From: Rhinopithecimicrobium faecis
GTDB taxonomy: Bacteria; Bacteroidota; Bacteroidia; Sphingobacteriales; Sphingobacteriaceae
Length of the DNA: 64,000 nucleotides
Assembly (NCBI GenBank): GCA_017942165.1
Contig: JAGKSB010000010.1
Location: forward strand, 1-64,000
Direction of reading: 5' to 3'
The position numbers were made by a program, and so were the translations under genes. Below the pieces are notes generated by a model, which did not search any database, was not told where the DNA came from, and saw only the letters and a list, made by a program, of their open reading frames with translations. Positions 1-64,000 of the stretch are shown piece by piece (the stretch's first letter is position 1; each line of letters starts with the position of its first letter).

Positions 1-127
1 TTAGGTAAAATTACGCCAATGGAGAAATGGAACAAAGATAAACACTTGATCCTAAAGAAGGATTTGGTAGCATAAATTTAACAAGCGAAATTTAAAAGAT
101 TACTCTTGTTTTATAGGGGTCAAAACA
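1..127 (+). mobile_element. Right end of an IS3-family (IS150-like) insertion sequence, truncated by the window edge
   Basis: Frame 1 from base 1 reads a short C-terminal tail (LGKITPMEKW...) ending in TAA at 73-75. A TP-x-E pattern after a Gly is typical of the end of IS3-family OrfB transposases. About 50 bases later comes a terminal inverted repeat whose complement starts TGTTTTGACCCCTATAAAAC, like the TGxxxTGACCCC ends of the IS150 group, finishing at 127. The same 36-base end recurs inverted at 51176-51211 with one mismatch. The element body lies outside the window, so the assignment rests on the end and the tail only. Confidence 0.6.
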
Positions 128-348
128 CATTAACGCAAGAGTTAATTTTAACATTGATAGATAAGCTCCCAGAAAAGCAACGCTTAGTCATGTATCTACG
201 TGACATCGAAGAATATGAAATTGACGATATCGCAACTTTAACCGGATCAACAGAGCCTGCTGTTCGAACAAATTTATCTAGAGCGAGAGCAGTTGTAAAA
301 ATGCAATTAACTAAAGTTTTTGATTATGAAAAAAGAAGAATTGGATAA
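106..348 (+). pseudogene. ECF sigma factor, 5' part removed by the IS insertion (region 4 only)
   Basis: From about residue 8 the reading frame is a sigma-70 region 4: LPEKQRLVMYLRDIEEYEID, then an HTH ending AVRTNLSRARAVVKMQL. Regions 2 and 2.4, which bind core polymerase and the -10 box, are absent. The frame runs back into the IS end at 127, and its only upstream start is a TTG at 106 inside the IS. Normal ECF factors are 160-200 residues; this is about 75. The stop overlaps the anti-sigma gene, as in Bacteroidota sigma/anti-sigma operons. I infer IS disruption; the missing 5' part should lie beyond the left edge. Confidence 0.75.
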
Positions 349-1276
349 GCTGAAAGCAAAATATTGGGAAGGCCAAACTTCATTGGAGGAAGAACAAAAG
401 CTGAAAGACTATTCTTGGAAAGATGAAGACTCCTCTAAAGGCGATTACGTGAATGAAAGCAATTACTTGAATGAAAGCGATTATGCCACTGAAAGCGATT
501 ATGCCACTGAAAGCGATTATGCCACTGAAAGCGATTATGCCACTGAAAGCGATTACTTCACAGAATTAGGTAAATCTAAGGCGGAAATGAAATGGGATTT
601 TGAAGATTTCATGCAAGCAGCTTCTACAGAAAGTGATGCGAAGCTCCCTAGTAGCGCCCCTTTTAAGCTAACTTATTTTAAAGGCTGGTCTACGGAAAAG
701 AAATTAATTTCATTAGCTGGTATCGCAGCCTCCTTACTGGTAGGCTACCTATTTATTGGTCAACGAATTCCTGACTCCGGAAACCTAATTGATGCAAAGG
801 AAATTATGGTTACAAAGGAAATTATGGCTGCAAATACAGTAACGGATATTCAAGATAAGGCAGATCTATTCAAAACAGATCAAACCTTGGAAACTGCAGA
901 AACAAGCCTAATGAACGAGGAGATTAAAAATGAAGTTGCCGCAGCTCCAGAAAAATCTGTCAGCACAAAAAAACAAGCTATAGCGCATGTACACTTTAAA
1001 CGAAAAAACAGCAAATCCGTAGCTCCAGAACAAACTACTAGCGATCAAAAGTTAGCATTTAACGAACTCAATGGAGAAGTTAATGGAGAAGTTAATGAAG
1101 AAGTTAATGATCTGTTAGCATCCAACGAACTCTATGTAGAAGTTAATGGAGTAAGAATATACAATGAAGAGCAGGCTTTAGCATTAACGCATACAGCCTT
1201 AAGCTTAATGACTTCCAATCTCAAAAAAGGGGCGGAAAGCATGCAAAATATAAAACATCTAAAAATCGAAATATAA
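326..1276 (+). CDS. Anti-sigma-factor-like inner-membrane protein with internal repeats
   Basis: The ATG at 326 lies inside the end of the sigma gene and gives 316 residues; a TTG two codons earlier is less likely. The N-terminus (MKKEELDKLKAKYWEGQTSL) has the Glu/Lys-rich, Trp-containing form seen in Bacteroidota anti-sigma partners. One membrane helix lies near residues 126-145 (LISLAGIAASLLVGYLFIG). Residues about 42-77 are six copies of an x-x-E-S-D-Y hexapeptide, and residues about 249-260 hold a Gly-Glu-Val-Asn repeat. The expected role is to hold the ECF sigma factor at the membrane. With its sigma gene truncated, this copy may have no partner. The family is recognised by context more than by a named domain. 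Confidence 0.6.
   Translation: MKKEELDKLKAKYWEGQTSLEEEQKLKDYSWKDEDSSKGDYVNESNYLNESDYATESDYATESDYATESDYATESDYFTELGKSKAEMKWDFEDFMQAASTESDAKLPSSAPFKLTYFKGWSTEKKLISLAGIAASLLVGYLFIGQRIPDSGNLIDAKEIMVTKEIMAANTVTDIQDKADLFKTDQTLETAETSLMNEEIKNEVAAAPEKSVSTKKQAIAHVHFKRKNSKSVAPEQTTSDQKLAFNELNGEVNGEVNEEVNDLLASNELYVEVNGVRIYNEEQALALTHTALSLMTSNLKKGAESMQNIKHLKIEI
449..556 (+). repeat. 18-bp in-frame tandem repeat, six units
   Basis: Six consecutive 18-bp units encode VNESNY, LNESDY and four times ATESDY. The four ATESDY units (485-556) differ only at the last base. The block lies in the cytosolic N-terminal part of the anti-sigma-like protein, so unit gain or loss keeps the frame. Confidence 0.95.
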
Positions 1277-1286
1277 ATTATAACGT

Positions 1287-1757
1287 ATGAAAACGCTCCT
1301 ATTTATAATCAGCTTCTTTGCCGCAACAATTGCGCAAGCTCAAGAAAACAATCTAGATCAGATTTTTGAAAAATATAAACAAAGTAAAGGGGTTACTTCC
1401 ATAAAAATTGGAAAACCAATGTTTACAATGCTTAATAAAATGAAAATTAACGATGCCGATTTGCAACTTTTAAAGCCGCTACTGAGTAAAATAAATTCTA
1501 TAAAAATGTTAATTTTTGAGGATAGCGACGCTGCCGTTCAAGCTCAAATAAATGAATCTTTGAATAAGTTAAAATACCAGGAGCTAATGACCATAAATTC
1601 AGAAAAAAATAATATAAACTTCCGTGCTGAAGATACAGACGGGGATTTGCTAAAAAATCTTTTTCTAACGATTGTTTCTGATAACACAACTATATTTATG
1701 ATACTCGATGGGAGCCTTAAATATGAAGATATAAACACCTTAGTAGCCAATAAGTAA
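1287..1757 (+). CDS. Secreted DUF4252 protein
   Basis: A 156-residue protein with a clear signal peptide (MKTLLFIISFFAATIAQAQ, cleavage after about residue 19). The rest matches the DUF4252 layout: an N-terminal 'F-x-KY-x-x-x-GV-x-S-I-x-I' segment, a central block with LKYQELMTI, and a C-terminal segment in which an Asp-Gly pair precedes a short helix (SLKYEDINTLV). Such proteins often follow sigma/anti-sigma pairs in Sphingobacteria. Their biochemical role is unknown. It starts 10 bases after the anti-sigma gene and is probably co-transcribed with it and the next DUF4252 gene. Confidence 0.75.
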   Translation: MKTLLFIISFFAATIAQAQENNLDQIFEKYKQSKGVTSIKIGKPMFTMLNKMKINDADLQLLKPLLSKINSIKMLIFEDSDAAVQAQINESLNKLKYQELMTINSEKNNINFRAEDTDGDLLKNLFLTIVSDNTTIFMILDGSLKYEDINTLVANK

Positions 1758-1794
1758 CTGTAGCCAATAAGTAACCAACGAAAACCCTTAAATT

Positions 1795-2358
1795 ATGAAA
1801 AATTTATTAAAAATTGTTTCAGCATTTACCCTCTTAATTTTCATGCAAAGTTGTGTCATTAAAGGGGGGCCAAATATGAAGTTTGCCAAAACAAAAGATT
1901 TACCTAAAGGCGTCGAAATTGTATCTATTAATGTCCCAAGAATATTGGTAAAGGCCGTTATTTTAAGTAAAATAAAATCGTTAAAAAAAGAAGATCCTAT
2001 TGCCGCTGCTGCCTTAAAGAAAATAAAGAGTATTAAGATTATGACAATCTCTGGAACGGAGAAAAGTAACTTATACAATAGCTTCAACAGCTATTTGTCC
2101 ACAAACAATTTTCAGGAGCTTATAAGTTTACAGCATGATGGATCAGACATTACCATTAATACGAAGTCTGTTAATTCACGCATTAAAAATGTACTTCTCG
2201 GCATTAAAGATGATGATGATTATGTCTTTGTAGACCTGAAGACGAATTTTAATATGGATGAAATAAATAAGCTGATTACTCATTACGAAGAAGTGGAACG
2301 AAATGCGAGCGCGGAGAAAAAATCCGCAAAGGTAGAGGAAGAAAACTTAACAAATTAA
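1795..2358 (+). CDS. DUF4252 lipoprotein
   Basis: 187 residues. The N-terminus MKNLLKIVSAFTLLIFMQSC is a lipoprotein signal with the lipid-anchored Cys at residue 20. The body parallels the upstream DUF4252 protein: a KSLKKEDP segment, a block with KIKSIKIMTISG, and a C-terminal 'VDLKTNFNMDEINKLI' that aligns with the matching helix of its neighbour. The tail is Glu/Lys-rich and likely disordered. It is probably a diverged paralogue of the preceding gene, anchored in a membrane instead of released. No catalytic residues are evident. A strong hairpin follows, so the operon appears to end here. Confidence 0.7.
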   Translation: MKNLLKIVSAFTLLIFMQSCVIKGGPNMKFAKTKDLPKGVEIVSINVPRILVKAVILSKIKSLKKEDPIAAAALKKIKSIKIMTISGTEKSNLYNSFNSYLSTNNFQELISLQHDGSDITINTKSVNSRIKNVLLGIKDDDDYVFVDLKTNFNMDEINKLITHYEEVERNASAEKKSAKVEEENLTN

Positions 2359-2360
2359 CT

Positions 2361-2393
2361 ATTAAAGCCTCCCTGAAGCAGGGAGGCTTTAAT
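2361..2393 (+). terminator. Intrinsic terminator, probably bidirectional
   Basis: The arms AAAGCCTCCCTG and CAGGGAGGCTTT close a short AAG loop, with A/T runs on both sides. It sits between the converging DUF4252 and AI-2E-family genes. Confidence 0.85.
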
Positions 2394-2403
2394 AATTATT
2401 CGA

Positions 2404-3465
2404 TTATTGATCGTCCAATTTATCGTCTGAAGGAAGGATTATTTTACTTTTCCCGAACTCATTATTATACACTTTAAAGAGTACGAAGATTGATGATAGA
2501 ATTAGAGGACCAAATATTAGGCCTAAGACGCCAAACATATTTAAACCCAACAGGACACCAAACACCGTAATTAAAGGATGTACATCGCCTAATTTTTTAA
2601 GGATGGTAAAGCGTAATACATTATCTATAGAGCCTACCAAGATAAGACAGTAAAGAGCTAGCCCTATCCCATTTCCGACGGTGCCAGTCGCTAATACGAC
2701 AACGCAAATAGGTACCCATACAGCCATGGTTCCAACGACCGGAATAATGGAGGCAAGACCGGTGATTAATCCCCATAAAATTGGGTTGTCAACGCCAAAA
2801 ATCATATATCCTATCACGGCGACAATACCTTGACATAGCCCTAGAATAGGAATACCAATAGCATTAGAACGAACCATCATATTTATTTCGTCGAAGATTT
2901 CAGTTTTAGATTTCTCAGAAAATGGAATAAAGCCATAGATGGAACGCTCCAATTTCTCATTATTAACCTGCATAAAGTACAGCACAAAGAAAGCTACGAC
3001 AAGGTTTATTAAGACCTCGGCTACAGAGTTCAAAAGCGAAGGAACATACTTTGCCAACTCCTGCAAGAAATTCATTAAAGCCTCATTCGAGAGATCAATC
3101 TCTTTTAGAATGGGTGTTTTATGCATATAAGCTTGTACAGCATTATACTTACTCATGATCAGGTCCTTATTTTGGAATAATTCCGTCGCTTGGGGCACTA
3201 AATAATTGACCAATGCCCAGGTAGGAAGCACGATAAAGACTATTGCCAGGAAAATCATGGAAATGCTTACTAAGGATTTATTGAGCTTTCTTTCCGCTGT
3301 CAGTTTTATAAACATCTTTCTAAACAGCATATAAAGTGTGATAGCGCCAAGGAAGCCTGGGAGGTAGTAGAGTAAGTATTTGAAAATGGAATACCCAATT
3401 AATAAAATTAATAGGATTAAAAATATTTGATTGATAGCCTTATTGCTAATTTGCTTCTGTTGCAT
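2404..3465 (-). CDS. AI-2E-family transporter (UPF0118/PF01594-type permease)
   Basis: 353 residues with about seven to eight hydrophobic helices: two near the N-terminus, one around 64-88, one around 150-168, and a C-terminal cluster from about 205 onward. The C-terminal half carries the family's Gly/Pro-rich signature (ITGLASIIPVVGTMAVWVP) and the GVLGLIFGPLI motif near the end. Length is typical. Members export diverse small solutes or act in Na+/H+ exchange; only some have been linked to autoinducer-2, so no substrate is assigned. It is a single gene on the minus strand, convergent with the DUF4252 operon and divergent from purH. Confidence 0.85.
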   Translation of the reverse strand: MQQKQISNKAINQIFLILLILLIGYSIFKYLLYYLPGFLGAITLYMLFRKMFIKLTAERKLNKSLVSISMIFLAIVFIVLPTWALVNYLVPQATELFQNKDLIMSKYNAVQAYMHKTPILKEIDLSNEALMNFLQELAKYVPSLLNSVAEVLINLVVAFFVLYFMQVNNEKLERSIYGFIPFSEKSKTEIFDEINMMVRSNAIGIPILGLCQGIVAVIGYMIFGVDNPILWGLITGLASIIPVVGTMAVWVPICVVVLATGTVGNGIGLALYCLILVGSIDNVLRFTILKKLGDVHPLITVFGVLLGLNMFGVLGLIFGPLILSSIFVLFKVYNNEFGKSKIILPSDDKLDDQ

Positions 3466-3684
3466 AAATAGTACTTATTTATTTTTATGATTATGACCTA
3501 TTAGTAGTAAGTAAAAATAGCGACAATTTGTTTTCATTAATCATAAATTTACAGAAAAAAATGCGGCTATAACTTTATGAAATTTTCACCTTATTAATTA
3601 GAGAAAAACAACTTAAAAAGCGCTTAAAATTTCAAATAACACAGCATTAGGGCAAAAAAATTAAGGATTTCACATAAAATATCG

Positions 3685-3692
3685 TACCTTTG
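3685..3692 (+). promoter_or_regulatory. Bacteroidota -7 promoter box for purH
   Basis: TACCTTTG matches the TAnnTTTG consensus and lies 23 bases before the purH ATG, giving a short leader. No convincing -33 element was assigned. Confidence 0.6.
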
Positions 3693-3715
3693 CGCCAGCA
3701 AAACAATTATCTGAA

Positions 3716-5242
3716 ATGAGCCATCCTGTAAAGATTAAAAATGCTTTAGTGTCTGTATATTATAAAGACAATTTAGCGCCACTAATTGAATTATTGAACA
3801 AATACGGTGTTACCTTCTATTCTACAGGTGGCACAGAATCTTTCATCAAAGACTTAGGTATTGATGTCGTTCCTGTTGAAGATTTAACCTCTTATCCTTC
3901 TATTCTGGGCGGCCGTGTTAAAACATTACATCCGAAAGTATTCGGCGGTATTCTAGCACGTAGACCGTTGGAGTCAGATCAACAGCAATTAGCACAATAC
4001 GAAATTCCAGAAATTGACTTAGTTATTGTAGACTTATACCCCTTTGAAGAGACCGTAGCATCAGGCGCTGAATCTCAAGATATTATTGAAAAAATTGATA
4101 TCGGCGGAATCTCACTTATTCGTGCTGCAGCGAAAAACTTCAACGATGTCGTAATTCTATCGTCAAAAAATGACTACGCTGCCTTGGAGGAAATTCTTGC
4201 TAACCAAGAAGGAACGACAAGCTTAGAACAACGTAAAGAGTTTGCCAAACGCGCATTCAATACTTCCTCTCACTACGATACAGCAATTTTCAACTACTTT
4301 AACCAAGAAAATCCAATCAACGTATTCAAACAATCAGAGCAAAAAGCGCAAGCTTTACGTTACGGTGAAAACCCACATCAAAAAGGTGTTTTCTACGGTG
4401 ACTTAGATGCCATGTTCGATAAGTTAAATGGAAAAGAGCTTTCGTATAATAATTTAGTAGATGTGGATGCTGCTGTAGCTATTATCGATGAGTTCGAAGA
4501 GCCTACTTTTGCTATTTTAAAACATACCAATGCTTGTGGTGTCGCTTCCCGTCCTACAGTAAAGCAAGCCTGGATTGATGCGTTAGCATGCGACCCTGTT
4601 TCTGCTTTCGGTGGTGTATTAATCTGCAATAGAGAAGTGGATGCTGAAACGGCTACGGAGATTGCGAATCTTTTCTTTGAAGTATTAATTGCTCCTTCCT
4701 ATACTGAGGAAGCTTTGACGATCTTAACAGCAAAGAAAACACGTATTATATTAAAGCGTAAAGAAGTTGCTTTACCGCAACAGCTATTCAAAACGTTATT
4801 GAATGGCGTCATTCAACAAGATAAAGACAATACCGTTGAAGGCCCTGCACAGATGACTCCTGTTACGACAGTAGCTCCTACGGCAGCGCAATTAGCGGAC
4901 CTATATTTTGCCAATAAAATCGTTAAACATACAAAATCAAATACCATTGTATTTGCTAAAAATGGCACGCTGATTGCCTCTGGTGTAGGCCAGACTTCCC
5001 GCGTTGACTCCCTAAGACAGGCGATTGAAAAAGCACAGTCTTTTGGATTCGACTTGCAAGGATGTGCGATGGCTTCTGATGCTTTCTTCCCTTTCCCAGA
5101 TTGTGTGGAAATTGCTGCTGAAGCGGGTGTAGCTGCCGTATTACAACCTGGAGGCTCCATTAAAGATCAGTTATCCATTGACATGTGCAATGAAAAAGGA
5201 TTAGCAATGGTAACAACTGGCGTAAGACATTTCAAACACTAA
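3716..5242 (+). CDS. purH: Bifunctional AICAR formyltransferase / IMP cyclohydrolase
   Basis: 508 residues, full length. It catalyses the last two steps of de novo purine synthesis: AICAR to FAICAR using 10-formyl-THF, then closure to IMP. Residues 1 to about 195 form the MGS-like cyclohydrolase domain, with STGGT and GGRVKTLHPKVFGGILARR. The formyltransferase domain follows, with LRYGENPHQ near residue 215 and the catalytic Lys-His pair in ILKHTNACG near 269-270. The C-terminus has the conserved LQPGGSIKDQ and TGVRHFKH. It is transcribed alone between a TAnnTTTG box and a terminator. purL lies 16 kb away, so the purine genes are dispersed. Confidence 0.97.
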   Translation: MSHPVKIKNALVSVYYKDNLAPLIELLNKYGVTFYSTGGTESFIKDLGIDVVPVEDLTSYPSILGGRVKTLHPKVFGGILARRPLESDQQQLAQYEIPEIDLVIVDLYPFEETVASGAESQDIIEKIDIGGISLIRAAAKNFNDVVILSSKNDYAALEEILANQEGTTSLEQRKEFAKRAFNTSSHYDTAIFNYFNQENPINVFKQSEQKAQALRYGENPHQKGVFYGDLDAMFDKLNGKELSYNNLVDVDAAVAIIDEFEEPTFAILKHTNACGVASRPTVKQAWIDALACDPVSAFGGVLICNREVDAETATEIANLFFEVLIAPSYTEEALTILTAKKTRIILKRKEVALPQQLFKTLLNGVIQQDKDNTVEGPAQMTPVTTVAPTAAQLADLYFANKIVKHTKSNTIVFAKNGTLIASGVGQTSRVDSLRQAIEKAQSFGFDLQGCAMASDAFFPFPDCVEIAAEAGVAAVLQPGGSIKDQLSIDMCNEKGLAMVTTGVRHFKH

Positions 5243-5267
5243 TAAAATTCTTTTAGGACAAAGGTTT

Positions 5268-5303
5268 AAGAGGATGTTACATTGCTGTAGCATCCTCTTT
5301 TTT
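5268..5303 (+). terminator. Terminator of purH
   Basis: The arms AAGAGGATG and CATCCTCTT enclose a short loop and are followed by a run of T, 25 bases after the purH stop. Confidence 0.85.
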
Positions 5304-5425
5304 GTGCCTATATCCCAAAATACCCTTTTTAAGTAGGATAACGCTGAAATACTATATTCTAAATTATCTTCCAGATAGAAAATAAAATTATTTATTATTT
5401 TTAATTAATCTAAATAAATAAAACA

Positions 5426-5433
5426 TATATTTG
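5426..5433 (+). promoter_or_regulatory. -7 promoter box for the siderophore-type TonB receptor
   Basis: TATATTTG (TAnnTTTG consensus) lies 27 bases before the ATG in an AT-rich intergenic stretch. No iron-box palindrome was recognised by eye. Confidence 0.55.
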
Positions 5434-5459
5434 GCCCCATATTTAACCAGATATAATGT

Positions 5460-7952
5460 ATGAATAAGTCAATTTTCCTAGGTATAGGCATCGCGACATT
5501 GTTGAGCAGCACAGCATATGCTCAAAACTTAAACTTGAAGGGTAGCATTCAAAATTCCCATGGCGCTCCTATTGAAGCAGCAACTGTCACAGTAAAGGAA
5601 TTAGGAAAGTCTACGGCAACCTCTAGGCAGGGGGGATATTCATTTTCCAATATTCCCGATGGCAACTATACTTTGATCGTTAAAAGCTTAGGCCACATCT
5701 TAGAAGAAAGAAAAGTCACCGTCAAAAATGGCCGTGCAAATGATGTACTATTTTCCATTAATACCAGCAGTGCTCAGCTTGATTATGTAGAAATCAATGG
5801 CTACAGCTCCACGAATAATAAAGTTATAAGCGTAGGCAAAGGCGGCATTGTGGACAAAGATCTTCCCCAAGCTGTACAGATTATTAATGAGCAGGTCATC
5901 AAAGATCAGCAAGTAAATAGGCTATCAGATGCCCTTAAGAATGCCAATGGTATTGCGCTGGGTGCCAACCGTGGGGGAAGTTCAGAAAACTTTTATGCCC
6001 GAGGCTATAGCTTAGGAGCAAATAATATCTTTTTAAATGGCGCTCGAACAAATAATGGAGGCTCTATTGAGGCGAGCACATTAGAGTCTGTAGAAATTCT
6101 AAAAGGTAGTGCCGCCCTGCTATATGGAGGCGTTAGCGGTGGTGCCGTCGTGAATATGGTCACTAAAAAACCAAAGTTTACCACGGGTGGAGAAGTATCT
6201 TTCCGTACTGGAAGTTACGACCTTTATAAGCCCACTGTAGATGTCTATGGGCCCCTGTCGAAAAAACTGGCCGTACGCATTATTAGCACCTATGAAAATG
6301 CTAAAAGTTTTCGCGACGTAGTCAGCACAGAACGCTTTTACATCAACCCTTCCCTACTATATAAAATTTCAGACCGTACGGAGTTAAACGTTATTTTTGA
6401 CTTTCTAAAATCGGACTATACCCCTGACTTTGGGATAGGTTCTGTAGAAGGGAAAATCAATAAATCTGTTGGCAGAAATACATTCATCAATGTCCCTTGG
6501 GCCTTTAATAATACGAAAACCTCTAATGGGCAGGTAAACTTAAAGCATGAATTTAATAGCAATTGGAAATTAAATGCCCTTGCTAGTTATCAACAATATA
6601 GCCGTGATTACTACAGCTCGGAACGTATTCAAGCGAATGCTAAGGGAATGGCAGCACGCTCTTTAAATAAAACGCAGACGGAGGAATTAACAAGCAACCA
6701 GCAGCTAAATCTAACAGGACAATTTTACACCGGAGCTGTAAAACATAAGCTTTTAGTGGGGCTTGATGCTGACCAATCGAATACCAAAGCCTTCACATTT
6801 GACATTAACAGGGCTGGCAATGTCGTTGATAAAAACAATAATCTTACAGCTGTTTACGATTCTATCGATGTGTTTAACCCCTACCGGGATCAGCTACGTC
6901 AGGATAGACCAGAGGCGAAAAACTTAGCACGTACGACTACAAATATCTACCGATATGGTATCTTCTTTCAAGATTTAATTGAGGTAACAAACAAGTTTAA
7001 AGTCTTGGCAGGCTTGCGCTACACTTATCAGCGTACCCCTAATGCAGAAAAATACACCTATGAAACTGGGGTAACCGAGGAGGTGAAGAACATCGTTAAT
7101 GGCGTAGAATTAGGCGCGAAAGTCGATAAAGCATTTTCCCCAAAATTAGGCCTAATATATCAACCTATTCCAACTAGCAGCCTTTATGTAAGTTATGCCA
7201 ACAACTTCACTCCCAACACAGGCTATGATGTAAATTACAGCCCTATGCGTCCATCTATCATCGATCAGTTTGAAGCTGGCGTTAAGAATGATTTTTTCAA
7301 TGGCCGATTAACGGCGAATGCAACCTATTATAAGATCAAGAATAATAGATTTACGCAACAGGTATTGGTAAAACCTGATGGAACGGATAATATTGATACT
7401 TCTATGAAAGAATTTTCAGGAAAAACGTCCTCAGATGGGTTTGAACTAGATATCACGGCATCACTCTTACCGGGATTAAATCTAATGGCGGGTTACGCTT
7501 ATAATAATATGCGCTATACGGAAACGAGCCCTATTACCAAGTTGACAACGGTCGTTAATGGCACGAATAAGGTAACCGAAGTTTCCGGAAATCAAGAGGA
7601 TGTACGTCTCGTGGGCACAACAGCACATACAGCGAATGGCACGATTTTCTACACGCTACAACAAGGGAGCTTAAAGGGCCTAAAATTAGGGTTCTCCACC
7701 TTCTACACAGGAACGCGTAATGCGGGTTGGAACAACACCAAAATTCAAGTTCGCGATGGCATAAATCGTTTGATTAAAGTAGATGGATTTACGACATTTG
7801 ACTTCTCGGCAGGCTACAACTACAGAAAATGGAGCTTATTGGGTAAGTTGTCGAATATTACGAATGAATTCAACTACTATATTCATGAAAATTATTCGGT
7901 AAACCCAATTCCGCCACGCAGCTTCTCAACAACAGTTTCTTACAGATTCTAA
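5460..7952 (+). CDS. TonB-dependent siderophore-type outer-membrane receptor
   Basis: 830 residues with a signal peptide ending near STAYAQ (residue 22). Residues about 24-105 are a carboxypeptidase-regulatory-like beta-sandwich (GSIQNSHGAPIEAATVTV). The plug domain follows, with LPQAVQIINEQVIKDQQ, 'FYARGYS' and VEILKGSAALLYGGVSGGAV. The rest is a 22-strand-type barrel ending in aromatic Phe (FSTTVSYRF) with an N-P-I-P-P-R motif typical of FhuA/FhuE-like ferric-siderophore receptors. It probably takes up a ferric siderophore, but the ligand is not readable from sequence. It stands alone and converges on mqnA with only eight bases between the stops. Confidence 0.88.
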   Translation: MNKSIFLGIGIATLLSSTAYAQNLNLKGSIQNSHGAPIEAATVTVKELGKSTATSRQGGYSFSNIPDGNYTLIVKSLGHILEERKVTVKNGRANDVLFSINTSSAQLDYVEINGYSSTNNKVISVGKGGIVDKDLPQAVQIINEQVIKDQQVNRLSDALKNANGIALGANRGGSSENFYARGYSLGANNIFLNGARTNNGGSIEASTLESVEILKGSAALLYGGVSGGAVVNMVTKKPKFTTGGEVSFRTGSYDLYKPTVDVYGPLSKKLAVRIISTYENAKSFRDVVSTERFYINPSLLYKISDRTELNVIFDFLKSDYTPDFGIGSVEGKINKSVGRNTFINVPWAFNNTKTSNGQVNLKHEFNSNWKLNALASYQQYSRDYYSSERIQANAKGMAARSLNKTQTEELTSNQQLNLTGQFYTGAVKHKLLVGLDADQSNTKAFTFDINRAGNVVDKNNNLTAVYDSIDVFNPYRDQLRQDRPEAKNLARTTTNIYRYGIFFQDLIEVTNKFKVLAGLRYTYQRTPNAEKYTYETGVTEEVKNIVNGVELGAKVDKAFSPKLGLIYQPIPTSSLYVSYANNFTPNTGYDVNYSPMRPSIIDQFEAGVKNDFFNGRLTANATYYKIKNNRFTQQVLVKPDGTDNIDTSMKEFSGKTSSDGFELDITASLLPGLNLMAGYAYNNMRYTETSPITKLTTVVNGTNKVTEVSGNQEDVRLVGTTAHTANGTIFYTLQQGSLKGLKLGFSTFYTGTRNAGWNNTKIQVRDGINRLIKVDGFTTFDFSAGYNYRKWSLLGKLSNITNEFNYYIHENYSVNPIPPRSFSTTVSYRF

Positions 7953-7960
7953 AGGAAGAT

Positions 7961-8683
7961 TTAGTCCAGTGTTTTTACTAAACTTAAGAACTTATCGATG
8001 GCCTGACGCTTTGCTGTAGTCAACTGATAATCCAAGCTTGAGGTCAGGTAATAATCGAAATCAAATTTCGGATTCGCAGGTATCTCTGGTAAGACCACGC
8101 GTGGATTTGAAACACCAATTTTCAAAGCAGCGTTAAAGTCTGCGATAAATGTAGGATCCAGCGGTTTATTGGCTACCCATACCGCAAAGGCAAAAGGAAG
8201 TCCTGTAAATTCCTTCCAATAGTATCCTAAGTCATATACATAGGGGACCGTATCTTTCTTTCCAAAAGTACGGTCTCCAATTAATACATAGGCATCGGCC
8301 TCCCCTTCAGTGACAATCTGCACGTCCTGCTTCCAATGATATTTTAGGAGAACGCGCGCTAGGGCATTGGAGCTTCGAGACTGATGATCTAAGCGTAGAC
8401 TTTTGATCTCCCCTATTGGTTTTTCTGAAAATATAAAAACAGAATCTACCGCTCCTAGGGTGCCGATACAATAATCTGTAATAATATAATATGCTGGTAG
8501 ATCCAACAAAGCACCTACAGGAATTATTCCCAAATCAACTTCTCCAGAAATTACTTTCTGCGCACAGGCGCTTGGATAATCTACGGAAAGATCAATTTGA
8601 TCGACGATGGAAGAGTTCCGAATACCATATAAAAAAGGAAAGGTATTGGTGTAAGAAACGGCTGATATTTTTACTTTATTCAT
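7961..8683 (-). CDS. mqnA: Chorismate dehydratase (futalosine menaquinone pathway)
   Basis: 240 residues. MqnA converts chorismate to 3-enolpyruvylbenzoate, the first step of the futalosine route to menaquinone. The N-terminus (ISAVSYTNTFPFLYGI), the DYPSACAQKVISGEVDLGIIP block and the LRLDHQSRSSNALARVLL segment are characteristic of this periplasmic-binding-protein-like but cytosolic enzyme. The ATG overlaps the stop of the upstream phosphatase gene by four bases, and mqnE lies one gene further upstream, so all three are probably one transcript. The other pathway genes (mqnB, mqnC, mqnD) are not in this window. Confidence 0.93.
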   Translation of the reverse strand: MNKVKISAVSYTNTFPFLYGIRNSSIVDQIDLSVDYPSACAQKVISGEVDLGIIPVGALLDLPAYYIITDYCIGTLGAVDSVFIFSEKPIGEIKSLRLDHQSRSSNALARVLLKYHWKQDVQIVTEGEADAYVLIGDRTFGKKDTVPYVYDLGYYWKEFTGLPFAFAVWVANKPLDPTFIADFNAALKIGVSNPRVVLPEIPANPKFDFDYYLTSSLDYQLTTAKRQAIDKFLSLVKTLD

Positions 8684-9303
8684 GAATCTAAGGCTTCAAG
8701 GTGCTTCGTATTATAATAATCTATAATAGAGAATTTACCGTCTTCATACTCCACGATATATAAGGAGGTATTCGTATGCGGAAACTCATCCATTCTTGCT
8801 AAGTCTACGCCCGAGAGCCAGCAGAGGATAATACGTAAAGCGCGCCCATGCATAACCACTAAGACGGTATCTTCTGCAGGCTGAGCAACGATATGTGCTA
8901 TCGCTTCCTGCTGACGTCTTTTTAAAGTATTCGGAGACTCTCCGCGTTCAATGCTTAAGTCCAAATCTCCGGCGGCCCATGCGGCTACTACTTCACCAAA
9001 ACCAGCCATAATATGTTCATTCTGCTCCTGTCCCTCATAAATACCCCAAGATATTTCATCCAGACCTTCAAGTTGCTCCCAAGGAATATCCTTTTCTAGA
9101 AAAGGCTGTGCCGTCTGATGCGTACGTAATAAAGTCGACGTGTAGACTTTATCAAAAGGAATATCCTGATACGCGCTATGGAAGGCTTCAGCTTGCTTCA
9201 AGCCGGTACTATTCAAGGGGGAATTTACGCCACGTCCTTGAACAATGCCACGCAGGTTTAAATCAGTCTGTCCGTGGCGGATAAAATAAAGGGTCTTTTT
9301 CAA
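8680..9303 (-). CDS. Histidine phosphatase family protein (phosphoglycerate-mutase-like)
   Basis: 207 residues of the histidine phosphatase superfamily. The phospho-acceptor motif RHGQT is at residues 9-13, Arg of 'TSTLLRTHQTA' near 60, the acid Glu in EISWGIYEGQ near 84, and the second catalytic His in LVVMHGRALR near 152. It could act on sugar phosphates, nucleotides or cobalamin intermediates; the family alone does not say. It lies between mqnE and mqnA, overlapping mqnA by four bases and following mqnE by 32. This suggests a link to menaquinone or nucleotide salvage (inference). Confidence 0.85.
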   Translation of the reverse strand: MKKTLYFIRHGQTDLNLRGIVQGRGVNSPLNSTGLKQAEAFHSAYQDIPFDKVYTSTLLRTHQTAQPFLEKDIPWEQLEGLDEISWGIYEGQEQNEHIMAGFGEVVAAWAAGDLDLSIERGESPNTLKRRQQEAIAHIVAQPAEDTVLVVMHGRALRIILCWLSGVDLARMDEFPHTNTSLYIVEYEDGKFSIIDYYNTKHLEALDS

Positions 9304-9335
9304 CAGTATCTTTTTTTGGGCCTTAAAAGGAATAA

Positions 9336-10547
9336 TTAAATTTCAGAAGAGAGTACCGGTAAAGCATAATACTTCTTCTTTGCCGTGGATTCATCCGCTT
9401 CAAAAACAACATCTTTGTAGTCTGTAACCACCTTATAAAGTGTATCACGCTCAATTGGATGACGTCGTACATCTTTAATAAGATCTACTAACTCTTTCGT
9501 AGACATTCCTGGCTTTTGCTCCTCAGCACCTGCCATGGAGTAAATTTTGGTGGTATCATCTAAAGTACCATCGATATCATCGACACCAAAGGCCAATGAA
9601 AGTTGTGCCGTATCACGCGAAATCATCGCCCAATAGGCTTTAATATGTGGGAAATTGTCCATATAAATACGCGCTATCGCGTAGTTACGTAAATCTTCTA
9701 TCACCGAAACTTCGGGGATATGAGACATTTGATTTTCCTTATTTCTAAATTTCAACGGTATAAAGGCTTGAAATCCACCCGTTTTATCTTGCAGCTGACG
9801 TAGACGCTCCATATGGTCTACACGGTGCCAATATTCTTCGATATGCCCATAAAGCATCGTAGCATTGGAGTGCATCCCCAGTGAATGTGCTTGCTCATGG
9901 ATATCTAACCACTGTTCAGCAGTACACTTATCATGGGCGATCTTCTCTCTAACCTCAGGATGGAAGATTTCTGCTCCTCCCCCAGGCATGGAGTCCAAGC
10001 CAGCTTCCTTCAAATATTTCATCCCTTCATAGTGGCTAAGTTTAGCTTTTTTAAAGATATAGTAATATTCTACCGGCGTTAAAGCTTTAATATGTAAGTC
10101 AGGTCGATGTGCTTTACACTGTCTAAAAAAGTCTGAATAGAAGGCTAAATTTTGTTTTGGCACAACACCTCCAGTAATGTGAACTTCCGTCACAGGCTCA
10201 TTATCATACTTACGTACGATATCCATCATGCCTGCCACTTCCATTTCCCAACCTTCAGCACGCTCTTTTACTAAACGTGAGTACGAGCAGAATTTACAAT
10301 CATAAACACATACATTGGTCGGTTCAATATGAAAATTCCTATTGAAATAGGTGTAATCACCGTGTTTCTTCTCCCGTATATAGTTTGCCAAAACTCCTAA
10401 ATAACTGAGTTCTCCTTTTTCATATAATAAGACACCTTCTTCAAAAGTAATACGTGTGCCAGCGAGCACTTTCGCTGCAATAGCACGTAAGTCTGTAGCT
10501 AAGTGTACATCCTGCAATAAGAAGTCTAGTTTATTTTTTGCGTCCAT
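9336..10547 (-). CDS. mqnE: Aminofutalosine synthase (radical SAM)
   Basis: 403 residues. MqnE joins 3-enolpyruvylbenzoate to a SAM-derived adenosyl radical to form aminofutalosine. The radical-SAM Cys triplet is CVYDCKFC at residues 80, 84 and 87, preceded by HIEPTNV. Other family blocks are EVHITGGVVP, LDSMPGGGAEIF, 'NATMLYGHIE', GGFQAFIPLKF and FPHIKAYWAMI. These fit MqnE better than MqnC. It opens the mqnE-phosphatase-mqnA operon. A TACATTTG box and an AGGAG stretch eight bases before the ATG support this start. Confidence 0.95.
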   Translation of the reverse strand: MDAKNKLDFLLQDVHLATDLRAIAAKVLAGTRITFEEGVLLYEKGELSYLGVLANYIREKKHGDYTYFNRNFHIEPTNVCVYDCKFCSYSRLVKERAEGWEMEVAGMMDIVRKYDNEPVTEVHITGGVVPKQNLAFYSDFFRQCKAHRPDLHIKALTPVEYYYIFKKAKLSHYEGMKYLKEAGLDSMPGGGAEIFHPEVREKIAHDKCTAEQWLDIHEQAHSLGMHSNATMLYGHIEEYWHRVDHMERLRQLQDKTGGFQAFIPLKFRNKENQMSHIPEVSVIEDLRNYAIARIYMDNFPHIKAYWAMISRDTAQLSLAFGVDDIDGTLDDTTKIYSMAGAEEQKPGMSTKELVDLIKDVRRHPIERDTLYKVVTDYKDVVFEADESTAKKKYYALPVLSSEI

Positions 10548-10565
10548 TTTAATCTCCTATCTAAA

Positions 10566-10573
10566 CAAATGTA
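10566..10573 (-). promoter_or_regulatory. -7 promoter box for the mqn operon
   Basis: Read on the minus strand this is TACATTTG, 18 bases before the mqnE ATG, followed by an AGGAG ribosome-binding-like stretch. Confidence 0.6.
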
Positions 10574-10644
10574 CCAATTGTAACTGAATAAATTAAACCC
10601 CTAAGGCTTAAAACCATGAAATCAACATTTTAAAAGTCACCCTA

Positions 10645-12471
10645 TTAATCGGTGAACTGCTGCATGTCAATTAACTTTTTATATAAACCCGCTTGCTGCA
10701 ATAAGGTTTGATGGGAGCCTACTTCTACTATTTTCCCGCCATCAATAACAATAATTTTATCGGCATTCGTAATGGTACTTAAGCGGTGAGCAATCACCAC
10801 GGTCGTACGGCTTTCCATTAGGCGGTATAAGGAATCCTGCACAAGCTTTTCAGATTCAGTATCCAGCGCTGAAGTCGCTTCATCGAGCAGCATAATAGGT
10901 GGATTTTTTAAGACTGCGCGCGCAATACAAATACGCTGACGCTGGCCCCCGGAAAGTTTTGCCCCGCGATCCCCAATATTCGTTTGATAACCATCTTCAG
11001 TCTTTAGAATAAAATCATGCGCATTCGCTATTTTCGCGGCCTCTTCCACCATCTCAGGGCTAGCTTCGGTATTAGCGAAAGCTATATTATTAAAGATGGT
11101 ATCATTAAACAGGATGGATTCTTGGTTTACAACACCAATTAACTGGCGTAAAGAATCCTGGTCTAAGTCTCTTAAATCCTGCCCATCAAAGAGTATCGCG
11201 CCCCCTGTGGGATCCATAAAACGAGGTATTAAATCTATCATCGTCGACTTTCCTCCCCCCGAGGGGCCTACTAAAGCGACGGTCTCACCTTTTTCTATGG
11301 TGAAGGATGCCTGATTGATAATTTGCTTCTCATCGTACGCAAAATCAACGTTCTTAAAAGCAATGGAATTTGTAAATGCTGTTACCACCTTAGCGGTGGA
11401 CTTATCTTGCACCGTAGATTGCTCATCTATGAGTGCAAGTACGCGTTCACCTGCCGCTATGCCGTTATGAATATTGGAAAATGCATCCGTAAGCGATTTC
11501 GCAGGGCGCATTACTTGGGAGAAAATAGCGATATAAGCGATAAAATCTGGAGCCCCTAACTCTTGGGATCCTGATAATACCAGGTGGCCTCCATACAATA
11601 GGATTATTGCAACCATAATTACACCTAAAAGTTCGGACACTGGGGAGCCCATCTGCTGACGGCGCACCATACGACGCATAATATTTGCATAGCGATCATT
11701 CTCAGCATTGAAGCGATCTTTCACGAAGTTAGTCCCATTAAAAGCTTTGATGATGCGTACTCCTGAGAGCGCTTCATCTAAATAGGTAATCATATTCGCA
11801 TAGGAGGTCTGTCCTTCAATAGCTTTAGCTTTTAATGTTTTTACAATTCTCGATATAAAGAATGCCGACACGGGGATGACCAGCATGGCGAAAAATGTTA
11901 GTTTTGCCGAAATCACAAAAAGCATCACTAAATAAGCAATAAGCTGCAATGGTTCCTTAAACACGACTTGCAGTGTTCCTGTTACGGAAAATTGGACTAC
12001 CTGCACATCCGAAGATACTTTGGAAATAATATCCCCTTTACGTTGGTTGCTAAAGAAGCCAAGATGCATATCCATCACGTTATTAAACACGGTCTTACGT
12101 AAGTTTAATAAGGTATGAATACGTAAATTCTCCATTATACGCTGCGCTAAATAGCGGAATAAGTTGGAGATAAATACGGATATTACTATCGCTATGCACA
12201 CAAATTTTAAAGCTTCATAGGCACCAAATTCCTGATTCGCGTAATTCGCATAGTAATTAAAATAAGCTAATACGTCGTAATAACCTTCAGGCTTCACCAA
12301 AGCGACATCCGTTGCTTGCTGATCTGTATTAAATAAAGTATGTAGTAAGGGAGCTAATAAAGCGAGATTTAAGGTGCTAAATACGACTGTAATCAGGGTG
12401 CAGATTATATACGGAATGGCATATTTCCCGAGGGGTTTTGCAAATGCTAAAAGTCTAAAATACGTTTTCAT
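10645..12471 (-). CDS. MsbA-like ABC exporter (fused permease and ATPase)
   Basis: 608 residues from the ATG at 12471; a TTG one codon upstream is less likely. Residues 1 to about 330 are a six-helix type IV ABC exporter membrane domain with the coupling segment LGFFSNQRKGDIISKVSSD. The ATPase domain has Walker A GPSGGGKST near residue 400, signature LSGGQRQRICIARA near 508, Walker B IMLLDEATSALD near 530 and the His switch in VIAHRLSTI. Length and domain order match MsbA/lipid exporters, and a lipid A-core flippase role is plausible, but drug exporters look the same. It is transcribed alone, divergently from the aminotransferase. Confidence 0.88.
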   Translation of the reverse strand: MKTYFRLLAFAKPLGKYAIPYIICTLITVVFSTLNLALLAPLLHTLFNTDQQATDVALVKPEGYYDVLAYFNYYANYANQEFGAYEALKFVCIAIVISVFISNLFRYLAQRIMENLRIHTLLNLRKTVFNNVMDMHLGFFSNQRKGDIISKVSSDVQVVQFSVTGTLQVVFKEPLQLIAYLVMLFVISAKLTFFAMLVIPVSAFFISRIVKTLKAKAIEGQTSYANMITYLDEALSGVRIIKAFNGTNFVKDRFNAENDRYANIMRRMVRRQQMGSPVSELLGVIMVAIILLYGGHLVLSGSQELGAPDFIAYIAIFSQVMRPAKSLTDAFSNIHNGIAAGERVLALIDEQSTVQDKSTAKVVTAFTNSIAFKNVDFAYDEKQIINQASFTIEKGETVALVGPSGGGKSTMIDLIPRFMDPTGGAILFDGQDLRDLDQDSLRQLIGVVNQESILFNDTIFNNIAFANTEASPEMVEEAAKIANAHDFILKTEDGYQTNIGDRGAKLSGGQRQRICIARAVLKNPPIMLLDEATSALDTESEKLVQDSLYRLMESRTTVVIAHRLSTITNADKIIVIDGGKIVEVGSHQTLLQQAGLYKKLIDMQQFTD

Positions 12472-12488
12472 CAAATTTACTTAGGAAG

Positions 12489-12496
12489 CAAAAATA
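12489..12496 (-). promoter_or_regulatory. -7 promoter box for the MsbA-like exporter
   Basis: The minus strand reads TATTTTTG 17 bases before the ATG, matching TAnnTTTG. Confidence 0.55.
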
Positions 12497-12645
12497 CTAA
12501 AACTATAGCAATAATAGGTGTCAGTCAAGACATCTTATAAAAAATTGACATTAAAACCCTCCCTATTTATTTTTATTGCTTAAAACTTCTTTTTTAGGGC
12601 ATAATACATTAATTTAGGGCTATAATCGAATAAACACTAATCATA

Positions 12646-13806
12646 ATGCAAATAGACGTTGCCAGCAGGCTGCAACATACCGAAGAATATTACTTCGCAA
12701 AGAAGTTGAGAGAAATTGACGAGCTTAATAAATCAGGCTTACGTGTGATTAATCTCGGTATTGGAAGCCCCGACTTACCTCCGCATCCTGAAGTGATTCA
12801 GGTGCTTACTGAACAAGCTAGTTTACCGAACACCCATGCCTATCAAAACTATAAGGGAGCTCCGGCATTGAGACAGGCTATGGCGGACTGGTACTATCGT
12901 TATTATGGTGTAAATCTGAATCCTGAGAAGGAGATATTACCTTTAATAGGCTCCAAGGAAGGGATCGTTCATATCTGTATGACCTATCTTCAGGAAGGCG
13001 ATGATGTGTTAATCCCCAATCCCGGATATCCAGCTTATGCTGCTGCAGTGCGCCTTTCTGGGGCGACGAGCATCCCCTATGAATTGACATCGGAAAATAA
13101 TTGGCTGCCAGACTTAAAAGCGCTGGCTGCAAAAGATCTTTCGAAAGTAAAACTTATGTGGATCAACTACCCGCATATGCCTACAGGCGCCTCGGCAACG
13201 AAAGCGTTTTACACGGAATTAGTAGCTTTTGCGAAGGAGCATACGATCCTACTATGTCATGATAATCCTTATAGCTTTATCTTAAATGATCAGCCCACAA
13301 GTATCTTGGCTACGGAGGGAGCCAAAGAAGTAGCGATTGAATTAAACTCCCTTTCGAAATCTTCGAATATGGCGGGATGGCGCGTAGGCATGCTCATGGG
13401 TGATGAGCAGCGTATTAATGAAGTGATGCGCTTTAAGTCCAATATGGATTCGGGCATGTTCTTACCGCTACAGCTTGCTGCAGCTAAAGCTTTAAGCTTA
13501 GATGCTTCCTGGTATGCCTCCCTAAATGAGACTTATCTAAAACGTAGACTTAAGGTCTTTGAGCTTATGGATCTGCTGCAGTGCAGCTACCGCAAAGATC
13601 AAGTAGGCCTGTTTGTATGGGCCGCCATACCGTCAAAATACAACGATGGTTACGCCCTTTCAGATGAGATATTAACCCATGCGCGGGTATTTATTACACC
13701 GGGAGGAATCTTTGGTTCTGCAGGCATCAACTACATTCGAATCAGCCTTTGCGCTACGGAAATGGTCTTTGAAGAAGCCATTGCACGGATTAAAGCCTCC
13801 TTATAA
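12646..13806 (+). CDS. PLP-dependent class I/II aminotransferase, probably aromatic
   Basis: 386 residues. It is a fold-type I aminotransferase: INLGIGSPDLPPHPEV at the N-terminus, YQNYKGAPALRQA, the PLP Asp/Tyr-contacting 'NPGYPAYAAAV', NYPHMPTGA, and the Schiff-base Lys in SLSKSSNMAGWRVG near residue 237. LL-diaminopimelate and aspartate aminotransferases are close relatives. The prephenate dehydrogenase gene follows after 43 bases, and in other Bacteroidota such an enzyme sits with pheA/tyrA, so transamination of (p-hydroxy)phenylpyruvate is the best guess. The substrate is inferred from context only. Confidence 0.85.
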   Translation: MQIDVASRLQHTEEYYFAKKLREIDELNKSGLRVINLGIGSPDLPPHPEVIQVLTEQASLPNTHAYQNYKGAPALRQAMADWYYRYYGVNLNPEKEILPLIGSKEGIVHICMTYLQEGDDVLIPNPGYPAYAAAVRLSGATSIPYELTSENNWLPDLKALAAKDLSKVKLMWINYPHMPTGASATKAFYTELVAFAKEHTILLCHDNPYSFILNDQPTSILATEGAKEVAIELNSLSKSSNMAGWRVGMLMGDEQRINEVMRFKSNMDSGMFLPLQLAAAKALSLDASWYASLNETYLKRRLKVFELMDLLQCSYRKDQVGLFVWAAIPSKYNDGYALSDEILTHARVFITPGGIFGSAGINYIRISLCATEMVFEEAIARIKASL

Positions 13807-13849
13807 GCCTTGCTTAAGAGGATTCCTGAACACTTAGAATATTTATAAA

Positions 13850-14689
13850 ATGAATATAGCCATACTTGGCGTTGGACTGATCGGTGGATCAGTAGCTATA
13901 CAATTAAAGGATACCCAATTTTGTGATTTAGTTTATGGAATTGACAGGAATGAAGACAACTTAAATAAAGCCTTAAAGATTGGTTTCATTGACAAGAAAG
14001 CTACCCTTACGGAAGCTTTAGCTGCCTGTAAGGTGATTATACTTACCGCTCCTGTAGATGCTATCTACAGCATGTTACCAGATTTACTAGATCAGGTTAC
14101 CGATCAGGTAGTGATCGATATGGGCTCCACCAAGCAGAATATCTTAAAGCTAATTGAAGACCACCCGAATCGTGGTCGCTACATCGCTGCTCACCCCATG
14201 GCGGGAACGGAATACTCCGGTCCTGAAGCAGCCCTTAAGGATTTGTTTAAAGGTAAGATGATGGTCTATGTCGCTGCGACACAAACGGATGAAGATGCCT
14301 TTGACTTAGCAGATAGCATCACTGAAAGATTAGAAATGCGCACCTCCTTTATGGGTGCCCATGAGCATGATATGCATACGGCCTATGTCTCCCATATCTC
14401 CCATTTAACGTCTTTTGCATTAGCATTAACGGTATTGGAAAAGGAGAAATCTCAAGGTCGTATCTTTGAGTTAGCAGGATCAGGATTTGAATCCACGGTA
14501 CGTCTTGCGAAATCTTCACCCGATATGTGGACACCGATATTCAAGCAAAATCGTGAAAATGTACTTGAAGTATTGGAAGAGCATATCAAGCAGCTTACGA
14601 ACTTGCATACCGCCTTAGCGGATGAAAATTATGAGGAGTTACACCGCTTAATTAAGAAATCTAATAAAATAAAAAGGATTCTGAAGTAA
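13850..14689 (+). CDS. tyrA: Prephenate dehydrogenase
   Basis: 279 residues. It oxidatively decarboxylates prephenate to 4-hydroxyphenylpyruvate for tyrosine synthesis. The NAD-binding Rossmann motif is at the start (ILGVGLIGGSV, GxGxxG). A nucleotide-binding Asp follows in 'VYGIDRN', then 'VIDMGSTKQ', the HPMAGTEYSGP block and the prephenate-binding HDMHTAYVSHISHL. There is no fused chorismate mutase or ACT domain. It lies directly after the aminotransferase that may carry out the next step, so the two probably form a short tyrosine operon. Confidence 0.93.
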   Translation: MNIAILGVGLIGGSVAIQLKDTQFCDLVYGIDRNEDNLNKALKIGFIDKKATLTEALAACKVIILTAPVDAIYSMLPDLLDQVTDQVVIDMGSTKQNILKLIEDHPNRGRYIAAHPMAGTEYSGPEAALKDLFKGKMMVYVAATQTDEDAFDLADSITERLEMRTSFMGAHEHDMHTAYVSHISHLTSFALALTVLEKEKSQGRIFELAGSGFESTVRLAKSSPDMWTPIFKQNRENVLEVLEEHIKQLTNLHTALADENYEELHRLIKKSNKIKRILK

Positions 14690-14766
14690 TGACCTAGGAT
14701 TATTTTATGAAAATAAGTATCCTTAAAGCTACAACAAGAAGATATTTCAGTTAAAATATTTTATAT

Positions 14767-14790
14767 AAAAGCACCTTTTAGGTGCTTTTA
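14767..14790 (+). terminator. Terminator of the aminotransferase-tyrA operon
   Basis: The arms AAAAGCACCT and AGGTGCTTTT form a compact hairpin within A/T runs, about 80 bases after the tyrA stop. Confidence 0.75.
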
Positions 14791-14815
14791 TTCGTTAGTA
14801 TTAAATAAATTAATT

Positions 14816-14823
14816 TAAATTTG
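14816..14823 (+). promoter_or_regulatory. -7 promoter box for the glycosyltransferase gene
   Basis: TAAATTTG fits TAnnTTTG and lies 48 bases before the ATG. Confidence 0.5.
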
Positions 14824-14871
14824 CAGTAAAGGTTACTAACCTATTTTCCATTATTGTAAACCTTAAATTAT

Positions 14872-15714
14872 ATGCACGTAACTAAGAATACTAAGCTCAC
14901 CACGACGCTGCTAATAGCAACCTACAATTGGTCTTCAGCACTTTCCGTCGTCTTAAATTCCATTCTCCGGCAGTCCGTTGCTCCAACAGAAATTATAATT
15001 GCTGATGATGGCTCACGAGAAGACACCGCCCAGCTTATAAAAGAATTTAATAAAACCCACAATTTAGCGATTAAACATGTATGGCATCCCGATGCCGGCT
15101 TTCGGAAGACGTTAATCCTCAATAAAGCTATCCAACAAAGTTGCGCTTCCTATCTGATACAAATTGATGGGGATATAGTCATGCATAGCCATTTTATACG
15201 CGATCATATTGCTGCCGCTGAGGAAGGTTTTTTTGTTCAAGGAAGTCGGGCTATGCTCACAAAAAAGCTTACTGAAAAGGTCGTATCATGCAATAGCTTT
15301 AAGTTACATGCCTTGAGTCGTGGCATGCATACGCGGTTCAATGCCATACATTGTCCAAGACTAGCTTTTATCTTCAGCTGCAACCCCACGAGTTCCCACA
15401 ATGTAAAAGGCTGTAATATGGCCTTCTTTCGGGCAGATTTCATCCGTATTAATGGCTATTACAATGGATTTGAGGGCTGGGGATTTGAGGATTATGAGTT
15501 TGCCGAACGGCTAATTAATTCGGGTATAAAAAAGAAGCGTTTAAAATGGGCTGCCGTTTCCTACCACCTATTCCACCCCCTTTGTTCACGAAAGAACTTT
15601 AGATCCAATGAAATAATTTATGAGGAAACGGTCGCTCAAAAAAAAACATATCGTATTCCTGGATATCACGAAATCAGTGCCCAGAAAGCGCATCACTACG
15701 GCTGTAGCGAATAA
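14872..15714 (+). CDS. Family 2 glycosyltransferase with galactosyltransferase-type C-terminal domain
   Basis: 280 residues, cytosolic GT-A fold. The N-terminal GT2 domain starts with LLIATYNWSSALSVVLNSI, has the nucleotide-binding IIADDGS near residue 44 and the metal-binding DxD as QIDGDIV near 99. The C-terminal block NGFEGWGFEDYEFAERL is the glyco_transf_7C signature, with acceptor and catalytic acidic residues. Such enzymes add a sugar to cell-surface polysaccharides or lipopolysaccharide cores. There are no neighbouring glycan genes, so the product is unknown. The gene converges on a membrane-protein gene three bases downstream. Confidence 0.88.
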   Translation: MHVTKNTKLTTTLLIATYNWSSALSVVLNSILRQSVAPTEIIIADDGSREDTAQLIKEFNKTHNLAIKHVWHPDAGFRKTLILNKAIQQSCASYLIQIDGDIVMHSHFIRDHIAAAEEGFFVQGSRAMLTKKLTEKVVSCNSFKLHALSRGMHTRFNAIHCPRLAFIFSCNPTSSHNVKGCNMAFFRADFIRINGYYNGFEGWGFEDYEFAERLINSGIKKKRLKWAAVSYHLFHPLCSRKNFRSNEIIYEETVAQKKTYRIPGYHEISAQKAHHYGCSE

Positions 15715-15717
15715 GTA

Positions 15718-16260
15718 TTAATACTTGATCTTAAATCGCTTAATCACAAAATGCCATAACCAGATAGGCCCTACCGTTAATAGCTGGAAGAAATCATGGG
15801 GCGCAAGCTTTCGTGGCTCCCGATTTTTTCCAATAAGAAGGGCTATAAAAGAGATTATTAACACAGAACCAAATACCAACCATAAATTGGGTCCCCCCGT
15901 CTTTACTGCCATCTCTAGGGAGACAATAAAATAACTCATAATACCAATACAAAAGAGCACTACATAGGATAATGAAGGGGACAATTTAAGGTATAAATAG
16001 ATCACTAAGGCGATAAAAAAAGAGGCCCAATTCAAAAATGTATGCCAGCCTAAACGTTCTAAGAAGGCAAACTGCGGAAAGGGTATTAACCAGATTACGC
16101 CTAATAAGCCGAAGAAAAATAAGGGTAAAAATATAATTTGGATACGGCGATTGATAGGGTCTGTATAATTTGCGGAGAGACGAGCAAATAGTTCATCGAC
16201 CTTTCTTTGTGGCTCTGCAACTACCTGGGGTGTGGAACCACCTTTTTTAGCTTTTTTCAT
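15718..16260 (-). CDS. DUF962/Mpo1-like small membrane protein
   Basis: 180 residues with about four membrane helices after a basic, soluble N-terminus of about 35 residues. The core 'DPINRRIQIIFLPLFFFGLL' and the C-terminal FFQLLTVGPIWLWHFVIKRF correspond to the start and end signatures of the DUF962 (Mpo1/YGL010w) family. Yeast Mpo1 is an Fe(II)-dependent 2-hydroxy fatty acid dioxygenase. The N-terminal His residues usual in that family (H-x-NP and the later I-H) are replaced here by Thr-Asp-Pro and Gln. Catalytic activity is therefore doubtful. It is transcribed alone on the minus strand after rny. Confidence 0.65.
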   Translation of the reverse strand: MKKAKKGGSTPQVVAEPQRKVDELFARLSANYTDPINRRIQIIFLPLFFFGLLGVIWLIPFPQFAFLERLGWHTFLNWASFFIALVIYLYLKLSPSLSYVVLFCIGIMSYFIVSLEMAVKTGGPNLWLVFGSVLIISFIALLIGKNREPRKLAPHDFFQLLTVGPIWLWHFVIKRFKIKY

Positions 16261-16277
16261 ATAGAATTATTGTTCAA

Positions 16278-16310
16278 ATAAAACCTCGTCTATGTATGCA
16301 TAAACGAGGT
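16278..16310 (-). terminator. Terminator of rny
   Basis: On the minus strand the arms ACCTCGT and ACGAGGT enclose a 14-base loop and are followed by TTTTATTT, about 25 bases after the rny stop. Confidence 0.75.
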
Positions 16311-16335
16311 CCTAAACTCCTTGTGGAGGGTATTT

Positions 16336-17889
16336 TTATTTCGCGAAAGATACAGAACGTGTCTCGCGGATAACAGTAACTTTAATTTGACCCGGATAAG
16401 TCATCTCCGTTTGAATACGGTTAGAGATATCTGCGGCTAGAATTTCTGCTTGCGCATCGGAGATCTTTTCAGACTCTACAATAACACGAAGCTCACGTCC
16501 CGCTTGAATAGCGAAGGTCTTATCTACACCAGGGTATGATAAGGCTAATTCTTCTAATTCTTTCAGGCGTTTGATATAGCTTTCTACGACTTCACGACGC
16601 GCTCCAGGACGCGCACCCGAGATGGCATCACAAGCTTGTACGATAGGCGAGATCATCGCCGTCATTTCAATCTCATCGTGGTGAGCACCGATGGCATTAC
16701 ACACATCAGGGTGTTCCTTATATTTCTCTGCTAACTGCATACCTAAGATGGCGTGCGGTAACTCAGGGTTATCATCAGGCACCTTACCGATATCGTGTAG
16801 TAAACCTGCACGCTTCGCATGCTTCACATTCAGGCCTAACTCTGCAGCCATCGTAGCAGCGAAATTAGCAACCTCACGGGAGTGTTGTAATAAATTTTGA
16901 CCGTAAGAAGAGCGGTAACGCATACGTCCTACCATACGGATTAATTCCGGGTGTAGACCGTGTATACCTAAGTCAATCACTGTACGTTCACCAATTTCAA
17001 CGATTTCGTCTTCAATTTGCGTTCTTGTCTTAGCAACGACTTCTTCAATACGTGCTGGGTGGATACGTCCATCTGTTACTAGACGGTGTAACGCAAGACG
17101 CGCAATCTCGCGGCGTACAGGATCGAATCCAGAGAGGATAATCGCTTCTGGAGTATCATCAACGATAATTTCCACCCCTGTTGCAGCCTCTAGCGCACGG
17201 ATATTACGTCCCTCACGCCCAATGATACGACCTTTGATCTCATCATTTTCAATATTAAAGATAGAGACGGTATTTTCAATCGCCGACTCCGTTGCCGTAC
17301 GTTGAATGGTTTGGATAACGACTTTTTTCGCTTCTTTAGTAGCTGTTAACTTCGCTTCATCCACCACATCTTTTATTTGCATAATGGCTTGCGAGCGCGC
17401 TTCCTCACGGAGGGAGTCTACAAGTTGGTTTTTCGCTTCCTCAGCAGTTACACCAGCGATGGATTCTAGCTGCTTAATTTGTTGTAATTTCAGGCTTTCA
17501 ACCTCTTCAGATTTCTTATCATTTACCTCGATAAGCTTATCTAATTGTTTATTTTTAGCATCTAAATCTTGTTTTTCACGATTTAGATTTTCTAACTTTT
17601 GGGTTACAGACTGCTCCTTTTGGCGTAATGTATTTTCTTTTTGGCTGATGGCATTATTACGTTGAGAAACTTCTTTCTCGTGTTCAGCTTTCAATTGAAG
17701 GAATTTTTCCTTAGCATCTAAAAGGCGCTTTTTCTTTAAGTGTTCAGCTTCCTGCTCAGCTTCTTTAATGATGGATTTGACCTTTTCATTTGCTTCTTGC
17801 TCCTGCTTTGTGAAAAGCTTTTGTAGCAAATAACGTCCAATCACAACACCAACAATAAGCGAGAGTATTATATAAATTGCCGTGTTCAT
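16336..17889 (-). CDS. rny: Ribonuclease Y
   Basis: 517 residues. It is a membrane-anchored endoribonuclease that starts mRNA decay. The N-terminal anchor is residues about 3-20 ([19 protein letters not shown]), followed by a long Lys/Glu/Gln coiled coil to about 170. Then come a KH RNA-binding domain ([19 protein letters not shown] near 220) and an HD phosphohydrolase domain with the metal-binding pair in AGLLHDIGK near 369 and 'IGAHHDEIE' near 402. Length and order match the family exactly. It lies just downstream of the 6S RNA and zapA on the same strand. Confidence 0.97.
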
Positions 17890-17952
17890 GTGTATATATA
17901 ACTATTTTAGTTGATATGTATATTTAATTAATAATTCAGTTTTAAAAAAAGT

Positions 17953-18126
17953 AAAAAAAATGCCGCAATCAAATAACAGGTTTCGAATATTATTAAACTT
18001 CTATATCACATGATTAGGCTATGATTATGATCCAGATGGCTTACGCAAAATGATCTATATCTGTTTCGCCTTTAATATTGAAGCGTTAAGTTTAAAATAG
18101 TGAAAACCCGAATTTAATTGCGGCAA
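17953..18126 (-). ncRNA. ssrS: 6S RNA, Bacteroidota type (6S-Flavo-like)
   Basis: Between zapA and rny there is a non-coding transcript-like stretch. On the minus strand the ends pair: TTGCCGCAAT near 18126 with ATTGCGGCA near 17961, extended by A-A-T/A-T-T and GG/CC steps. It finishes in a run of T after the closing stem, as an intrinsic terminator would. The long, mostly paired rod with an AT-rich interior fits 6S RNA, which mimics an open promoter and sequesters housekeeping RNA polymerase. Adjacency to zapA is the same arrangement as in proteobacterial ssrS. The call is by ends, length and position; no covariance search was run. Confidence 0.75.
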
Positions 18127-18162
18127 ATTCGTTGTTCAAAGCTCTGAAAGATGTAAGAACGA

Positions 18163-18453
18163 TTATTTTTGAAAGAATTGCGTTAATAATTTATCCAATT
18201 CATGGACCGCTTGATCCAAACCTTCCTCATTATTCTGTGCCTTTTGTTCAGCTTTCAACATGGCTGTTGCAAACTGTAATACAGACATAGACAGTAAATC
18301 TTGCTTGTCTCTTACGGAGTAATTATCCTGTAATTCTTTTATCTTTTCATTTACTAACTTCGCAGCATGACGAATAATTTCTTCTTCCTCATGAGTCACC
18401 CGTAAGGGGTAGACACGATCAGCGATATTTATTTTGATGGAAATTTCTCCCAT
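18163..18453 (-). CDS. zapA: Cell division protein ZapA
   Basis: 96 residues. It binds FtsZ and bundles protofilaments in the Z-ring. The N-terminal beta-strand pair (ISIKINIADRVYPLRVTHEE) and the following helix 'AAKLVNEKIKELQ' are the ZapA signature. The C-terminal half is a coiled-coil dimerisation helix (LLSMSVLQFATAMLKAEQK). Its neighbours are a ZapB-like coiled-coil protein upstream and the 6S RNA downstream, all on the minus strand. This pheT-coiled coil-zapA order recurs in Bacteroidota. Confidence 0.92.
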   Translation of the reverse strand: MGEISIKINIADRVYPLRVTHEEEEIIRHAAKLVNEKIKELQDNYSVRDKQDLLSMSVLQFATAMLKAEQKAQNNEEGLDQAVHELDKLLTQFFQK

Positions 18454-18500
18454 TTTTTGTTGAGCTTAATAACGTTTTAGACTATGTTTTTATAAATGTA

Positions 18501-18809
18501 CTACTTTAAAAGAGTAATACAGCGATCTATTTCTTTCACAAAATCGTTAATTTTTTGTTTTGTGTCAAGTATTTTTTCATTTATAGCATCCTTATCCATA
18601 GAAGCTTCGTCTAAAGAACGCGCTACGGCCATTGCTTTCAACTTTTCTTCTAATTGTTTTGTTTTATCATTACTCGTTTCAAAAGCTACTTGTAGCGATT
18701 GCACCTCTAATTTTAGCAAGTCATTTTCCTCTTGCAGGGCTTCGCACATTTGAATTAAATTTTTCGTTTTCTCAACGATAATATTCATTTGTGATGATAA
18801 TGATGCCAT
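18501..18809 (-). CDS. Small coiled-coil protein between pheT and zapA (ZapB-like)
   Basis: 102 residues, almost entirely helical, without Cys/His motifs or a membrane segment. The heptad pattern runs through 'LIQMCEALQEENDLLKLEV' and LEEKLKAMAVARSLDEAS, and the C-terminus ends DRCITLLK. Length and heptads resemble ZapB-type partners of ZapA, and the gene lies 47 bases upstream of zapA on the same strand. A role in Z-ring assembly is inferred from that position. It might instead be a structural protein of another kind. Confidence 0.7.
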   Translation of the reverse strand: MASLSSQMNIIVEKTKNLIQMCEALQEENDLLKLEVQSLQVAFETSNDKTKQLEEKLKAMAVARSLDEASMDKDAINEKILDTKQKINDFVKEIDRCITLLK

Positions 18810-18841
18810 AGCCTAAATTTTGCAATTAAATGTTGTATGTA

Positions 18842-21241
18842 TTACCCACGCACTTCTGCGCCGGTCTCTTTCTCAAAGTTAAGAATTAATTTTTGAACTA
18901 TCGCGTCAATTTGTTTATCCATCAATGTTTTTTCTTCATCTTGAAGAATAAAACTTAAGGCATACGACTTTTTACCTGCCGGAATTTTATCCCCTTGATA
19001 CACATCAAACACATTTACAGCCTTTAACAACTTGCGTTCAGTTTTCGTGGCAATAGCTTTCAATTTATCGAAAGTTACCGCTTGGTCTAATAATAATGAT
19101 AAATCACGTCTTACGGCAGGGAATTTAGATACTTCCTTGAACTTAATTACATTCTTACGAATGATTTTCATCAGCTGATCACAGTCAAAATCTGCGTAAA
19201 ATACCAGGCCATCAACATCCGCTTTCTTCAAGTTTCCGGCAGCTACAGCACCAAAAGACACTAAAGCTTTGGTCCCTTTCATATAAGAAAGACCATAAGC
19301 GAATTCCTCAGCAGGAGCATCTGTGATGCTGATAGACTCAATTTTTAAGCGTTTGATAATCGTATCTACAGCAGCTTTAATTTGGTAGAATGACACCCCT
19401 TTATTGGTTGTGTTCCACTGCTCCGCTTCAGCACGACCTGCTATCGTTAAGGTTAAGTGATTACGCTCATTGTATTTTTCTTCTACTAAATGGTAAGACT
19501 TCCCAATTTCAAAGAATTTAACATCGCCATTACGACGTTTTTGATTGTATGCTATTGCTGTTAGTGAAGAGAACAGCATATTCTGACGCATGGTATCCAA
19601 ATCTGAAGATAATGGATTCAATACACGTACAGCCGTTTCAGGATCGAATGTATAGTCTAATTTCGTTAGTGAGTTTGATAATGTCTCACGGAAACCATTA
19701 GCAATTAATAAATCTGCGAGCTGATTTAACACGACCTCTTTATCCGGCTTTTCGGACGTATTTAGGGACGCTTTAATTTGACTTTTAAGCTCGATATTAT
19801 TATATCCATAGATACGTAGTACCTCTTCAATAACATCTACTTCACGCGTTACATCCACTTTAAATGGAGGCACTAATACCTGTAGTTCTTCTGCTGTTTC
19901 TGAAGCTATACCAATTCCTAAGGAAACGATGATACTGCGAATTTCTTCAGCAGGGATCTCTTTACCAATTAGGCGTTGAACATTTCTGTAGTTTACAGGA
20001 AAAGCAAAAGGTGCTACTGGGTTTGGATAAATATCCGTTACCACGGCGCTCACTTCACCACCCGCAATTTCTTGAATTAAGAGTACTGCTTTTTGTAAAG
20101 CTTCGACGGTAATATTAGGATCTGTACCACGCTCATAGCGGAAAGAAGCATCCGTTTTTAAGTTATGTCTTTTCGAAGTCTTACGTACTGAAACAGCGTT
20201 AAAGTAGGCAGATTCTAGGAAAATATTTGTTGTTTCTGTAGAAACCCCCGAATGAGCACCACCAAAAACTCCAGCAATACACATCGGCTTCTCAGCATCA
20301 GCAATCACTAGATCTTCCGCAGAAAGCTTGCGTTCCACTTGATCTAAGGTTGTGAATGCTTCCCCTTCTGTTGCAAAACGAACATTCACGGTATTTCCCG
20401 CAATCTTATCTGCATCAAAAGCATGTAAAGGTTGCCCTAAATCATGTAGAATATAATTCGTGATATCCACGATATTGTTAATAGGACGTACGCCAATAAC
20501 CGTTAATTTTTCTTTCAACCATTCCGGAGATTCCTGCACTTTCACGCCGGCGATATTCACGCCTGAGTAGCGTGGTGCTGCTGCTGTTGCTGAAACTACA
20601 ATTTTCGTACCTGCTGACGCTGAAGCTTGGAATGCTGAAAGATCAGCTTTCTTTAAATCTCTACGTAAGAAGCCGGCGATATCGCGCGCTACCCCTAAGT
20701 GCGAAGCCGCATCCGCACGGTTGGGAGTAAGCCCAATTTCAAAACGGTAGTCGTCTTTCACGTTGAAATATTCTTTCGCTGTGGTACCTACAGCCGTTTC
20801 TGCGGGAAGTACTAAGATGCCGTCATGCGATTGGCCTAAACCAATTTCATCTTCCGCACAGATCATCCCTTCAGATGCTTCCCCACGGATTTTGGATTTA
20901 TTGATTTTAAAAGGCTCTCCCGTTAACGGGTGTACTGTCGTACCTACGGTAGCAACAATAACCTTCTGTCCTGCAGCAACATTTGGTGCACCACAAACTA
21001 TCTGTAATAATTCTGGGCCTCCTACATCAACGGTAGTTTTACGTAAACGATCCGCATTTGGATGTTGCTCACAAGTTTTCACTTCGCCGACAACTAATCC
21101 CTCCAGTCCTCCTGGTACGGACTGAACTACCTCTACAGCTTCCACCTCTAAACCGATATCGGTTAAGATATGCGAAAGCTCATCGGGTGTTTTATCGTCT
21201 ATGTCAATAAAATTTTTAAGCCAGTTATATGAAATATTCAT
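18842..21241 (-). CDS. pheT: Phenylalanine-tRNA ligase beta subunit
   Basis: 799 residues from the ATG at 21241 (MNISYNWLKNFIDI). A TTG eight codons upstream would overlap the promoter box at 21263-21270, so it is rejected. Domains in order: an N-terminal B1/tRNA-binding OB domain (VVGEVKTCEQHPNADRLR) to about 150, B3/4 editing domain, B5 with 'VPPFKVDVTREVDVIEEVLR', the inactive catalytic-like core, and the C-terminal FDX-ACB anticodon-binding domain (FPAVRRDLSLLLDQAVTF). With PheS it forms the alpha2beta2 synthetase; pheS is not in this window. Confidence 0.96.
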   Translation of the reverse strand: MNISYNWLKNFIDIDDKTPDELSHILTDIGLEVEAVEVVQSVPGGLEGLVVGEVKTCEQHPNADRLRKTTVDVGGPELLQIVCGAPNVAAGQKVIVATVGTTVHPLTGEPFKINKSKIRGEASEGMICAEDEIGLGQSHDGILVLPAETAVGTTAKEYFNVKDDYRFEIGLTPNRADAASHLGVARDIAGFLRRDLKKADLSAFQASASAGTKIVVSATAAAPRYSGVNIAGVKVQESPEWLKEKLTVIGVRPINNIVDITNYILHDLGQPLHAFDADKIAGNTVNVRFATEGEAFTTLDQVERKLSAEDLVIADAEKPMCIAGVFGGAHSGVSTETTNIFLESAYFNAVSVRKTSKRHNLKTDASFRYERGTDPNITVEALQKAVLLIQEIAGGEVSAVVTDIYPNPVAPFAFPVNYRNVQRLIGKEIPAEEIRSIIVSLGIGIASETAEELQVLVPPFKVDVTREVDVIEEVLRIYGYNNIELKSQIKASLNTSEKPDKEVVLNQLADLLIANGFRETLSNSLTKLDYTFDPETAVRVLNPLSSDLDTMRQNMLFSSLTAIAYNQKRRNGDVKFFEIGKSYHLVEEKYNERNHLTLTIAGRAEAEQWNTTNKGVSFYQIKAAVDTIIKRLKIESISITDAPAEEFAYGLSYMKGTKALVSFGAVAAGNLKKADVDGLVFYADFDCDQLMKIIRKNVIKFKEVSKFPAVRRDLSLLLDQAVTFDKLKAIATKTERKLLKAVNVFDVYQGDKIPAGKKSYALSFILQDEEKTLMDKQIDAIVQKLILNFEKETGAEVRG

Positions 21242-21262
21242 CTCGAATTCTTGTTTAATGCA

Positions 21263-21270
21263 CAAAGATA
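21263..21270 (-). promoter_or_regulatory. -7 promoter box for pheT, fixes the start codon
   Basis: The minus strand reads TATCTTTG 21 bases before the ATG at 21241. Transcription would begin downstream of the alternative TTG, so only the ATG can be used. Confidence 0.6.
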
Positions 21271-21382
21271 GAATTTTGTTACGAAAAATAGCACTGAAAA
21301 TTGGCGATTAACATTTTCCCATAAAAATCACATTTTCGCTATAAATAATGAAAATTGTTGTGGTTTAATCAAAGTATTAAAG

Positions 21383-21390
21383 TATTTTTG
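21383..21390 (+). promoter_or_regulatory. -7 promoter box for purL
   Basis: TATTTTTG lies 35 bases before the ATG at 21426 and overlaps the first bases of a longer alternative frame, which argues for the internal ATG. Confidence 0.6.
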
Positions 21391-21425
21391 TGGTATTCAA
21401 AAAACACACATCAATCACATACATA

Positions 21426-24400
21426 ATGATTCATTTCTTCTTGAACCAATCTGGCGGCGTATATGCTGTTCAAACTCAAAAAGATCTATCAGCGGAAGAT
21501 ATTTCTAAATTAAATTGGTTATTTGGTAAGACGACAAAAACTGAAAACAGCTCCCTTTCGGATTTTTATGTAGGCCCTCGTGCAGCCATGATCACACCTT
21601 GGAGTACCAATGCGGTAGAGATAACGCAAAATATGGGTATCGAAGGAATTATCCGAATTGAAGAATTCCAACAAGTAGCAGCAGATTTTGAAGACTTCGA
21701 CCCGATGATCTCTCAAAAATTTGACTCCTTAACGCAAGAAATGTTTCAAATTGATATCGCGCCACAGCCAATCTTAGAAATTGACGATATTGATGCATAT
21801 AATAAACAAGAAGGGCTTTCTTTAAATGCGGAAGAAGTTACCTACTTAAATAATCTGGCGACGAAATTAGGCCGTAAATTAACGGACTCTGAAGTCTTCG
21901 GTTTCTCTCAAGCAAACTCCGAACACTGCCGCCACAAAATCTTCAACGGTACATTTATTATCGATGGTGAAGAAAAACCTACCTCCCTATTCAAATTAAT
22001 CAAGAAAACTTCGCAAACGCATCCCAATGGGATCGTCTCTGCATATAAAGATAATGTCGCTTTTGTGAAAGGACCACGTGTCACACAATTTGCCCCTTTA
22101 ACAGCTGACAAACCGGATTTCTATGCGGAGAAAGAATTTGACTCCGTAATTTCATTGAAAGCGGAGACACATAACTTTCCAACGACTGTAGAGCCTTTCG
22201 CAGGTGCTGCTACAGGTTCAGGTGGTGAGATTCGCGACCGCCTAGCGGGTGGTCAAGGTTCCCTTCCCCTCGCTGGAACAGCAATCTATATGACTTCCTA
22301 CTCCCGTCTGCTAGCAGATAGACCATGGGAAAATGGTATGGAAGAGCGCGCATGGCTATACCAAACACCGATGGATATCCTAATTAAAGCCTCCAATGGA
22401 GCGTCAGATTTTGGAAATAAATTCGGTCAGCCTTTAATTACAGGTTCTGTATTAACTTTTGAGCATGAAGAAGCTGGACGTAAGTTAGGCTATGACAAAG
22501 TGATTATGCAAGCCGGTGGTATTGGTTACGGAAAATTAGACCAAGCGATAAAACATAAACCTCAGACAGGCGATAAAGTTGTCATCTTAGGAGGTGAAAA
22601 CTACCGCATTGGTATGGGTGGTGCTGCAGTATCTTCCGCAGACACTGGCGCTCTAGGATCCGGCATTGAGTTAAATGCAATCCAACGCTCCAACCCTGAA
22701 ATGCAGAAGCGTGCTGCAAATGCCGTTCGTGCCATGGTGGAATCGGACAACAACCCGATTGTTTCTATTCACGATCACGGTGCTGGTGGTCACCTAAACT
22801 GTCTTTCAGAATTAGTGGAAGAGACAGGTGGCCTAATTGATTTAGACAAGCTTCCTGTTGGTGACCCTACCCTTTCGGCAAAAGAAATTATCGGTAATGA
22901 GTCCCAAGAACGGATGGGTCTTGTGATCGCTCAGAAAGATGTGGAAGCCTTAAAGCGTGTAGCAGATCGTGAACGCTCCCCAATGTATGAAGTGGGTGAT
23001 GTCACGGGCGACAACCGCTTTACATTCGCTTCAAAGACCACCGGTGCAAAACCTATGGACTTCGCTTTAGAGGACTTCTTCGGATCTTCGCCAAAAACAT
23101 ATATGACCGATAAAAAAGTCGTAAGAAACTATGCGGATTTAGCATATGATGTTGCTCAGGTGCCAACTTATTTAAAACAAGTTTTACAATTAGAAGCTGT
23201 CGCTTCCAAAGACTGGTTAACGAATAAAGTAGACCGTTGTGTCGGTGGACGTGTTGCCAAACAGCAATGTGCAGGGCCCCTACAATTACCGTTAAATAAC
23301 GTCGGTGTCATGGCCTTAGACTTTAAAGGTAAAGAAGGTATTGCGACGACGGTAGGACACTCCCCATTAACCGCTTTAGTGGATGCCGCAGCAGGTAGCC
23401 GCAATGCAATTGCGGAATCACTTTCGAACTTAGTATTTGCTCCTATAAAAGATGGTTTAGCGGGTGTTTCCCTATCCGCAAACTGGATGTGGGCATGTAA
23501 TAATGAAGGTGAAGATGCGCGTTTATATGAAGCTGTAGAGGCTTGTTCAGAATTCGCTATTGCTTTAGGCATTAATATCCCTACAGGAAAAGACTCCCTT
23601 TCCATGAAGCAAAAATACCCGAATGGGGATGTTATTGCTCCAGGAACGGTGATTATCTCCGCAGCGGGTAACTGTATAGACATTACGAAAGTCGTAGAGC
23701 CTGTATTAAATGCCGCAGCAGGATCTATCTACTATATCAACTTGTCGCAAGACACCTTCAAATTGGGAGGTTCCTCTTTCGCTCAAGTATTAAATAAAAT
23801 CGGTACGGAAGTACCTACGATTCAGGATGCTGCCTACTTCAAGAAAGCATTTAACGCTATTCAAGCATTAATCAATGCTGATTTAGTGGAAGCTGGACAC
23901 GATGTTGGCTCTGGTGGTTTGATTACCTCCCTGTTAGAAATGTGTTTCGCAGATGTTAATTTGGCTGCGCACTACGACCTTTCTGCTTTAGGGGAAAATG
24001 ATGCTGTAAAAGCATTATTCAATGAGAATATCGCCGTTATCCTTCAAGCGAAAGATGATGCTGCTTTTGAAGCCTTATTATCGGAAAATGGTTTACAGGC
24101 CGTAAAGATTGGTGAAGCGATTGAAGGTACTTCGGTAACTATCAAAAATCAAGACGACACCTTTACATTTGACATCAACGAAACTCGCGACACCTGGTTT
24201 AAGACTTCGTATCTATTAGACCAGAAGCAAGCTAAGAATGGTAATGCAGATGCGCGTTATGCGAACTATAAAAACCAACCTTTAGCATTTATTTTCCCGG
24301 AAAAATTCGCCGGCAAAAAGCCCGTTATCGATGCTTCACAGCCACGCCCAAAGGCAGCTATTATCCGTGAAAAAGGTTCTAACTCCGAGCGTGAGATGGC

Positions 24401-25094
24401 GAATGCGATGTACTTAGCAGGCTTCGACGTGAAGGATGTCCATATGACGGATTTAATCACGGGTAGAGAAACCCTAGAAGATATCCAATTTATTGGTGCT
24501 GTAGGTGGATTCTCAAACTCCGATGTATTAGGTTCTGCAAAAGGTTGGGCTGGGGCTTTCTTATACAATGAAAAAGCAAAATCAGCGTTGACAAATTTCT
24601 TCGCTAGACCGGATACCCTATCCGTAGGTATCTGTAACGGCTGTCAGCTATTTATGGAATTAGAATTAATCAACCCGGAGCATGATGTTCACGGCAAGAT
24701 GATTCACAATACGTCACAAAAGCACGAGTCTAATTTTACTTCCGTAACCATCCAAGAAAATAACTCCGTGATGTTATCCAGCTTAGCAGGAAGCACATTG
24801 GGGGTATGGATCTCCCATGGGGAAGGAAAATTCAACCTTCCAGCGACAGAAGATCAATACCAGATCGTCGGTAAATATGCGTACGAAGCATATCCCGCAA
24901 ATCCTAATGGTTCGGATTACAATACAGCCATGCTATGTGATATTACTGGACGCCACTTAGTGACGATGCCACATATCGAGCGCTCTATTTTCCAGTGGAA
25001 CTGGGCTAACTATCCTAAAGGACGCCAAGATGAGGTCTCGCCATGGATTGAAGCTTTTGAAAATGCTAGAAAATGGATTAACAACCAGAAATAA
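21426..25094 (+). CDS. purL: Phosphoribosylformylglycinamidine synthase, single-chain form
   Basis: 1222 residues from the ATG at 21426 (MIHFFLNQSGGVYAVQ). It converts FGAR, ATP and glutamine to FGAM in purine synthesis. In order: an N-terminal PurS-like region to about 150, a linker with FSQANSEHCRHKIF, and two AIRS-like synthase halves with 'KAETHNFPTTVEPFAGAATG' and GKDSLSMKQKYPNGD. The C-terminal class I glutaminase has its nucleophile in GICNGCQLF near residue 1070, and SHGEGKF further on. This is the large fused PurL of proteobacteria and Bacteroidota, not the PurS/Q/L complex of Bacillus. Divergent from pheT. Confidence 0.97.
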   Translation: MIHFFLNQSGGVYAVQTQKDLSAEDISKLNWLFGKTTKTENSSLSDFYVGPRAAMITPWSTNAVEITQNMGIEGIIRIEEFQQVAADFEDFDPMISQKFDSLTQEMFQIDIAPQPILEIDDIDAYNKQEGLSLNAEEVTYLNNLATKLGRKLTDSEVFGFSQANSEHCRHKIFNGTFIIDGEEKPTSLFKLIKKTSQTHPNGIVSAYKDNVAFVKGPRVTQFAPLTADKPDFYAEKEFDSVISLKAETHNFPTTVEPFAGAATGSGGEIRDRLAGGQGSLPLAGTAIYMTSYSRLLADRPWENGMEERAWLYQTPMDILIKASNGASDFGNKFGQPLITGSVLTFEHEEAGRKLGYDKVIMQAGGIGYGKLDQAIKHKPQTGDKVVILGGENYRIGMGGAAVSSADTGALGSGIELNAIQRSNPEMQKRAANAVRAMVESDNNPIVSIHDHGAGGHLNCLSELVEETGGLIDLDKLPVGDPTLSAKEIIGNESQERMGLVIAQKDVEALKRVADRERSPMYEVGDVTGDNRFTFASKTTGAKPMDFALEDFFGSSPKTYMTDKKVVRNYADLAYDVAQVPTYLKQVLQLEAVASKDWLTNKVDRCVGGRVAKQQCAGPLQLPLNNVGVMALDFKGKEGIATTVGHSPLTALVDAAAGSRNAIAESLSNLVFAPIKDGLAGVSLSANWMWACNNEGEDARLYEAVEACSEFAIALGINIPTGKDSLSMKQKYPNGDVIAPGTVIISAAGNCIDITKVVEPVLNAAAGSIYYINLSQDTFKLGGSSFAQVLNKIGTEVPTIQDAAYFKKAFNAIQALINADLVEAGHDVGSGGLITSLLEMCFADVNLAAHYDLSALGENDAVKALFNENIAVILQAKDDAAFEALLSENGLQAVKIGEAIEGTSVTIKNQDDTFTFDINETRDTWFKTSYLLDQKQAKNGNADARYANYKNQPLAFIFPEKFAGKKPVIDASQPRPKAAIIREKGSNSEREMANAMYLAGFDVKDVHMTDLITGRETLEDIQFIGAVGGFSNSDVLGSAKGWAGAFLYNEKAKSALTNFFARPDTLSVGICNGCQLFMELELINPEHDVHGKMIHNTSQKHESNFTSVTIQENNSVMLSSLAGSTLGVWISHGEGKFNLPATEDQYQIVGKYAYEAYPANPNGSDYNTAMLCDITGRHLVTMPHIERSIFQWNWANYPKGRQDEVSPWIEAFENARKWINNQK

Positions 25095-25153
25095 GCTCGA
25101 AAGCTTCCTGTGTAGCACGCTGCTACGCTGAAAAGTGAATAATATTAACAAAT

Positions 25154-25189
25154 AAAAAAATCTCAGTTTTAAAACTGAGATTTTTTTTT
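25154..25189 (+). terminator. Terminator of purL
   Basis: The arms AAATCTCAGTTTT and AAAACTGAGATTT form a perfect hairpin followed by a long T run. Confidence 0.9.
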
Positions 25190-25233
25190 GCATAATTATT
25201 GTTAGCTTAGTTGAAGGTCAACAGCAATTATAT

Positions 25234-27534
25234 ATGCAATTACAAGATATTATTAATCTCTATTATAACGAAGAAGTAGAAGACACCAAAATCGCTTTGG
25301 GACGCTACTTAAATGAACATCCTACAGATGTTGAGGCTCTTCTATTTAAGGCCGAAATAGCTATCGATGAGGTTCCCGAGCCACAGAGTCCCCATGAATA
25401 TACCCTTCCTGAGGATTATGAAGAGGCTACGATAGTATTAAAAAAAGTGTTATCCATCGCACCCAATCATATCCCAGCCTTAGATAAGCTACTTTCCATT
25501 TCTTCAATTAACTTTCTCGATGGCGATGCGGAAGAGCATCAAGGACATATCGATCAGCTGATCCTAGCGGAAGGCTTTCGGGAGAAAGCGGCAGGCTATG
25601 GCCTTATGCTAAATAGCTTACACCCTAATGCAACGCGTAAACTACATTATTTAGACATCATTATTGAGGAGGTTGAGAAGGCTTATGGCGATGACCGTCA
25701 GATGCGCGACATACTGCTTACGATGTATTACGATGATAAGGCGAAGGTGCTCTACGATGAATTTGGGAATACCGAAGAAGCATTGGCCATCTATCGTGCG
25801 CAGATGCGTATATTTATCTATGAAACCGTTGCCGAATATATTGAAGTTGCCCATTTAGCTATAGAAGCGAATGATACGGCACTTTTAAATCATGTTATTG
25901 GAAAGACTTATTTCTATTTTGACCATGAGGATGATGCCGTAAATCTAATTGAATTCTATCATGACCTCCAAGCACTTCCGAGTGAAGTCCTGGAGAAGCT
26001 CCCCAATTACGAGGAGTTTTGTATGATTATGGAGCGTAGTTTTCCCGAAGAATTAAATTTTGATATAGAAGCCATTCGAGCACATGCGCAGCAAGTGATC
26101 GATAAATTCCCAAATCGAGGTATTGGCTACCATTTCTTAGGGACTTCGTACTATATGGAAGATGAGTATGAGAAGGCCCTCCCCTTATTAGAAAAAGCCT
26201 TGACATATTCCGATGCTTCAGCCTCCACGGTATACCGCTACAGTCAATCCTATTATTTTGTTCATGGATCGATTCCTACGATTCCAAAATGGCCAGAAAG
26301 CTCTGCTATAGACTACTATAATATGGGTGTTTACTTTGAGGCTTGGGAAAGTGACACCTCCACAGCGCATAATAGCATCGCATTTTTACGTTTACGTAAG
26401 GAATTCTATGCCCGAGCTTTTGAGTACTACCAGAATTATTTTGTCGAAGATCAATACGATAGTGTGAAGCATTATTCTGACCATTACTGGGCTACCTGCT
26501 GCAACAACTATTCCTTAGCGTTATACAATGATGATGACTATGAGAAATCTATTGAAGTGGCTAAAATTGGCCTTTCAAAAAGTCCTTTTATTGAACTTTA
26601 CATAAGTTTAACACAGTCGTATTTCTATGCTGAACGGTACCAGGATTTAATCGATGTATACGACAATTTAGATATGGAGGATGTTGAGAACACGTATTTC
26701 ATTAAGTTTATCAACCTTTCTACGCGCTATATTTCCGCGAAAATAAAATTAGGGGATTATGAAGCTGCAAAAACGTTATTCGCCGAAATAGATTACAAGT
26801 TCACGGATTATAAGGATCATATAAATCTTTCGGAATTAGATGAGGATGATTTGCTCGCTCTTCGCTTTGCGGACAAAGATATTCAGAGCACGCGCTTCGA
26901 TTTAATACAGGGAAAAACAGACCTTCCTGAATCTGAAGAGCCTATCGACCCCATTGCTATTTGGGAGGATCAGTCTCAAAGAAATCCTTTAGAGCCTTCT
27001 CCATGGTTTATGCTTTTTCAAGCTTATTATGAGGCTGAGCGCTATGAGGACTGCATCCGTGCAGCTACACAATACAAAAAATTAAAGTTGCCCAATGAGC
27101 AGCCTGCAGAAGACTATCTAAAGCAGCATTATCAACGGGGGCGGTCCTATTTCCACGTTGAAAAGTATCCAGAAGCGCAGGCTGATTTCGAAGCTTGTCT
27201 TTCCGTATTTAACAACGTTACGGACGAAGATTTTCTTTCTTCAAAAATGGATGTATGCTACTATTATGCCCAGGCATCCTTCTTTAACAAGGATTACCAG
27301 CGTGTGCTTAGTCCAATAGAAGAGTTTCTTCAGGATTATACCGATAATAACTATACACGTGATACTGAGTGGCAGCAAGCTATCCTCTATAAGGCTAAAA
27401 GTCTCAAAGCTTTGGGGGAGGATAAAAAAGCGTTAACAACAGTTAAGGAGGCTGCCGCCTATGATGAATCATTTACGGAAGCCAAGGCCCTAGCGCAGGA
27501 ATGGAAAGGTGGATTTTTCTCCTTTTTTAAATAA
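25234..27534 (+). CDS. TPR-repeat protein of unknown function
   Basis: 766 residues, acidic, with no signal peptide or membrane helix. Helical repeat pairs of TPR form recur: 'AIRAHAQQVIDKFPNRGIGY' with YMEDEYEKALPLLEKAL near 290-330, NDDDYEKSIEVAKIGLSKSP near 430, and a C-terminal group (RSYFHVEKYPEAQADFEACL, 'YKAKSLKALGEDKKALTTV'). It ends in a short hydrophobic FFSFFK. The middle, about 100-230, is less regular. It probably scaffolds protein-protein contacts in the cytosol; nothing shows a specific partner. It is transcribed alone between two strong terminators. Confidence 0.75.
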   Translation: MQLQDIINLYYNEEVEDTKIALGRYLNEHPTDVEALLFKAEIAIDEVPEPQSPHEYTLPEDYEEATIVLKKVLSIAPNHIPALDKLLSISSINFLDGDAEEHQGHIDQLILAEGFREKAAGYGLMLNSLHPNATRKLHYLDIIIEEVEKAYGDDRQMRDILLTMYYDDKAKVLYDEFGNTEEALAIYRAQMRIFIYETVAEYIEVAHLAIEANDTALLNHVIGKTYFYFDHEDDAVNLIEFYHDLQALPSEVLEKLPNYEEFCMIMERSFPEELNFDIEAIRAHAQQVIDKFPNRGIGYHFLGTSYYMEDEYEKALPLLEKALTYSDASASTVYRYSQSYYFVHGSIPTIPKWPESSAIDYYNMGVYFEAWESDTSTAHNSIAFLRLRKEFYARAFEYYQNYFVEDQYDSVKHYSDHYWATCCNNYSLALYNDDDYEKSIEVAKIGLSKSPFIELYISLTQSYFYAERYQDLIDVYDNLDMEDVENTYFIKFINLSTRYISAKIKLGDYEAAKTLFAEIDYKFTDYKDHINLSELDEDDLLALRFADKDIQSTRFDLIQGKTDLPESEEPIDPIAIWEDQSQRNPLEPSPWFMLFQAYYEAERYEDCIRAATQYKKLKLPNEQPAEDYLKQHYQRGRSYFHVEKYPEAQADFEACLSVFNNVTDEDFLSSKMDVCYYYAQASFFNKDYQRVLSPIEEFLQDYTDNNYTRDTEWQQAILYKAKSLKALGEDKKALTTVKEAAAYDESFTEAKALAQEWKGGFFSFFK

Positions 27535-27555
27535 GCTTCTAAAAATATCAGTTAT

Positions 27556-27618
27556 CGAAAAGCCCCAGTTGCAGCTAGCGTAAATTAGTATCCACTAGCT
27601 GCAACTGGGGCTTTTCGT
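27556..27618 (+). terminator. Long stem terminator after the TPR gene
   Basis: The arms CGAAAAGCCCCAGTTGCAGC and GCTGCAACTGGGGCTTTTCG match perfectly, extend by a few more paired bases, and flank a loop of about 17 bases. A-rich and T-rich ends make it usable from both sides, which suits the converging lipoprotein gene. Confidence 0.9.
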
Positions 27619-27663
27619 ATCATGCTGCTGACTTCAGCCATTTGCTACCAATCGCAGCTTCTA

Positions 27664-28722
27664 TTACTTAGTTTTGATATTTTCATCTTTCAGCATATCC
27701 TTAAATTTTGGATTTCGGATGTAGCGATTGAACTCATGACTTTCCATACCCGTAAAGTCTGTTTTCGAAAAAATCTTGTAGTGCTTAATTAACTCATTAT
27801 AGGTATCTTCCTTATAACCTAAATCTGTAGGATTCAATTTATTAGCTAGAAATCCGAAAAACTTTTTCAGCATCTTATCCGTACTATTTACGGTGATATG
27901 AATTTTTTTCACCTGTGGGCTAAGGGTGACAAATTTAAGTTCATTCGCAACGGTGTCTTTGTACTGAAATTCTGTTAGTCCTATTGCTGGCGCTAACATA
28001 ATGCAGGTGATACGATTTTTATTTTCCAATAATGGCTTTGCTCTTTCGATATCGACATTATGAATGTCCTTGGCCTGCTCCGCAAATTTCTCATTATACT
28101 GAGGATTGCTTAAAGCACTCATTACGACAGATGCTCCGCGGCTATGAGAAATTAAATAAACGTCTTTATCAGCCATATTATTAAGGATGCGTCGTAGGCC
28201 AAACTCGCCCGCCATCTGGGAAAATGAAGCTGCTGAAAACCAGTTTTTTGCAGACCTAAACGGGGAATTAGATTTCAATCCATCCCAGTAAAACCGGATT
28301 ATTTCATCTTGATTGGCATTCACCTGAATCAAATTGGCCATATATTGATAATGTTCCTGTGTCGATGCCGCATCCGCATTAAAGCCATGTATAAAAATAA
28401 ATACACGCTTTTTATTCGCTACACGCTTGGAAAGCTGCAGCATATTTTGTCTTTCGAAACGCTGCAACACCTCATTTGCCCCCTTATCGGAGGCTACTTT
28501 CATTAAAGAAAATGGCTGCTTTGCAGTAGCCGACTTGGGCGCTCCAATAGCCTTACGCCAGTTATCAGGATAGAAGTTTCCATTTTGATCTACAAAAGAA
28601 TAGGAGATATTAGGGCTTTCAATCCGATTGGGATTTTGACTATTGGGCAAGTTATGGATAAGTCCACAGGAGCTTACTAGCAAGGATAAGGTAAGAAAAT
28701 AAAAAAGGTATATTTTATGCAT
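27664..28722 (-). CDS. Lipoprotein with alpha/beta hydrolase fold
   Basis: 352 residues. A lipoprotein signal ends in LLVSSC with the acylated Cys at residue 19. The hydrolase core starts with the strand and oxyanion segment RVFIFIHGFNADAAS near residue 107. The nucleophile elbow is VYLISHSRGASVVMSAL (G-x-S-x-G replaced by H-S-R-G), near residue 194. An 'IHITVNSTDKMLK' segment probably carries the acid, and the His is not assigned with certainty. It resembles DUF900-type esterase/lipases. The cell-envelope location follows from the lipobox. The substrate is unknown. Confidence 0.75.
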   Translation of the reverse strand: MHKIYLFYFLTLSLLVSSCGLIHNLPNSQNPNRIESPNISYSFVDQNGNFYPDNWRKAIGAPKSATAKQPFSLMKVASDKGANEVLQRFERQNMLQLSKRVANKKRVFIFIHGFNADAASTQEHYQYMANLIQVNANQDEIIRFYWDGLKSNSPFRSAKNWFSAASFSQMAGEFGLRRILNNMADKDVYLISHSRGASVVMSALSNPQYNEKFAEQAKDIHNVDIERAKPLLENKNRITCIMLAPAIGLTEFQYKDTVANELKFVTLSPQVKKIHITVNSTDKMLKKFFGFLANKLNPTDLGYKEDTYNELIKHYKIFSKTDFTGMESHEFNRYIRNPKFKDMLKDENIKTK

Positions 28723-28807
28723 AGGTAAAAGATATAATTCCTAGTATAAACGTAATTATTAGTAAATAGTTTTTTTACATGAAAATAGATGCACGACTAA
28801 AATCTGC

Positions 28808-30130
28808 CTAATAATGATTATCAAAGGTGTTCCAATTAAATGCTACCCCCCATAGTTCACCGATAGAAGGCAAATATTTTTTAAATTCATGGGTATCTGA
28901 AACGAAGATACTTTTCGTTAAAAGGATAGAATGATTGTATACCTCAATATAATTCCCCCCTTCATGCCCTCTGCAGTTTTCCACAACAAGGCTGAGCAGC
29001 GTCACGCTATTATCTAAAAATATAACGGTCATTTCGGTATTAGAAATTCCACTCATCCCTTCAGTTTTATGACGCCAGAAAAGGGTCTCCCCCTCCTTTA
29101 TTTGAAAATGCTTCGGCGTATAAAATATATTGTCTACAGTCAAATAGGTCGCGGAGGTTCCGACATAAAGGGGGATTGTAAGATAGCTTAAGTCAGCTAA
29201 GGCTAGCTGCTCCAAGACCGCAGAGCTGTAAAACCTATCTAAATCCGGTTCCTTGGAAACTTCTAAATACATTGGATTTGAATAGTCTTCCGTACGATCA
29301 TTCCAAAAAGCCGATAGTTTCAGGCTACAAAGCCCCTCTTTATAGCTGTAAGTTAAGTGATTATTCGTGTCCTTATCAACAGTTCCCTTTGCATTAAAAT
29401 AGGCATCAAGGTGGCTTCCAAGCGCATAGAACGATGTAGCAATCTGCTGAGCGATTATTTCTACACGGTACATTAAAATAGGCCTATTAAGCTTAGCGTG
29501 CCCAACTTCTGGGTATGCTTCCGTTTCTATAGCGGCAGCTGTCAAGCCATTGAATAAGGTGACATCTGAAATATGATATCTTTTACCACGGTAGCTTGGA
29601 TTTGGATAGACAACATCTTCGACGCGCATATCTGCAAACTGGAGATCCTCATAATCAACCCAAGGAAGTAGCGCTTTTTTATTTTCAATAAAGATACCTT
29701 TATCTAATGGAAGCCGTTGATATTCCTCCTCTGGAGAAAGGCTGTAATTATCCAGCTGCGACACCTTTAAAAGCGTAGTTTCCTCAAATTCCAGTGTTGA
29801 ATTTTTAATCTTAAAATAAGTCTTCCTATCAAAATCAGGTAAATTTAAAATATAAGCTTCTAATTTTTCAAAATTTCCTGCTACCGTGCATACTGAAATA
29901 TTGAACACAACAAGGCTCCCGAAGTTTATCCAGCAATTAGGATGACCAGAAAGGGTTTTTTCCCAATTGTAAATACTTATCCAAGTGATGGTATTTAAAT
30001 CGAGTTTTTTGAAGTCATTATCATGTTCAACAACCGTTAGCTGATCCTCCGTTAACTCAATATATTGGCTGTAGAATGGGTGCTCAGCAATCACTTCAGG
30101 CCTCTTTTTCTTCTTAAAAAAATCAAACAT
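28808..30130 (-). CDS. Hypothetical cytosolic protein, about 440 residues
   Basis: The ATG at 30130 gives MFDFFKKKKRPEVIAEHPFY; a longer frame reaching 30172 begins with a hydrophobic stretch that looks non-genuine. There is no signal peptide or membrane helix and I recognise no catalytic motif. The sequence is beta-rich and acidic. An N-terminal part to about 110 (TEDQLTVVEHDNDFKKLDL) looks like a small PH-like or immune-type domain, and a larger C-terminal part ends SIGELWGVAFNWNTFDNHY. It lies between the hydrolase lipoprotein and a tiny membrane protein on the same strand. No function is proposed. Confidence 0.6.
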   Translation of the reverse strand: MFDFFKKKKRPEVIAEHPFYSQYIELTEDQLTVVEHDNDFKKLDLNTITWISIYNWEKTLSGHPNCWINFGSLVVFNISVCTVAGNFEKLEAYILNLPDFDRKTYFKIKNSTLEFEETTLLKVSQLDNYSLSPEEEYQRLPLDKGIFIENKKALLPWVDYEDLQFADMRVEDVVYPNPSYRGKRYHISDVTLFNGLTAAAIETEAYPEVGHAKLNRPILMYRVEIIAQQIATSFYALGSHLDAYFNAKGTVDKDTNNHLTYSYKEGLCSLKLSAFWNDRTEDYSNPMYLEVSKEPDLDRFYSSAVLEQLALADLSYLTIPLYVGTSATYLTVDNIFYTPKHFQIKEGETLFWRHKTEGMSGISNTEMTVIFLDNSVTLLSLVVENCRGHEGGNYIEVYNHSILLTKSIFVSDTHEFKKYLPSIGELWGVAFNWNTFDNHY

Positions 30131-30226
30131 AGGAAGGAAATTTAGTGCAATAGTATAGCTACTAATATACAAAGATTTCCCTTACTATTGGACGATTAGC
30201 GAACCTGAACTAAAAGCTTAATAGCG

Positions 30227-30442
30227 CTAATGAAGCTGAATATTACTATCGAAATCGTGTTTCCTAGCATGCGCAAGTAAATAATAAAACACCACCTGAC
30301 TTAGGAAAGGAAAAAAAACGAAATAGAAACAAAATTTTAATTTTGTTGACTTCTTAAGAAATCTATCTTCAATTAAATCTTGAAATGACTTCAAAGTTAA
30401 TAACAGCGCACAGGCTGCGAGCACATAACATAATATAATCAT
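30227..30442 (-). CDS. Small two-helix membrane protein
   Basis: 71 residues with two hydrophobic helices: residues about 2-20 (IILCYVLAACALLLTL) and 38-58 (LKFCFYFVFFPFLSQVVFYY). Between them is a charged loop (DLIEDRFLKKSTK). The C-terminus is soluble and polar. It lies about 97 bases upstream of the hypothetical gene on the same strand. I recognise no family. The coding call rests on amphipathic layout and a clean ATG. Confidence 0.45.
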   Translation of the reverse strand: MIILCYVLAACALLLTLKSFQDLIEDRFLKKSTKLKFCFYFVFFPFLSQVVFYYLLAHARKHDFDSNIQLH

Positions 30443-30587
30443 AAATAACTCATTTAATCTTTAAAATGCTCAAAATTACTGAAATATTTTTAATCTTACG
30501 TTAAGTAATGCTTAAAAATATAAAAAAATATTTCTCAAAAAAATCAAGAATAGTGCAAAGTTTTCCCACAACAACTGCCCTGGCCTA

Positions 30588-31274
30588 CTATAGTAGACCT
30601 TGATCTCGAAAGCTATAGTAATGTTGGTTCGTAAAAATAATATGATCATTCACCACAATATCCATTAAGCGCGCAGCTTGCACAATTTTATGCGTGAGCT
30701 TAAGATCCATTTCTGAAGCTTTTAAGGAGCCTGAGGGGTGGTTGTGCGTTAATATCACCGCATGTGCCTGGCAGGTAAGCGCATACTTTAATAGGGTTCG
30801 AATATCCACTGGCGTAAAATCATTTCCTCCCCTTCCAATCAACTTGAAGTCGACAACTTTACATGCCGTATTCAAATAGATAACCCAGAACTCTTCCTCT
30901 TGGAGGTCATTAAATTGATAGTTGAAGTACTCGAAAACAAGTTTTGCCGAGTTTAAGGTAGGCTGTTCCTTAAATTTCATGGTTCTTTTCCTGCGGCCTA
31001 ACTCCAGTGCTGCAATAATGGAAAATGCTTTAGCAGGTCCCACTCCCGAAAATTCACAAAATTCAATATCAGATAATTTTGCTAACTCCTGCAAGTCGTT
31101 ATCTACCGCCTGAAGAATGCGTTTACTGAGTGCTAGCGCAGATTCCTGTTTCGAACCAGAGCCAATTAAGATGGCTATTAATTCAGCGTCTGTTAAAGAA
31201 CGTCGTCCTAAACTTTTTAATTTTTCTCGTGGTCGATCTTGTTTTGGCCAAGAACGAATTCGCATTTTCCCCAT
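30588..31274 (-). CDS. radC: RadC/JAB-domain protein
   Basis: 228 residues from the ATG at 31274, which has a GGAGG stretch five bases upstream; an ATG seven codons earlier (31295) is possible. The N-terminal UPF0758 helix-hairpin-helix region (PREKLKSLGRRSLTDAELI, 'SGVGPAKAFSIIAALELGRR') is followed by the JAB/MPN+ metalloprotease-like domain. Its JAMM motif is complete: an upstream Glu in QEEEFWVIYLN, HNHPSG, and the Asp eight residues further on in KASEMD. Although named for DNA repair, RadC's actual role is unsettled. It is a single minus-strand gene. Confidence 0.92.
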   Translation of the reverse strand: MGKMRIRSWPKQDRPREKLKSLGRRSLTDAELIAILIGSGSKQESALALSKRILQAVDNDLQELAKLSDIEFCEFSGVGPAKAFSIIAALELGRRKRTMKFKEQPTLNSAKLVFEYFNYQFNDLQEEEFWVIYLNTACKVVDFKLIGRGGNDFTPVDIRTLLKYALTCQAHAVILTHNHPSGSLKASEMDLKLTHKIVQAARLMDIVVNDHIIFTNQHYYSFRDQGLL

Positions 31275-31453
31275 AACAACCTCCGCTACACCCATTTACC
31301 CTTTAATGTACTAAAAATCAGGGATAAAAACCAGTTGAAAATTAGCAAAGATTCTAAAAAACACTGATTTATAGCCTATTTAAAGCCAATAAATAGCTTT
31401 AAATACCCGAAAAACATATCTAATAATTTACTTTCCATTTCGCGCTGAAAGTT

Positions 31454-31461
31454 TATCTTTG
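31454..31461 (+). promoter_or_regulatory. -7 promoter box for the cyclophilin gene
   Basis: TATCTTTG matches the consensus and lies 23 bases before the ATG. Confidence 0.6.
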
Positions 31462-31484
31462 TAACATAAATAAGGATTGTAAAA

Positions 31485-31943
31485 ATGAGTAAAGCGATTA
31501 TTAAAACAGAAAAGGGAGACATGACTGTGGATTTATACACAGTAGATGCCCCTAACACAGTTGCGAACTTCATTAAGTTAGCAAAATCGGGTTACTATGA
31601 TGGATTAACATTCCATCGTGTAATTAATGACTTTGTCATTCAAGGAGGTTGCCCTAACACACGTGAAGGCGCTACCGGAATGCCAGGTACTGGTGGCCCA
31701 GGTTACAAAATTGACTGTGAATTAACAGGTGAAAACCAATACCACGACAGAGGCGTATTATCGATGGCACATGCTGGTCGTAATACGGGTGGTTCCCAAT
31801 TTTTCGTATGTCATAGCCGTACAAACACTGCTCATTTAGACAGAAATCATACTTGCTTTGGTAAGGTTGTTGAAAATGTAGATTTAGTGGATGACATCCG
31901 TGCTGGCGACAGAATTTTAACTATTGAAGTTATTGAGGACTAA
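31485..31943 (+). CDS. Cyclophilin-type peptidyl-prolyl cis-trans isomerase
   Basis: 152 residues with no signal peptide, so cytosolic like PpiB. It speeds cis-trans isomerisation of X-Pro bonds. The active-site blocks are present: 'GLTFHRVINDFVIQGG' (catalytic Arg in FHRV), 'LSMAHAGRNTGGSQFFV' (the SQFF signature), and LDRNHTCFGKVVE (the His of the substrate pocket; the usual Trp or Phe is here His-Thr). The length is typical of minimal bacterial cyclophilins. It is followed after 24 bases by a DUF5606 gene on the same strand, probably co-transcribed. Confidence 0.93.
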   Translation: MSKAIIKTEKGDMTVDLYTVDAPNTVANFIKLAKSGYYDGLTFHRVINDFVIQGGCPNTREGATGMPGTGGPGYKIDCELTGENQYHDRGVLSMAHAGRNTGGSQFFVCHSRTNTAHLDRNHTCFGKVVENVDLVDDIRAGDRILTIEVIED

Positions 31944-31967
31944 TCCCTCCATACAAAACGCGAAGAT

Positions 31968-32369
31968 ATGAACTTAAGAGCCCTTGTATCGGTTACTGGT
32001 AAACCGGGTTTGTTTAAGTTAGTTGGTCAAAATAAAACTGGTTTTATTTTGGAAACACTTGACAAACAAAAAATCAAATCGATAGTGAATTTATCCACTA
32101 CGAAATTAGCGACTTTAGAAGATATTACTATTTATGGTCAAGAGGAAGAAATTAAGTTAATTGATGTATTTGAAGCTATCAAAGCTAAAGGTGACGTAAT
32201 CGACATCAAAGCAGATGGTACAGCTTTAAGAGCATTCTTTAACGAAGTAGCACCGAATCACGATGATTCACGTGTATATTCTTCTGATATTAAAAAGATC
32301 ATAACCTGGTATAATATTATAAAAGAATTGCCACTCTTCGATGAAGAGGCGCCTGCTCCCTTAGTATAG
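31968..32369 (+). CDS. DUF5606 family protein
   Basis: 133 residues, small and soluble. The start MNLRALVSVTGKPGLFKLVG and the following 'GFILETLDKQKIKSIVN' are characteristic of DUF5606 proteins of Bacteroidota. A second helical half (VYSSDIKKIITWYNIIKEL) ends in an acidic, Pro-rich tail. The N-terminal beta-barrel-like part resembles an SH3-like or Sm-like fold, which might hint at nucleic-acid or protein binding (inference). Its biochemical role is unknown. It follows the cyclophilin gene closely, and a strong terminator follows it. Confidence 0.75.
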   Translation: MNLRALVSVTGKPGLFKLVGQNKTGFILETLDKQKIKSIVNLSTTKLATLEDITIYGQEEEIKLIDVFEAIKAKGDVIDIKADGTALRAFFNEVAPNHDDSRVYSSDIKKIITWYNIIKELPLFDEEAPAPLV

Positions 32370-32379
32370 GCTAGCAAGC

Positions 32380-32417
32380 AAAAATCCTGAGTAACGCACT
32401 ACTCAGGATTTTTTTTT
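32380..32417 (+). terminator. Terminator of the cyclophilin-DUF5606 operon
   Basis: The arms AAATCCTGAGTA and TACTCAGGATTT with a short loop are followed by a T run. Confidence 0.9.
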
Positions 32418-32473
32418 ATTCCTTGCAATTTTCTGGTAAATATTTTAACTTACGTGAAATCAATTTATTTGTT

Positions 32474-32959
32474 ATGGAATATCAATCAGAATCTCCCAAC
32501 TTACACCTTGAGCCTGCAACTAATGGCTTCCTCCTTTCAATTGCTAAATGGACTCGCTTCCTATCAATAATTGGACTTATATTTATAGGGCTTTTAGTAC
32601 TTCTTGCCGCCGGTATCTTTCTGTTTTCTAGTACTTTTGCAAGCGTTGCTGCCTTAAATGATCCTAAATCAGCAGGCCCTGGAGCTGCCGCATTATTTCT
32701 AAGTGGTGGATTTATGACTTTCACATACCTCGTCATAGCACTCTTCTATTTCTTCCCTATCTATTACTTATATAAATTTTCAAGCTTATTGAAACAGGCT
32801 ATTACGACGCGTAATAGTGAACTGTTAACGGAGTCTTTTAAAAACTTAAAATCACACTTTAAATTTATAGGTATTATCACCTTGATAATTGTAGGCTTTT
32901 ATGCCCTTATACTCCTTCTTACTCTTATTGGTGGCGCAAGCTTTCTAATGCAAAAATAA
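32474..32959 (+). CDS. DUF5362-like membrane protein
   Basis: 161 residues from the ATG at 32474; the longer frame from 32423 starts within the previous terminator's downstream region and is not credible. It has about four membrane helices: residues about 32-55 (FLSIIGLIFIGLLVLLAAG), 75-100 (with YFFPIYYLYKFSSLL following), and a final one near 135-157 (IGIITLIIVGFYALILLL). The conserved W in 'SIAKWTRFLSIIG' and the amphipathic KQAITTRNSELLTESFKNL segment match the DUF5362 family of Bacteroidota. Function is unknown. It is transcribed alone. Confidence 0.7.
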   Translation: MEYQSESPNLHLEPATNGFLLSIAKWTRFLSIIGLIFIGLLVLLAAGIFLFSSTFASVAALNDPKSAGPGAAALFLSGGFMTFTYLVIALFYFFPIYYLYKFSSLLKQAITTRNSELLTESFKNLKSHFKFIGIITLIIVGFYALILLLTLIGGASFLMQK

Positions 32960-32985
32960 CTATTTATATAGCGCTTAATAGCCTA

Positions 32986-33029
32986 TTAGTAGTTCATAGA
33001 AACAATCTTAGTAGTTCATAGAAACAATC
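32986..33029. repeat. Two perfect 22-bp direct repeats
   Basis: TTAGTAGTTCATAGAAACAATC occurs back to back (32986-33007 and 33008-33029) in the gap before the following terminator. It is non-coding and probably a slippage duplication. Confidence 0.9.
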
Positions 33030-33046
33030 CCGCGATAGCGCTATAT

Positions 33047-33082
33047 ACAAAAGGGCTCCTCCAGTTGGAAGAGCCCTTTTGT
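33047..33082. terminator. Bidirectional terminator
   Basis: The arms ACAAAAGGGCTC and GAGCCCTTTTGT surround a 12-base loop between converging genes. Confidence 0.85.
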
Positions 33083-33130
33083 ATAACTTAAAATTTCATT
33101 GTCAATAAGAAAAGAGGCTATTGGGAGGGT

Positions 33131-33817
33131 TTAATTTTGTTGTTTTGAATAAGAGAACATAAAGTCATAAATCGCCTGTTGATGAAATAAGCGCTCGACA
33201 TTTCCGTGGTTGCCACCAGGAATAATGGTCAATTTCACATCCGCATCCTTATCAAAGTTCTTAATAGCTTTAACGATTTTCTTAGATTCTGACATAGGCA
33301 CAATATAATCTTTATTACCATGCTGCAACCAAAGAGGTACTTGGGCTAAATTAGCCACCTGACTAGTAGATCCTCCACCGCAAATGGCTACTGCTGCAGC
33401 CACGCGTTCAGGATACTTCCCTGCAACTGCCATCGTCCCATAGCCCCCCATGCTCATGCCACAGATATATACACGTGAAGGGTCAGCATCATACTTTTCC
33501 AACACATAATCTACGACCTCCATAACCTTATCGGCATCCCATCCCCCCTTGGTTTGTGGAGCTACTACGATCGCGGGGATTTCTTTTCCCCGATTTATAG
33601 CATATAAAATGCCATAGCGCTGCACGCGATTCAAATCGCTCCCCGAGAGACTTTTACCATGTAGAAATACAATTATGGGTGCTTTGTTATCGAGTATTTC
33701 CGCATTCGGAAGATTTAATAGAAATGGGTAAGCCGTTTCCCCTTTTACAGGATGATTTTCCGCATTTGCGGTCAACGTACTGAAACATAGAAAAGCTAAA
33801 AATAATAGAATGCGCAT
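33131..33817 (-). CDS. Secreted alpha/beta hydrolase (esterase/phospholipase-like)
   Basis: 228 residues with a signal peptide cleaved after about residue 19 (FLCFSTLTANAE), so probably periplasmic. The catalytic layout is visible: oxyanion segment PIIVFLHGKSLSGS near 45-58, the nucleophile Ser in 'YICGMSMGGYGTMA' near 120, an Asp in HGNKDYIVPMS near 175, and the His in IIPGGNHGNVERLF near 205. This is the layout of prolyl-oligopeptidase-like or feruloyl/phospholipase-type esterases annotated with polysaccharide or lipid scavenging. The exact substrate is unknown. It is a single minus-strand gene. Confidence 0.82.
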   Translation of the reverse strand: MRILLFLAFLCFSTLTANAENHPVKGETAYPFLLNLPNAEILDNKAPIIVFLHGKSLSGSDLNRVQRYGILYAINRGKEIPAIVVAPQTKGGWDADKVMEVVDYVLEKYDADPSRVYICGMSMGGYGTMAVAGKYPERVAAAVAICGGGSTSQVANLAQVPLWLQHGNKDYIVPMSESKKIVKAIKNFDKDADVKLTIIPGGNHGNVERLFHQQAIYDFMFSYSKQQN

Positions 33818-33882
33818 TGGTTTATTTTTGTTTGTTAACTGGCTTGTTTATATACTTCAAAAATAACATTTTTTGGCAAAAA

Positions 33883-33999
33883 AGCTTAATTAAAAAGCCT
33901 ATTTAAAAGACTTAATTAATCAGCTTATTTAAAAGGTTTAATTAGAGGGCTTATTGAAACGACCTAACTAAAGGACTTAATTAATCAGCTTATTTAAAC
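33883..33999. repeat. Degenerate 26-bp tandem repeat
   Basis: About four and a half units of an AT-rich 26-bp sequence lie in the gap between two diverging genes. The unit GACTTAATTAATCAGCTTAT plus TTAAAA/C occurs twice nearly perfectly at 33909 and 33974, with diverged copies at 33883 and 33935 and a half unit at 33961. It is non-coding. Confidence 0.8.
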
Positions 34000-34073
34000 G
34001 GATTATAAATTGTCATTTTAATGTAATATATAGAATTATTACATTAAATTTATATCATAAAACCAATGATCTC

Positions 34074-34472
34074 ATGAAAATCAACAAATTAACCGCCATA
34101 GCAAGCATATTCTTCTTTATTCTTACACTATCAGCCTTTATGCCAGCAAGTCAAGAGAAAAAAGAAGAACCCGCTGTCAACTTAAAAGTATTACCAAAAA
34201 ACAGCTCAAATGATGAGGTTAAGAAAGTAATGCGTGAATTTAATGCCGCATTAGGAGTAAAATGTAACCATTGCCATGTGTCCTCTACAACGGACCCTAA
34301 ACGTATGGACTTTGCTTCAGATGCCAACCCTAAAAAAGAGGAAGCTCGTAAGATGTTAAAAATGACAGCTAAGATTAATAAAAAATATTTTAAGAATGCG
34401 CATCAAGGTGGAGCCCTGAAAGCAGTATCTTGTACTACCTGTCATAATGGTGCGGCAACACCAAAGGTATAA
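34074..34472 (+). CDS. Secreted c-type cytochrome with two haem-binding motifs
   Basis: 132 residues with a signal peptide (IASIFFFILTLSAFMPAS). Two CXXCH motifs are present: CNHCH near residue 64 and CTTCH near residue 122. The segment between them, 'MDFASDANPKKEEARKMLKM', is characteristic of the photosynthetic-reaction-centre-cytochrome-like family found in many non-phototrophic Bacteroidota. The distal Met ligands may come from the KMLKMT helix. It would carry electrons in the periplasm. It has no respiratory genes next to it, so its partner is unknown. It is transcribed alone with its own terminator. Confidence 0.85.
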   Translation: MKINKLTAIASIFFFILTLSAFMPASQEKKEEPAVNLKVLPKNSSNDEVKKVMREFNAALGVKCNHCHVSSTTDPKRMDFASDANPKKEEARKMLKMTAKINKKYFKNAHQGGALKAVSCTTCHNGAATPKV

Positions 34473-34545
34473 TGTTTCGTTAGCACCGATATTATAAGCG
34501 ACCGTTAACACCGAAAGCTAAACTGTTTTCTTTTTAGATACCCTG

Positions 34546-34577
34546 AAAAACGTGCAAAGACCTTGCGCGTTTTTTTT
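34546..34577 (+). terminator. Terminator before sbcD
   Basis: AAAACGTGCAA pairs with TTGCGCGTTTT (one G-T pair) followed by a T run. Confidence 0.8.
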
Positions 34578-34603
34578 GTACATTTAACTTCTATTTTCAG
34601 AAC

Positions 34604-35836
34604 ATGACATTAAAAATTCTACATACTGCGGATTGGCATTTGGGAAAGCGACTAGACTATTTTTCTCGTTTGCAGGAGCAACGTGAGGTCCTTCAGGAGA
34701 TTTGTGAGCTCGCCGATGAGCAGCAAGCAGACATCGTACTTATCGCCGGTGATCTCTTTGACAACTTTAACCCAGCAATTGAAGCTGTAGAACTGCTCTA
34801 TAAAACCTTAAAGCGCTTGACAAATAACGGGCGTAGACCCGTGATTGCCATTGCTGGAAACCACGACAGCCCCGATCGCTTAGATGCTACAGACCCCTTG
34901 GCTCGTGCTTGTGGAATCCTATTTATGGGGCATCCCAATATTGATGTAGGAGCCTTAAACTCAGAAAACCATTGGCATATAAGCCTCTCAGCACCAGGAT
35001 TTATAGAAATACAATTTGCTCATATACCCTTCCCTGTACGTATTATTGCCACTCCCTTTGCCAATGAAATACGTCTTAAAAAATATCTTGGTGATCAGGA
35101 TAAAGGGGATGTCTTAAATACGGTGCTCAGTCAACATTGGCAGCAGCTTGCAGACTTATATTGCGATGAAAAGGGTGTAAATATCCTGACAACACACCTT
35201 TATATGCAAAAAAATGGTGGTGAAGTGCTCGAGGAGCCTGAAGGTGAGCGCCCGCTAAAACTGGGATATTCCGACTTAGTTTACACCGATGGCATCCCTA
35301 CTCAAATACAATATACAGCCTTAGGGCACCTACATCGCTACCACAATATCGGAAGCTTGGAGCGCCCAATTGTGTATTCCAGCAGCCCCCTATGCTATTC
35401 ATTTTCTGAAGCTGAGCAGCAGAAATATGTCGCATTCATAGCTGCCCAACCATCAAGACCTGTGCAGTTGCAACGCATACCCTTAAAAGCTGGACGTCAT
35501 GTGCTGCGTAAGACATTTTCCGAAATCGATGAAGCTGTCACTTGGCTATCAGCGAATAAATATGCGCTTGTAGAACTAACCATCGTCTCCGATAGCTTCT
35601 TAAATCCTGCAGACTTAAAGCGTCTTCACCAAGCGCATGATGGAATTATCCATATAATACCTGTTATGAGCGCGGAGAAGCAGCAGGAACAAGGAATACC
35701 CACCATTAATTTACAGCAAGATATGGATGCCCTCTTTAAAGATTTTTTTAAGTTCCGTCAAGGGCAGGAACCTACGGAAGAAATTATGGAAATTTTTAAA
35801 GAGATCGTTCACTCCTCAACCGAAAAGGACAGTTAA
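34604..35836 (+). CDS. sbcD: Exonuclease SbcCD, nuclease subunit D
   Basis: 410 residues. It is the Mre11-type nuclease that with SbcC opens hairpins and processes double-strand ends. The metallophosphoesterase motifs are in order: HTADWHLGK near 6, IAGDLFDNF near 46, AIAGNHDSPDR near 83, LTTHLYM near 197, and TALGHLHRYH near 246. The C-terminal capping domain follows (RIPLKAGRHVLRKTFSEID). sbcC starts one base after the stop (ATG at 35838), so the two are translationally linked. Confidence 0.95.
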   Translation: MTLKILHTADWHLGKRLDYFSRLQEQREVLQEICELADEQQADIVLIAGDLFDNFNPAIEAVELLYKTLKRLTNNGRRPVIAIAGNHDSPDRLDATDPLARACGILFMGHPNIDVGALNSENHWHISLSAPGFIEIQFAHIPFPVRIIATPFANEIRLKKYLGDQDKGDVLNTVLSQHWQQLADLYCDEKGVNILTTHLYMQKNGGEVLEEPEGERPLKLGYSDLVYTDGIPTQIQYTALGHLHRYHNIGSLERPIVYSSSPLCYSFSEAEQQKYVAFIAAQPSRPVQLQRIPLKAGRHVLRKTFSEIDEAVTWLSANKYALVELTIVSDSFLNPADLKRLHQAHDGIIHIIPVMSAEKQQEQGIPTINLQQDMDALFKDFFKFRQGQEPTEEIMEIFKEIVHSSTEKDS

Positions 35837-35837
35837 T

Positions 35838-38800
35838 ATGCTACCATTAAAATTGATTATTGAAGGATTTTACTCCTACCAGGAACGCCAAGAAATAGAT
35901 TTTACACGCCTTACAGATGCGGGACTCTTTGGTATCTTTGGCGCCGTAGGGTCCGGGAAATCCGCTATTCTGGAAGCGATAAGTTTTGCCTTATACGGAG
36001 ATACCGAGCGTATGACAATGAAGGAGAAACGTGCCTACAATATGCTAAATCTGCGCTCAAAAGCAGCCTTTATAGCTTTTGAATTTCTGAATTTTGAACA
36101 TAAGAAGTTTCGTTTTGAAGTAAAATGGAATCGACGTAAGAACTTTGAAAGTATCACTTCCATCGATCGCTCAGCCTATGCGTGGGAAGAGGATACTTGG
36201 GAACCCCTAGCTTCAAATTCTGCGGCCGAATTAATAGGCCTATCGTATGAAAACTTCCGACGTACCATCATTATCCCCCAAGGGAAATTCAAAGAATTTC
36301 TAGAATTAGGAGATACGGCACGCTCCAAAATGATGAAGGAAATATTTAATCTCGAAGCCTATGACCTGCAGTATAAAACCTCCGCTTTGCAGGCCGCAAA
36401 TAACAGACAGATCGAACAACTCCGTGGTGCCCTAGCTGGGTTTGAGGAACTCTCACCCAGCTTATTGGAAGCCCGTGAGCAGGAATATATACAGCAAGAG
36501 CTGACCCTAAAAGAAAAATATACTGCCCTTCAGCAGCTCCAAGCAGAAGTCCTGCAGCTGCGTAAATTGCAGGAAACATTAAAGGAGCTCGCACAGTCTG
36601 AAGAAGCGCTATCGACATTATCTGTACAGGAAGCTTCTTTTGAGCATCGCGCGCAAGTACTTAAGCAGTATGAAATGGCGCAGCAGACTTTTGCAGACCT
36701 ACTGCAAAGTCAACAACAGCTTGCTGCTGAGCATAAAAACCTGCTCTTACAGCTGGAGAAAACCACGCATACCTGCGGCATAAAAGAGCAGGAGCTGCTA
36801 ACGCTGGAAGAAAGCTATACCCAGATTTTAGCAAGCTATGAATATATCCCCGCGCAAAAGGAAAAAATTAACGACCTCAAGCTGCTGATACGAATGCATG
36901 CACTCTATGCAGAGTCTAAAGTTCTGAAAGAGCGCATAGAAAAAGCTACTGTGGTAATCGACGCCAAACAAGCGCAAGAACAAAAGCTCGTTAAGCACAT
37001 TGAAGAGCTTGAGCAACTTATGGAGCAAAAGCAGCAAGGAAAGATGGATACCGCGGAGCTGCTAACCATAGGTCAGTGGTACCAGCAGCAGGATTACCAA
37101 GAAAAACAAAAGGAAACTATCGCCCTAAAACGCCAGCATATTCAAAGGGAGCTTAAGGAAATTAGTGCCCTCTTCAGTGCGCAAAAGACGGATCCTGTGG
37201 CATGGCAACAGACCTTAGAGTCAGAGCGCCTATCCCTTAAAAATAAGCAAGAGCAGTTGCAACAAGAGCGCTTAACGCTGCAAATTGCAAAAGAAATAAG
37301 CCAGTATGCAAGCGCTTTAACGGAGGGGGAGCCTTGTCAACTTTGTGGCTCCTTGACACATCCCGCACCGCAGCATACACAGGACGTCTCAACGCAGCTT
37401 TCAACACTTATGGCAGTCGAGCAGCAACTTGAAACGGCCCTAGCAAAGCTACAGAAACAAGCCCAAGATTTTCAAAATTGGACTTGGCAGCAGCAGCATA
37501 AAGAGCAGGAGCTTATGCAACTTGACAAAGACTATGAAGCGGTGAAACAGCAGATAATGCTATTGGAAAATAGTTTTACTTGGGAAAAATTTGATCCTAA
37601 AAATAGCCGCATATTTGAGCTGGAGAAGGAAAAGTCAGCTTCCATAGAGCAAGAGCTGCAAAACCTAGTTTCCCTACTAAAGGAACAGCGCATAGCCCTA
37701 CAAACAGTACAGCAGGAAATAAAAGATTATACCCTGCACAAACAAGATTTCGATAAAAAAATTGAAGCTAAAAGAGAACTCTTCAAAAGTCATAAACAGC
37801 TTTTGGAAAAGCTAGATTTTGCCGACTATAAGCTTGCTGATCCTGTAAGCTTGCAGCAAGAGATCGATCAGCTGACAGACACTATCAGCCAAGTAGAGTC
37901 CGCATACACCCTACTTACGGAATCGCTGCAAGCAGTAAGGCCTACTCTTGCGCGCGAACAAGCATTGCTAGAAAGCCTCCATGAGCAGGTAGCGCAGCTG
38001 CATCAGAAAATTGCTGCTGCGGAGCTTCAGCTGGCGGAGCGCCTAGCCAATACGCCATTTAACGATTTAACGGAAGTAACGGCACTACTCAGTAAGCATA
38101 TCGCAGTCACAGCGGAAAGGGAGGAAATCCTACACTTCAAGATGCAAGTCGAGCGCCTAAAGGGTCTGATTGCCAACTTAAAACATAAAGCTGATCAGCA
38201 GCCGTTTGACTTAACACTCTTACAGCGCAAGGAACAGGAGTACCTGGAACTTGAGCATCTGCACAAAATACTAATTGGTGACTATGCGGCGTTGGCGCAA
38301 GAACTTAAAAGGCTGAAAGCAGCATTTAACAAACAAAAAGAACTGCTCCAAGAAAAGGAAAAGCTTGACCACCGTGCGGCACATCTCCATACTTTTAGCA
38401 ATCTATTCCGTAGTGCTGGCTTTGTGAATTATATCTCTACCATCTATTTACAGAATCTCTGTGAAGCTGCCAATGTACGCTTCCACCGCTTAACAAAAAA
38501 TCAACTAGGCTTACGTCTCAATGTCGAAACAAACGACTTTGAGGTAATCGACTACCTGCACAACGGACATCCCCGTTCTGTAAAGACCTTGTCTGGAGGA
38601 CAAAGTTTCCAAGCATCACTATGCTTAGCCCTCTCTTTAGCCGAAAGCGTGCAATCGTTGAATAAAGCAGATAAAAATTTCTTCTTTATCGACGAAGGCT
38701 TTGGCACACAGGATGCCGAGAGCATAAACACGGTATTTGAAACCTTAAGTTACCTGAATCAGGAAAATAGAATTGTCGGCATTATATCACATGTCGAGGA

Positions 38801-38879
38801 GCTGAAAGAACGTATCCCACGCGCAATAACAGTGGTAAAAGATACTGAAGCAGGTAGCATCCTTCAATTTTCGAACTAA
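35838..38879 (+). CDS. sbcC: Exonuclease SbcCD, ATPase subunit C
   Basis: 1013 residues from the ATG at 35838 (MLPLKLIIEGFYSYQERQEI); a longer frame overlapping sbcD is rejected. This is the Rad50-type SMC ATPase. Walker A is FGAVGSGKSAILEAISFALYG near 33, followed by a very long Gln-rich coiled coil. The zinc hook CQLC sits at its apex near residue 500 (EPCQLCGSLTHP). The C-terminal head has the signature LSGGQSFQASLCLALSLAE and Walker B FFFIDEGFGTQD. Order, length and hook position are standard for the SbcCD complex. Confidence 0.95.
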   Translation: MLPLKLIIEGFYSYQERQEIDFTRLTDAGLFGIFGAVGSGKSAILEAISFALYGDTERMTMKEKRAYNMLNLRSKAAFIAFEFLNFEHKKFRFEVKWNRRKNFESITSIDRSAYAWEEDTWEPLASNSAAELIGLSYENFRRTIIIPQGKFKEFLELGDTARSKMMKEIFNLEAYDLQYKTSALQAANNRQIEQLRGALAGFEELSPSLLEAREQEYIQQELTLKEKYTALQQLQAEVLQLRKLQETLKELAQSEEALSTLSVQEASFEHRAQVLKQYEMAQQTFADLLQSQQQLAAEHKNLLLQLEKTTHTCGIKEQELLTLEESYTQILASYEYIPAQKEKINDLKLLIRMHALYAESKVLKERIEKATVVIDAKQAQEQKLVKHIEELEQLMEQKQQGKMDTAELLTIGQWYQQQDYQEKQKETIALKRQHIQRELKEISALFSAQKTDPVAWQQTLESERLSLKNKQEQLQQERLTLQIAKEISQYASALTEGEPCQLCGSLTHPAPQHTQDVSTQLSTLMAVEQQLETALAKLQKQAQDFQNWTWQQQHKEQELMQLDKDYEAVKQQIMLLENSFTWEKFDPKNSRIFELEKEKSASIEQELQNLVSLLKEQRIALQTVQQEIKDYTLHKQDFDKKIEAKRELFKSHKQLLEKLDFADYKLADPVSLQQEIDQLTDTISQVESAYTLLTESLQAVRPTLAREQALLESLHEQVAQLHQKIAAAELQLAERLANTPFNDLTEVTALLSKHIAVTAEREEILHFKMQVERLKGLIANLKHKADQQPFDLTLLQRKEQEYLELEHLHKILIGDYAALAQELKRLKAAFNKQKELLQEKEKLDHRAAHLHTFSNLFRSAGFVNYISTIYLQNLCEAANVRFHRLTKNQLGLRLNVETNDFEVIDYLHNGHPRSVKTLSGGQSFQASLCLALSLAESVQSLNKADKNFFFIDEGFGTQDAESINTVFETLSYLNQENRIVGIISHVEELKERIPRAITVVKDTEAGSILQFSN

Positions 38880-38891
38880 CGATAACCCATC

Positions 38892-38928
38892 TACTACGCG
38901 GTCATTTGATAGAAATGATCGCGTAGTA
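38892..38928 (+). terminator. Hairpin after sbcC, probable terminator
   Basis: A 16-bp stem (TACTACGCGGTCATTT with AAATGATCGCGTAGTA, one G-T pair) closes a five-base loop 12 bases after the sbcC stop. There is no T run, so termination is uncertain. Confidence 0.6.
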
Positions 38929-39002
38929 AACCTTGTATAATTACAAAATATCTTTTCAAAATAAAAAGATAATTCCCTATCTTGCAATCAAATACTTTAA
39001 AA

Positions 39003-39092
39003 ATGAAAAGAAAACCCCATACCTTATATGTCGTCTTAGTAATCGTTGTCGCCTTACTCGTTACAGCAACTACCTGCTCTCAGATTTCCTAA
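39003..39092 (+). CDS. Very short lipoprotein-like peptide
   Basis: A 29-codon frame between sbcC and nhaA. It reads a basic start (MKRKPHTLY), a hydrophobic stretch of about 15 residues (VVLVIVVALLVTA), then TTCSQIS and stop. The Thr-Thr-Cys resembles a lipobox, which would leave a mature lipopeptide of four residues, as in entericidin-like or lysis-type small lipoproteins. Chance cannot be excluded at this length. The frame has a clean ATG and an AT-rich upstream stretch. Confidence 0.4.
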   Translation: MKRKPHTLYVVLVIVVALLVTATTCSQIS

Positions 39093-39148
39093 AGGTCTAT
39101 TTACGTGAATTAAAACCAATTTTTGCTAGTTTAATAAAGGTATTCTAT

Positions 39149-39156
39149 TATTTTTG
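39149..39156 (+). promoter_or_regulatory. -7-like box immediately before the nhaA start
   Basis: TATTTTTG ends only five bases before the nhaA ATG. If used, the transcript would begin at or near the start codon. Confidence 0.4.
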
Positions 39157-39161
39157 CCTTT

Positions 39162-40343
39162 ATGAACCATCAGCATTCCCCTTCTAACCCTCTTACAAAA
39201 TTTTTCCTTGCGGGACCTGGTCCAGGTCTGTTATTAATCTTTTGTGTCATCATTTCCCTATTTATTGCTAATTCACCGTTAAATAGTGGTTTTGAAGAAA
39301 TTTTAAATTTTAAATTCGGCTTTCATTCCGAAAGCATACACCTAAAATATACAACCCTAACTTGGATAAATGATGGCCTTATGGCTATATTTTTCCTGCT
39401 AGTAGGCTTAGAAATAAAGAAAGAGCTTGTTGAAGGCGAACTCGCTACGCCCAAGAAAGCCATACTTCCAATCTTTGGTGCTTTGGGAGGAGTAATCTTT
39501 CCCGCCCTCCTATTTACCCTATTTAATTTTGGCCTTCCGACCTTAAAAGGCTGGGCAACACCGATGGCCACAGATATCGCTTTTGCACTCGCTATTGTCA
39601 GTATCTTAGGAGATAAAGTGCCTACATCACTGAAAGTATTCCTCGCAGCATTAGCCATTGTAGATGATCTTATGGCTATTATTGTCATTGCGCTATTCTA
39701 CGCTACAGCATTAAATTTCCTGTACCTCGGCATTGCTGCCGCTATTACTGCAGGCATGGTAATCTTCAACCGCATTGGGGTGAAAAACCTCGCATTTTAC
39801 TTAATTCCTGGGCTGCTAATATGGTATTTTATCCACCATTCTGGTATTCATGCAACGATTGCCGGAGTTATTACAGCCTTTTGTATTCCCTTGCACCATA
39901 AGTCGGGAAGCTCCCCATTAGAGGATCTCGTAGCGGCAATTAGCCATCCTGTGAACTTAGTTATTATGCCCATATTCGCCTTAGTTAATACGAATATAAC
40001 ATTTATGGATGGCATGATTGAAGGGCTAACAAGTCCCCTTTCTTATGGAATTATCATCGGTCTAGTTATTGGAAAACCTTTAGGAATAACCCTATTTTCA
40101 ATAATTAGCATTAAAACTGGTATCTGCACGGCGCCCGAAAAAGCCTCCCTAAGTCATATGATAGGCGTAGGCATGTTGGCAGGTATAGGCTTTACCATGT
40201 CGATCTTCATTGCCGTATTATCCTTTAGTGGTGATCCGCTGTTGCTCGGAGAATCTAAGTTTGCCATTCTTCTGGCATCCATTACCTCGGCGACAGTAGG
40301 ATCCGTCTACTTGAGCTACTTACATAAAAAAAGAAACGTATAA
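39162..40343 (+). CDS. nhaA: Na+/H+ antiporter NhaA
   Basis: 393 residues with about twelve membrane helices. It exchanges cytosolic Na+ for H+ and supports pH and salt homeostasis. The ion-binding Asp pair is in 'ALAIVDDLMAIIVIALFY' near residue 168. Other family blocks are LVGLEIKKELVEGEL, PIFGALGGVIFPAL, 'ATPMATDIAFALAIVSILG' and MLAGIGFTMSIFIAVLSF. Length and order match E. coli NhaA. The ATG lies directly behind a TAnnTTTG-like box. A strong palindromic terminator follows. Confidence 0.95.
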   Translation: MNHQHSPSNPLTKFFLAGPGPGLLLIFCVIISLFIANSPLNSGFEEILNFKFGFHSESIHLKYTTLTWINDGLMAIFFLLVGLEIKKELVEGELATPKKAILPIFGALGGVIFPALLFTLFNFGLPTLKGWATPMATDIAFALAIVSILGDKVPTSLKVFLAALAIVDDLMAIIVIALFYATALNFLYLGIAAAITAGMVIFNRIGVKNLAFYLIPGLLIWYFIHHSGIHATIAGVITAFCIPLHHKSGSSPLEDLVAAISHPVNLVIMPIFALVNTNITFMDGMIEGLTSPLSYGIIIGLVIGKPLGITLFSIISIKTGICTAPEKASLSHMIGVGMLAGIGFTMSIFIAVLSFSGDPLLLGESKFAILLASITSATVGSVYLSYLHKKRNV

Positions 40344-40357
40344 GCAGCGTCCATAAA

Positions 40358-40402
40358 ATAGCAATGCCCCAAAAAGTAAACAACTTTTTGGGGCATTGCT
40401 AT
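40358..40402. terminator. Long palindromic terminator shared by nhaA and the symporter gene
   Basis: A stem of about 19 bp (ATAGCAATGCCCCAAAAAGT with its complement) closes a loop of about five bases between converging genes. A similar ATGCCCCAAAAAGT palindrome follows fabF at 50950. Confidence 0.85.
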
Positions 40403-40417
40403 AAGTTATAAAACGCA

Positions 40418-41860
40418 TTATTTTTTCTCTTCCTCGATGCGGTTTTCCCAAAAATCAGCACCTTTAATTCCTAAAGCCTTCGGGTTAAAGGTCGGATTCT
40501 TTACGCCAGCTTTACGCTGTCTACGATAGTCTGACCAAACTTTCATCCCTGTTTTTGAGAGCAATAGAATCGCTATAATATTTACATAGGCCATTAAACC
40601 TACGCCAATATCACCCAATTTCCACGCTATATCGGCCGTTTTTATCGTGCCATAGAACGTAGCGCCAAGAAATGCAATACGCAAAACCCAAATTATGCCC
40701 TTGTTATTACCCTTAGAAAAAAGGTAGGAGATATTCGTTTCAGCGTAATAGTAGTATGCCATTACCGTCGTAAAAGCAAAGAAAAATAAGGCTACCGCTA
40801 CAAACTCAGAACCAAAACTTGGAAAGTGTGAAGAAACAGCTGCCTGTGTAAACCCTGTAGCATCTATGCCAGGGACATTTTCAACGAGAAAATTACTTCC
40901 ATCACTGACATTATACTGCCCTGTAAAAAGAATCATAAGCGCCGTAGCAGTACACACGAATAAAGTATCGATGTATACTGAAAAAGCTTGCACCAATCCC
41001 TGTTCTGCAGGGTGGCTCACTTCCGCTGCTGCTGCAGCATGTGGTGCCGTACCTTGCCCCGCCTCGTTGGAATAAATACCTCGCTTTACACCCCAAGCGA
41101 TAGCCATCCCGATGATACCACCAAAGGTGGCATCCAATGAAAATGCAGAGGATATAATTAACTTGAAGACAGCGGGTATCTCAGTTACGTGAAAACTAAT
41201 AATGACCACAGCCATTAAGATATAGGCTCCAGCCATAAAAGGCACGAGATATTCAGCAACACGCCCTAAACGCTTTACACCACCAAATATAATCAAGGCT
41301 ATTAATACCACAACAGCAATACCTGTGTAGATTACAGGCACATCAAATGCGTGGTTTATAGAGGAGGCTATGGCATTGGATTGAACACCAGGCAGAAATA
41401 AGCCTGTACTTAAGATCGTAACAATAGCGAAGAGTGTAGCATACCATTTTACGCCTAATCCCTTAGCAATATAATATGCAGGACCACCGCGGTATTCACC
41501 ATTGACCTCTTCTTTATACACCTGTCCTAAGGTAGCTTCAATAAATGCCGAAGCGGATCCTAGAAACGCAATTACCCACATCCAAAAGATTGCTCCAGGT
41601 CCTCCCATGGCTATTGCCGTAGCAACACCCACAATATTTCCCGTTCCTACACGGCCTGAAATAGCTAAGGAAAAGGCTTGAAAGGAGGAGATTCCCTTAT
41701 CGGATGCTTTGGTGCCAAAAAGAAGACGCACCATATCTTTTAAATAGGTAAGCTGCAAAAAGCCTGTTCGAATAGAGAAATAGACACCTGTAATTAAGCA
41801 CATATAAATAAAGACATCAGACCAAATGAGCTCTGAGATATAGGTTATAACTTTTTCCAT
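40418..41860 (-). CDS. Alanine/sodium symporter (AGCS family)
   Basis: 480 residues from the ATG at 41860 (MEKVITYISELIWSDVFIYM); the open frame continues upstream to 42010 but that part overlaps the susC promoter and looks spurious. About eleven membrane helices. The AGCS signature is clear: GRVGTGNIVGVATAIAMGGP, 'GAIFWMWVIAFLGSASAFIE', YRGGPAYYIAKGLG, and WGVKRGIYSNEAGQGTAPHA. It takes up alanine or glycine with Na+. It is divergent from the susC-susD pair. Confidence 0.93.
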   Translation of the reverse strand: MEKVITYISELIWSDVFIYMCLITGVYFSIRTGFLQLTYLKDMVRLLFGTKASDKGISSFQAFSLAISGRVGTGNIVGVATAIAMGGPGAIFWMWVIAFLGSASAFIEATLGQVYKEEVNGEYRGGPAYYIAKGLGVKWYATLFAIVTILSTGLFLPGVQSNAIASSINHAFDVPVIYTGIAVVVLIALIIFGGVKRLGRVAEYLVPFMAGAYILMAVVIISFHVTEIPAVFKLIISSAFSLDATFGGIIGMAIAWGVKRGIYSNEAGQGTAPHAAAAAEVSHPAEQGLVQAFSVYIDTLFVCTATALMILFTGQYNVSDGSNFLVENVPGIDATGFTQAAVSSHFPSFGSEFVAVALFFFAFTTVMAYYYYAETNISYLFSKGNNKGIIWVLRIAFLGATFYGTIKTADIAWKLGDIGVGLMAYVNIIAILLLSKTGMKVWSDYRRQRKAGVKNPTFNPKALGIKGADFWENRIEEEKK

Positions 41861-41976
41861 CCTGTAATTTTGGGTATATTCTTTAATTTTTCTTAAAAAT
41901 AATGTAATAATTTCAGAAATCATGGAGAAAAATGGAAAATGTAAAAGTTTATAATCTACTATACCGATAGATTTTA

Positions 41977-41984
41977 TATATTTG
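41977..41984 (+). promoter_or_regulatory. -7 promoter box for susC-susD
   Basis: TATATTTG lies 39 bases before the susC-like ATG at 42024. Confidence 0.6.
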
Positions 41985-42023
41985 CATCTTTCCAAATATT
42001 CAGCATACATTCAACATTTAGAC

Positions 42024-45000
42024 ATGAAGAAAAATATACCTATTTTTTTACTCAGCTTACTTTTAGGTTTTCCCGCAACAGAACTGCTAGCGCAAGTTAA
42101 GCTGACAGGAAAAATTGTGGATGCCAACCTAAATCCTGTTGCTGGCGCTACTATTTTCCCGAAAGGAAGTACACAAGTCGTGCAATCCAATGCCCAAGGG
42201 GAATTTCAACTGGAAGTTCCAGCTTTAGGAATAGCCCTATTAATTCAGAGTGTAGGCTATGAGACTAAGCAGCTAGCGATAGATAGCAACAGCCCATTAC
42301 AAATACAACTTACGGCAAGTGACACGAAGTTAAATGAGGTTGTAGTCACCGCCTTAGGTATCACAAGACAGAAAAAGTCATTGGGATATGCCGTGCAAGA
42401 AGTGAAGTCCGCGGAATTATCTACCCGACCTACTAATGCCTTATCAGCAATTTCAGGAAAAGTTGCGGGTCTCCAGATTGTTTCCTCAGGAGGAAATATG
42501 GGGGGATCGACGCGTGTTCAGCTCCGCGGGATCAACTCAATTACAGGAAATAACCAACCTTTATACGTGATCGATGGCACCCCTATCGACAATACTGATA
42601 TGAATACCGGCGCTACTTCCGAAGGTTCTGCGGGAAAAGATATCGGAAACTTAATTCAAGATATTAATCCCGATGATATAGAAAATATCTCCGTACTGAA
42701 GGGCCCTTCTGCCGCCGCTTTATATGGCTCTAGAGCCGCAAATGGTGTTATATTAATTACTACCAAAAAGGCTTCGCGCGGTGAAAAAGTGGAGATAGCA
42801 ATCAATACAGGGCTAGATTTTGAAAATGTCAATCGCCTTCCGAAGCGTCAGCAGCTCTATGGACAGGGCTATGCGACGACGTTCCCGCAAGCGACCATTA
42901 ATGGCACGACGTACGATGTCGTAGATTTAGCGTCCGATGAAAGCTGGGGCCCAAAATTAGATGGCACACCGGTATTACAATGGTATAATTTAGATCCTGA
43001 AAATAAAGATTACTACTTAAAGACTTCACCATGGGTATATCCTAAAAATGATGTACAGTACTTCTTTAAGACGGGGATTTCCAATACGAACAACCTATCA
43101 ATTGCTGGAAACTCTGGCAACACGTCCTACAGATTTTCATACACCAATAAAAATGTCTCCGGAACGACACCCAACTCAACCCTAGGCAGAAATACATTGA
43201 ACTTCTCTGGAGGCACAAGTTTGGGTAAAGTAAAAATTAGCAGCAACTTAAATTACATAAAAAATAGCACTTTAGGGAGACCTTGGACGGGGGCTACCAA
43301 TCGAGGTATCATGCTTTCGGCATTCCAATGGGGAGGAGTACAAGTAGACTACAAATTACTTGAAGACTACCAACGTGCAGATGGCACGCAGAAATCGTGG
43401 AATAGAACCTCTTGGCAAAATACCCCTGCAGCGGAGGCGACACGATTTATTGACAACCCTTACTGGGCAGCATACACCAGCTATTTAGAAGAAAATAGAG
43501 ACCGCTTTTATGGTAATATTGGCCTTCAATATGAAGCTAATGACTGGTTGACGCTAGGCGCTAAGCTACATGGTGATATTTACCAATTCAACTATCAAGA
43601 CCGTATCGCAAGCTACTCACGCTCACAATCGCAGTACCAGGAAGTTAGTAACAGCCTGAATGAGTACAACTATGAATTCTTAGCGACAGCGAAGAAAAAC
43701 TTCAACAATTTCTCTTTAGTAGCAAATGTTGGCGCGAACTTAAGAGATCAGAAACGTCGTACTTCCGATGCACTAACGCAGGGTGGCCTTATTATTCCAA
43801 ACTATTATAATATTAAAAATGCGACTTCCGTACTCCTTACAAATAACACCTACCACCGTCGTATTTCCTCGGTGTACGCCAGTGCATCCTTAGGTTGGAA
43901 TGATCTTCTATTCTTGGATGGTACCATCCGCGTAGATAAGTCCTCCACCCTTCCCGTAAAAAATAACACCTATGCTTACCCTTCTGTTACAGGATCCATC
44001 TTGTTCACAGAGCTCGAAGGACTTAAAAACTTAGATTGGCTTTCTTTTGGTAAAGTTCGTTTAGGATGGGCTAAAGTAGGTAATGACACGGACCCTTATC
44101 AATTGGGTAAAGTATATGAAGTAAGACAAGCTATCAGCGGAAATCCAGCTTACAACTTACCTTCCATCTTAAATAACGCGGAGTTAAAACCGGAGATGAC
44201 AAGTTCCTTTGAAACAGGTATTAATGTGCAGTTTTTCAAAAATCGCTTAGGCTTAGATGTGACTTACTACAACAATAATTCTGTAAACCAGATTATTGCA
44301 GTACCAATTTCCAGCGCTTTTGGTTATGACAACAAGTACCTAAATGCGGGAAAAATCAATAACCGTGGTCTCGAGATTATCTTAAATGGCACGCCTATAC
44401 GTACAGATAATTTCTCATGGAATGCTACCGTAAACTTCTCAAAAAACAGAAATAAAGTTGTGAAGTTGGATGATCAGGTCAATACGTTGACCCTTAGCAG
44501 CAACCTTGTAAACTTAGTGGCGCGAGAAGGTCAATCCTATGGACAGATCTTAGGCTATGACTTTGTTTATGGCAGCAATGGCGACCGTGTTGTGCAAGCT
44601 GATGGCACGTATATGCGGACCTCACAATTGCAGAATTTAGGTTCTGTGTTACCAGACTTTATGTTAGGCTTCCAAAATCAATTCCGTTATAAAAACTTTA
44701 ATATAGGTTTTCTAATAGATGCACGCGTAGGCGGTAAATTTTTCTCCCAAACATATAAAGTAGGTATGTACTCCGGTATCTGGGAACGCACTGCGGACAA
44801 CAATATCCGTGAAACGGGGGTTGTATTAGATGGCGTTAAAGCCGATGTAACATTTAATGCCGACGGAAGCTATGTCGTAGGCAAAGAGACCGAAAATACC
44901 ACAAATATCTCGGCTTTAAACTGGGCTAGAAATGAATATAATGGCCCCACAACTTTCTCGGTGTTTGATGCAACATTTGTAAAATTACGAGAGGTAACCT

Positions 45001-45206
45001 TCGGATACCAAATTCCATTGAAAAATAAAAACTTAGTAAAAAGTTTAGCCGTAGGTGTCTACGGACGTAACCTATGGAATATCTATTCAAAAAGCCCGCT
45101 AATTGACCCCGAGATTACAAGCTCCGGTGGTAATGTACAAGGTATTGAAGGAGGAAATATCCCCCTTCCAGTATCCTATGGCTTTAATGTTAATATTAAA
45201 TTTTAA
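42024..45206 (+). CDS. SusC/RagA-type TonB-linked outer-membrane transporter
   Basis: 1060 residues from the ATG at 42024 (MKKNIPIFLLSLLLGFPATE); the longer frame from 41982 overlaps the promoter box. After the signal peptide, residues about 20-100 are a carboxypeptidase-regulatory-like domain (GKIVDANLNPVAGATIFPKG). The SusC TonB box region LNEVVVTALGITRQKKSLGY follows, then the plug with SVLKGPSAAALYGSRAANGV and a large barrel. Together with SusD next door it would import a glycan or peptide. The stop overlaps the susD start by one base. No glycoside hydrolase or regulator accompanies the pair, so the ligand is open. Confidence 0.95.
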   Translation: MKKNIPIFLLSLLLGFPATELLAQVKLTGKIVDANLNPVAGATIFPKGSTQVVQSNAQGEFQLEVPALGIALLIQSVGYETKQLAIDSNSPLQIQLTASDTKLNEVVVTALGITRQKKSLGYAVQEVKSAELSTRPTNALSAISGKVAGLQIVSSGGNMGGSTRVQLRGINSITGNNQPLYVIDGTPIDNTDMNTGATSEGSAGKDIGNLIQDINPDDIENISVLKGPSAAALYGSRAANGVILITTKKASRGEKVEIAINTGLDFENVNRLPKRQQLYGQGYATTFPQATINGTTYDVVDLASDESWGPKLDGTPVLQWYNLDPENKDYYLKTSPWVYPKNDVQYFFKTGISNTNNLSIAGNSGNTSYRFSYTNKNVSGTTPNSTLGRNTLNFSGGTSLGKVKISSNLNYIKNSTLGRPWTGATNRGIMLSAFQWGGVQVDYKLLEDYQRADGTQKSWNRTSWQNTPAAEATRFIDNPYWAAYTSYLEENRDRFYGNIGLQYEANDWLTLGAKLHGDIYQFNYQDRIASYSRSQSQYQEVSNSLNEYNYEFLATAKKNFNNFSLVANVGANLRDQKRRTSDALTQGGLIIPNYYNIKNATSVLLTNNTYHRRISSVYASASLGWNDLLFLDGTIRVDKSSTLPVKNNTYAYPSVTGSILFTELEGLKNLDWLSFGKVRLGWAKVGNDTDPYQLGKVYEVRQAISGNPAYNLPSILNNAELKPEMTSSFETGINVQFFKNRLGLDVTYYNNNSVNQIIAVPISSAFGYDNKYLNAGKINNRGLEIILNGTPIRTDNFSWNATVNFSKNRNKVVKLDDQVNTLTLSSNLVNLVAREGQSYGQILGYDFVYGSNGDRVVQADGTYMRTSQLQNLGSVLPDFMLGFQNQFRYKNFNIGFLIDARVGGKFFSQTYKVGMYSGIWERTADNNIRETGVVLDGVKADVTFNADGSYVVGKETENTTNISALNWARNEYNGPTTFSVFDATFVKLREVTFGYQIPLKNKNLVKSLAVGVYGRNLWNIYSKSPLIDPEITSSGGNVQGIEGGNIPLPVSYGFNVNIKF

Positions 45207-46759
45207 TGATTATGAACATGCAAGTATCTCACTATATCCTATTTCTCGGTATCCTAGCTAGCAGCTTTACAGCTTGTTCAGACAAGGCTTTTACGGAGAT
45301 TAATACAGACCCTAACCGTCCCTCATCTGTGCCTACACCGAGTATATTGGTGCAAGCAGAGAAGCAGCTGATGGATAATATTCGTTCGGAATCTATCAAC
45401 TTGAAGGCGGCACAACTATTTTCCCAGTACTACAGTCAGAATATATATACCGATCAGTCGCGCTATGATATATCGACGTCATTTTCCGATGGCTACTGGT
45501 CGAATGCCTATAAGGTTTTAAATAACCTTACAGAGATTATTACTATCAACACGAATGAAGCTACAAAGTCCATTGCTACGGCGGGTACAGCAGGTTCTAA
45601 TGTCAACCAAATTGCCATAGCACGCACTTTAAAAGCCTATGTATATCATAATTTAACGGATGTCTTCGGCGATATCCCCTATGAATCCTATGGAAACAAG
45701 GATACTGATTTCGAGGCCCTGCAACAGGAACCAGCAAATTATACGCCGCGCTATGCTACACAAGAGAAGATTTATGTCGACCTTTTGAATGAGCTAAAGT
45801 CTGCAGCCGATACGCTCTATAAATATCGTAGCGACAATACCTTTGGCAAATCGGACATTATTTATGAAGGTGCCAATGAGAAATGGTTTAGATTTGCCAA
45901 TTCCTTACGTTTGCGTCTTTCCAACCGCATGCAAGGGAAAAACAAGGCGCTAGCAGATCAGCATTTCAAAGAAGCCTTAGCGCAAGGAGTTATCAGCGGA
46001 AATAGTGAGAATGCTACTTTTAAGTATTCGGTAAGTTCTCCCAATGAGGCTCCCCTATTTCGCGCTACAGTTACAGCAAATAGAAAAGATTATGCCGTTT
46101 CCCATGTGCTTATAAATGTGCTTAAAGGAGAATTAGGCCCTATTAAAAATGTGGACCCTCGACTTTCAAAATACGCTTTACCGAATGCCTCAGGCCAGTT
46201 TATTGGACAGCCCTACGGCTTACCCCTGGAAGCTGCCGGGGTCAATGGACCTAATGATATTTCCCTACCGTCAGCGGAAGTAAATGCGGCAAATTTCCCA
46301 GAAACATTACTGGAGTTTTCAGAAGTGCAGTTTTTAATTTCTGAACATAACAACTGGGACGAGTCGGCCTACAGAAATGGGGTTAAGGCTTCTTTAGAAA
46401 AATGGAATGTAGCCGCTGCCGATGTAGAGAAATACTTAAATGTGCTCCCTAAAGCAAATAAAGAACAGGTGCTAACGCAAAAGTATCTTGCCCTATATAC
46501 GCAAGGTATCGAGTCTTGGTCGGAAATTAGACGTACAGGATATCCTTTGTTCTTAGTGAAAAAAGGCGATATTGTATGGAATAGAATCACGGATAAGGGA
46601 ACAGTAGCGTACCGCTTTGAACCTATATTTGGCACTACGATACCTAACCGTTTGTACTACCCTATTAAAGAGCAAACCACGAATAAGGCAAACTATCAAG
46701 CTGCTTTAGCTAAGCAAGGCGATGATGTGTTAAGTACTAAAATTTGGTGGAATAAATAA
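45206..46759 (+). CDS. SusD/RagB-family lipoprotein
   Basis: 517 residues with a lipoprotein signal ending SSFTAC, Cys at residue 24, so it is anchored at the outer-membrane surface. It is of the SusD-like_2 subtype: FTEINTDPNRPSSVPTPSIL at the N-terminus, AAQLFSQYYSQ, helical TPR-like pairs around 'IARTLKAYVYHNLTDVFGD', NEKWFRFANSLRLRLSNRM, and a C-terminal ESWSEIRRTGYPLF with NRLYYPIKEQTTNKANY. It forms the lid of the SusC pore and captures ligand. Translation is coupled to susC by a one-base overlap. Confidence 0.93.
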   Translation: MIMNMQVSHYILFLGILASSFTACSDKAFTEINTDPNRPSSVPTPSILVQAEKQLMDNIRSESINLKAAQLFSQYYSQNIYTDQSRYDISTSFSDGYWSNAYKVLNNLTEIITINTNEATKSIATAGTAGSNVNQIAIARTLKAYVYHNLTDVFGDIPYESYGNKDTDFEALQQEPANYTPRYATQEKIYVDLLNELKSAADTLYKYRSDNTFGKSDIIYEGANEKWFRFANSLRLRLSNRMQGKNKALADQHFKEALAQGVISGNSENATFKYSVSSPNEAPLFRATVTANRKDYAVSHVLINVLKGELGPIKNVDPRLSKYALPNASGQFIGQPYGLPLEAAGVNGPNDISLPSAEVNAANFPETLLEFSEVQFLISEHNNWDESAYRNGVKASLEKWNVAAADVEKYLNVLPKANKEQVLTQKYLALYTQGIESWSEIRRTGYPLFLVKKGDIVWNRITDKGTVAYRFEPIFGTTIPNRLYYPIKEQTTNKANYQAALAKQGDDVLSTKIWWNK

Positions 46760-46783
46760 TATTTTTTCAAGTCATGAACTCGG

Positions 46784-46816
46784 TAGCCCCATATCCCTTT
46801 GGATTGGGGCTATTTT
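46784..46816 (+). terminator. Terminator of susC-susD
   Basis: TAGCCCCA pairs with TGGGGCTA across a 13-base loop, followed by TTTT, 25 bases after the susD stop. Apart from the gene relic at 46892, nothing else was seen in the 398-base gap up to the ABC-F gene. Confidence 0.75.
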
Positions 46817-46891
46817 ATGATTCGCTCTTTTTCGCCATTTGTTAAGTGACTTTACAAAAGAATATTATGGATGCGTGGATAACCTATTAGT

Positions 46892-46984
46892 ATGAATAGA
46901 ACAGTTATTTAAGTAATCTTAGCGCTAACATTTTCTAAAAGCTTTGCGCAATCAAATGACTATATCGATAAATATCTTTTTTAA
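46892..46984 (+). pseudogene. Relic of a secreted-protein gene (signal peptide with in-frame stop)
   Basis: The frame reads MNRTVI, a TAA stop at codon 7, then VILALTFSKSFAQ and SNDYIDKYLF before another stop. Removing the first stop gives a classic signal peptide with an S-F-A-Q cleavage site. The 'YIDKY' after it resembles the start of mature glucosaminidase-type proteins, but the rest is missing. I read it as a decayed 5' end left after a deletion. Confidence 0.5.
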
Positions 46985-47133
46985 TCGTAACTTTGTATTC
47001 GAGTCATCTTTATTAGCAATAAAAGCGCTATCTAATTCGCAGATTTACCTTTATGCAAAATTCTTATTTTGTCATTTTAGAGTTCATACTGTCTTTTATG
47101 ATGTTTAATGAAAACAAAGGCTTCAAGTATTAA

Positions 47134-48783
<1,650 letters not shown>

Positions 48784-48805
48784 GCTCCTTTTGAGCCTAG
48801 AAATT

Positions 48806-48841
48806 AAGAGCTCGATCCAAGCGTGGATCGAGCTCTTTTTT
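48806..48841 (+). terminator. Terminator of the ABC-F gene
   Basis: The arms AAGAGCTCGATCCA and TGGATCGAGCTCTT close a very short loop, followed by T residues. Confidence 0.92.
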
Positions 48842-48965
48842 ATGCCAATGAGGCGTAATTACCCCAGCGGTGACCTGCGATAAATACAAAAAATAATCCA
48901 CTAAAAAACAATAAGTTAAATGCTTAACTAAACATAAATAGAAACTAATTTTCAAAAAAATTAAT

Positions 48966-48979
48966 ATACCATTCGGTAT
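48966..48979. promoter_or_regulatory. Probable TetR operator overlapping the promoter
   Basis: ATACC-ATTC-GGTAT is a palindrome of the kind bound by TetR/AcrR repressors. A TACCTTTA -7-like box follows at 48986-48993, 22 bases before the TetR gene's ATG. Its position suggests the regulator controls itself and the following fabF. Confidence 0.55.
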
Positions 48980-49014
48980 TTTTCATACCTTTACAATCGA
49001 ATGTATTTAGAAAG

Positions 49015-49608
49015 ATGTCGAAAGCAGAGAAAACACGTCAGTTTATAATCGATAAGATCGCGACCATTTTTAATAAAAAAGGGTATGCTGCGACATCGAT
49101 AGCTGATATGACCGGTGCAACAGGCCTCACAAAAGGTAGCATTTATGGGAATTTTGAAAATAAAGATGCGATTGCACTAGCTGTATTTAAGCATAATGCA
49201 CGTTCCCTAAGCACCTTATTAGCACGTAGAATTTCATTAGCTGAAACCTCCTACGCGAAGCTAAATGCAATCTTAGATTTTTACAGAAACAATTGGAAAG
49301 TTTTCTTTGCTAATGGTGGATGCCCGATTATCAATACGGCTACAGAAGCAGATGATCAACTTCCATTTTTAATGATTCCAGTACAAAATAGCCTAAATGA
49401 ATGGGCTAATAAAGTGATTGAAATTATTGAAGCAGGGAAAAAAACAGGCGAATTTAAAGCTACTGTAAAACCTGAAAAGTATGCGCAAGAGTTCTTAATA
49501 TTATTAGAAGGGGGTTTATTACTTGCTAAAACCATGAATAATGAACAATACCTTTTTAAAGCATTAGACCGTATATTGCGGATTATAAAAGAAGAAATAC
49601 GTCATTAA
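49015..49608 (+). CDS. TetR/AcrR-family transcriptional regulator
   Basis: 197 residues. The N-terminal DNA-binding domain is residues about 5-55, with the helix-turn-helix GYAATSIADMTGATGLTKGS followed by IYGNFENKDAIALAVF. The C-terminal ligand-binding/dimer domain matches the 'TetR_C' type found in Bacteroidota (GGCPIINTATEADDQLPFL, 'FLILLEGGLLLAKTMN'). It lies just behind an ATACC-N4-GGTAT palindrome and 55 bases before fabF. I infer that it represses this two-gene unit in response to an acyl or lipophilic ligand; the ligand is not known. Confidence 0.9.
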   Translation: MSKAEKTRQFIIDKIATIFNKKGYAATSIADMTGATGLTKGSIYGNFENKDAIALAVFKHNARSLSTLLARRISLAETSYAKLNAILDFYRNNWKVFFANGGCPIINTATEADDQLPFLMIPVQNSLNEWANKVIEIIEAGKKTGEFKATVKPEKYAQEFLILLEGGLLLAKTMNNEQYLFKALDRILRIIKEEIRH

Positions 49609-49663
49609 TAAAGACTATAGCAACTCAATGTCGCTATTAATAAAAGAATCAAACGAGAGAAAT

Positions 49664-50902
49664 ATGAAAAGAGTAGTAGTTACCGGACTCGGAACAATTA
49701 ATCCATTAGGAAATGATGTAAATTCATTTTGGAATAATGCCATTCATTCAAAAAGTAGTGCAGGTTTAATTACCCGTTTTGATGCTTCAAAATTTCGTAC
49801 GCAAATTGCTTGTGAAGTACATGGCTTCGAGCCCAAAAAATATTTGGAACATAATGAAATTAAGCGTTCTGATTTATTTACTCAGTACGCAATATACAGT
49901 GCATCGGAAGCGATGATAGACTCAGGTCTAGAAGTTGACAAAATGGACCCTTTTGATATTGGTGTGATCTGGGGTGTTGGTCAAGGTGGTATGGAAACTT
50001 TCGAAACGGAAGTTGAAAACTATGTTAAGGGTGACTATAACCCACGCTTTAACCCCTTCTTCGTGCCGAAGTTAATCGTAAACATGGCCTCAGGTATGAT
50101 ATCCATGAAATATGGCTTACAAGGTATCAACTATACGACGGTATCAGCGTGTGCTTCCTCGAACACCGCGATTATGGACGCATACAACTATATCCGCTTA
50201 GGCAAGGCTAAAGTATTTATTACGGGTGGCTCTGAAGCGCCTATTACGGCAGCTTCTATAGGTGGCTTCTCAGCAATGAAAGCGATGTCTGCACGTAATG
50301 ATAACCCTGCTGCAGCTTCCAGACCTTTCGATCGCGATAGAGATGGTTTTGTAATGGGTGAAGGTGCTGGAGCGATCGTCTTGGAAGAATATGAACACGC
50401 TGTCAAACGTGGCGCCAAGATCTATGCCGAGTTAGCTGGAGCTAGTATGACTGCTGATGCTTATCATATGACTTCTCCACATCCAGAAGGTGTAGGAGCA
50501 GCAAGATCTATGCTTTCAACGTTGCAAGAAGCAAACATCACGATGGAACAACTGGATTATTTAAATCTGCATGCCACTTCTACACCTGTAGGTGATATTG
50601 CGGAGTTAAATGCCGTAAATAAAGTATTTAAAGGCTCGAAAAACTTGGTAGTGAGTTCTACAAAATCAATGACAGGACACCTTTTAGGAGCTGCTGGTGT
50701 TATTGAAGCGATCTTATCTATTAAGTCTATAAACAATAATATTGTCCCTCCAACAATCAACGTGGAGAATTTAGATCCGAATATCCCAGAAGGTATTCAT
50801 ATTATCGTAAATGAAGCTATTGAAAAAACTGTCAACGTAAGTATGAGTAATGCTTTCGGTTTCGGTGGACACAACTCGACGGTATTATTTAAACGTATCT
50901 AA
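49664..50902 (+). CDS. fabF: Beta-ketoacyl-ACP synthase II (KAS II)
   Basis: 412 residues from the ATG at 49664, which has GAGAG nine bases upstream; a frame starting 12 codons earlier is less likely. It condenses malonyl-ACP with acyl-ACP in fatty-acid elongation. The catalytic triad is complete: Cys in VSACASSNTA near 163, His in LNLHATSTPVGD near 303, His in SMTGHLLGAAG near 338, with the C-terminal FGFGGHNSTVLF loop. The gene is paired with a TetR regulator and not with acpP or other fab genes. It may therefore be a regulated second KAS II and not the main copy. Confidence 0.9.
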   Translation: MKRVVVTGLGTINPLGNDVNSFWNNAIHSKSSAGLITRFDASKFRTQIACEVHGFEPKKYLEHNEIKRSDLFTQYAIYSASEAMIDSGLEVDKMDPFDIGVIWGVGQGGMETFETEVENYVKGDYNPRFNPFFVPKLIVNMASGMISMKYGLQGINYTTVSACASSNTAIMDAYNYIRLGKAKVFITGGSEAPITAASIGGFSAMKAMSARNDNPAAASRPFDRDRDGFVMGEGAGAIVLEEYEHAVKRGAKIYAELAGASMTADAYHMTSPHPEGVGAARSMLSTLQEANITMEQLDYLNLHATSTPVGDIAELNAVNKVFKGSKNLVVSSTKSMTGHLLGAAGVIEAILSIKSINNNIVPPTINVENLDPNIPEGIHIIVNEAIEKTVNVSMSNAFGFGGHNSTVLFKRI

Positions 50903-50949
50903 GTAGCTTATACGGCCTATTATTGTATCATATAATCCGCTAAAAAAAT

Positions 50950-50990
50950 AAAAATGCCCCAAAAAGTTAGACACTATTTGGGGCATTTTT
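50950..50990 (+). terminator. Terminator of fabF
   Basis: AAAAATGCCCCAAA pairs with TTTGGGGCATTTTT around a loop, flanked by A and T runs. The gap to 51303 (about 400 bases) otherwise holds only the IS-like end at 51176 and small frame fragments. Confidence 0.85.
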
Positions 50991-51175
50991 AGGTGTAAAA
51001 AGGAGAGTTATTCTCTAATAATTGAGTTTTTCCATGTATATTTTCCATTATTACTTAGAATTTTAGGAAGCTCTCCAACAAGACCGCAATTAAAAAAGTC
51101 CAAAATTTTTAGTTTTTTTTTAGCCTTCCTATTTCTGTTGGAGTTACACCCTGTAAATTTCCAATGCTTTTAGGG

Positions 51176-51211
51176 TGTTTTGACCCCTATAAAACAAGAG
51201 TAGTCTTTTAA
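51176..51211 (+). mobile_element. Solitary IS3-family (IS150-like) terminal inverted repeat
   Basis: TGTTTTGACCCCTATAAAAC and the following 16 bases match the complement of the IS end at 92-127 with one mismatch in 36. No transposase frame follows on either side, so this is a remnant end. It marks the left edge of the AT-rich bacteriocin region. Confidence 0.65.
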
Positions 51212-51303
51212 CTTACACATTTTACGGGATAGTGTCAGGATCTGTCGGTAATAAAGATATTTTTATTTATTTGCTAATTATAGACCTTATAATGCTACAT
51301 AAA

Positions 51304-51882
51304 TTATATGTAATAAAACCCAATTTTACTATCATGATCCTGTATTAGCGAGGAACTGTCTGTATATTTCAATAAGTAATAAGTAATTATTAAATCGCCA
51401 ATAGCTGCTAATAAGAATATATAACCAAAGAAGCATAAAAAAATGTTTCCGACTATTAATGCTATTAAAACAGGAAATAGCCCTAAAATAACAGCTGGCA
51501 TAATAATACCAATAATGTAAATGTTTCTTTTAAGAGGAATTTTGCAGTGACAGTAGGGAGTATATGATTCTTTTAAAATGCCAAATTTTATAGATTTGAA
51601 ACTAACGTTTTTTGAAAATATTACCCAAGTAATTCCATGAATTAACTCATGAAGGATAGCTCCCAGTATAATAATTATAAAAGAACATATAGAATATATA
51701 AAAAAATCTATGTAATTTTTTCCGTGTAAAATTTGTTGTAAATAATCAATTTTAAATTGATCTATCCAAATATAATAATACAACCAAAATACAATAATAG
51801 TTATCGGTAAAATTAATTTTAACATGATAACGTTTGCGTATTTTTCAGTAATAGTGTACTCTTTTTTTTTATGATTATTCAT
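51304..51882 (-). CDS. Membrane zincin-like metallopeptidase (DUF3267-type)
   Basis: 192 residues with about four to five membrane helices. The zinc motif HELIH lies at residues 78-82 at the end of a helix (IIILGAILHELIHGITWVIF). A downstream segment KESYTPYCHCKIPLKRN and the membrane block 'IIGIIMPAVILGLFPVLIAL' follow the DUF3267 ('putative zincin peptidase') layout. It lies downstream of the two minus-strand bacteriocin precursor genes, separated by a perfect hairpin. The position suggests immunity or peptide maturation, but this is inference. AT-rich like its neighbours. Confidence 0.7.
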   Translation of the reverse strand: MNNHKKKEYTITEKYANVIMLKLILPITIIVFWLYYYIWIDQFKIDYLQQILHGKNYIDFFIYSICSFIIIILGAILHELIHGITWVIFSKNVSFKSIKFGILKESYTPYCHCKIPLKRNIYIIGIIMPAVILGLFPVLIALIVGNIFLCFFGYIFLLAAIGDLIITYYLLKYTDSSSLIQDHDSKIGFYYI

Positions 51883-52007
51883 TTAGTATAATTATATTTT
51901 TTTAAGGTTCGTACCCCTATTAGAACTCTAAATATAAATATTTTTAATACATACATTATGCTTGTGAACATTTTTATAATACTAAATATTTCCCCATTGA
52001 TATTAAG

Positions 52008-52049
52008 AACCATATGCATAATATTATCCATAATATTATGCATATGGTT
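52008..52049. terminator. Perfect AT-rich palindrome downstream of the minus-strand precursor genes
   Basis: A stem of 19 bp (AACCATATGCATAATATTA and its complement) encloses a four-base loop. It lies between the second precursor gene and the zincin gene. On the minus strand no T run follows, so it may work as a transcript-stabilising 3' end or attenuator as much as a terminator. Confidence 0.65.
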
Positions 52050-52071
52050 TTATAAGAATTTGGAATTTGCA

Positions 52072-52248
52072 TTAAGAAAAAAGTTCTTTTGCAGCCGCAA
52101 CTAAACCGACACCAGCCGCTACCGCGCCGAAACCAATTCCAACACCTTTAAGAATTGCTCCTGCAGCAATTACAGGTAATATTCCTCCATCAATTTGAAT
52201 TAATTCTTCTTGACTTAATGTTTCTAAGTTTAATGATAGATTTTCCAT
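52072..52248 (-). CDS. Double-glycine-leader bacteriocin precursor A
   Basis: 58 codons. The leader MENLSLNLETLSQEELIQID ends in GG at residues 21-22, the cleavage site for C39-type exporters. The predicted mature peptide has 36 residues, starts ILPVIAAGAILKGVG, is hydrophobic and rich in Gly and Ala with several G-x-x-x-G or G-x-G spacings, and ends AAKELFS. This is the form of class IIb bacteriocins. It starts two bases after the stop of precursor B and is a paralogue of it (I/F-L-P-x-I-A at the mature start). The exporter genes lie upstream on the same strand. Confidence 0.8.
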   Translation of the reverse strand: MENLSLNLETLSQEELIQIDGGILPVIAAGAILKGVGIGFGAVAAGVGLVAAAKELFS

Positions 52249-52250
52249 AA

Positions 52251-52421
52251 TTATTTTTCTTTATTTGCTAAATACATACCTACTCCAACTGCGCTTAAAC
52301 CTAATTGAACACCCCAAATTACACCAATAGCAATAGCTGGTAGAAAACCACCATCAATTTCTACCATTTCATTGAATTCAATTTCTTGTAGATTGTTAGA
52401 TTTTAAATCTAAATTTTCCAT
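52251..52421 (-). CDS. Double-glycine-leader bacteriocin precursor B
   Basis: 56 codons. The leader MENLDLKSNNLQEIEFNEMV continues EIDGG, cleavage after residue 25. The predicted mature peptide has 31 residues: FLPAIAIGVIWGVQLGLSAV, then GVGMYLANKEK, with G-x-x-x-G spacing and a basic tail. The start of the mature part matches precursor A, so A and B are tandem paralogues. It is preceded by the leader box at 52432-52478 that also precedes precursor C. Translation of precursor A probably follows by reinitiation. Confidence 0.8.
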   Translation of the reverse strand: MENLDLKSNNLQEIEFNEMVEIDGGFLPAIAIGVIWGVQLGLSAVGVGMYLANKEK

Positions 52422-52431
52422 AATTATTGTT

Positions 52432-52478
52432 TTATAAAATTATTTCCTACTCTATTTTTAGCCTTTTTGGAATCCTGC
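52432..52478 (-). promoter_or_regulatory. Leader box shared by the two precursor operons (minus copy)
   Basis: On the minus strand it begins GCAGGATTCC and ends AGAGTAGGAAATAATTTTAT plus AA, just before precursor B. The last 20 bases or so are identical to those before precursor C at 58064-58111, and the start GCAGG-x-T-x-CC is also shared. It is probably a promoter/operator or leader RNA element. Confidence 0.65.
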
Positions 52479-52516
52479 TATACTATAATTGAAGTACGAC
52501 ACTAAGATCTTTTAGT

Positions 52517-52834
52517 TCAATGCATAAAAAAAGCATTTGTAAAATTATTTAAAGAAAAGTTAACTCCAGCGTTTATGTTTTTTAAGTCAAGGTTATTTAT
52601 TTTTTCAATTTTAACCTCAATATTGATTGAATATCTACTTTCGTAATAATATGTGTTTTTAGTTCTATCAAATTTAATAGGAGCACCTTCTTCTTTTAAA
52701 TATTCTATTATTCGTGCTAACCTAGAGATAGAGATATTTAGACGTTTTGCAAATTCTTGTTGAGTCCCTGTCTTAGCACTGCTTATTAACTTATTAATAA
52801 GATTTATTCTATCTATATAAAAGTATAATTTCAT
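52517..52834 (-). CDS. Small helix-turn-helix protein, probable local regulator
   Basis: 105 residues. The N-terminal part is a winged HTH of the HTH_11 type: RINLINKLISSAKTGTQQEF, then AKRLNISISRLARIIEYLKE and a wing 'EGAPIKFDRTKNTYYYESR'. The rest (from about 70) is short and polar with no clear fold. HTH proteins with this GAPI wing are found beside peptide-export genes in Bacteroidota. It lies 25 bases after tolC and about 95 bases before precursor B, whose leader box it may bind (inference). Confidence 0.65.
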   Translation of the reverse strand: MKLYFYIDRINLINKLISSAKTGTQQEFAKRLNISISRLARIIEYLKEEGAPIKFDRTKNTYYYESRYSINIEVKIEKINNLDLKNINAGVNFSLNNFTNAFFMH

Positions 52835-52859
52835 AATGCAAATTTTTAAATGGTAGCGA

Positions 52860-54182
52860 TTAATTAATATTTCCTGTAATAAAGTATTTATGTGTCAGCA
52901 GACTAAATAATGCATTGTATTTAGAACGAATCATTTCGGCTTCTGACTTTATCAAATTATTTTTAATATTATTGACATCGTATATAGATGCTTTCCCTGC
53001 AATAAAGCTTAGCTTGGAGTATTCTAATGACTCTTTCGTAGCTAAGAAAGCTTCTTTTGATATTTCATATTGCTTATGATTTTCTTGACAATCTATCTGG
53101 ATCTTTTGAAGCATTTGTATTTGTTGATTTTCTTCATATTGAGTCAAGAGATCTATCTCATTTTTGCGTAAGGAGTTTTGTTGTAGTAACCTTTTAAATT
53201 TTCCTTTATTAAATATTGGAATAGTGACAGCAACAGCTACTTGTTGAGCGAAGTTATCCTTTGTTTGCATGAATAGAGAACTTGTATTACTTGCTTTAAA
53301 AGCATTAAAATAGGTTGTACCTAAACTTGCAGATCCTTTTATCAATGGGTAATTACCTGATTTTATAATTTTAGCTTCTATATTTAATTCTAGGAGTTGG
53401 TTTTTAAATTTTAGAAATATTGGATTTCTAGCAAGCACGGATTTTATATCGTAATCTTTATTAGTTTCTATTTTATCATTAAAAACATCTTCTTCTAATA
53501 AGGGATCATCTGTGTTTAATAGATTGTAATCAGGGTAACTCATAAGCTGAGCTAATGTCATTTTTTTTAATTTCAACTCTTTATGATATTGTTGATATTG
53601 TTGTTTTTCTCTAGCTAATGTTGCTTTAACTTCAGAAACTACTGCAGGAGCAGTAACACCCACTTTAGCTCTTTTCTCTGTTTTATCTAATAATTGAATT
53701 GAAAAATATATTGCAGATTCTTGCGAATTGACTAAGGATTGAGCCAATAGTACTTCTAAATATCCTTGTAACACCTTTAATGTTAAATCTCTTATTAAGA
53801 TATCTTTTTCTATACGCTCTTGATTTGCTTGTATAGTTGCTTTTTTAGCTTGATTTCGAAAATAGTTATATTGATATAGTACTATTTCGGAATTAATTCC
53901 TACGTTACTATTAAAATTGTCGTTACGTTGAATAGTCCCAAAAACATCTTGTGAATGCCCAAAGGTACTATATCCATTTAGATACCCGCCTACAGAAGGT
54001 AATCGCTCTCGTAAAGCCATATCATGATCAAGGTTTTTTACAGCGATTAAAACATCTTGACGTTTTAGAGGAATATTATGCTGGATAGCATATGAGATAC
54101 ATTCTTCTAAAGGCCATCTTTTTTGTGAAAAAACATCTAATCTTAGCAAAGAGAATAATATGATAAATAAGAAATACTTCAT
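52860..54182 (-). CDS. TolC-family outer-membrane efflux protein
   Basis: 440 residues from the ATG at 54182, whose first base overlaps the last base of the exporter's stop codon (TAATG). The signal peptide is MKYFLFIILFSLLRLDVFSQ. The OEP repeats are visible as two halves of long amphipathic helices: WPLEECISYAIQHNIPLKRQ with 'VGINSEIVLYQYNYFRNQAK', and VAVTIPIFNKGKFKRLLQQN with KLSFIAGKASIYDVNNIKNN. It would form the outer-membrane tunnel for the peptide exporter encoded immediately upstream. AT-rich, like the rest of the locus. Confidence 0.9.
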   Translation of the reverse strand: MKYFLFIILFSLLRLDVFSQKRWPLEECISYAIQHNIPLKRQDVLIAVKNLDHDMALRERLPSVGGYLNGYSTFGHSQDVFGTIQRNDNFNSNVGINSEIVLYQYNYFRNQAKKATIQANQERIEKDILIRDLTLKVLQGYLEVLLAQSLVNSQESAIYFSIQLLDKTEKRAKVGVTAPAVVSEVKATLAREKQQYQQYHKELKLKKMTLAQLMSYPDYNLLNTDDPLLEEDVFNDKIETNKDYDIKSVLARNPIFLKFKNQLLELNIEAKIIKSGNYPLIKGSASLGTTYFNAFKASNTSSLFMQTKDNFAQQVAVAVTIPIFNKGKFKRLLQQNSLRKNEIDLLTQYEENQQIQMLQKIQIDCQENHKQYEISKEAFLATKESLEYSKLSFIAGKASIYDVNNIKNNLIKSEAEMIRSKYNALFSLLTHKYFITGNIN

Positions 54183-56344
54183 TAGTTTAATACAATAGAT
54201 TGTTTCTTCCACATTTCTTTATAAGCCGAATCCAATGTGAGTAAATGATTATGCGTTCCTTGCTCTATAATTTGACCGTCTTTCATAACAATAATATGCT
54301 CCGCATTCGCAATAGTGCTTAGTCGATGTGCAATAACAAGTAAAGTTTTTCCTGTAGCTCGTAATTTTTCAAAAGCTCGTTGGATTACTAACTCTGTTTC
54401 AGAATCAAGAGCCGAAGTAGCTTCATCTAGGATTAATATATCAGGGTTTCTATATAATGCCCTCGCTATTGCTATTCGCTGTCTTTGACCTCCTGAAAGC
54501 ATTGTCCCATTCTCACCAATATATGTTTCTAATCCTGAGGGTAATTTTTCAATAAAGCTTACCATATCAAGCTCTTTGATAATATCGACGATACGTTGAA
54601 AGTTAGGGGTTTGATCTCCTAGAGCAATGTTTTCGATGATATTACCAGAGAAAAGTTCTATTTGTTGAGGAACAACAGCAATCCTTTCTCGGAGTGAATG
54701 ATTAGATATGTATTTAATATCATAATTTCCAATAGAAATTTTTCCAGATTGTAAAGGGTATAGGCTTTGCAATAATAAGCCTAATGTTGTTTTGCCGCTT
54801 CCGCTTTCTCCGACGATTGCTGTCATTTTTCCTTTTTCGAATCGGCAACTGAAATTGTCGAATACTTTAACCCTAGATCCATAAGAAAAATGAATGTTTT
54901 CAAAAGTTATATCACCAATTTGATCACTGATTATATCTGTTTTTTCTCCATTTTCCTCACGTTCTAAATCCATTATTTCAAACAAACGATCTGCAGCAAT
55001 TAAGGCATTTTGTAATGTTCTGTTCATTCCTATTAATTGACCAATAGGGCCTGTTAGATAGCCTATTAAAGCATAAAATGAAAGTAATTCTCCAGGTGTA
55101 ATTGTTCTATCAATTACATAATATGACCCTACCCAAAGTAAAATAATAGTAAAAAGACGTGAAAGGAATTCACTTGACGTTCCTGAAAACAAACCATTTA
55201 GTATGGATTTATAGATGGTTTTTAATAATTGACTAAATTTTTGATCTGTTCCACTATTAAAATAAGTTTCTATGCCAAATTGTTTAATTGTTTTAACAGA
55301 GTTGATTGATTCTACTAAATGAGACTCAAGATCAGCTCCTTCTTCCATTAATTTGCGTTCTACTTTTTTATTTAGTTTATTAGATAACCAATAAACAAAT
55401 ACATAAAAAGGAATAACTAAAAGCATAATTAATGCTAGCTTCCAGTAGTAAGAAAACATCAAAGCAAAAGAAAAAAAGACGATTAAAACATTTACTACCG
55501 TTTGAATAGCAACATCATTGATAAAAGCCCTAATTTTAACAGCATCATTAACCCTAGAAATGATTTCCCCTACTTTCATCGTGTCGAAAAAACGTTGAGG
55601 GAGACTCAATAGATGCTTGTAATATCCTAATATTAAATATTTATCTATACGTTGGCCAGTTTGTAGTACCATGACGCTTTTTATCGTGCCTATTAGTAAT
55701 TGTACGAGCAAAATGACTATCATAATAACAGATAGTAAATTTAATAAGCGTACGTTACCATCTACGAGCACATAATCTGTTATTTTCTGAATATATATGG
55801 ATGTGGATAAGCCAAGTAAAGTATATACAGCTGCTCCTACTAAAGCTTGTAAAATAATAGATTTGTGTGGTTTTATAAGATTCCAAAATCTTTTGAAAGA
55901 ACTTGTTTTTTCATTACGTTGCGTAAAATATTCATTTGGTTCTAATAAGATTAAAACCCCAGACCAGATTTCTTGAAACTCATCTATAGTATATTTTTGT
56001 GTCTTTCCTGGCCCAGGGTCCATTACGGTGATTTGATCCTTATTAACTTTATATATTACGACGTAGTGATGAAGATGGCCATTTATAATTACGTGAGCTA
56101 TAGCAGGTAAAGGAATGTTTGGTAGGGCATCCATTCCTCCTTTTACACCCTTAGCTGTAAATCCCAATTCTTGTAAACCCTGAATCATACCAAGTACGTT
56201 AGTCCCTCTTGTATCGGTATGGGAATATTGTCTTATTTTAGCTATTGGAAGATCTAAGCCATAATAACTTGAGATGGAAGCAAGGCAAGCAGCTCCACAA
56301 TCACGAATATCATGTTGTTTGATAAGTACTGGTTTTTTTTTCAT
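54182..56344 (-). CDS. Peptidase-containing ABC exporter (C39, PCAT type)
   Basis: 720 residues. The N-terminal C39 domain cleaves double-glycine leaders: nucleophile Cys16 in IRDCGAACLAS, His93 in HLHHYVVIY, Asp109 in VMDPGPG. Six membrane helices follow (about 160-440), then an ATPase domain with Walker A GESGSGKTTLG, signature LSGGQRQRIAIARALYRNPD and Walker B ILILDEATSALD. It should remove the leaders of the four GG precursors in this locus and export the cores. It is flanked by hlyD (9 bases upstream) and tolC (one-base overlap), giving a complete type I-like export set. Confidence 0.94.
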   Translation of the reverse strand: MKKKPVLIKQHDIRDCGAACLASISSYYGLDLPIAKIRQYSHTDTRGTNVLGMIQGLQELGFTAKGVKGGMDALPNIPLPAIAHVIINGHLHHYVVIYKVNKDQITVMDPGPGKTQKYTIDEFQEIWSGVLILLEPNEYFTQRNEKTSSFKRFWNLIKPHKSIILQALVGAAVYTLLGLSTSIYIQKITDYVLVDGNVRLLNLLSVIMIVILLVQLLIGTIKSVMVLQTGQRIDKYLILGYYKHLLSLPQRFFDTMKVGEIISRVNDAVKIRAFINDVAIQTVVNVLIVFFSFALMFSYYWKLALIMLLVIPFYVFVYWLSNKLNKKVERKLMEEGADLESHLVESINSVKTIKQFGIETYFNSGTDQKFSQLLKTIYKSILNGLFSGTSSEFLSRLFTIILLWVGSYYVIDRTITPGELLSFYALIGYLTGPIGQLIGMNRTLQNALIAADRLFEIMDLEREENGEKTDIISDQIGDITFENIHFSYGSRVKVFDNFSCRFEKGKMTAIVGESGSGKTTLGLLLQSLYPLQSGKISIGNYDIKYISNHSLRERIAVVPQQIELFSGNIIENIALGDQTPNFQRIVDIIKELDMVSFIEKLPSGLETYIGENGTMLSGGQRQRIAIARALYRNPDILILDEATSALDSETELVIQRAFEKLRATGKTLLVIAHRLSTIANAEHIIVMKDGQIIEQGTHNHLLTLDSAYKEMWKKQSIVLN

Positions 56345-56353
56345 GGAACTAGG

Positions 56354-57448
56354 CTAAGACTTTTTATTACTTAAATTGGGATTAAATATTTCATCCGCAC
56401 GATCGAACAAGAGTTGCCAAAGTGTACGGTCTACTAAATAAAAGCGAGCAGTAAATGTGTTACCTTTTCCTACAAAAACTTTATCACCATTTGGTAGGCT
56501 TAAGTAATTAGCATTTATATTGCAACGAACTTTAAAATAAGTTCCTGTTTGTTGGTTCGAAATTATGTTATAGTCAATGTCTTGAACTTTTCCTGTCAAG
56601 AAACCCCATTGATTATAATTATAGGTGTCTATTTGAAAACGGACATCCTGGTTATATTTAATATATCCAATTGCATTTGGGGGAATCATGCATTCGGCAA
56701 TTAAATTTTCCTCTGGTGAAATTTCTAATATTTCTTGACCTTGAATAATTTGACTTCCTTGTTGAATGCCAGTAAAATTAATTATAGTACCACTTTGAGG
56801 AGATTTTATGACATAGTTTTCACCATCTATATAAAGAGACTGTTGATCTGATTCAATAGATTTATGTTTTTGTTGTAGGTCTATGAGTTTAGAACTCCAT
56901 TGAGCGACTTGTTGTTTCTCAATGGAGGACATTTGATTCCGTAAATGTTCATAAGAGTATTTACTTTTGTCAAAATCTGCTTGTGATATTACTCCTTGTT
57001 TAACTAATATATCGTTTCTATCTAAATCAAGCTTTGCTAATGTTGCCTGTGATTTGACCTCAGATAAGCGTTGTTGCATAGAAGCAAGCTCCATTTTATA
57101 TAGGACACTAGATATATTTTTATAATTTTTAGATAAGAGGTTTTTTAAGTCTATAATATGCTGATTATATTCAGATTCTATGTTCTGATTGAGCTCTAAT
57201 TTGTTTTGTAAATCTTTAGCTAGTATCACCAAAAGAGTATCCCCTTTCTTTACCTTCTGGTTATTGTGATTGATTTTACTTTCTATCACACGACCACTTA
57301 CCAGTGATATAAGTTTACTGTTTTCATTTTGTGGCCTAATAATACCTGGAGCAGATACAGAGATAGGTATTTTAATCAGAGGCAAGGAAATTACAATAAT
57401 TATAATTAGGGTTATTAATATTAAATATATAATGTTTGTTTTTTTCAT
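56354..57448 (-). CDS. HlyD-family membrane-fusion protein
   Basis: 364 residues. One N-terminal membrane helix (IIYLILITLIIIIVISLPLI) is followed by the first lipoyl-like half (PISVSAPGIIRPQNENSKLI, SGRVIESKINHNNQKVKKGD). A coiled-coil hairpin spans about 75-205, then the second half (YVIKSPQSGTIINF, IQQGSQIIQGQEILEISPEE) and a beta-barrel. It bridges the C39 exporter and TolC across the periplasm. It is the first gene of the minus-strand export operon. The upstream region (57449-57689) is AT-rich and no promoter box could be assigned with confidence. Confidence 0.9.
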   Translation of the reverse strand: MKKTNIIYLILITLIIIIVISLPLIKIPISVSAPGIIRPQNENSKLISLVSGRVIESKINHNNQKVKKGDTLLVILAKDLQNKLELNQNIESEYNQHIIDLKNLLSKNYKNISSVLYKMELASMQQRLSEVKSQATLAKLDLDRNDILVKQGVISQADFDKSKYSYEHLRNQMSSIEKQQVAQWSSKLIDLQQKHKSIESDQQSLYIDGENYVIKSPQSGTIINFTGIQQGSQIIQGQEILEISPEENLIAECMIPPNAIGYIKYNQDVRFQIDTYNYNQWGFLTGKVQDIDYNIISNQQTGTYFKVRCNINANYLSLPNGDKVFVGKGNTFTARFYLVDRTLWQLLFDRADEIFNPNLSNKKS

Positions 57449-57689
57449 TAAATAAAGTGTTATGCACTATTTTACGAAAAATTATTTCATTATAGTATAT
57501 TCTCTTGTGTTGAAAAAGAAAAATGTAGAGGAATGTCTAATGCTGTTCTGTGCATTTGAGGTTTATTATGAAGTATACTCTAAATACAACATAATAAACT
57601 AATATGAGTAATAATTATCTAATGACTAATCTACGTTATTTATAACTACTCTATTTTTATAGCGATTTTCATATATTCAATCGTAGGAC

Positions 57690-57970
57690 TTAGTTAGGAA
57701 GGCTAATTACCTTGCAGGCTCTGCTAATGCTTGTCTGATGCTGAGCAATCACATAAGCAGCCATATCCTTTTGCTGACAGGGCTTTAGAACTTTTTTGAC
57801 AAGACGTCTTTGAGATCTTATTATCTAGCACTGAGGCTGCCTTGCCTGCTTCATATTATTTAATCGCAGAAACGATCTGTGATACACTGATTTTTGACTT
57901 TTTCATCTTACTATTTTAAAGTTACGATTTTTCGCCTTTTATATAGTCCAATTTCTTGGGAGGGTTACGA
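57690..57970 (-). mobile_element. Decayed IS3-family element (orfA relic and one end)
   Basis: On the minus strand from the ATG at 57906 the frame reads MKKSKISVSQIVSAIK, then a TAA where the family has Glu, then YEAGKAASVLDNKIS. This is the start of IS3-family OrfA. Further on, in another frame, AAYVIAQHQTSISRACKVIS resembles the RRACRV start region of OrfB. The stretch between is deleted. A likely terminal repeat, GTAACCCTCCCAAGAAATTG on the minus strand, lies at 57950-57969. The element is dead and sits between the two halves of the bacteriocin locus. The rest of the 57449-58063 gap shows nothing coding. Confidence 0.65.
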
Positions 57971-58063
57971 AATAATCAAATAGATGAGTATTTTCTTTAA
58001 TAAATATATAAATGCTTTTTAAAGACATTGATCGCAATTATTTTAGCGTTATAATTAAATATT

Positions 58064-58111
58064 GCAGGTTACCGAAAATGCTATTAAAGAGAGTAGGAAA
58101 TAATTTTATAA
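58064..58111 (+). promoter_or_regulatory. Leader box shared by the two precursor operons (plus copy)
   Basis: It begins GCAGGTTACC and ends AGAGTAGGAAATAATTTTAT plus AA, ten bases before precursor C. It matches the box before precursor B (52432-52478) on the opposite strand, with the last 20-odd bases identical. Confidence 0.65.
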
Positions 58112-58121
58112 CTTAAAAAAA

Positions 58122-58292
58122 ATGAATAATTTAGATTTAAAGAAAATTTGCGTTCAAGAATTGGATACTGAATCAATGGCGATGATTGAGGGGGGAAATG
58201 CATGGAGATGGTTAGCTTTACCTGAGTTTTACGATGCAGTTACGGACGCATGGGAAGGGCTAAAAGCTGGATTTAAAGATGGAAATTCTTAA
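58122..58292 (+). CDS. Double-glycine-leader bacteriocin precursor C
   Basis: 56 codons. The leader MNNLDLKKICVQELDTESMA continues MIEGG, cleavage after residue 25. The predicted mature peptide has 31 residues, starts NAWRWLALPEFYDAVTDAWE and ends GLKAGFKDGNS, aromatic-rich, amphipathic, with a G-x-x-x-G motif. The leader shares M-N/E-N-L-D-L with precursor B. A second precursor and a CPBP protease gene follow on the same strand, the arrangement of a two-peptide bacteriocin with immunity gene. No exporter is encoded on this strand; the minus-strand exporter would serve both pairs. Confidence 0.78.
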   Translation: MNNLDLKKICVQELDTESMAMIEGGNAWRWLALPEFYDAVTDAWEGLKAGFKDGNS

Positions 58293-58328
58293 TAGTTAGC
58301 TATTTATTAATATTTAAAATTAAAAAAA

Positions 58329-58508
58329 ATGAATAATATAGATAACAATCAATTTATTTTATTGAGTGAAAATGAACTGATAAATATAGATGCAGGTGGA
58401 TTTTGGGGAGATGTAGGATATGTAGTTGGTTATATCGCCGGAAAATTTGCTAAAGCTCAAGAACTTGAACTTGACGGTATTGGTGGCCCTACAGCTAGAC
58501 ATACATAG
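58329..58508 (+). CDS. Double-glycine-leader bacteriocin precursor D
   Basis: 59 codons. The leader MNNIDNNQFILLSENELINI continues DAGG, cleavage after residue 24. The predicted mature peptide of 35 residues begins FWGDVGYVVGYIAGKFAKAQ and contains a G-x-x-x-G-x-x-x-G zipper (G-YVV-G-YIA-G), then an acidic stretch and a polar GGPTARHT tail. Glycine zippers mediate helix pairing in class IIb bacteriocins, so C and D may act as a pair. It lies 36 bases after precursor C and 75 before the CPBP gene. Confidence 0.78.
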   Translation: MNNIDNNQFILLSENELINIDAGGFWGDVGYVVGYIAGKFAKAQELELDGIGGPTARHT

Positions 58509-58583
58509 TATTCCTTGTGTAGCTATTATTTTTCGTAGTAGCTACACATTTTATCGTTTTAACATCAAATAAATATAGTATTT

Positions 58584-59063
58584 ATGTTTTTTTTAAAACT
58601 TAAAAATACATTTGATAAATTAGATTTAACCGCTCTTTTTTTTGTTTTTTTAGCTATAAAATTTTTTTTATCGTGGTTATTCGGTCAAATAATTTATTCG
58701 GTATTCCCAAATAAATTAAGCCATCCATTATCAGAAGCCCCAGCTTATGAATTTTTCACTGCAATTGTTTTGTTTGCCCCAATTTTTGAAACCTTTATTT
58801 TTCAATTTTTATTTTTTTATTTAGGAGAGAAACTGAAACTAAAGAGCTCTTTCATTGTAATTATTTCTGCAGTACTATTTGCTATTTCGCACCATACATC
58901 TTTAGCATATATAGTGTTAACCTTATTTTCTGGACTATTTTATAATATTATATACCTCAAAATCAAAAACAAGTATAAAGCAGGAATAGCTTTCTTATTT
59001 ATAGTAGGCATCCATGCTCTTTATAATTTTGTAGTTTGGTTAAATCTGGTATTTCTTAAATAG
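58584..59063 (+). CDS. CPBP-family intramembrane protease, candidate bacteriocin immunity protein
   Basis: 159 residues with four to five membrane helices. The CPBP/Abi motifs are present in modified form: motif 1 APIFETFIFQF near 65-75 (E-T-x-x-F-Q instead of EExxxR), motif 2 FAISHH near 99-104 (FxxxH), and motif 3 HALYN at 144-148 (HxxxN). CPBP proteins are known to confer self-immunity in plantaricin-type loci. The gene follows precursors C and D on the same strand, which fits that role. A Gln in place of Arg in motif 1 is a form often seen in Bacteroidota members. Confidence 0.8.
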   Translation: MFFLKLKNTFDKLDLTALFFVFLAIKFFLSWLFGQIIYSVFPNKLSHPLSEAPAYEFFTAIVLFAPIFETFIFQFLFFYLGEKLKLKSSFIVIISAVLFAISHHTSLAYIVLTLFSGLFYNIIYLKIKNKYKAGIAFLFIVGIHALYNFVVWLNLVFLK

Positions 59064-59339
59064 CGTTGTCGCCTTCCTTAATTCATATTCCTTCAGATTA
59101 TTGCCAATCTACAATTTTAACTGGTCTTAAAAATCAGGAAGTCTACCCCTTTAACAATAAAATGATAAAAACGACTTAAAACTAGCGTACTCCTGTAAAG
59201 AAATTCTAAATTAAAGCCGCACCTCGTTACGATACAAACACCTATCAATAAGTAAGTTAACTTAAATATCATATTATTTTAGGGGAATTGACAAATGAAT
59301 ACTACATTTACACTACTTAACCTATAGACTTAATATTAT

Positions 59340-62225
59340 ATGAAAGAAACTTTACGCTATTTAAAATTTATTGTCGTTTTTCTCCTCCTAACGCCTCCCC
59401 GAGTGGCTTTCAGCCAAGGGAGTAATCTCGTGCAGCTCAGCGGTGTTATTATCGATCAGGAACGTCAAGTGCCTATCTCTGGCGTTACTGTCCTTGTGCA
59501 GGGAACTGTTGTAGGTACCTCCACGGACGGGCAAGGGAAATTCAAACTTCAAACACGCGCAAAGTATCCCTTCACACTTCAGGTAAAAGCGCTGGGCTAT
59601 GAAGCGAAAAACTTTGAGATATCAGGGCCTGAATCCTCCTTACACTTCGAGCTCACGACGCAAACAATCTTAGGTCAAGAGGTCGTAATTACAGCCTCAC
59701 GCACGGAGGAATCGCGCCTAAAGTCTCCGGTAGCTATTGAAAAGCTCGATATACGTGCCATCCGTGAGTCCCCAGCTCCCTCCTTTTACGATGCCCTAGA
59801 AAATGTGAAAGGCGTGCAGATGACGACCTCCAGCATAACCTTTAAAATCCCCAATACGCGTGGCTTTAATATCCCCAATAATTTTCGTTTTGTCCAACTC
59901 TCCGACGGTGTCGATATGCAGGCGGCCACCCTAGGCGTTCCACTAGGAAATGCCATCGGTCCCACGGAATTGGATATTGAAAGTATAGAAATTACCCCTG
60001 GAGCCTCCTCTGCTCTATATGGTATGAATGCCATCAATGGAATGGCCAACTTACTTACTAAAAGCCCATTTTTATATCCTGGTCTTTCGGTATACACCAA
60101 GACAGCCTTGAATCATACGGGAGGTACAGGGCGCCCTTTGAGTAACCTGACGGAAAATGCAGTACGCTATGCGCAGTCATTTAATAATAAGTTTGCCTTC
60201 AAGGTGAATGTAAGCTACCTCAAAGGCGTTGATTGGTTAGCAAACTCCTACCAAGATCAGAATCCCAACAATTTAAATACTGCAAATCCCAGGTTTCCAG
60301 CTTTGAGTGAGGGAAGAAATCCAGCCTATGATGGCTGGAATATCTATGGTGATGAAAATAATAATGCCGTCACTATATCAGGCGTTAATTACCTTAATAA
60401 TAGCAATGAAACTTTTATTATCCGCCGTACAGGCTACCGCGAGCAAGACCTCTCCAACCCTACAGTGCAGAATATAAAATTTGATGCAGCCCTACATTAC
60501 CGTATCACAGATCAGGCAGAGATTTCCTATGCCTACCGCTACGGGAAAATGGATGGCGTCTTCCAACGTGGTAATAAAATTCAACTGAATGATGTTTATG
60601 TACAAAATCATAAACTGGAATTAAAAGGTGCAGACTACGCCATTCGCGGATATATCTCCTCAGAAAACACGGGAAACTCCTATAATATTAAGCCGCTGGC
60701 GGATAATCTAGACCTCTCTCACTTATCCAACGCGGATTGGGGAGCACGCTTTAAAAGCAACCTACAGGGACAGTTAAATCAGTCCGCAACCCTAGTAGAC
60801 GCCATGAACTATGCGCGTGCAGCAGCAGATGCGGGACGTCTGGAGCCAGGAACAGCAGCCTTTGAATCGCTGAAAAACACCATTATCTCCATTAACAACT
60901 GGGATCACCTCAATGCAGGCGTAGCCACAGGAACTGCCACCGGAGGCGCCCAACTAAAGCAAAGCTCACGTACGTACAATGCCAATGGTCAGTGGGATTT
61001 ATCAAGGAAAATAGATTTTGTAAAAATCCTCGTAGGAGCAGATATGACCATCTATGAAGTTATTCCCGATGGAAATAATTTTGTAGACTTCAGCAGGCCC
61101 GTTGCGGAGCGAAATACAGCGCTTGCAGACGGTAGTTTTGGGGACAATGTCTATTACAAAAAATTTGGTGGCTTTACGCAGCTTACAAAAACATTCTTAG
61201 AAGAACGATTAAAGATATATGCTTCCCTAAGACTAGACTATAACCCGGAGTTCTCGGCAAAACTAAACCCGCGATTAGCAGCCGTATACACGCTAGCCAA
61301 CAGGCACACAGTAAGGGCGTCCTACCAGAATGGGTATCGCTTTCCCGCTTTATTTGAGGCACTATCTTTTGTAAACAACGGGAATGTACGCCGTGTTGGA
61401 GGACTCTCCTATATCAATGAAGGCTTGGGCTATTTAGACAATTCCTACACACTCGCTTCCGTGAATGCGTTCAATGCTGCGGTAAACACTGCTGTAGCTG
61501 CAGGAGCTACTGCCGCAGTAGCAGCCTTGGATAACCGCGCTTTACTTGCGGTGACCTCCCTACAGGAAACAGAGCCCGAACAAATTAAATCCTTTGAAAT
61601 AGGCTACAAATCAACCTTATTGAATCATAAATTAGCCATTGATTGGGATATTTATGCCAATATCTACAGTGGATTTTTAGGGCAAGTAGAAGTCGCTGTA
61701 CCCAATTCAGGTACCGTAGGATCCGACCTTGCTGTAACAGATATGCTTGCCGCGAACCGCCGACTTCAGACACGCTACCGCGTTTATACCAATGCCCAGA
61801 ATAATTATACGAATTATGGCTCCTCTTTAGGAGTTACATACAATATTTATAAAAGGTACACCGTTAATACGAATATAAACTATGCTGCAATCACTAAGAA
61901 TAAAGAAGCTGACATCTTTGTGACGGGCTTTAACACCCCAAGATGGTCCTCAAATTTATCCATAGGAAATCCCGAAATATTGCCGCGAATAGGATTTAAT
62001 GTCGTTTGGAAATGGCAAGAATCCTTTAACTGGGAATCCCCGCTAGTAAACGCGAAAGTGCCAGCTTTCCATAATTTCGATGCACAGGTAAACTATAAAT
62101 TGGCGAAAGCTACGATTAAATTGGGGGCAAGCAATATCTTCAATAAACACTATATACAGTATGCAGGTGGTCCAACGCTTGGAGCCCTTTACTATACATC
62201 CATTCTATTTGATAATATCTTATAG
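59340..62225 (+). CDS. TonB-dependent receptor with carboxypeptidase-regulatory-like domain
   Basis: 961 residues. After a signal peptide (FIVVFLLLTPPRVAFSQ), residues about 34-118 form a carboxypeptidase-regulatory-like domain (SGVIIDQERQVPISGVTVLV). The TonB box region 'LGQEVVITASRTEESRLKSP' and the plug follow, with IESIEITPGASSALYGMNA and GMANLLTKSP. The barrel is long and ends NIFNKHYIQYAGGPTLGALY then YTSILFDNIL, without the usual terminal Phe. The ligand is not evident. It stands alone downstream of the bacteriocin region, and its base composition looks like the core genome, so it is probably not part of that locus. Confidence 0.88.
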   Translation: MKETLRYLKFIVVFLLLTPPRVAFSQGSNLVQLSGVIIDQERQVPISGVTVLVQGTVVGTSTDGQGKFKLQTRAKYPFTLQVKALGYEAKNFEISGPESSLHFELTTQTILGQEVVITASRTEESRLKSPVAIEKLDIRAIRESPAPSFYDALENVKGVQMTTSSITFKIPNTRGFNIPNNFRFVQLSDGVDMQAATLGVPLGNAIGPTELDIESIEITPGASSALYGMNAINGMANLLTKSPFLYPGLSVYTKTALNHTGGTGRPLSNLTENAVRYAQSFNNKFAFKVNVSYLKGVDWLANSYQDQNPNNLNTANPRFPALSEGRNPAYDGWNIYGDENNNAVTISGVNYLNNSNETFIIRRTGYREQDLSNPTVQNIKFDAALHYRITDQAEISYAYRYGKMDGVFQRGNKIQLNDVYVQNHKLELKGADYAIRGYISSENTGNSYNIKPLADNLDLSHLSNADWGARFKSNLQGQLNQSATLVDAMNYARAAADAGRLEPGTAAFESLKNTIISINNWDHLNAGVATGTATGGAQLKQSSRTYNANGQWDLSRKIDFVKILVGADMTIYEVIPDGNNFVDFSRPVAERNTALADGSFGDNVYYKKFGGFTQLTKTFLEERLKIYASLRLDYNPEFSAKLNPRLAAVYTLANRHTVRASYQNGYRFPALFEALSFVNNGNVRRVGGLSYINEGLGYLDNSYTLASVNAFNAAVNTAVAAGATAAVAALDNRALLAVTSLQETEPEQIKSFEIGYKSTLLNHKLAIDWDIYANIYSGFLGQVEVAVPNSGTVGSDLAVTDMLAANRRLQTRYRVYTNAQNNYTNYGSSLGVTYNIYKRYTVNTNINYAAITKNKEADIFVTGFNTPRWSSNLSIGNPEILPRIGFNVVWKWQESFNWESPLVNAKVPAFHNFDAQVNYKLAKATIKLGASNIFNKHYIQYAGGPTLGALYYTSILFDNIL

Positions 62226-62234
62226 GTTTTCTAG

Positions 62235-62266
62235 AAGGAGCGCTTGGAGGAGCGCTCCTTTGTTTT
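62235..62266 (+). terminator. Terminator of the TonB receptor gene
   Basis: AAGGAGCGCT pairs with AGCGCTCCTT around a six-base loop, followed by TGTTTTT. Confidence 0.85.
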
Positions 62267-62299
62267 TATCGTTATTGCTTTCTGCTTTGAAAAGTAACA

Positions 62300-62350
62300 C
62301 CATTATTGACGTATTATCATTATTGACGTAATACCATTATTGACGTATTA
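62300..62350. repeat. Three tandem 17-bp repeats
   Basis: CATTATTGACGTATTAT occurs at 62300 and 62334, with the middle copy at 62317 ending AATAC. The block lies in the gap between converging genes and is non-coding. Similar bases continue briefly to about 62360. Confidence 0.9.
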
Positions 62351-62403
62351 TCATTAGTAAATTAACGCCAATAATAACCGTAACGATCATTCATTAACAA
62401 CCA

Positions 62404-63414
62404 CTAATTCATTATCTTAAACATCAGCTCACGCAGTAAATCTACAGGCTCAGCGGAGTAGCCAATATTCATCCCCTTGGATTGTAAATCCGTTTCCTTT
62501 AGAAAATGTATAATGTCAAAAGTCTTACGTCTATTGTAATTTCTTGCTGCAAGCTCGTACTCTTTTGTGAAGAATGGATGCACGCCAAGCTCTTTCGCTA
62601 CAGCAGCCGAAGATTTATCCGCCAGGTAGTGGTATTTTAGAACTTTTATAAAATAGGCTGACAACCCGCCGATAACGACCACTAAAGGATGTGCTTTGGG
62701 ATTCGCCGCAAAGTAGTCTACGATTTGGTATACCTTGGCCGACTGACGCTTGGCCAGCGCAGCATTGAGTTCAAAAATCGTGTAATCCTTAGAAATTCCT
62801 ATATTCTGCTCTATGTCTGCTACAGCAATCTCCCGCGTAGCAGGAATATTGAGCATCAGCTTATCCAGCTCATTGGCTACTTTGGAAAGGTCTGTTCCTA
62901 AATATTCTCCCATCAAGGCTGCAGCCTGCGGATGTATACTATGCTTGGCGTCCTTAATATAGCCTATAATCCAGGCAGCCACCTTATCATCGTATAACTT
63001 TGGCGATTCCAGCACCAGGCCATTTTTCTCAAAAGATTTAAATATTTTCTTACGCTTATCAAACTTAGCATATTTATATGCGAACACAAGAATTGTTGTA
63101 GGTGTAGGATTATCCACATATTTCTGAAGAAGGCTATCGTCGGATTTCCACTTTAGATGCTGTGCCTCCTTCACAATGATCACCTGATATTCCGCCATCA
63201 TGGGATAGCGCTTGGCAGCAGAAATAAGCTGCGAAAATTCGGTTTCCTTACCGTAAAGTACCGTGAGATTAAATCCCTTTTCAGCTTCAGAAAGCACATG
63301 ATCCTCCAGCGCTTTACTTATTAAGTCTATAAAATAGGATTCCTCGCCATGTAATAAATACAAGGGCTTCAATTTCCTATTTTTGATATCTGCTACTATG
63401 GGACTGCTATTCAT
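62404..63414 (-). CDS. holA: DNA polymerase III, delta subunit
   Basis: 336 residues from the ATG at 63414 (MNSSPIVADIKNRKLKPLYL); a TTG three codons upstream is less likely. It is the clamp-loader wrench that opens the beta clamp. The N-terminal AAA+-like domain has the family start KPLYLLHGEESYFIDLISKA with a non-functional P-loop, then YPMMAEYQVIIVKEAQHLKW and TTILVFAYKYAKFDKRKKIF. The C-terminal helical part contains LGTDLSKVANELDKLML and 'IFELNAALAKRQSAKVYQIV'. Length is typical. It is divergent from the HsdR-N-like gene, as in other Bacteroidota. Confidence 0.93.
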   Translation of the reverse strand: MNSSPIVADIKNRKLKPLYLLHGEESYFIDLISKALEDHVLSEAEKGFNLTVLYGKETEFSQLISAAKRYPMMAEYQVIIVKEAQHLKWKSDDSLLQKYVDNPTPTTILVFAYKYAKFDKRKKIFKSFEKNGLVLESPKLYDDKVAAWIIGYIKDAKHSIHPQAAALMGEYLGTDLSKVANELDKLMLNIPATREIAVADIEQNIGISKDYTIFELNAALAKRQSAKVYQIVDYFAANPKAHPLVVVIGGLSAYFIKVLKYHYLADKSSAAVAKELGVHPFFTKEYELAARNYNRRKTFDIIHFLKETDLQSKGMNIGYSAEPVDLLRELMFKIMN

Positions 63415-63451
63415 ATGTACCAAAAATACAAGTTATATTATTATTTTTTCG

Positions 63452-63459
63452 TATTTTTG
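63452..63459 (+). promoter_or_regulatory. -7-like box directly before the HsdR-N-like start
   Basis: TATTTTTG ends four bases before the ATG at 63463. If real, the transcript would be leaderless or nearly so. Confidence 0.35.
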
Positions 63460-63462
63460 AAT

Positions 63463-63930
63463 ATGTTTAAGCCCATTCCATTAAACTTACCTCCCTTTCC
63501 TGCAAAATTATCTCAGGCGCAAGATCAGGTATTTATTTTTGATCCTTTGCGAAAAAAAAACTTGGTATTAACTCCCGAAGAATGGGTGCGTCAACATTGG
63601 ATACATCATCTGATGACCGCGAAAAACTACCCGTTAGCTTTAATGCAAACTGAAGGGGGACTCAAGCTTAATACGTTACAAAAACGCAGCGACCTACTTA
63701 TTTTCAACAACTTAGGTGAAAAGATTCTCCTCGCTGAATTTAAGGCGCCGCATGTAAAGATTACGCAGGCAGCCTTTGATCAAATAGCACGGTACAATAC
63801 GATTCATAAAATCCCGTTACTCTTAGTGAGTAATGGCTTACAACATTACTATTGTACTGTAAACTTTGAAAGCAATGCGTATAAATTTCTAGAAGAATTG
63901 CCTTCATACGGCGATTTAATCAGAAAATAA
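63463..63930 (+). CDS. Solo HsdR N-terminal-domain protein (PD-(D/E)xK nuclease-like)
   Basis: 155 residues from the ATG at 63463 (MFKPIPLNLPPFPAKLSQAQ); the longer frame from 63415 starts inside the holA side of the gap. The fold resembles the HSDR_N_2 nuclease domain of type I restriction subunits: PEEWVRQHWIHHLM near 40, KRSDLLIFNNLGEKILLAEF then KAP near 80-100 (the Asp and E-x-K of a PD-(D/E)xK site), and 'QIARYNTIHKIPLLLVSNG'. No helicase, HsdM or HsdS follows within the window. It occurs beside holA, so it may act in DNA maintenance, not restriction. Confidence 0.75.
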   Translation: MFKPIPLNLPPFPAKLSQAQDQVFIFDPLRKKNLVLTPEEWVRQHWIHHLMTAKNYPLALMQTEGGLKLNTLQKRSDLLIFNNLGEKILLAEFKAPHVKITQAAFDQIARYNTIHKIPLLLVSNGLQHYYCTVNFESNAYKFLEELPSYGDLIRK

Positions 63931-64000
63931 CATTTTTGTGTCAGTCTTTTAAAAACTTAACCCTTATATTTAAATTTTATGAAAATAAAATTTAAATTAG

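Follow-up and report, generated by a model that had tools for sequence, protein, structure and literature searches.

The locus at positions 51304-59063 of the window (the whole 64,000-nucleotide stretch of Rhinopithecimicrobium faecis DNA that was analysed) encodes an HlyD-family protein, a C39-peptidase ABC exporter, TolC, a small winged-HTH (wHTH) protein, two pairs of precursors with double-glycine (GG) leaders (A/B and C/D), a DUF3267 zincin and a CPBP protease (Table 1). All of these reading frames are present and intact in an ORF check of the stretch, and their domains were confirmed by Pfam and NCBIfam profiles. The original prediction was therefore correct on gene content, as it was on the AT-richness of the locus (GC 0.29-0.35, vs 0.36-0.45 in most of the window). 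Strict GG-leader ORFs of 40-70 aa number three, one of the four precursors being missed by the strict pattern, against a mean of 0.01 and a maximum of 1 in 500 sequences randomized from that stretch with a Markov model. Overlooked originally were a DUF805b RNA before each pair, a C-terminal GG motif of the HTH protein and, in another part of the genome, a third cassette that has decayed. A possible transposase relic adjoins C/D; a Pfam search of it gave no match.

Table 1. Features of the locus, with positions in the window.
Feature	Position	Strand	Evidence
Membrane zincin of the DUF3267 family (HELIH); candidate A/B protease for immunity or maturation	51304..51882	-	PF11667 3.6e-18
Precursor B: MENLSLNLETLSQEELIQIDGG leader, then ILPVIAAGAILKGVGIGFGAVAAGVGLVAAAKELFS	52072..52248	-	TIGR03949 21.0; PF10439 5e-5; GxxxG
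Precursor A: MENLDLKSNNLQEIEFNEMVEIDGG leader, then FLPAIAIGVIWGVQLGLSAVGVGMYLANKEK	52251..52421	-	TIGR03949 24.7 bits; homologue in L045
DUF805b-like RNA leader of A/B, with a 22-nt gap to the start codon (ATG) of A	52444..52480	-	RF02914 31.3 bits, E 8.7e-6
Probable A/B promoter/operator	52481..52519	-	same place as TAATTTAG + GTTGATCAAC of relatives; palindrome diverged here
105-aa winged-HTH protein, exporter-linked regulator	52517..52834	-	HTH_11 1.7e-4, sub-cut-off; conserved beside exporter
Double-glycine-type motif INNLDLKNINAG, HTH residues 79-90	52565..52600	-	conservation in homologues
TolC-family outer membrane protein	52860..54212 (ATG start 54182, 440 aa)	-	PF02321 1.3e-27
C39-peptidase ABC exporter (PCAT), 720 aa	54182..56344	-	C39, ABC membrane, ATPase domains
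HlyD-family membrane fusion protein	56354..57448	-	PF13437 1.8e-12
DUF805b-like RNA leader of C/D, with a 22-nt gap to the start codon (ATG) of C	58062..58099	+	RF02914 32.1 bits, E 4.5e-6
Precursor C: MNNLDLKKICVQELDTESMAMIEGG leader, then NAWRWLALPEFYDAVTDAWEGLKAGFKDGNS	58122..58292	+	NF038034 16.9 bits; homologues in further loci
Precursor D: MNNIDNNQFILLSENELINIDAGG leader, then FWGDVGYVVGYIAGKFAKAQELELDGIGGPTARHT	58329..58508	+	NF038035 23.5 bits; family motif IGGPTANH
CPBP/Abi intramembrane protease; candidate C/D immunity protein	58584..59063	+	PF02517 1.6e-8

A shared exporter with exchangeable cargo

The exporter combines C39 (1.1e-35), ABC membrane (7.7e-51) and ATPase (2e-30) domains in a single chain (Pfam/NCBIfam profiles), the composition by which a PCAT is defined, and scores 520.5 bits with TIGR01193, for which the cut-off is 523.9. 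Its gene is separated from hlyD by 9 nt and overlaps tolC by 1 nt (TAATG), assuming that tolC starts at the ATG. It is the only full-length C39-ABC gene of the genome, a second one (C28:269343-270430) being broken; together with the gene content, this bears out the earlier claim of a single exporter and two unlike precursor pairs.

Across Sphingobacterium, the genus in which the analysis placed this strain, the hlyD-C39ABC-tolC-HTH backbone is conserved and the cargo behind it differs. In relatives the exporter adjoins many other GG cargos, and it is thus not tied to the A/B or C/D peptides. Colicin V-type export (CvaAB-TolC) uses a C39-ABC protein, HlyD and TolC to export GG peptides in Gram-negative bacteria. 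The present locus has the same set of components as this class II microcin system (PMC10352776), but its outer membrane protein gene lies within the cluster, a wHTH gene is added and the cargo comes as swappable cassettes.

RNA leaders and the probable promoter region

An exact 22-mer is common to the A/B and C/D leaders, and both align over the full length of RF02914 (1-35 of 35), with the P1 stem and AGAGUAGG. Both copies score below the gathering score of 35.6, and many relatives of the same leader score above it; P1 as drawn has one non-standard pair in each copy. In Sphingobacterium, 41/125 DUF805b sites lie directly before GG precursors, at a distance of 19-25 nt (64 nt in one case). A further helix, P2, which would close a pseudoknot, is fully paired in 92/115 cases, vs 0-3 when slid by 1-3 nt, and phylum-wide in 27/30, vs 13.5 +/- 2.3 for shuffled sequences; the C/D leader has a P2 mismatch. 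This covariation is evidence for a pseudoknot in the DUF805b RNA, a pairing that is not part of the drawn Rfam consensus (RF02914, clan CL00115). The RNA stands here before GG bacteriocin-type genes and not before the DUF805 genes of its name, and a search of one literature library found no paper on it. The idea that it is specific to bacteriocins was rejected, as most sites phylum-wide precede other, often secreted, proteins.

A third copy of the RNA lies elsewhere in the genome (C28), before a GG gene that has decayed through a frameshift and a lost start, and a stretch homologous to the probable A/B promoter lies upstream of this copy. Most of the 41 GG-linked DUF805b sites of Sphingobacterium have the palindrome GTTGATCAAC upstream, and TTGATCAA is found upstream of 24/41 GG sites vs 1/83 other DUF805b sites. 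The order of HTH gene, palindrome (GTTGCAAC), RNA and GG gene is repeated in other genera of the family.

Peptide pairs and their membrane proteases

All four mature peptides are free of cysteine and contain GxxxG, and the two GG precursors of each pair are adjacent, as in class IIb bacteriocins. The earlier statement that the peptides match no bacteriocin was unsupported or too strong: A passes the cut-off of the class IIb model TIGR03949 (lactobin A/cerein 7B; 21.5 bits), B narrowly misses it, and C and D match the lactococcin G-beta (NF038034) and G-alpha (NF038035) models, respectively, below the curated cut-off of 37 bits in both cases. TIGR03949 is matched by 6/6 A/B-type members, lactococcin G alpha by 4/7 D types and beta by 3/6 C types. 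A/B partly fit the cerein 7B model of class IIb, and C/D resemble lactococcin G with scores under its cut-off. C/D also differ from lactococcin G in being net acidic (C -2, D -1, unlike typical class IIb peptides) and in the C-terminal IGGPTA-H motif of D. The calculated average masses of the unmodified mature peptides are 3215.9 (A), 3322.0 (B), 3528.8 (C) and 3724.1 (D).

With class IIb systems (TIGR03949; lactococcin G/enterocin 1071 NF038034/NF038035) the locus shares adjacent GG-leader pairs, GxxxG, the lack of cysteine and a neighboring dedicated membrane protein, but it belongs to a Gram-negative host with HlyD/TolC, has an RNA leader and carries several cassettes per exporter. Bacteroidetocins are likewise GG peptides of Bacteroidota that are accompanied by a C39-ABC exporter. 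They are class IIa-like, however, with cysteines in the peptides and with genes for a TM protein and a thiol oxidoreductase, while a search for their immunity gene found none (PMC6671954). The mature cysteine and clustered thiol oxidoreductase by which they are recognized are both absent from the present locus, where a protease gene follows each pair instead. A whole-genome scan with Pfam Bacteriocin_IIc gave only matches below cut-off, and control genomes gave matches too; a search of solved structures with C and D profiles returned nothing past leader similarity and chance.

Homologues of A/B, closely conserved, occur in one other species and homologues of C/D in further loci. A seven-sequence alignment of D was too diverse for a scan of the collection; with a three-sequence alignment, all relatives that turned up were Sphingobacterium species (S. 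faecium, S. siyangense and S. prati). The pairing of each cargo with its own downstream membrane protease is supported, as predicted: A/B occur with the zincin in 2/2 loci (this one and L045 of the other species), and C/D-type pairs with a CPBP gene in 7/8, a count that includes near-identical pairs, so that the independent cases are fewer than seven. The CPBP protein is Rce1-like, with invariant catalytic E69, H103, H144 and N148 and a degenerate first motif (ETFIFQ in place of EExxxR). Antibacterial activity and immunity are what we infer from these sequences.

The zincin retains HELIH/HELLH in its homologues. Its link to A/B comes down to two loci, because zincins of the same family also accompany other cargo (L047, L051, L053). 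The proposed linkage stands; immunity to A/B is only one option for the role of the zincin. TmcP, a DUF3267/PF11667 membrane protease that also lies within a bacteriocin operon, is reported to strip the leader from a membrane-inserted bacteriocin in TMcin biosynthesis (PMC13252029). The zincin could be a maturation protease of this kind, with the producer protected otherwise, and both the strong hydrophobicity of A and B (gravy 1.05 and 1.65) and the zincins found with other cargo are consistent with such a role. However, whereas TMcin leaders are removed by TmcP (PMC13252029), the GG leaders of A/B are intact and the locus encodes a C39 exporter, which leaves no need for a second leader protease, and in L051 a zincin stands together with a CPBP protein behind a C/D-type pair. 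On balance, we consider a maturation role somewhat unlikely.

The winged-HTH protein and a model of the locus

AlphaFold models the HTH protein as a wHTH with a pLDDT of about 90 at residues 10-60, followed by a disordered tail at residues 88-105; Foldseek returned only weak matches of this model, to BirA/NiaR-type wHTH proteins. In the GG-type motif (residues 79-90), G90 is invariant in 18/18 homologues and residue 89 is A or G in all. The strict motif (hydrophobic at -12, -7 and -4, then [AG]G) occurs in 20/24 homologues vs 5/179 other genes of comparable length. In other genera, about 16/20 homologues that adjoin an exporter retain [AG]G and 11/20 the strict motif, whereas the motif is missing from 15/18 low-scoring homologues elsewhere, the majority of which terminate around residue 75-80.

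This conservation and the disordered tail behind a confident wHTH would be expected if the protein were itself a C39 substrate, its motif being bound or cut and either a tail of 12-25 aa released, which might act as a peptide signal, or the regulator inactivated. Such a mechanism is compatible with a bacteriocin locus and would add to it, by tying cassette expression to free export capacity. In most clades the motif evolves as a constrained protein sequence (pN/pS 0.01-0.34), but its pN/pS reaches 0.92 on few changes in the window/L041 pair, and three homologues end short of the motif. Moreover, the tail shows weak constraint (pN/pS 0.3-1.2) and reduced synonymous change, as expected if its DNA were part of the cassette promoter, and cassettes that lack an HTH gene likewise have a TGCATTGA-like box upstream. 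For this protein, C39 cutting behind a folded N-terminal domain is a prediction. A wHTH substrate therefore seems rather unlikely to us. We propose only very tentatively, and with real doubt, that the exporter reads or cuts a GG-bearing regulator, coupling expression to export capacity, while a palindromic operator and the DUF805b pseudoknot connect every cassette to this switch. The conserved HTH tail (NAFFVH) was also considered as a pheromone, a candidate weakened by the reduced synonymous change and by the resemblance of its DNA to promoters of HTH-less cassettes.

It is quite improbable that the peptides are signals exported by the same machine and not antibacterial. C and D are acidic, and relatives have a pheromone-like GG peptide, short and charged, which is encoded upstream of hlyD and is preceded, like hlyD itself, by an ACAACCT-GGTTGTGG box; that module, however, is absent here, matches to the ACAACCT-GGTTGTGG box in this genome stay at the control level expected by chance, and the GxxxG pairs, class IIb model matches and linked CPBP genes suit bacteriocins. 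That both pairs are decaying, unexpressed passengers would agree with the frameshift and lost start of the third cassette, the possible transposase relic and the divergence of the palindrome in this species. Yet the frames, RNA cores and protease genes of the window are all intact and A/B are closely preserved in a second species, and we regard decay as very improbable.

The locus probably comprises two class IIb-like bacteriocin cassettes that share one export platform. In the model that we infer, from operon structure through cleavage, peptide pairing, killing and immunity to the direction of regulation, hlyD, the exporter gene, tolC and the wHTH gene would form one operon. Each cassette would have its own promoter, with the palindrome at the likely transcription start, and a DUF805b pseudoknot RNA separated by about 22 nt from the start codon; behind these would come one or two GG precursors and then the gene of a membrane protease. 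The exporter would cleave each precursor after GG and the mature peptides would leave the cell via HlyD and TolC. Partner peptides (A with B, C with D), their helices packed via GxxxG, would jointly permeabilize the membranes of related bacteria, while the zincin would shield the producer from A/B and the CPBP protease from C/D. The RNA and the wHTH protein would co-regulate all cassettes, and new cargo could therefore be plugged in without an exporter of its own.

What appears to be new here, from comparison of homologues, is the shared DUF805b RNA leader with its covarying pseudoknot and the GG-type motif that ends the HTH protein in most of them. Bacteroidota are the source of few known narrow-acting peptides. 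If the model is true, the palindrome, the DUF805b RNA and a GG start about 22 nt downstream would be a signature for finding cassettes whose mature peptides are exchanged too rapidly to be detected by homology, and the DUF805b RNA, a rarely studied element, would gain concrete target genes that can be tested. If the regulator does carry a C39 cleavage site of its own, this would be a simple way of matching peptide production to export capacity.

The exporter platform and its cargo

Every reading frame originally claimed for the bacteriocin locus was found, and none is broken. On the minus strand, hlyD, the C39-ABC exporter gene, tolC and a winged-HTH gene are followed by precursors A and B and a DUF3267 zincin gene, while precursors C and D and then a CPBP protease gene lie on the plus strand, divergent from hlyD. 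Pfam and NCBIfam searches confirm the protein domains. The locus holds more GG-leader ORFs than chance predicts. The genome of 3.14 Mb has a single full-length C39-ABC gene; the second consists of fragments elsewhere in the genome and, together with a neighboring radical-SAM/SPASM-like gene, is what remains of a RiPP locus distinct from this one. The interval from hlyD to the C/D cassette holds a possible relic of an IS3-type transposase orfA (MKKSKISVSQIVSAIK, an internal stop, then YEAGKAA...), for which a Pfam search gave no match.

Coordinates of features in the window, elsewhere in its genome (G000:C28) and in loci fetched for comparison (L numbers)
Feature	Position	Strand	Remarks
hlyD	56354-57448	-	Pfam/NCBIfam domains
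C39-ABC exporter	54182-56344	-	Pfam/NCBIfam domains
tolC	ATG at 54182	-	Pfam/NCBIfam domains; 1-nt overlap with exporter gene
105-aa winged-HTH gene	52517-52834	-	
Possible orfA relic	57715-57906	-	
Third DUF805b RNA	C28:92626-92663		precedes GG gene without start and frame, then CPBP gene
Decayed third cassette	L101:7627-8780 (G000:C28:92626-93779)		RNA, start-less frameshifted GG gene, 142-aa CPBP
C39-ABC fragments	C28:269343-270430		adjoin radical-SAM/SPASM-like gene
RiPP locus remnant	L102:7314-10553 (G000:C28)		
Extra Rce1-like protein, 208 aa	L042:13259-13885; L044:13179-13805		between precursor D and CPBP

Across 40 loci surrounding exporter homologues, the hlyD-C39ABC-tolC-HTH order is mostly fixed in Sphingobacterium and the downstream genes vary by species. 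The closest relative (L041, exporter identity 94%) encodes a single, different peptide. A/B with a zincin recur in L045, and the zincin family also accompanies other cargo (L047, L051, L053). D-type peptides occur in eight loci, and CPBP comes next in seven (window, L042, L044, L049, L051, L052 and L061; not L043), the independent cases being fewer because some loci are near-identical. The relatives with such peptides bear the names S. faecium, S. siyangense and S. prati; since the window genome belongs to their genus, its host is a Sphingobacterium. Relative to the exporter, the C/D-CPBP set is inverted in L049 and placed beyond hlyD, on the opposite side, in the window; it behaves as one unit.

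Upstream of hlyD or the exporter, some relatives (L042-L044, L047, L048, L065, L067) encode a GG/AG peptide that is short and charged, such as MEKKLKEINVRELGENEVVEIEGG|SQRKDAKSASWFESILNYFKP. Its gene is flanked by those for an XRE regulator and a rhomboid-like protein, and shares with hlyD an ACAACCT-GGTTGTGG box in front. This set looks like a peptide pheromone module, and none is present at the window locus.

Precursors and membrane proteases

Mature A and B are hydrophobic (net +1 each) and mature C and D acidic (net -2 and -1); all four contain GxxxG and none contains cysteine. The original statement that they match no nameable bacteriocin is too strong: A scores above the cut-off of TIGR03949, the class IIb lactobin A/cerein 7B model; C and D resemble lactococcin G, a likeness that is below cut-off and in part owed to the leader. 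All four are unlike bacteroidetocins (PMC6671954). As class II potential has been predicted genome-wide in Bacteroidota (PMC12648078), such peptides are not new there. The literature searched yielded no description of the platform architecture, the RNA leader or the GG-tailed regulator.

Plantaricins are among the bacteriocins with established self-immunity through CPBP proteins. The window CPBP retains the E, H, H and N residues and lacks the full EExxxR, and the zincin retains HELIH. Since a DUF3267 protein was reported to remove the leader in TMcin biosynthesis (PMC13252029), the zincin may serve in either immunity or maturation.

A DUF805b RNA before each pair

An identical 22-mer, AGAGTAGGAAATAATTTTATAA, stands in front of both pairs, and Rfam matches both leaders to DUF805b RNA (RF02914; E 4.5e-6 and 8.7e-6) at scores a little below the gathering score. 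Only three strong sites exist genome-wide, the next best reaching 16 bits. The third opens the decayed cassette, whose upstream DNA is similar to the 3' end of the HTH gene.

DUF805b sites occur in 53 of 94 genomes of the genus. A strict GG test selected 42 of the 125 recovered sites, of which 41 are credible, with the GG gene nearly always starting 19-25 nt past the RNA. The remaining sites of the genus precede other small proteins, often secreted, and phylum-wide the RNA lies mainly before genes for non-GG, often secreted small proteins. In L171, L172, L173, L174 and L175, small MPWY... proteins form tandem arrays, with a DUF805b RNA ahead of each and sometimes two RNAs in tandem.

The three bases preceding the GAAAA loop complement the three following GAGTA (GCC/GGC, TCC/GGA, GCT/AGC, CTC/GAG, GTC/GAC, CCC/GGG). 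This helix is fully paired in 92/115 sites vs 0-3 with slid partners, a control that preserves relatedness, and in 27/30 of a separate phylum-wide sample vs 13.5 +/- 2.3 in shuffles, which do not. It is absent from the Rfam match drawing and is therefore read as a pseudoknot. The A/B leader forms it (UUCC/GGAA); the C/D leader has one A-A mismatch.

The exporter-linked HTH protein

The palindrome TTGATCAA is located no more than 60 nt ahead of the RNA at 24/41 GG sites vs 1/83 others. In other genera of the family, all eight closely related loci examined read HTH, TAATTTAG, GTTGCAAC, RNA, GG gene, as do most of a wider set; the palindrome has diverged in the window species. An exporter lies no more than 6 kb from at least 50 of the 68 HTH homologues with scores of 79 bits or higher. 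We infer that the HTH protein probably regulates the palindrome sites.

The HTH protein itself ends in INNLDLKNINAG|VNFSLNNFTNAFFMH, with hydrophobic residues at -12, -7 and -4 and then AG. The strict GG motif occurs in 20/24 homologues vs 5/179 other genes of 80-200 aa, and all 18 aligned sequences share G90. In other genera, 20 homologues encoded beside an exporter were compared: 11 have the strict motif, about 16 have [AG]G and three end before it; the site is absent in 15/18 low-scoring homologues elsewhere. In the AlphaFold model the wHTH is predicted with confidence and the tail is disordered. The motif is protein-constrained in most clades, the tail far less so and with fewer synonymous changes, consistent with promoter DNA overlapping it. 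Thus the motif may be a site where C39 docks or cuts, and a role of the tail as a conserved signal is improbable.
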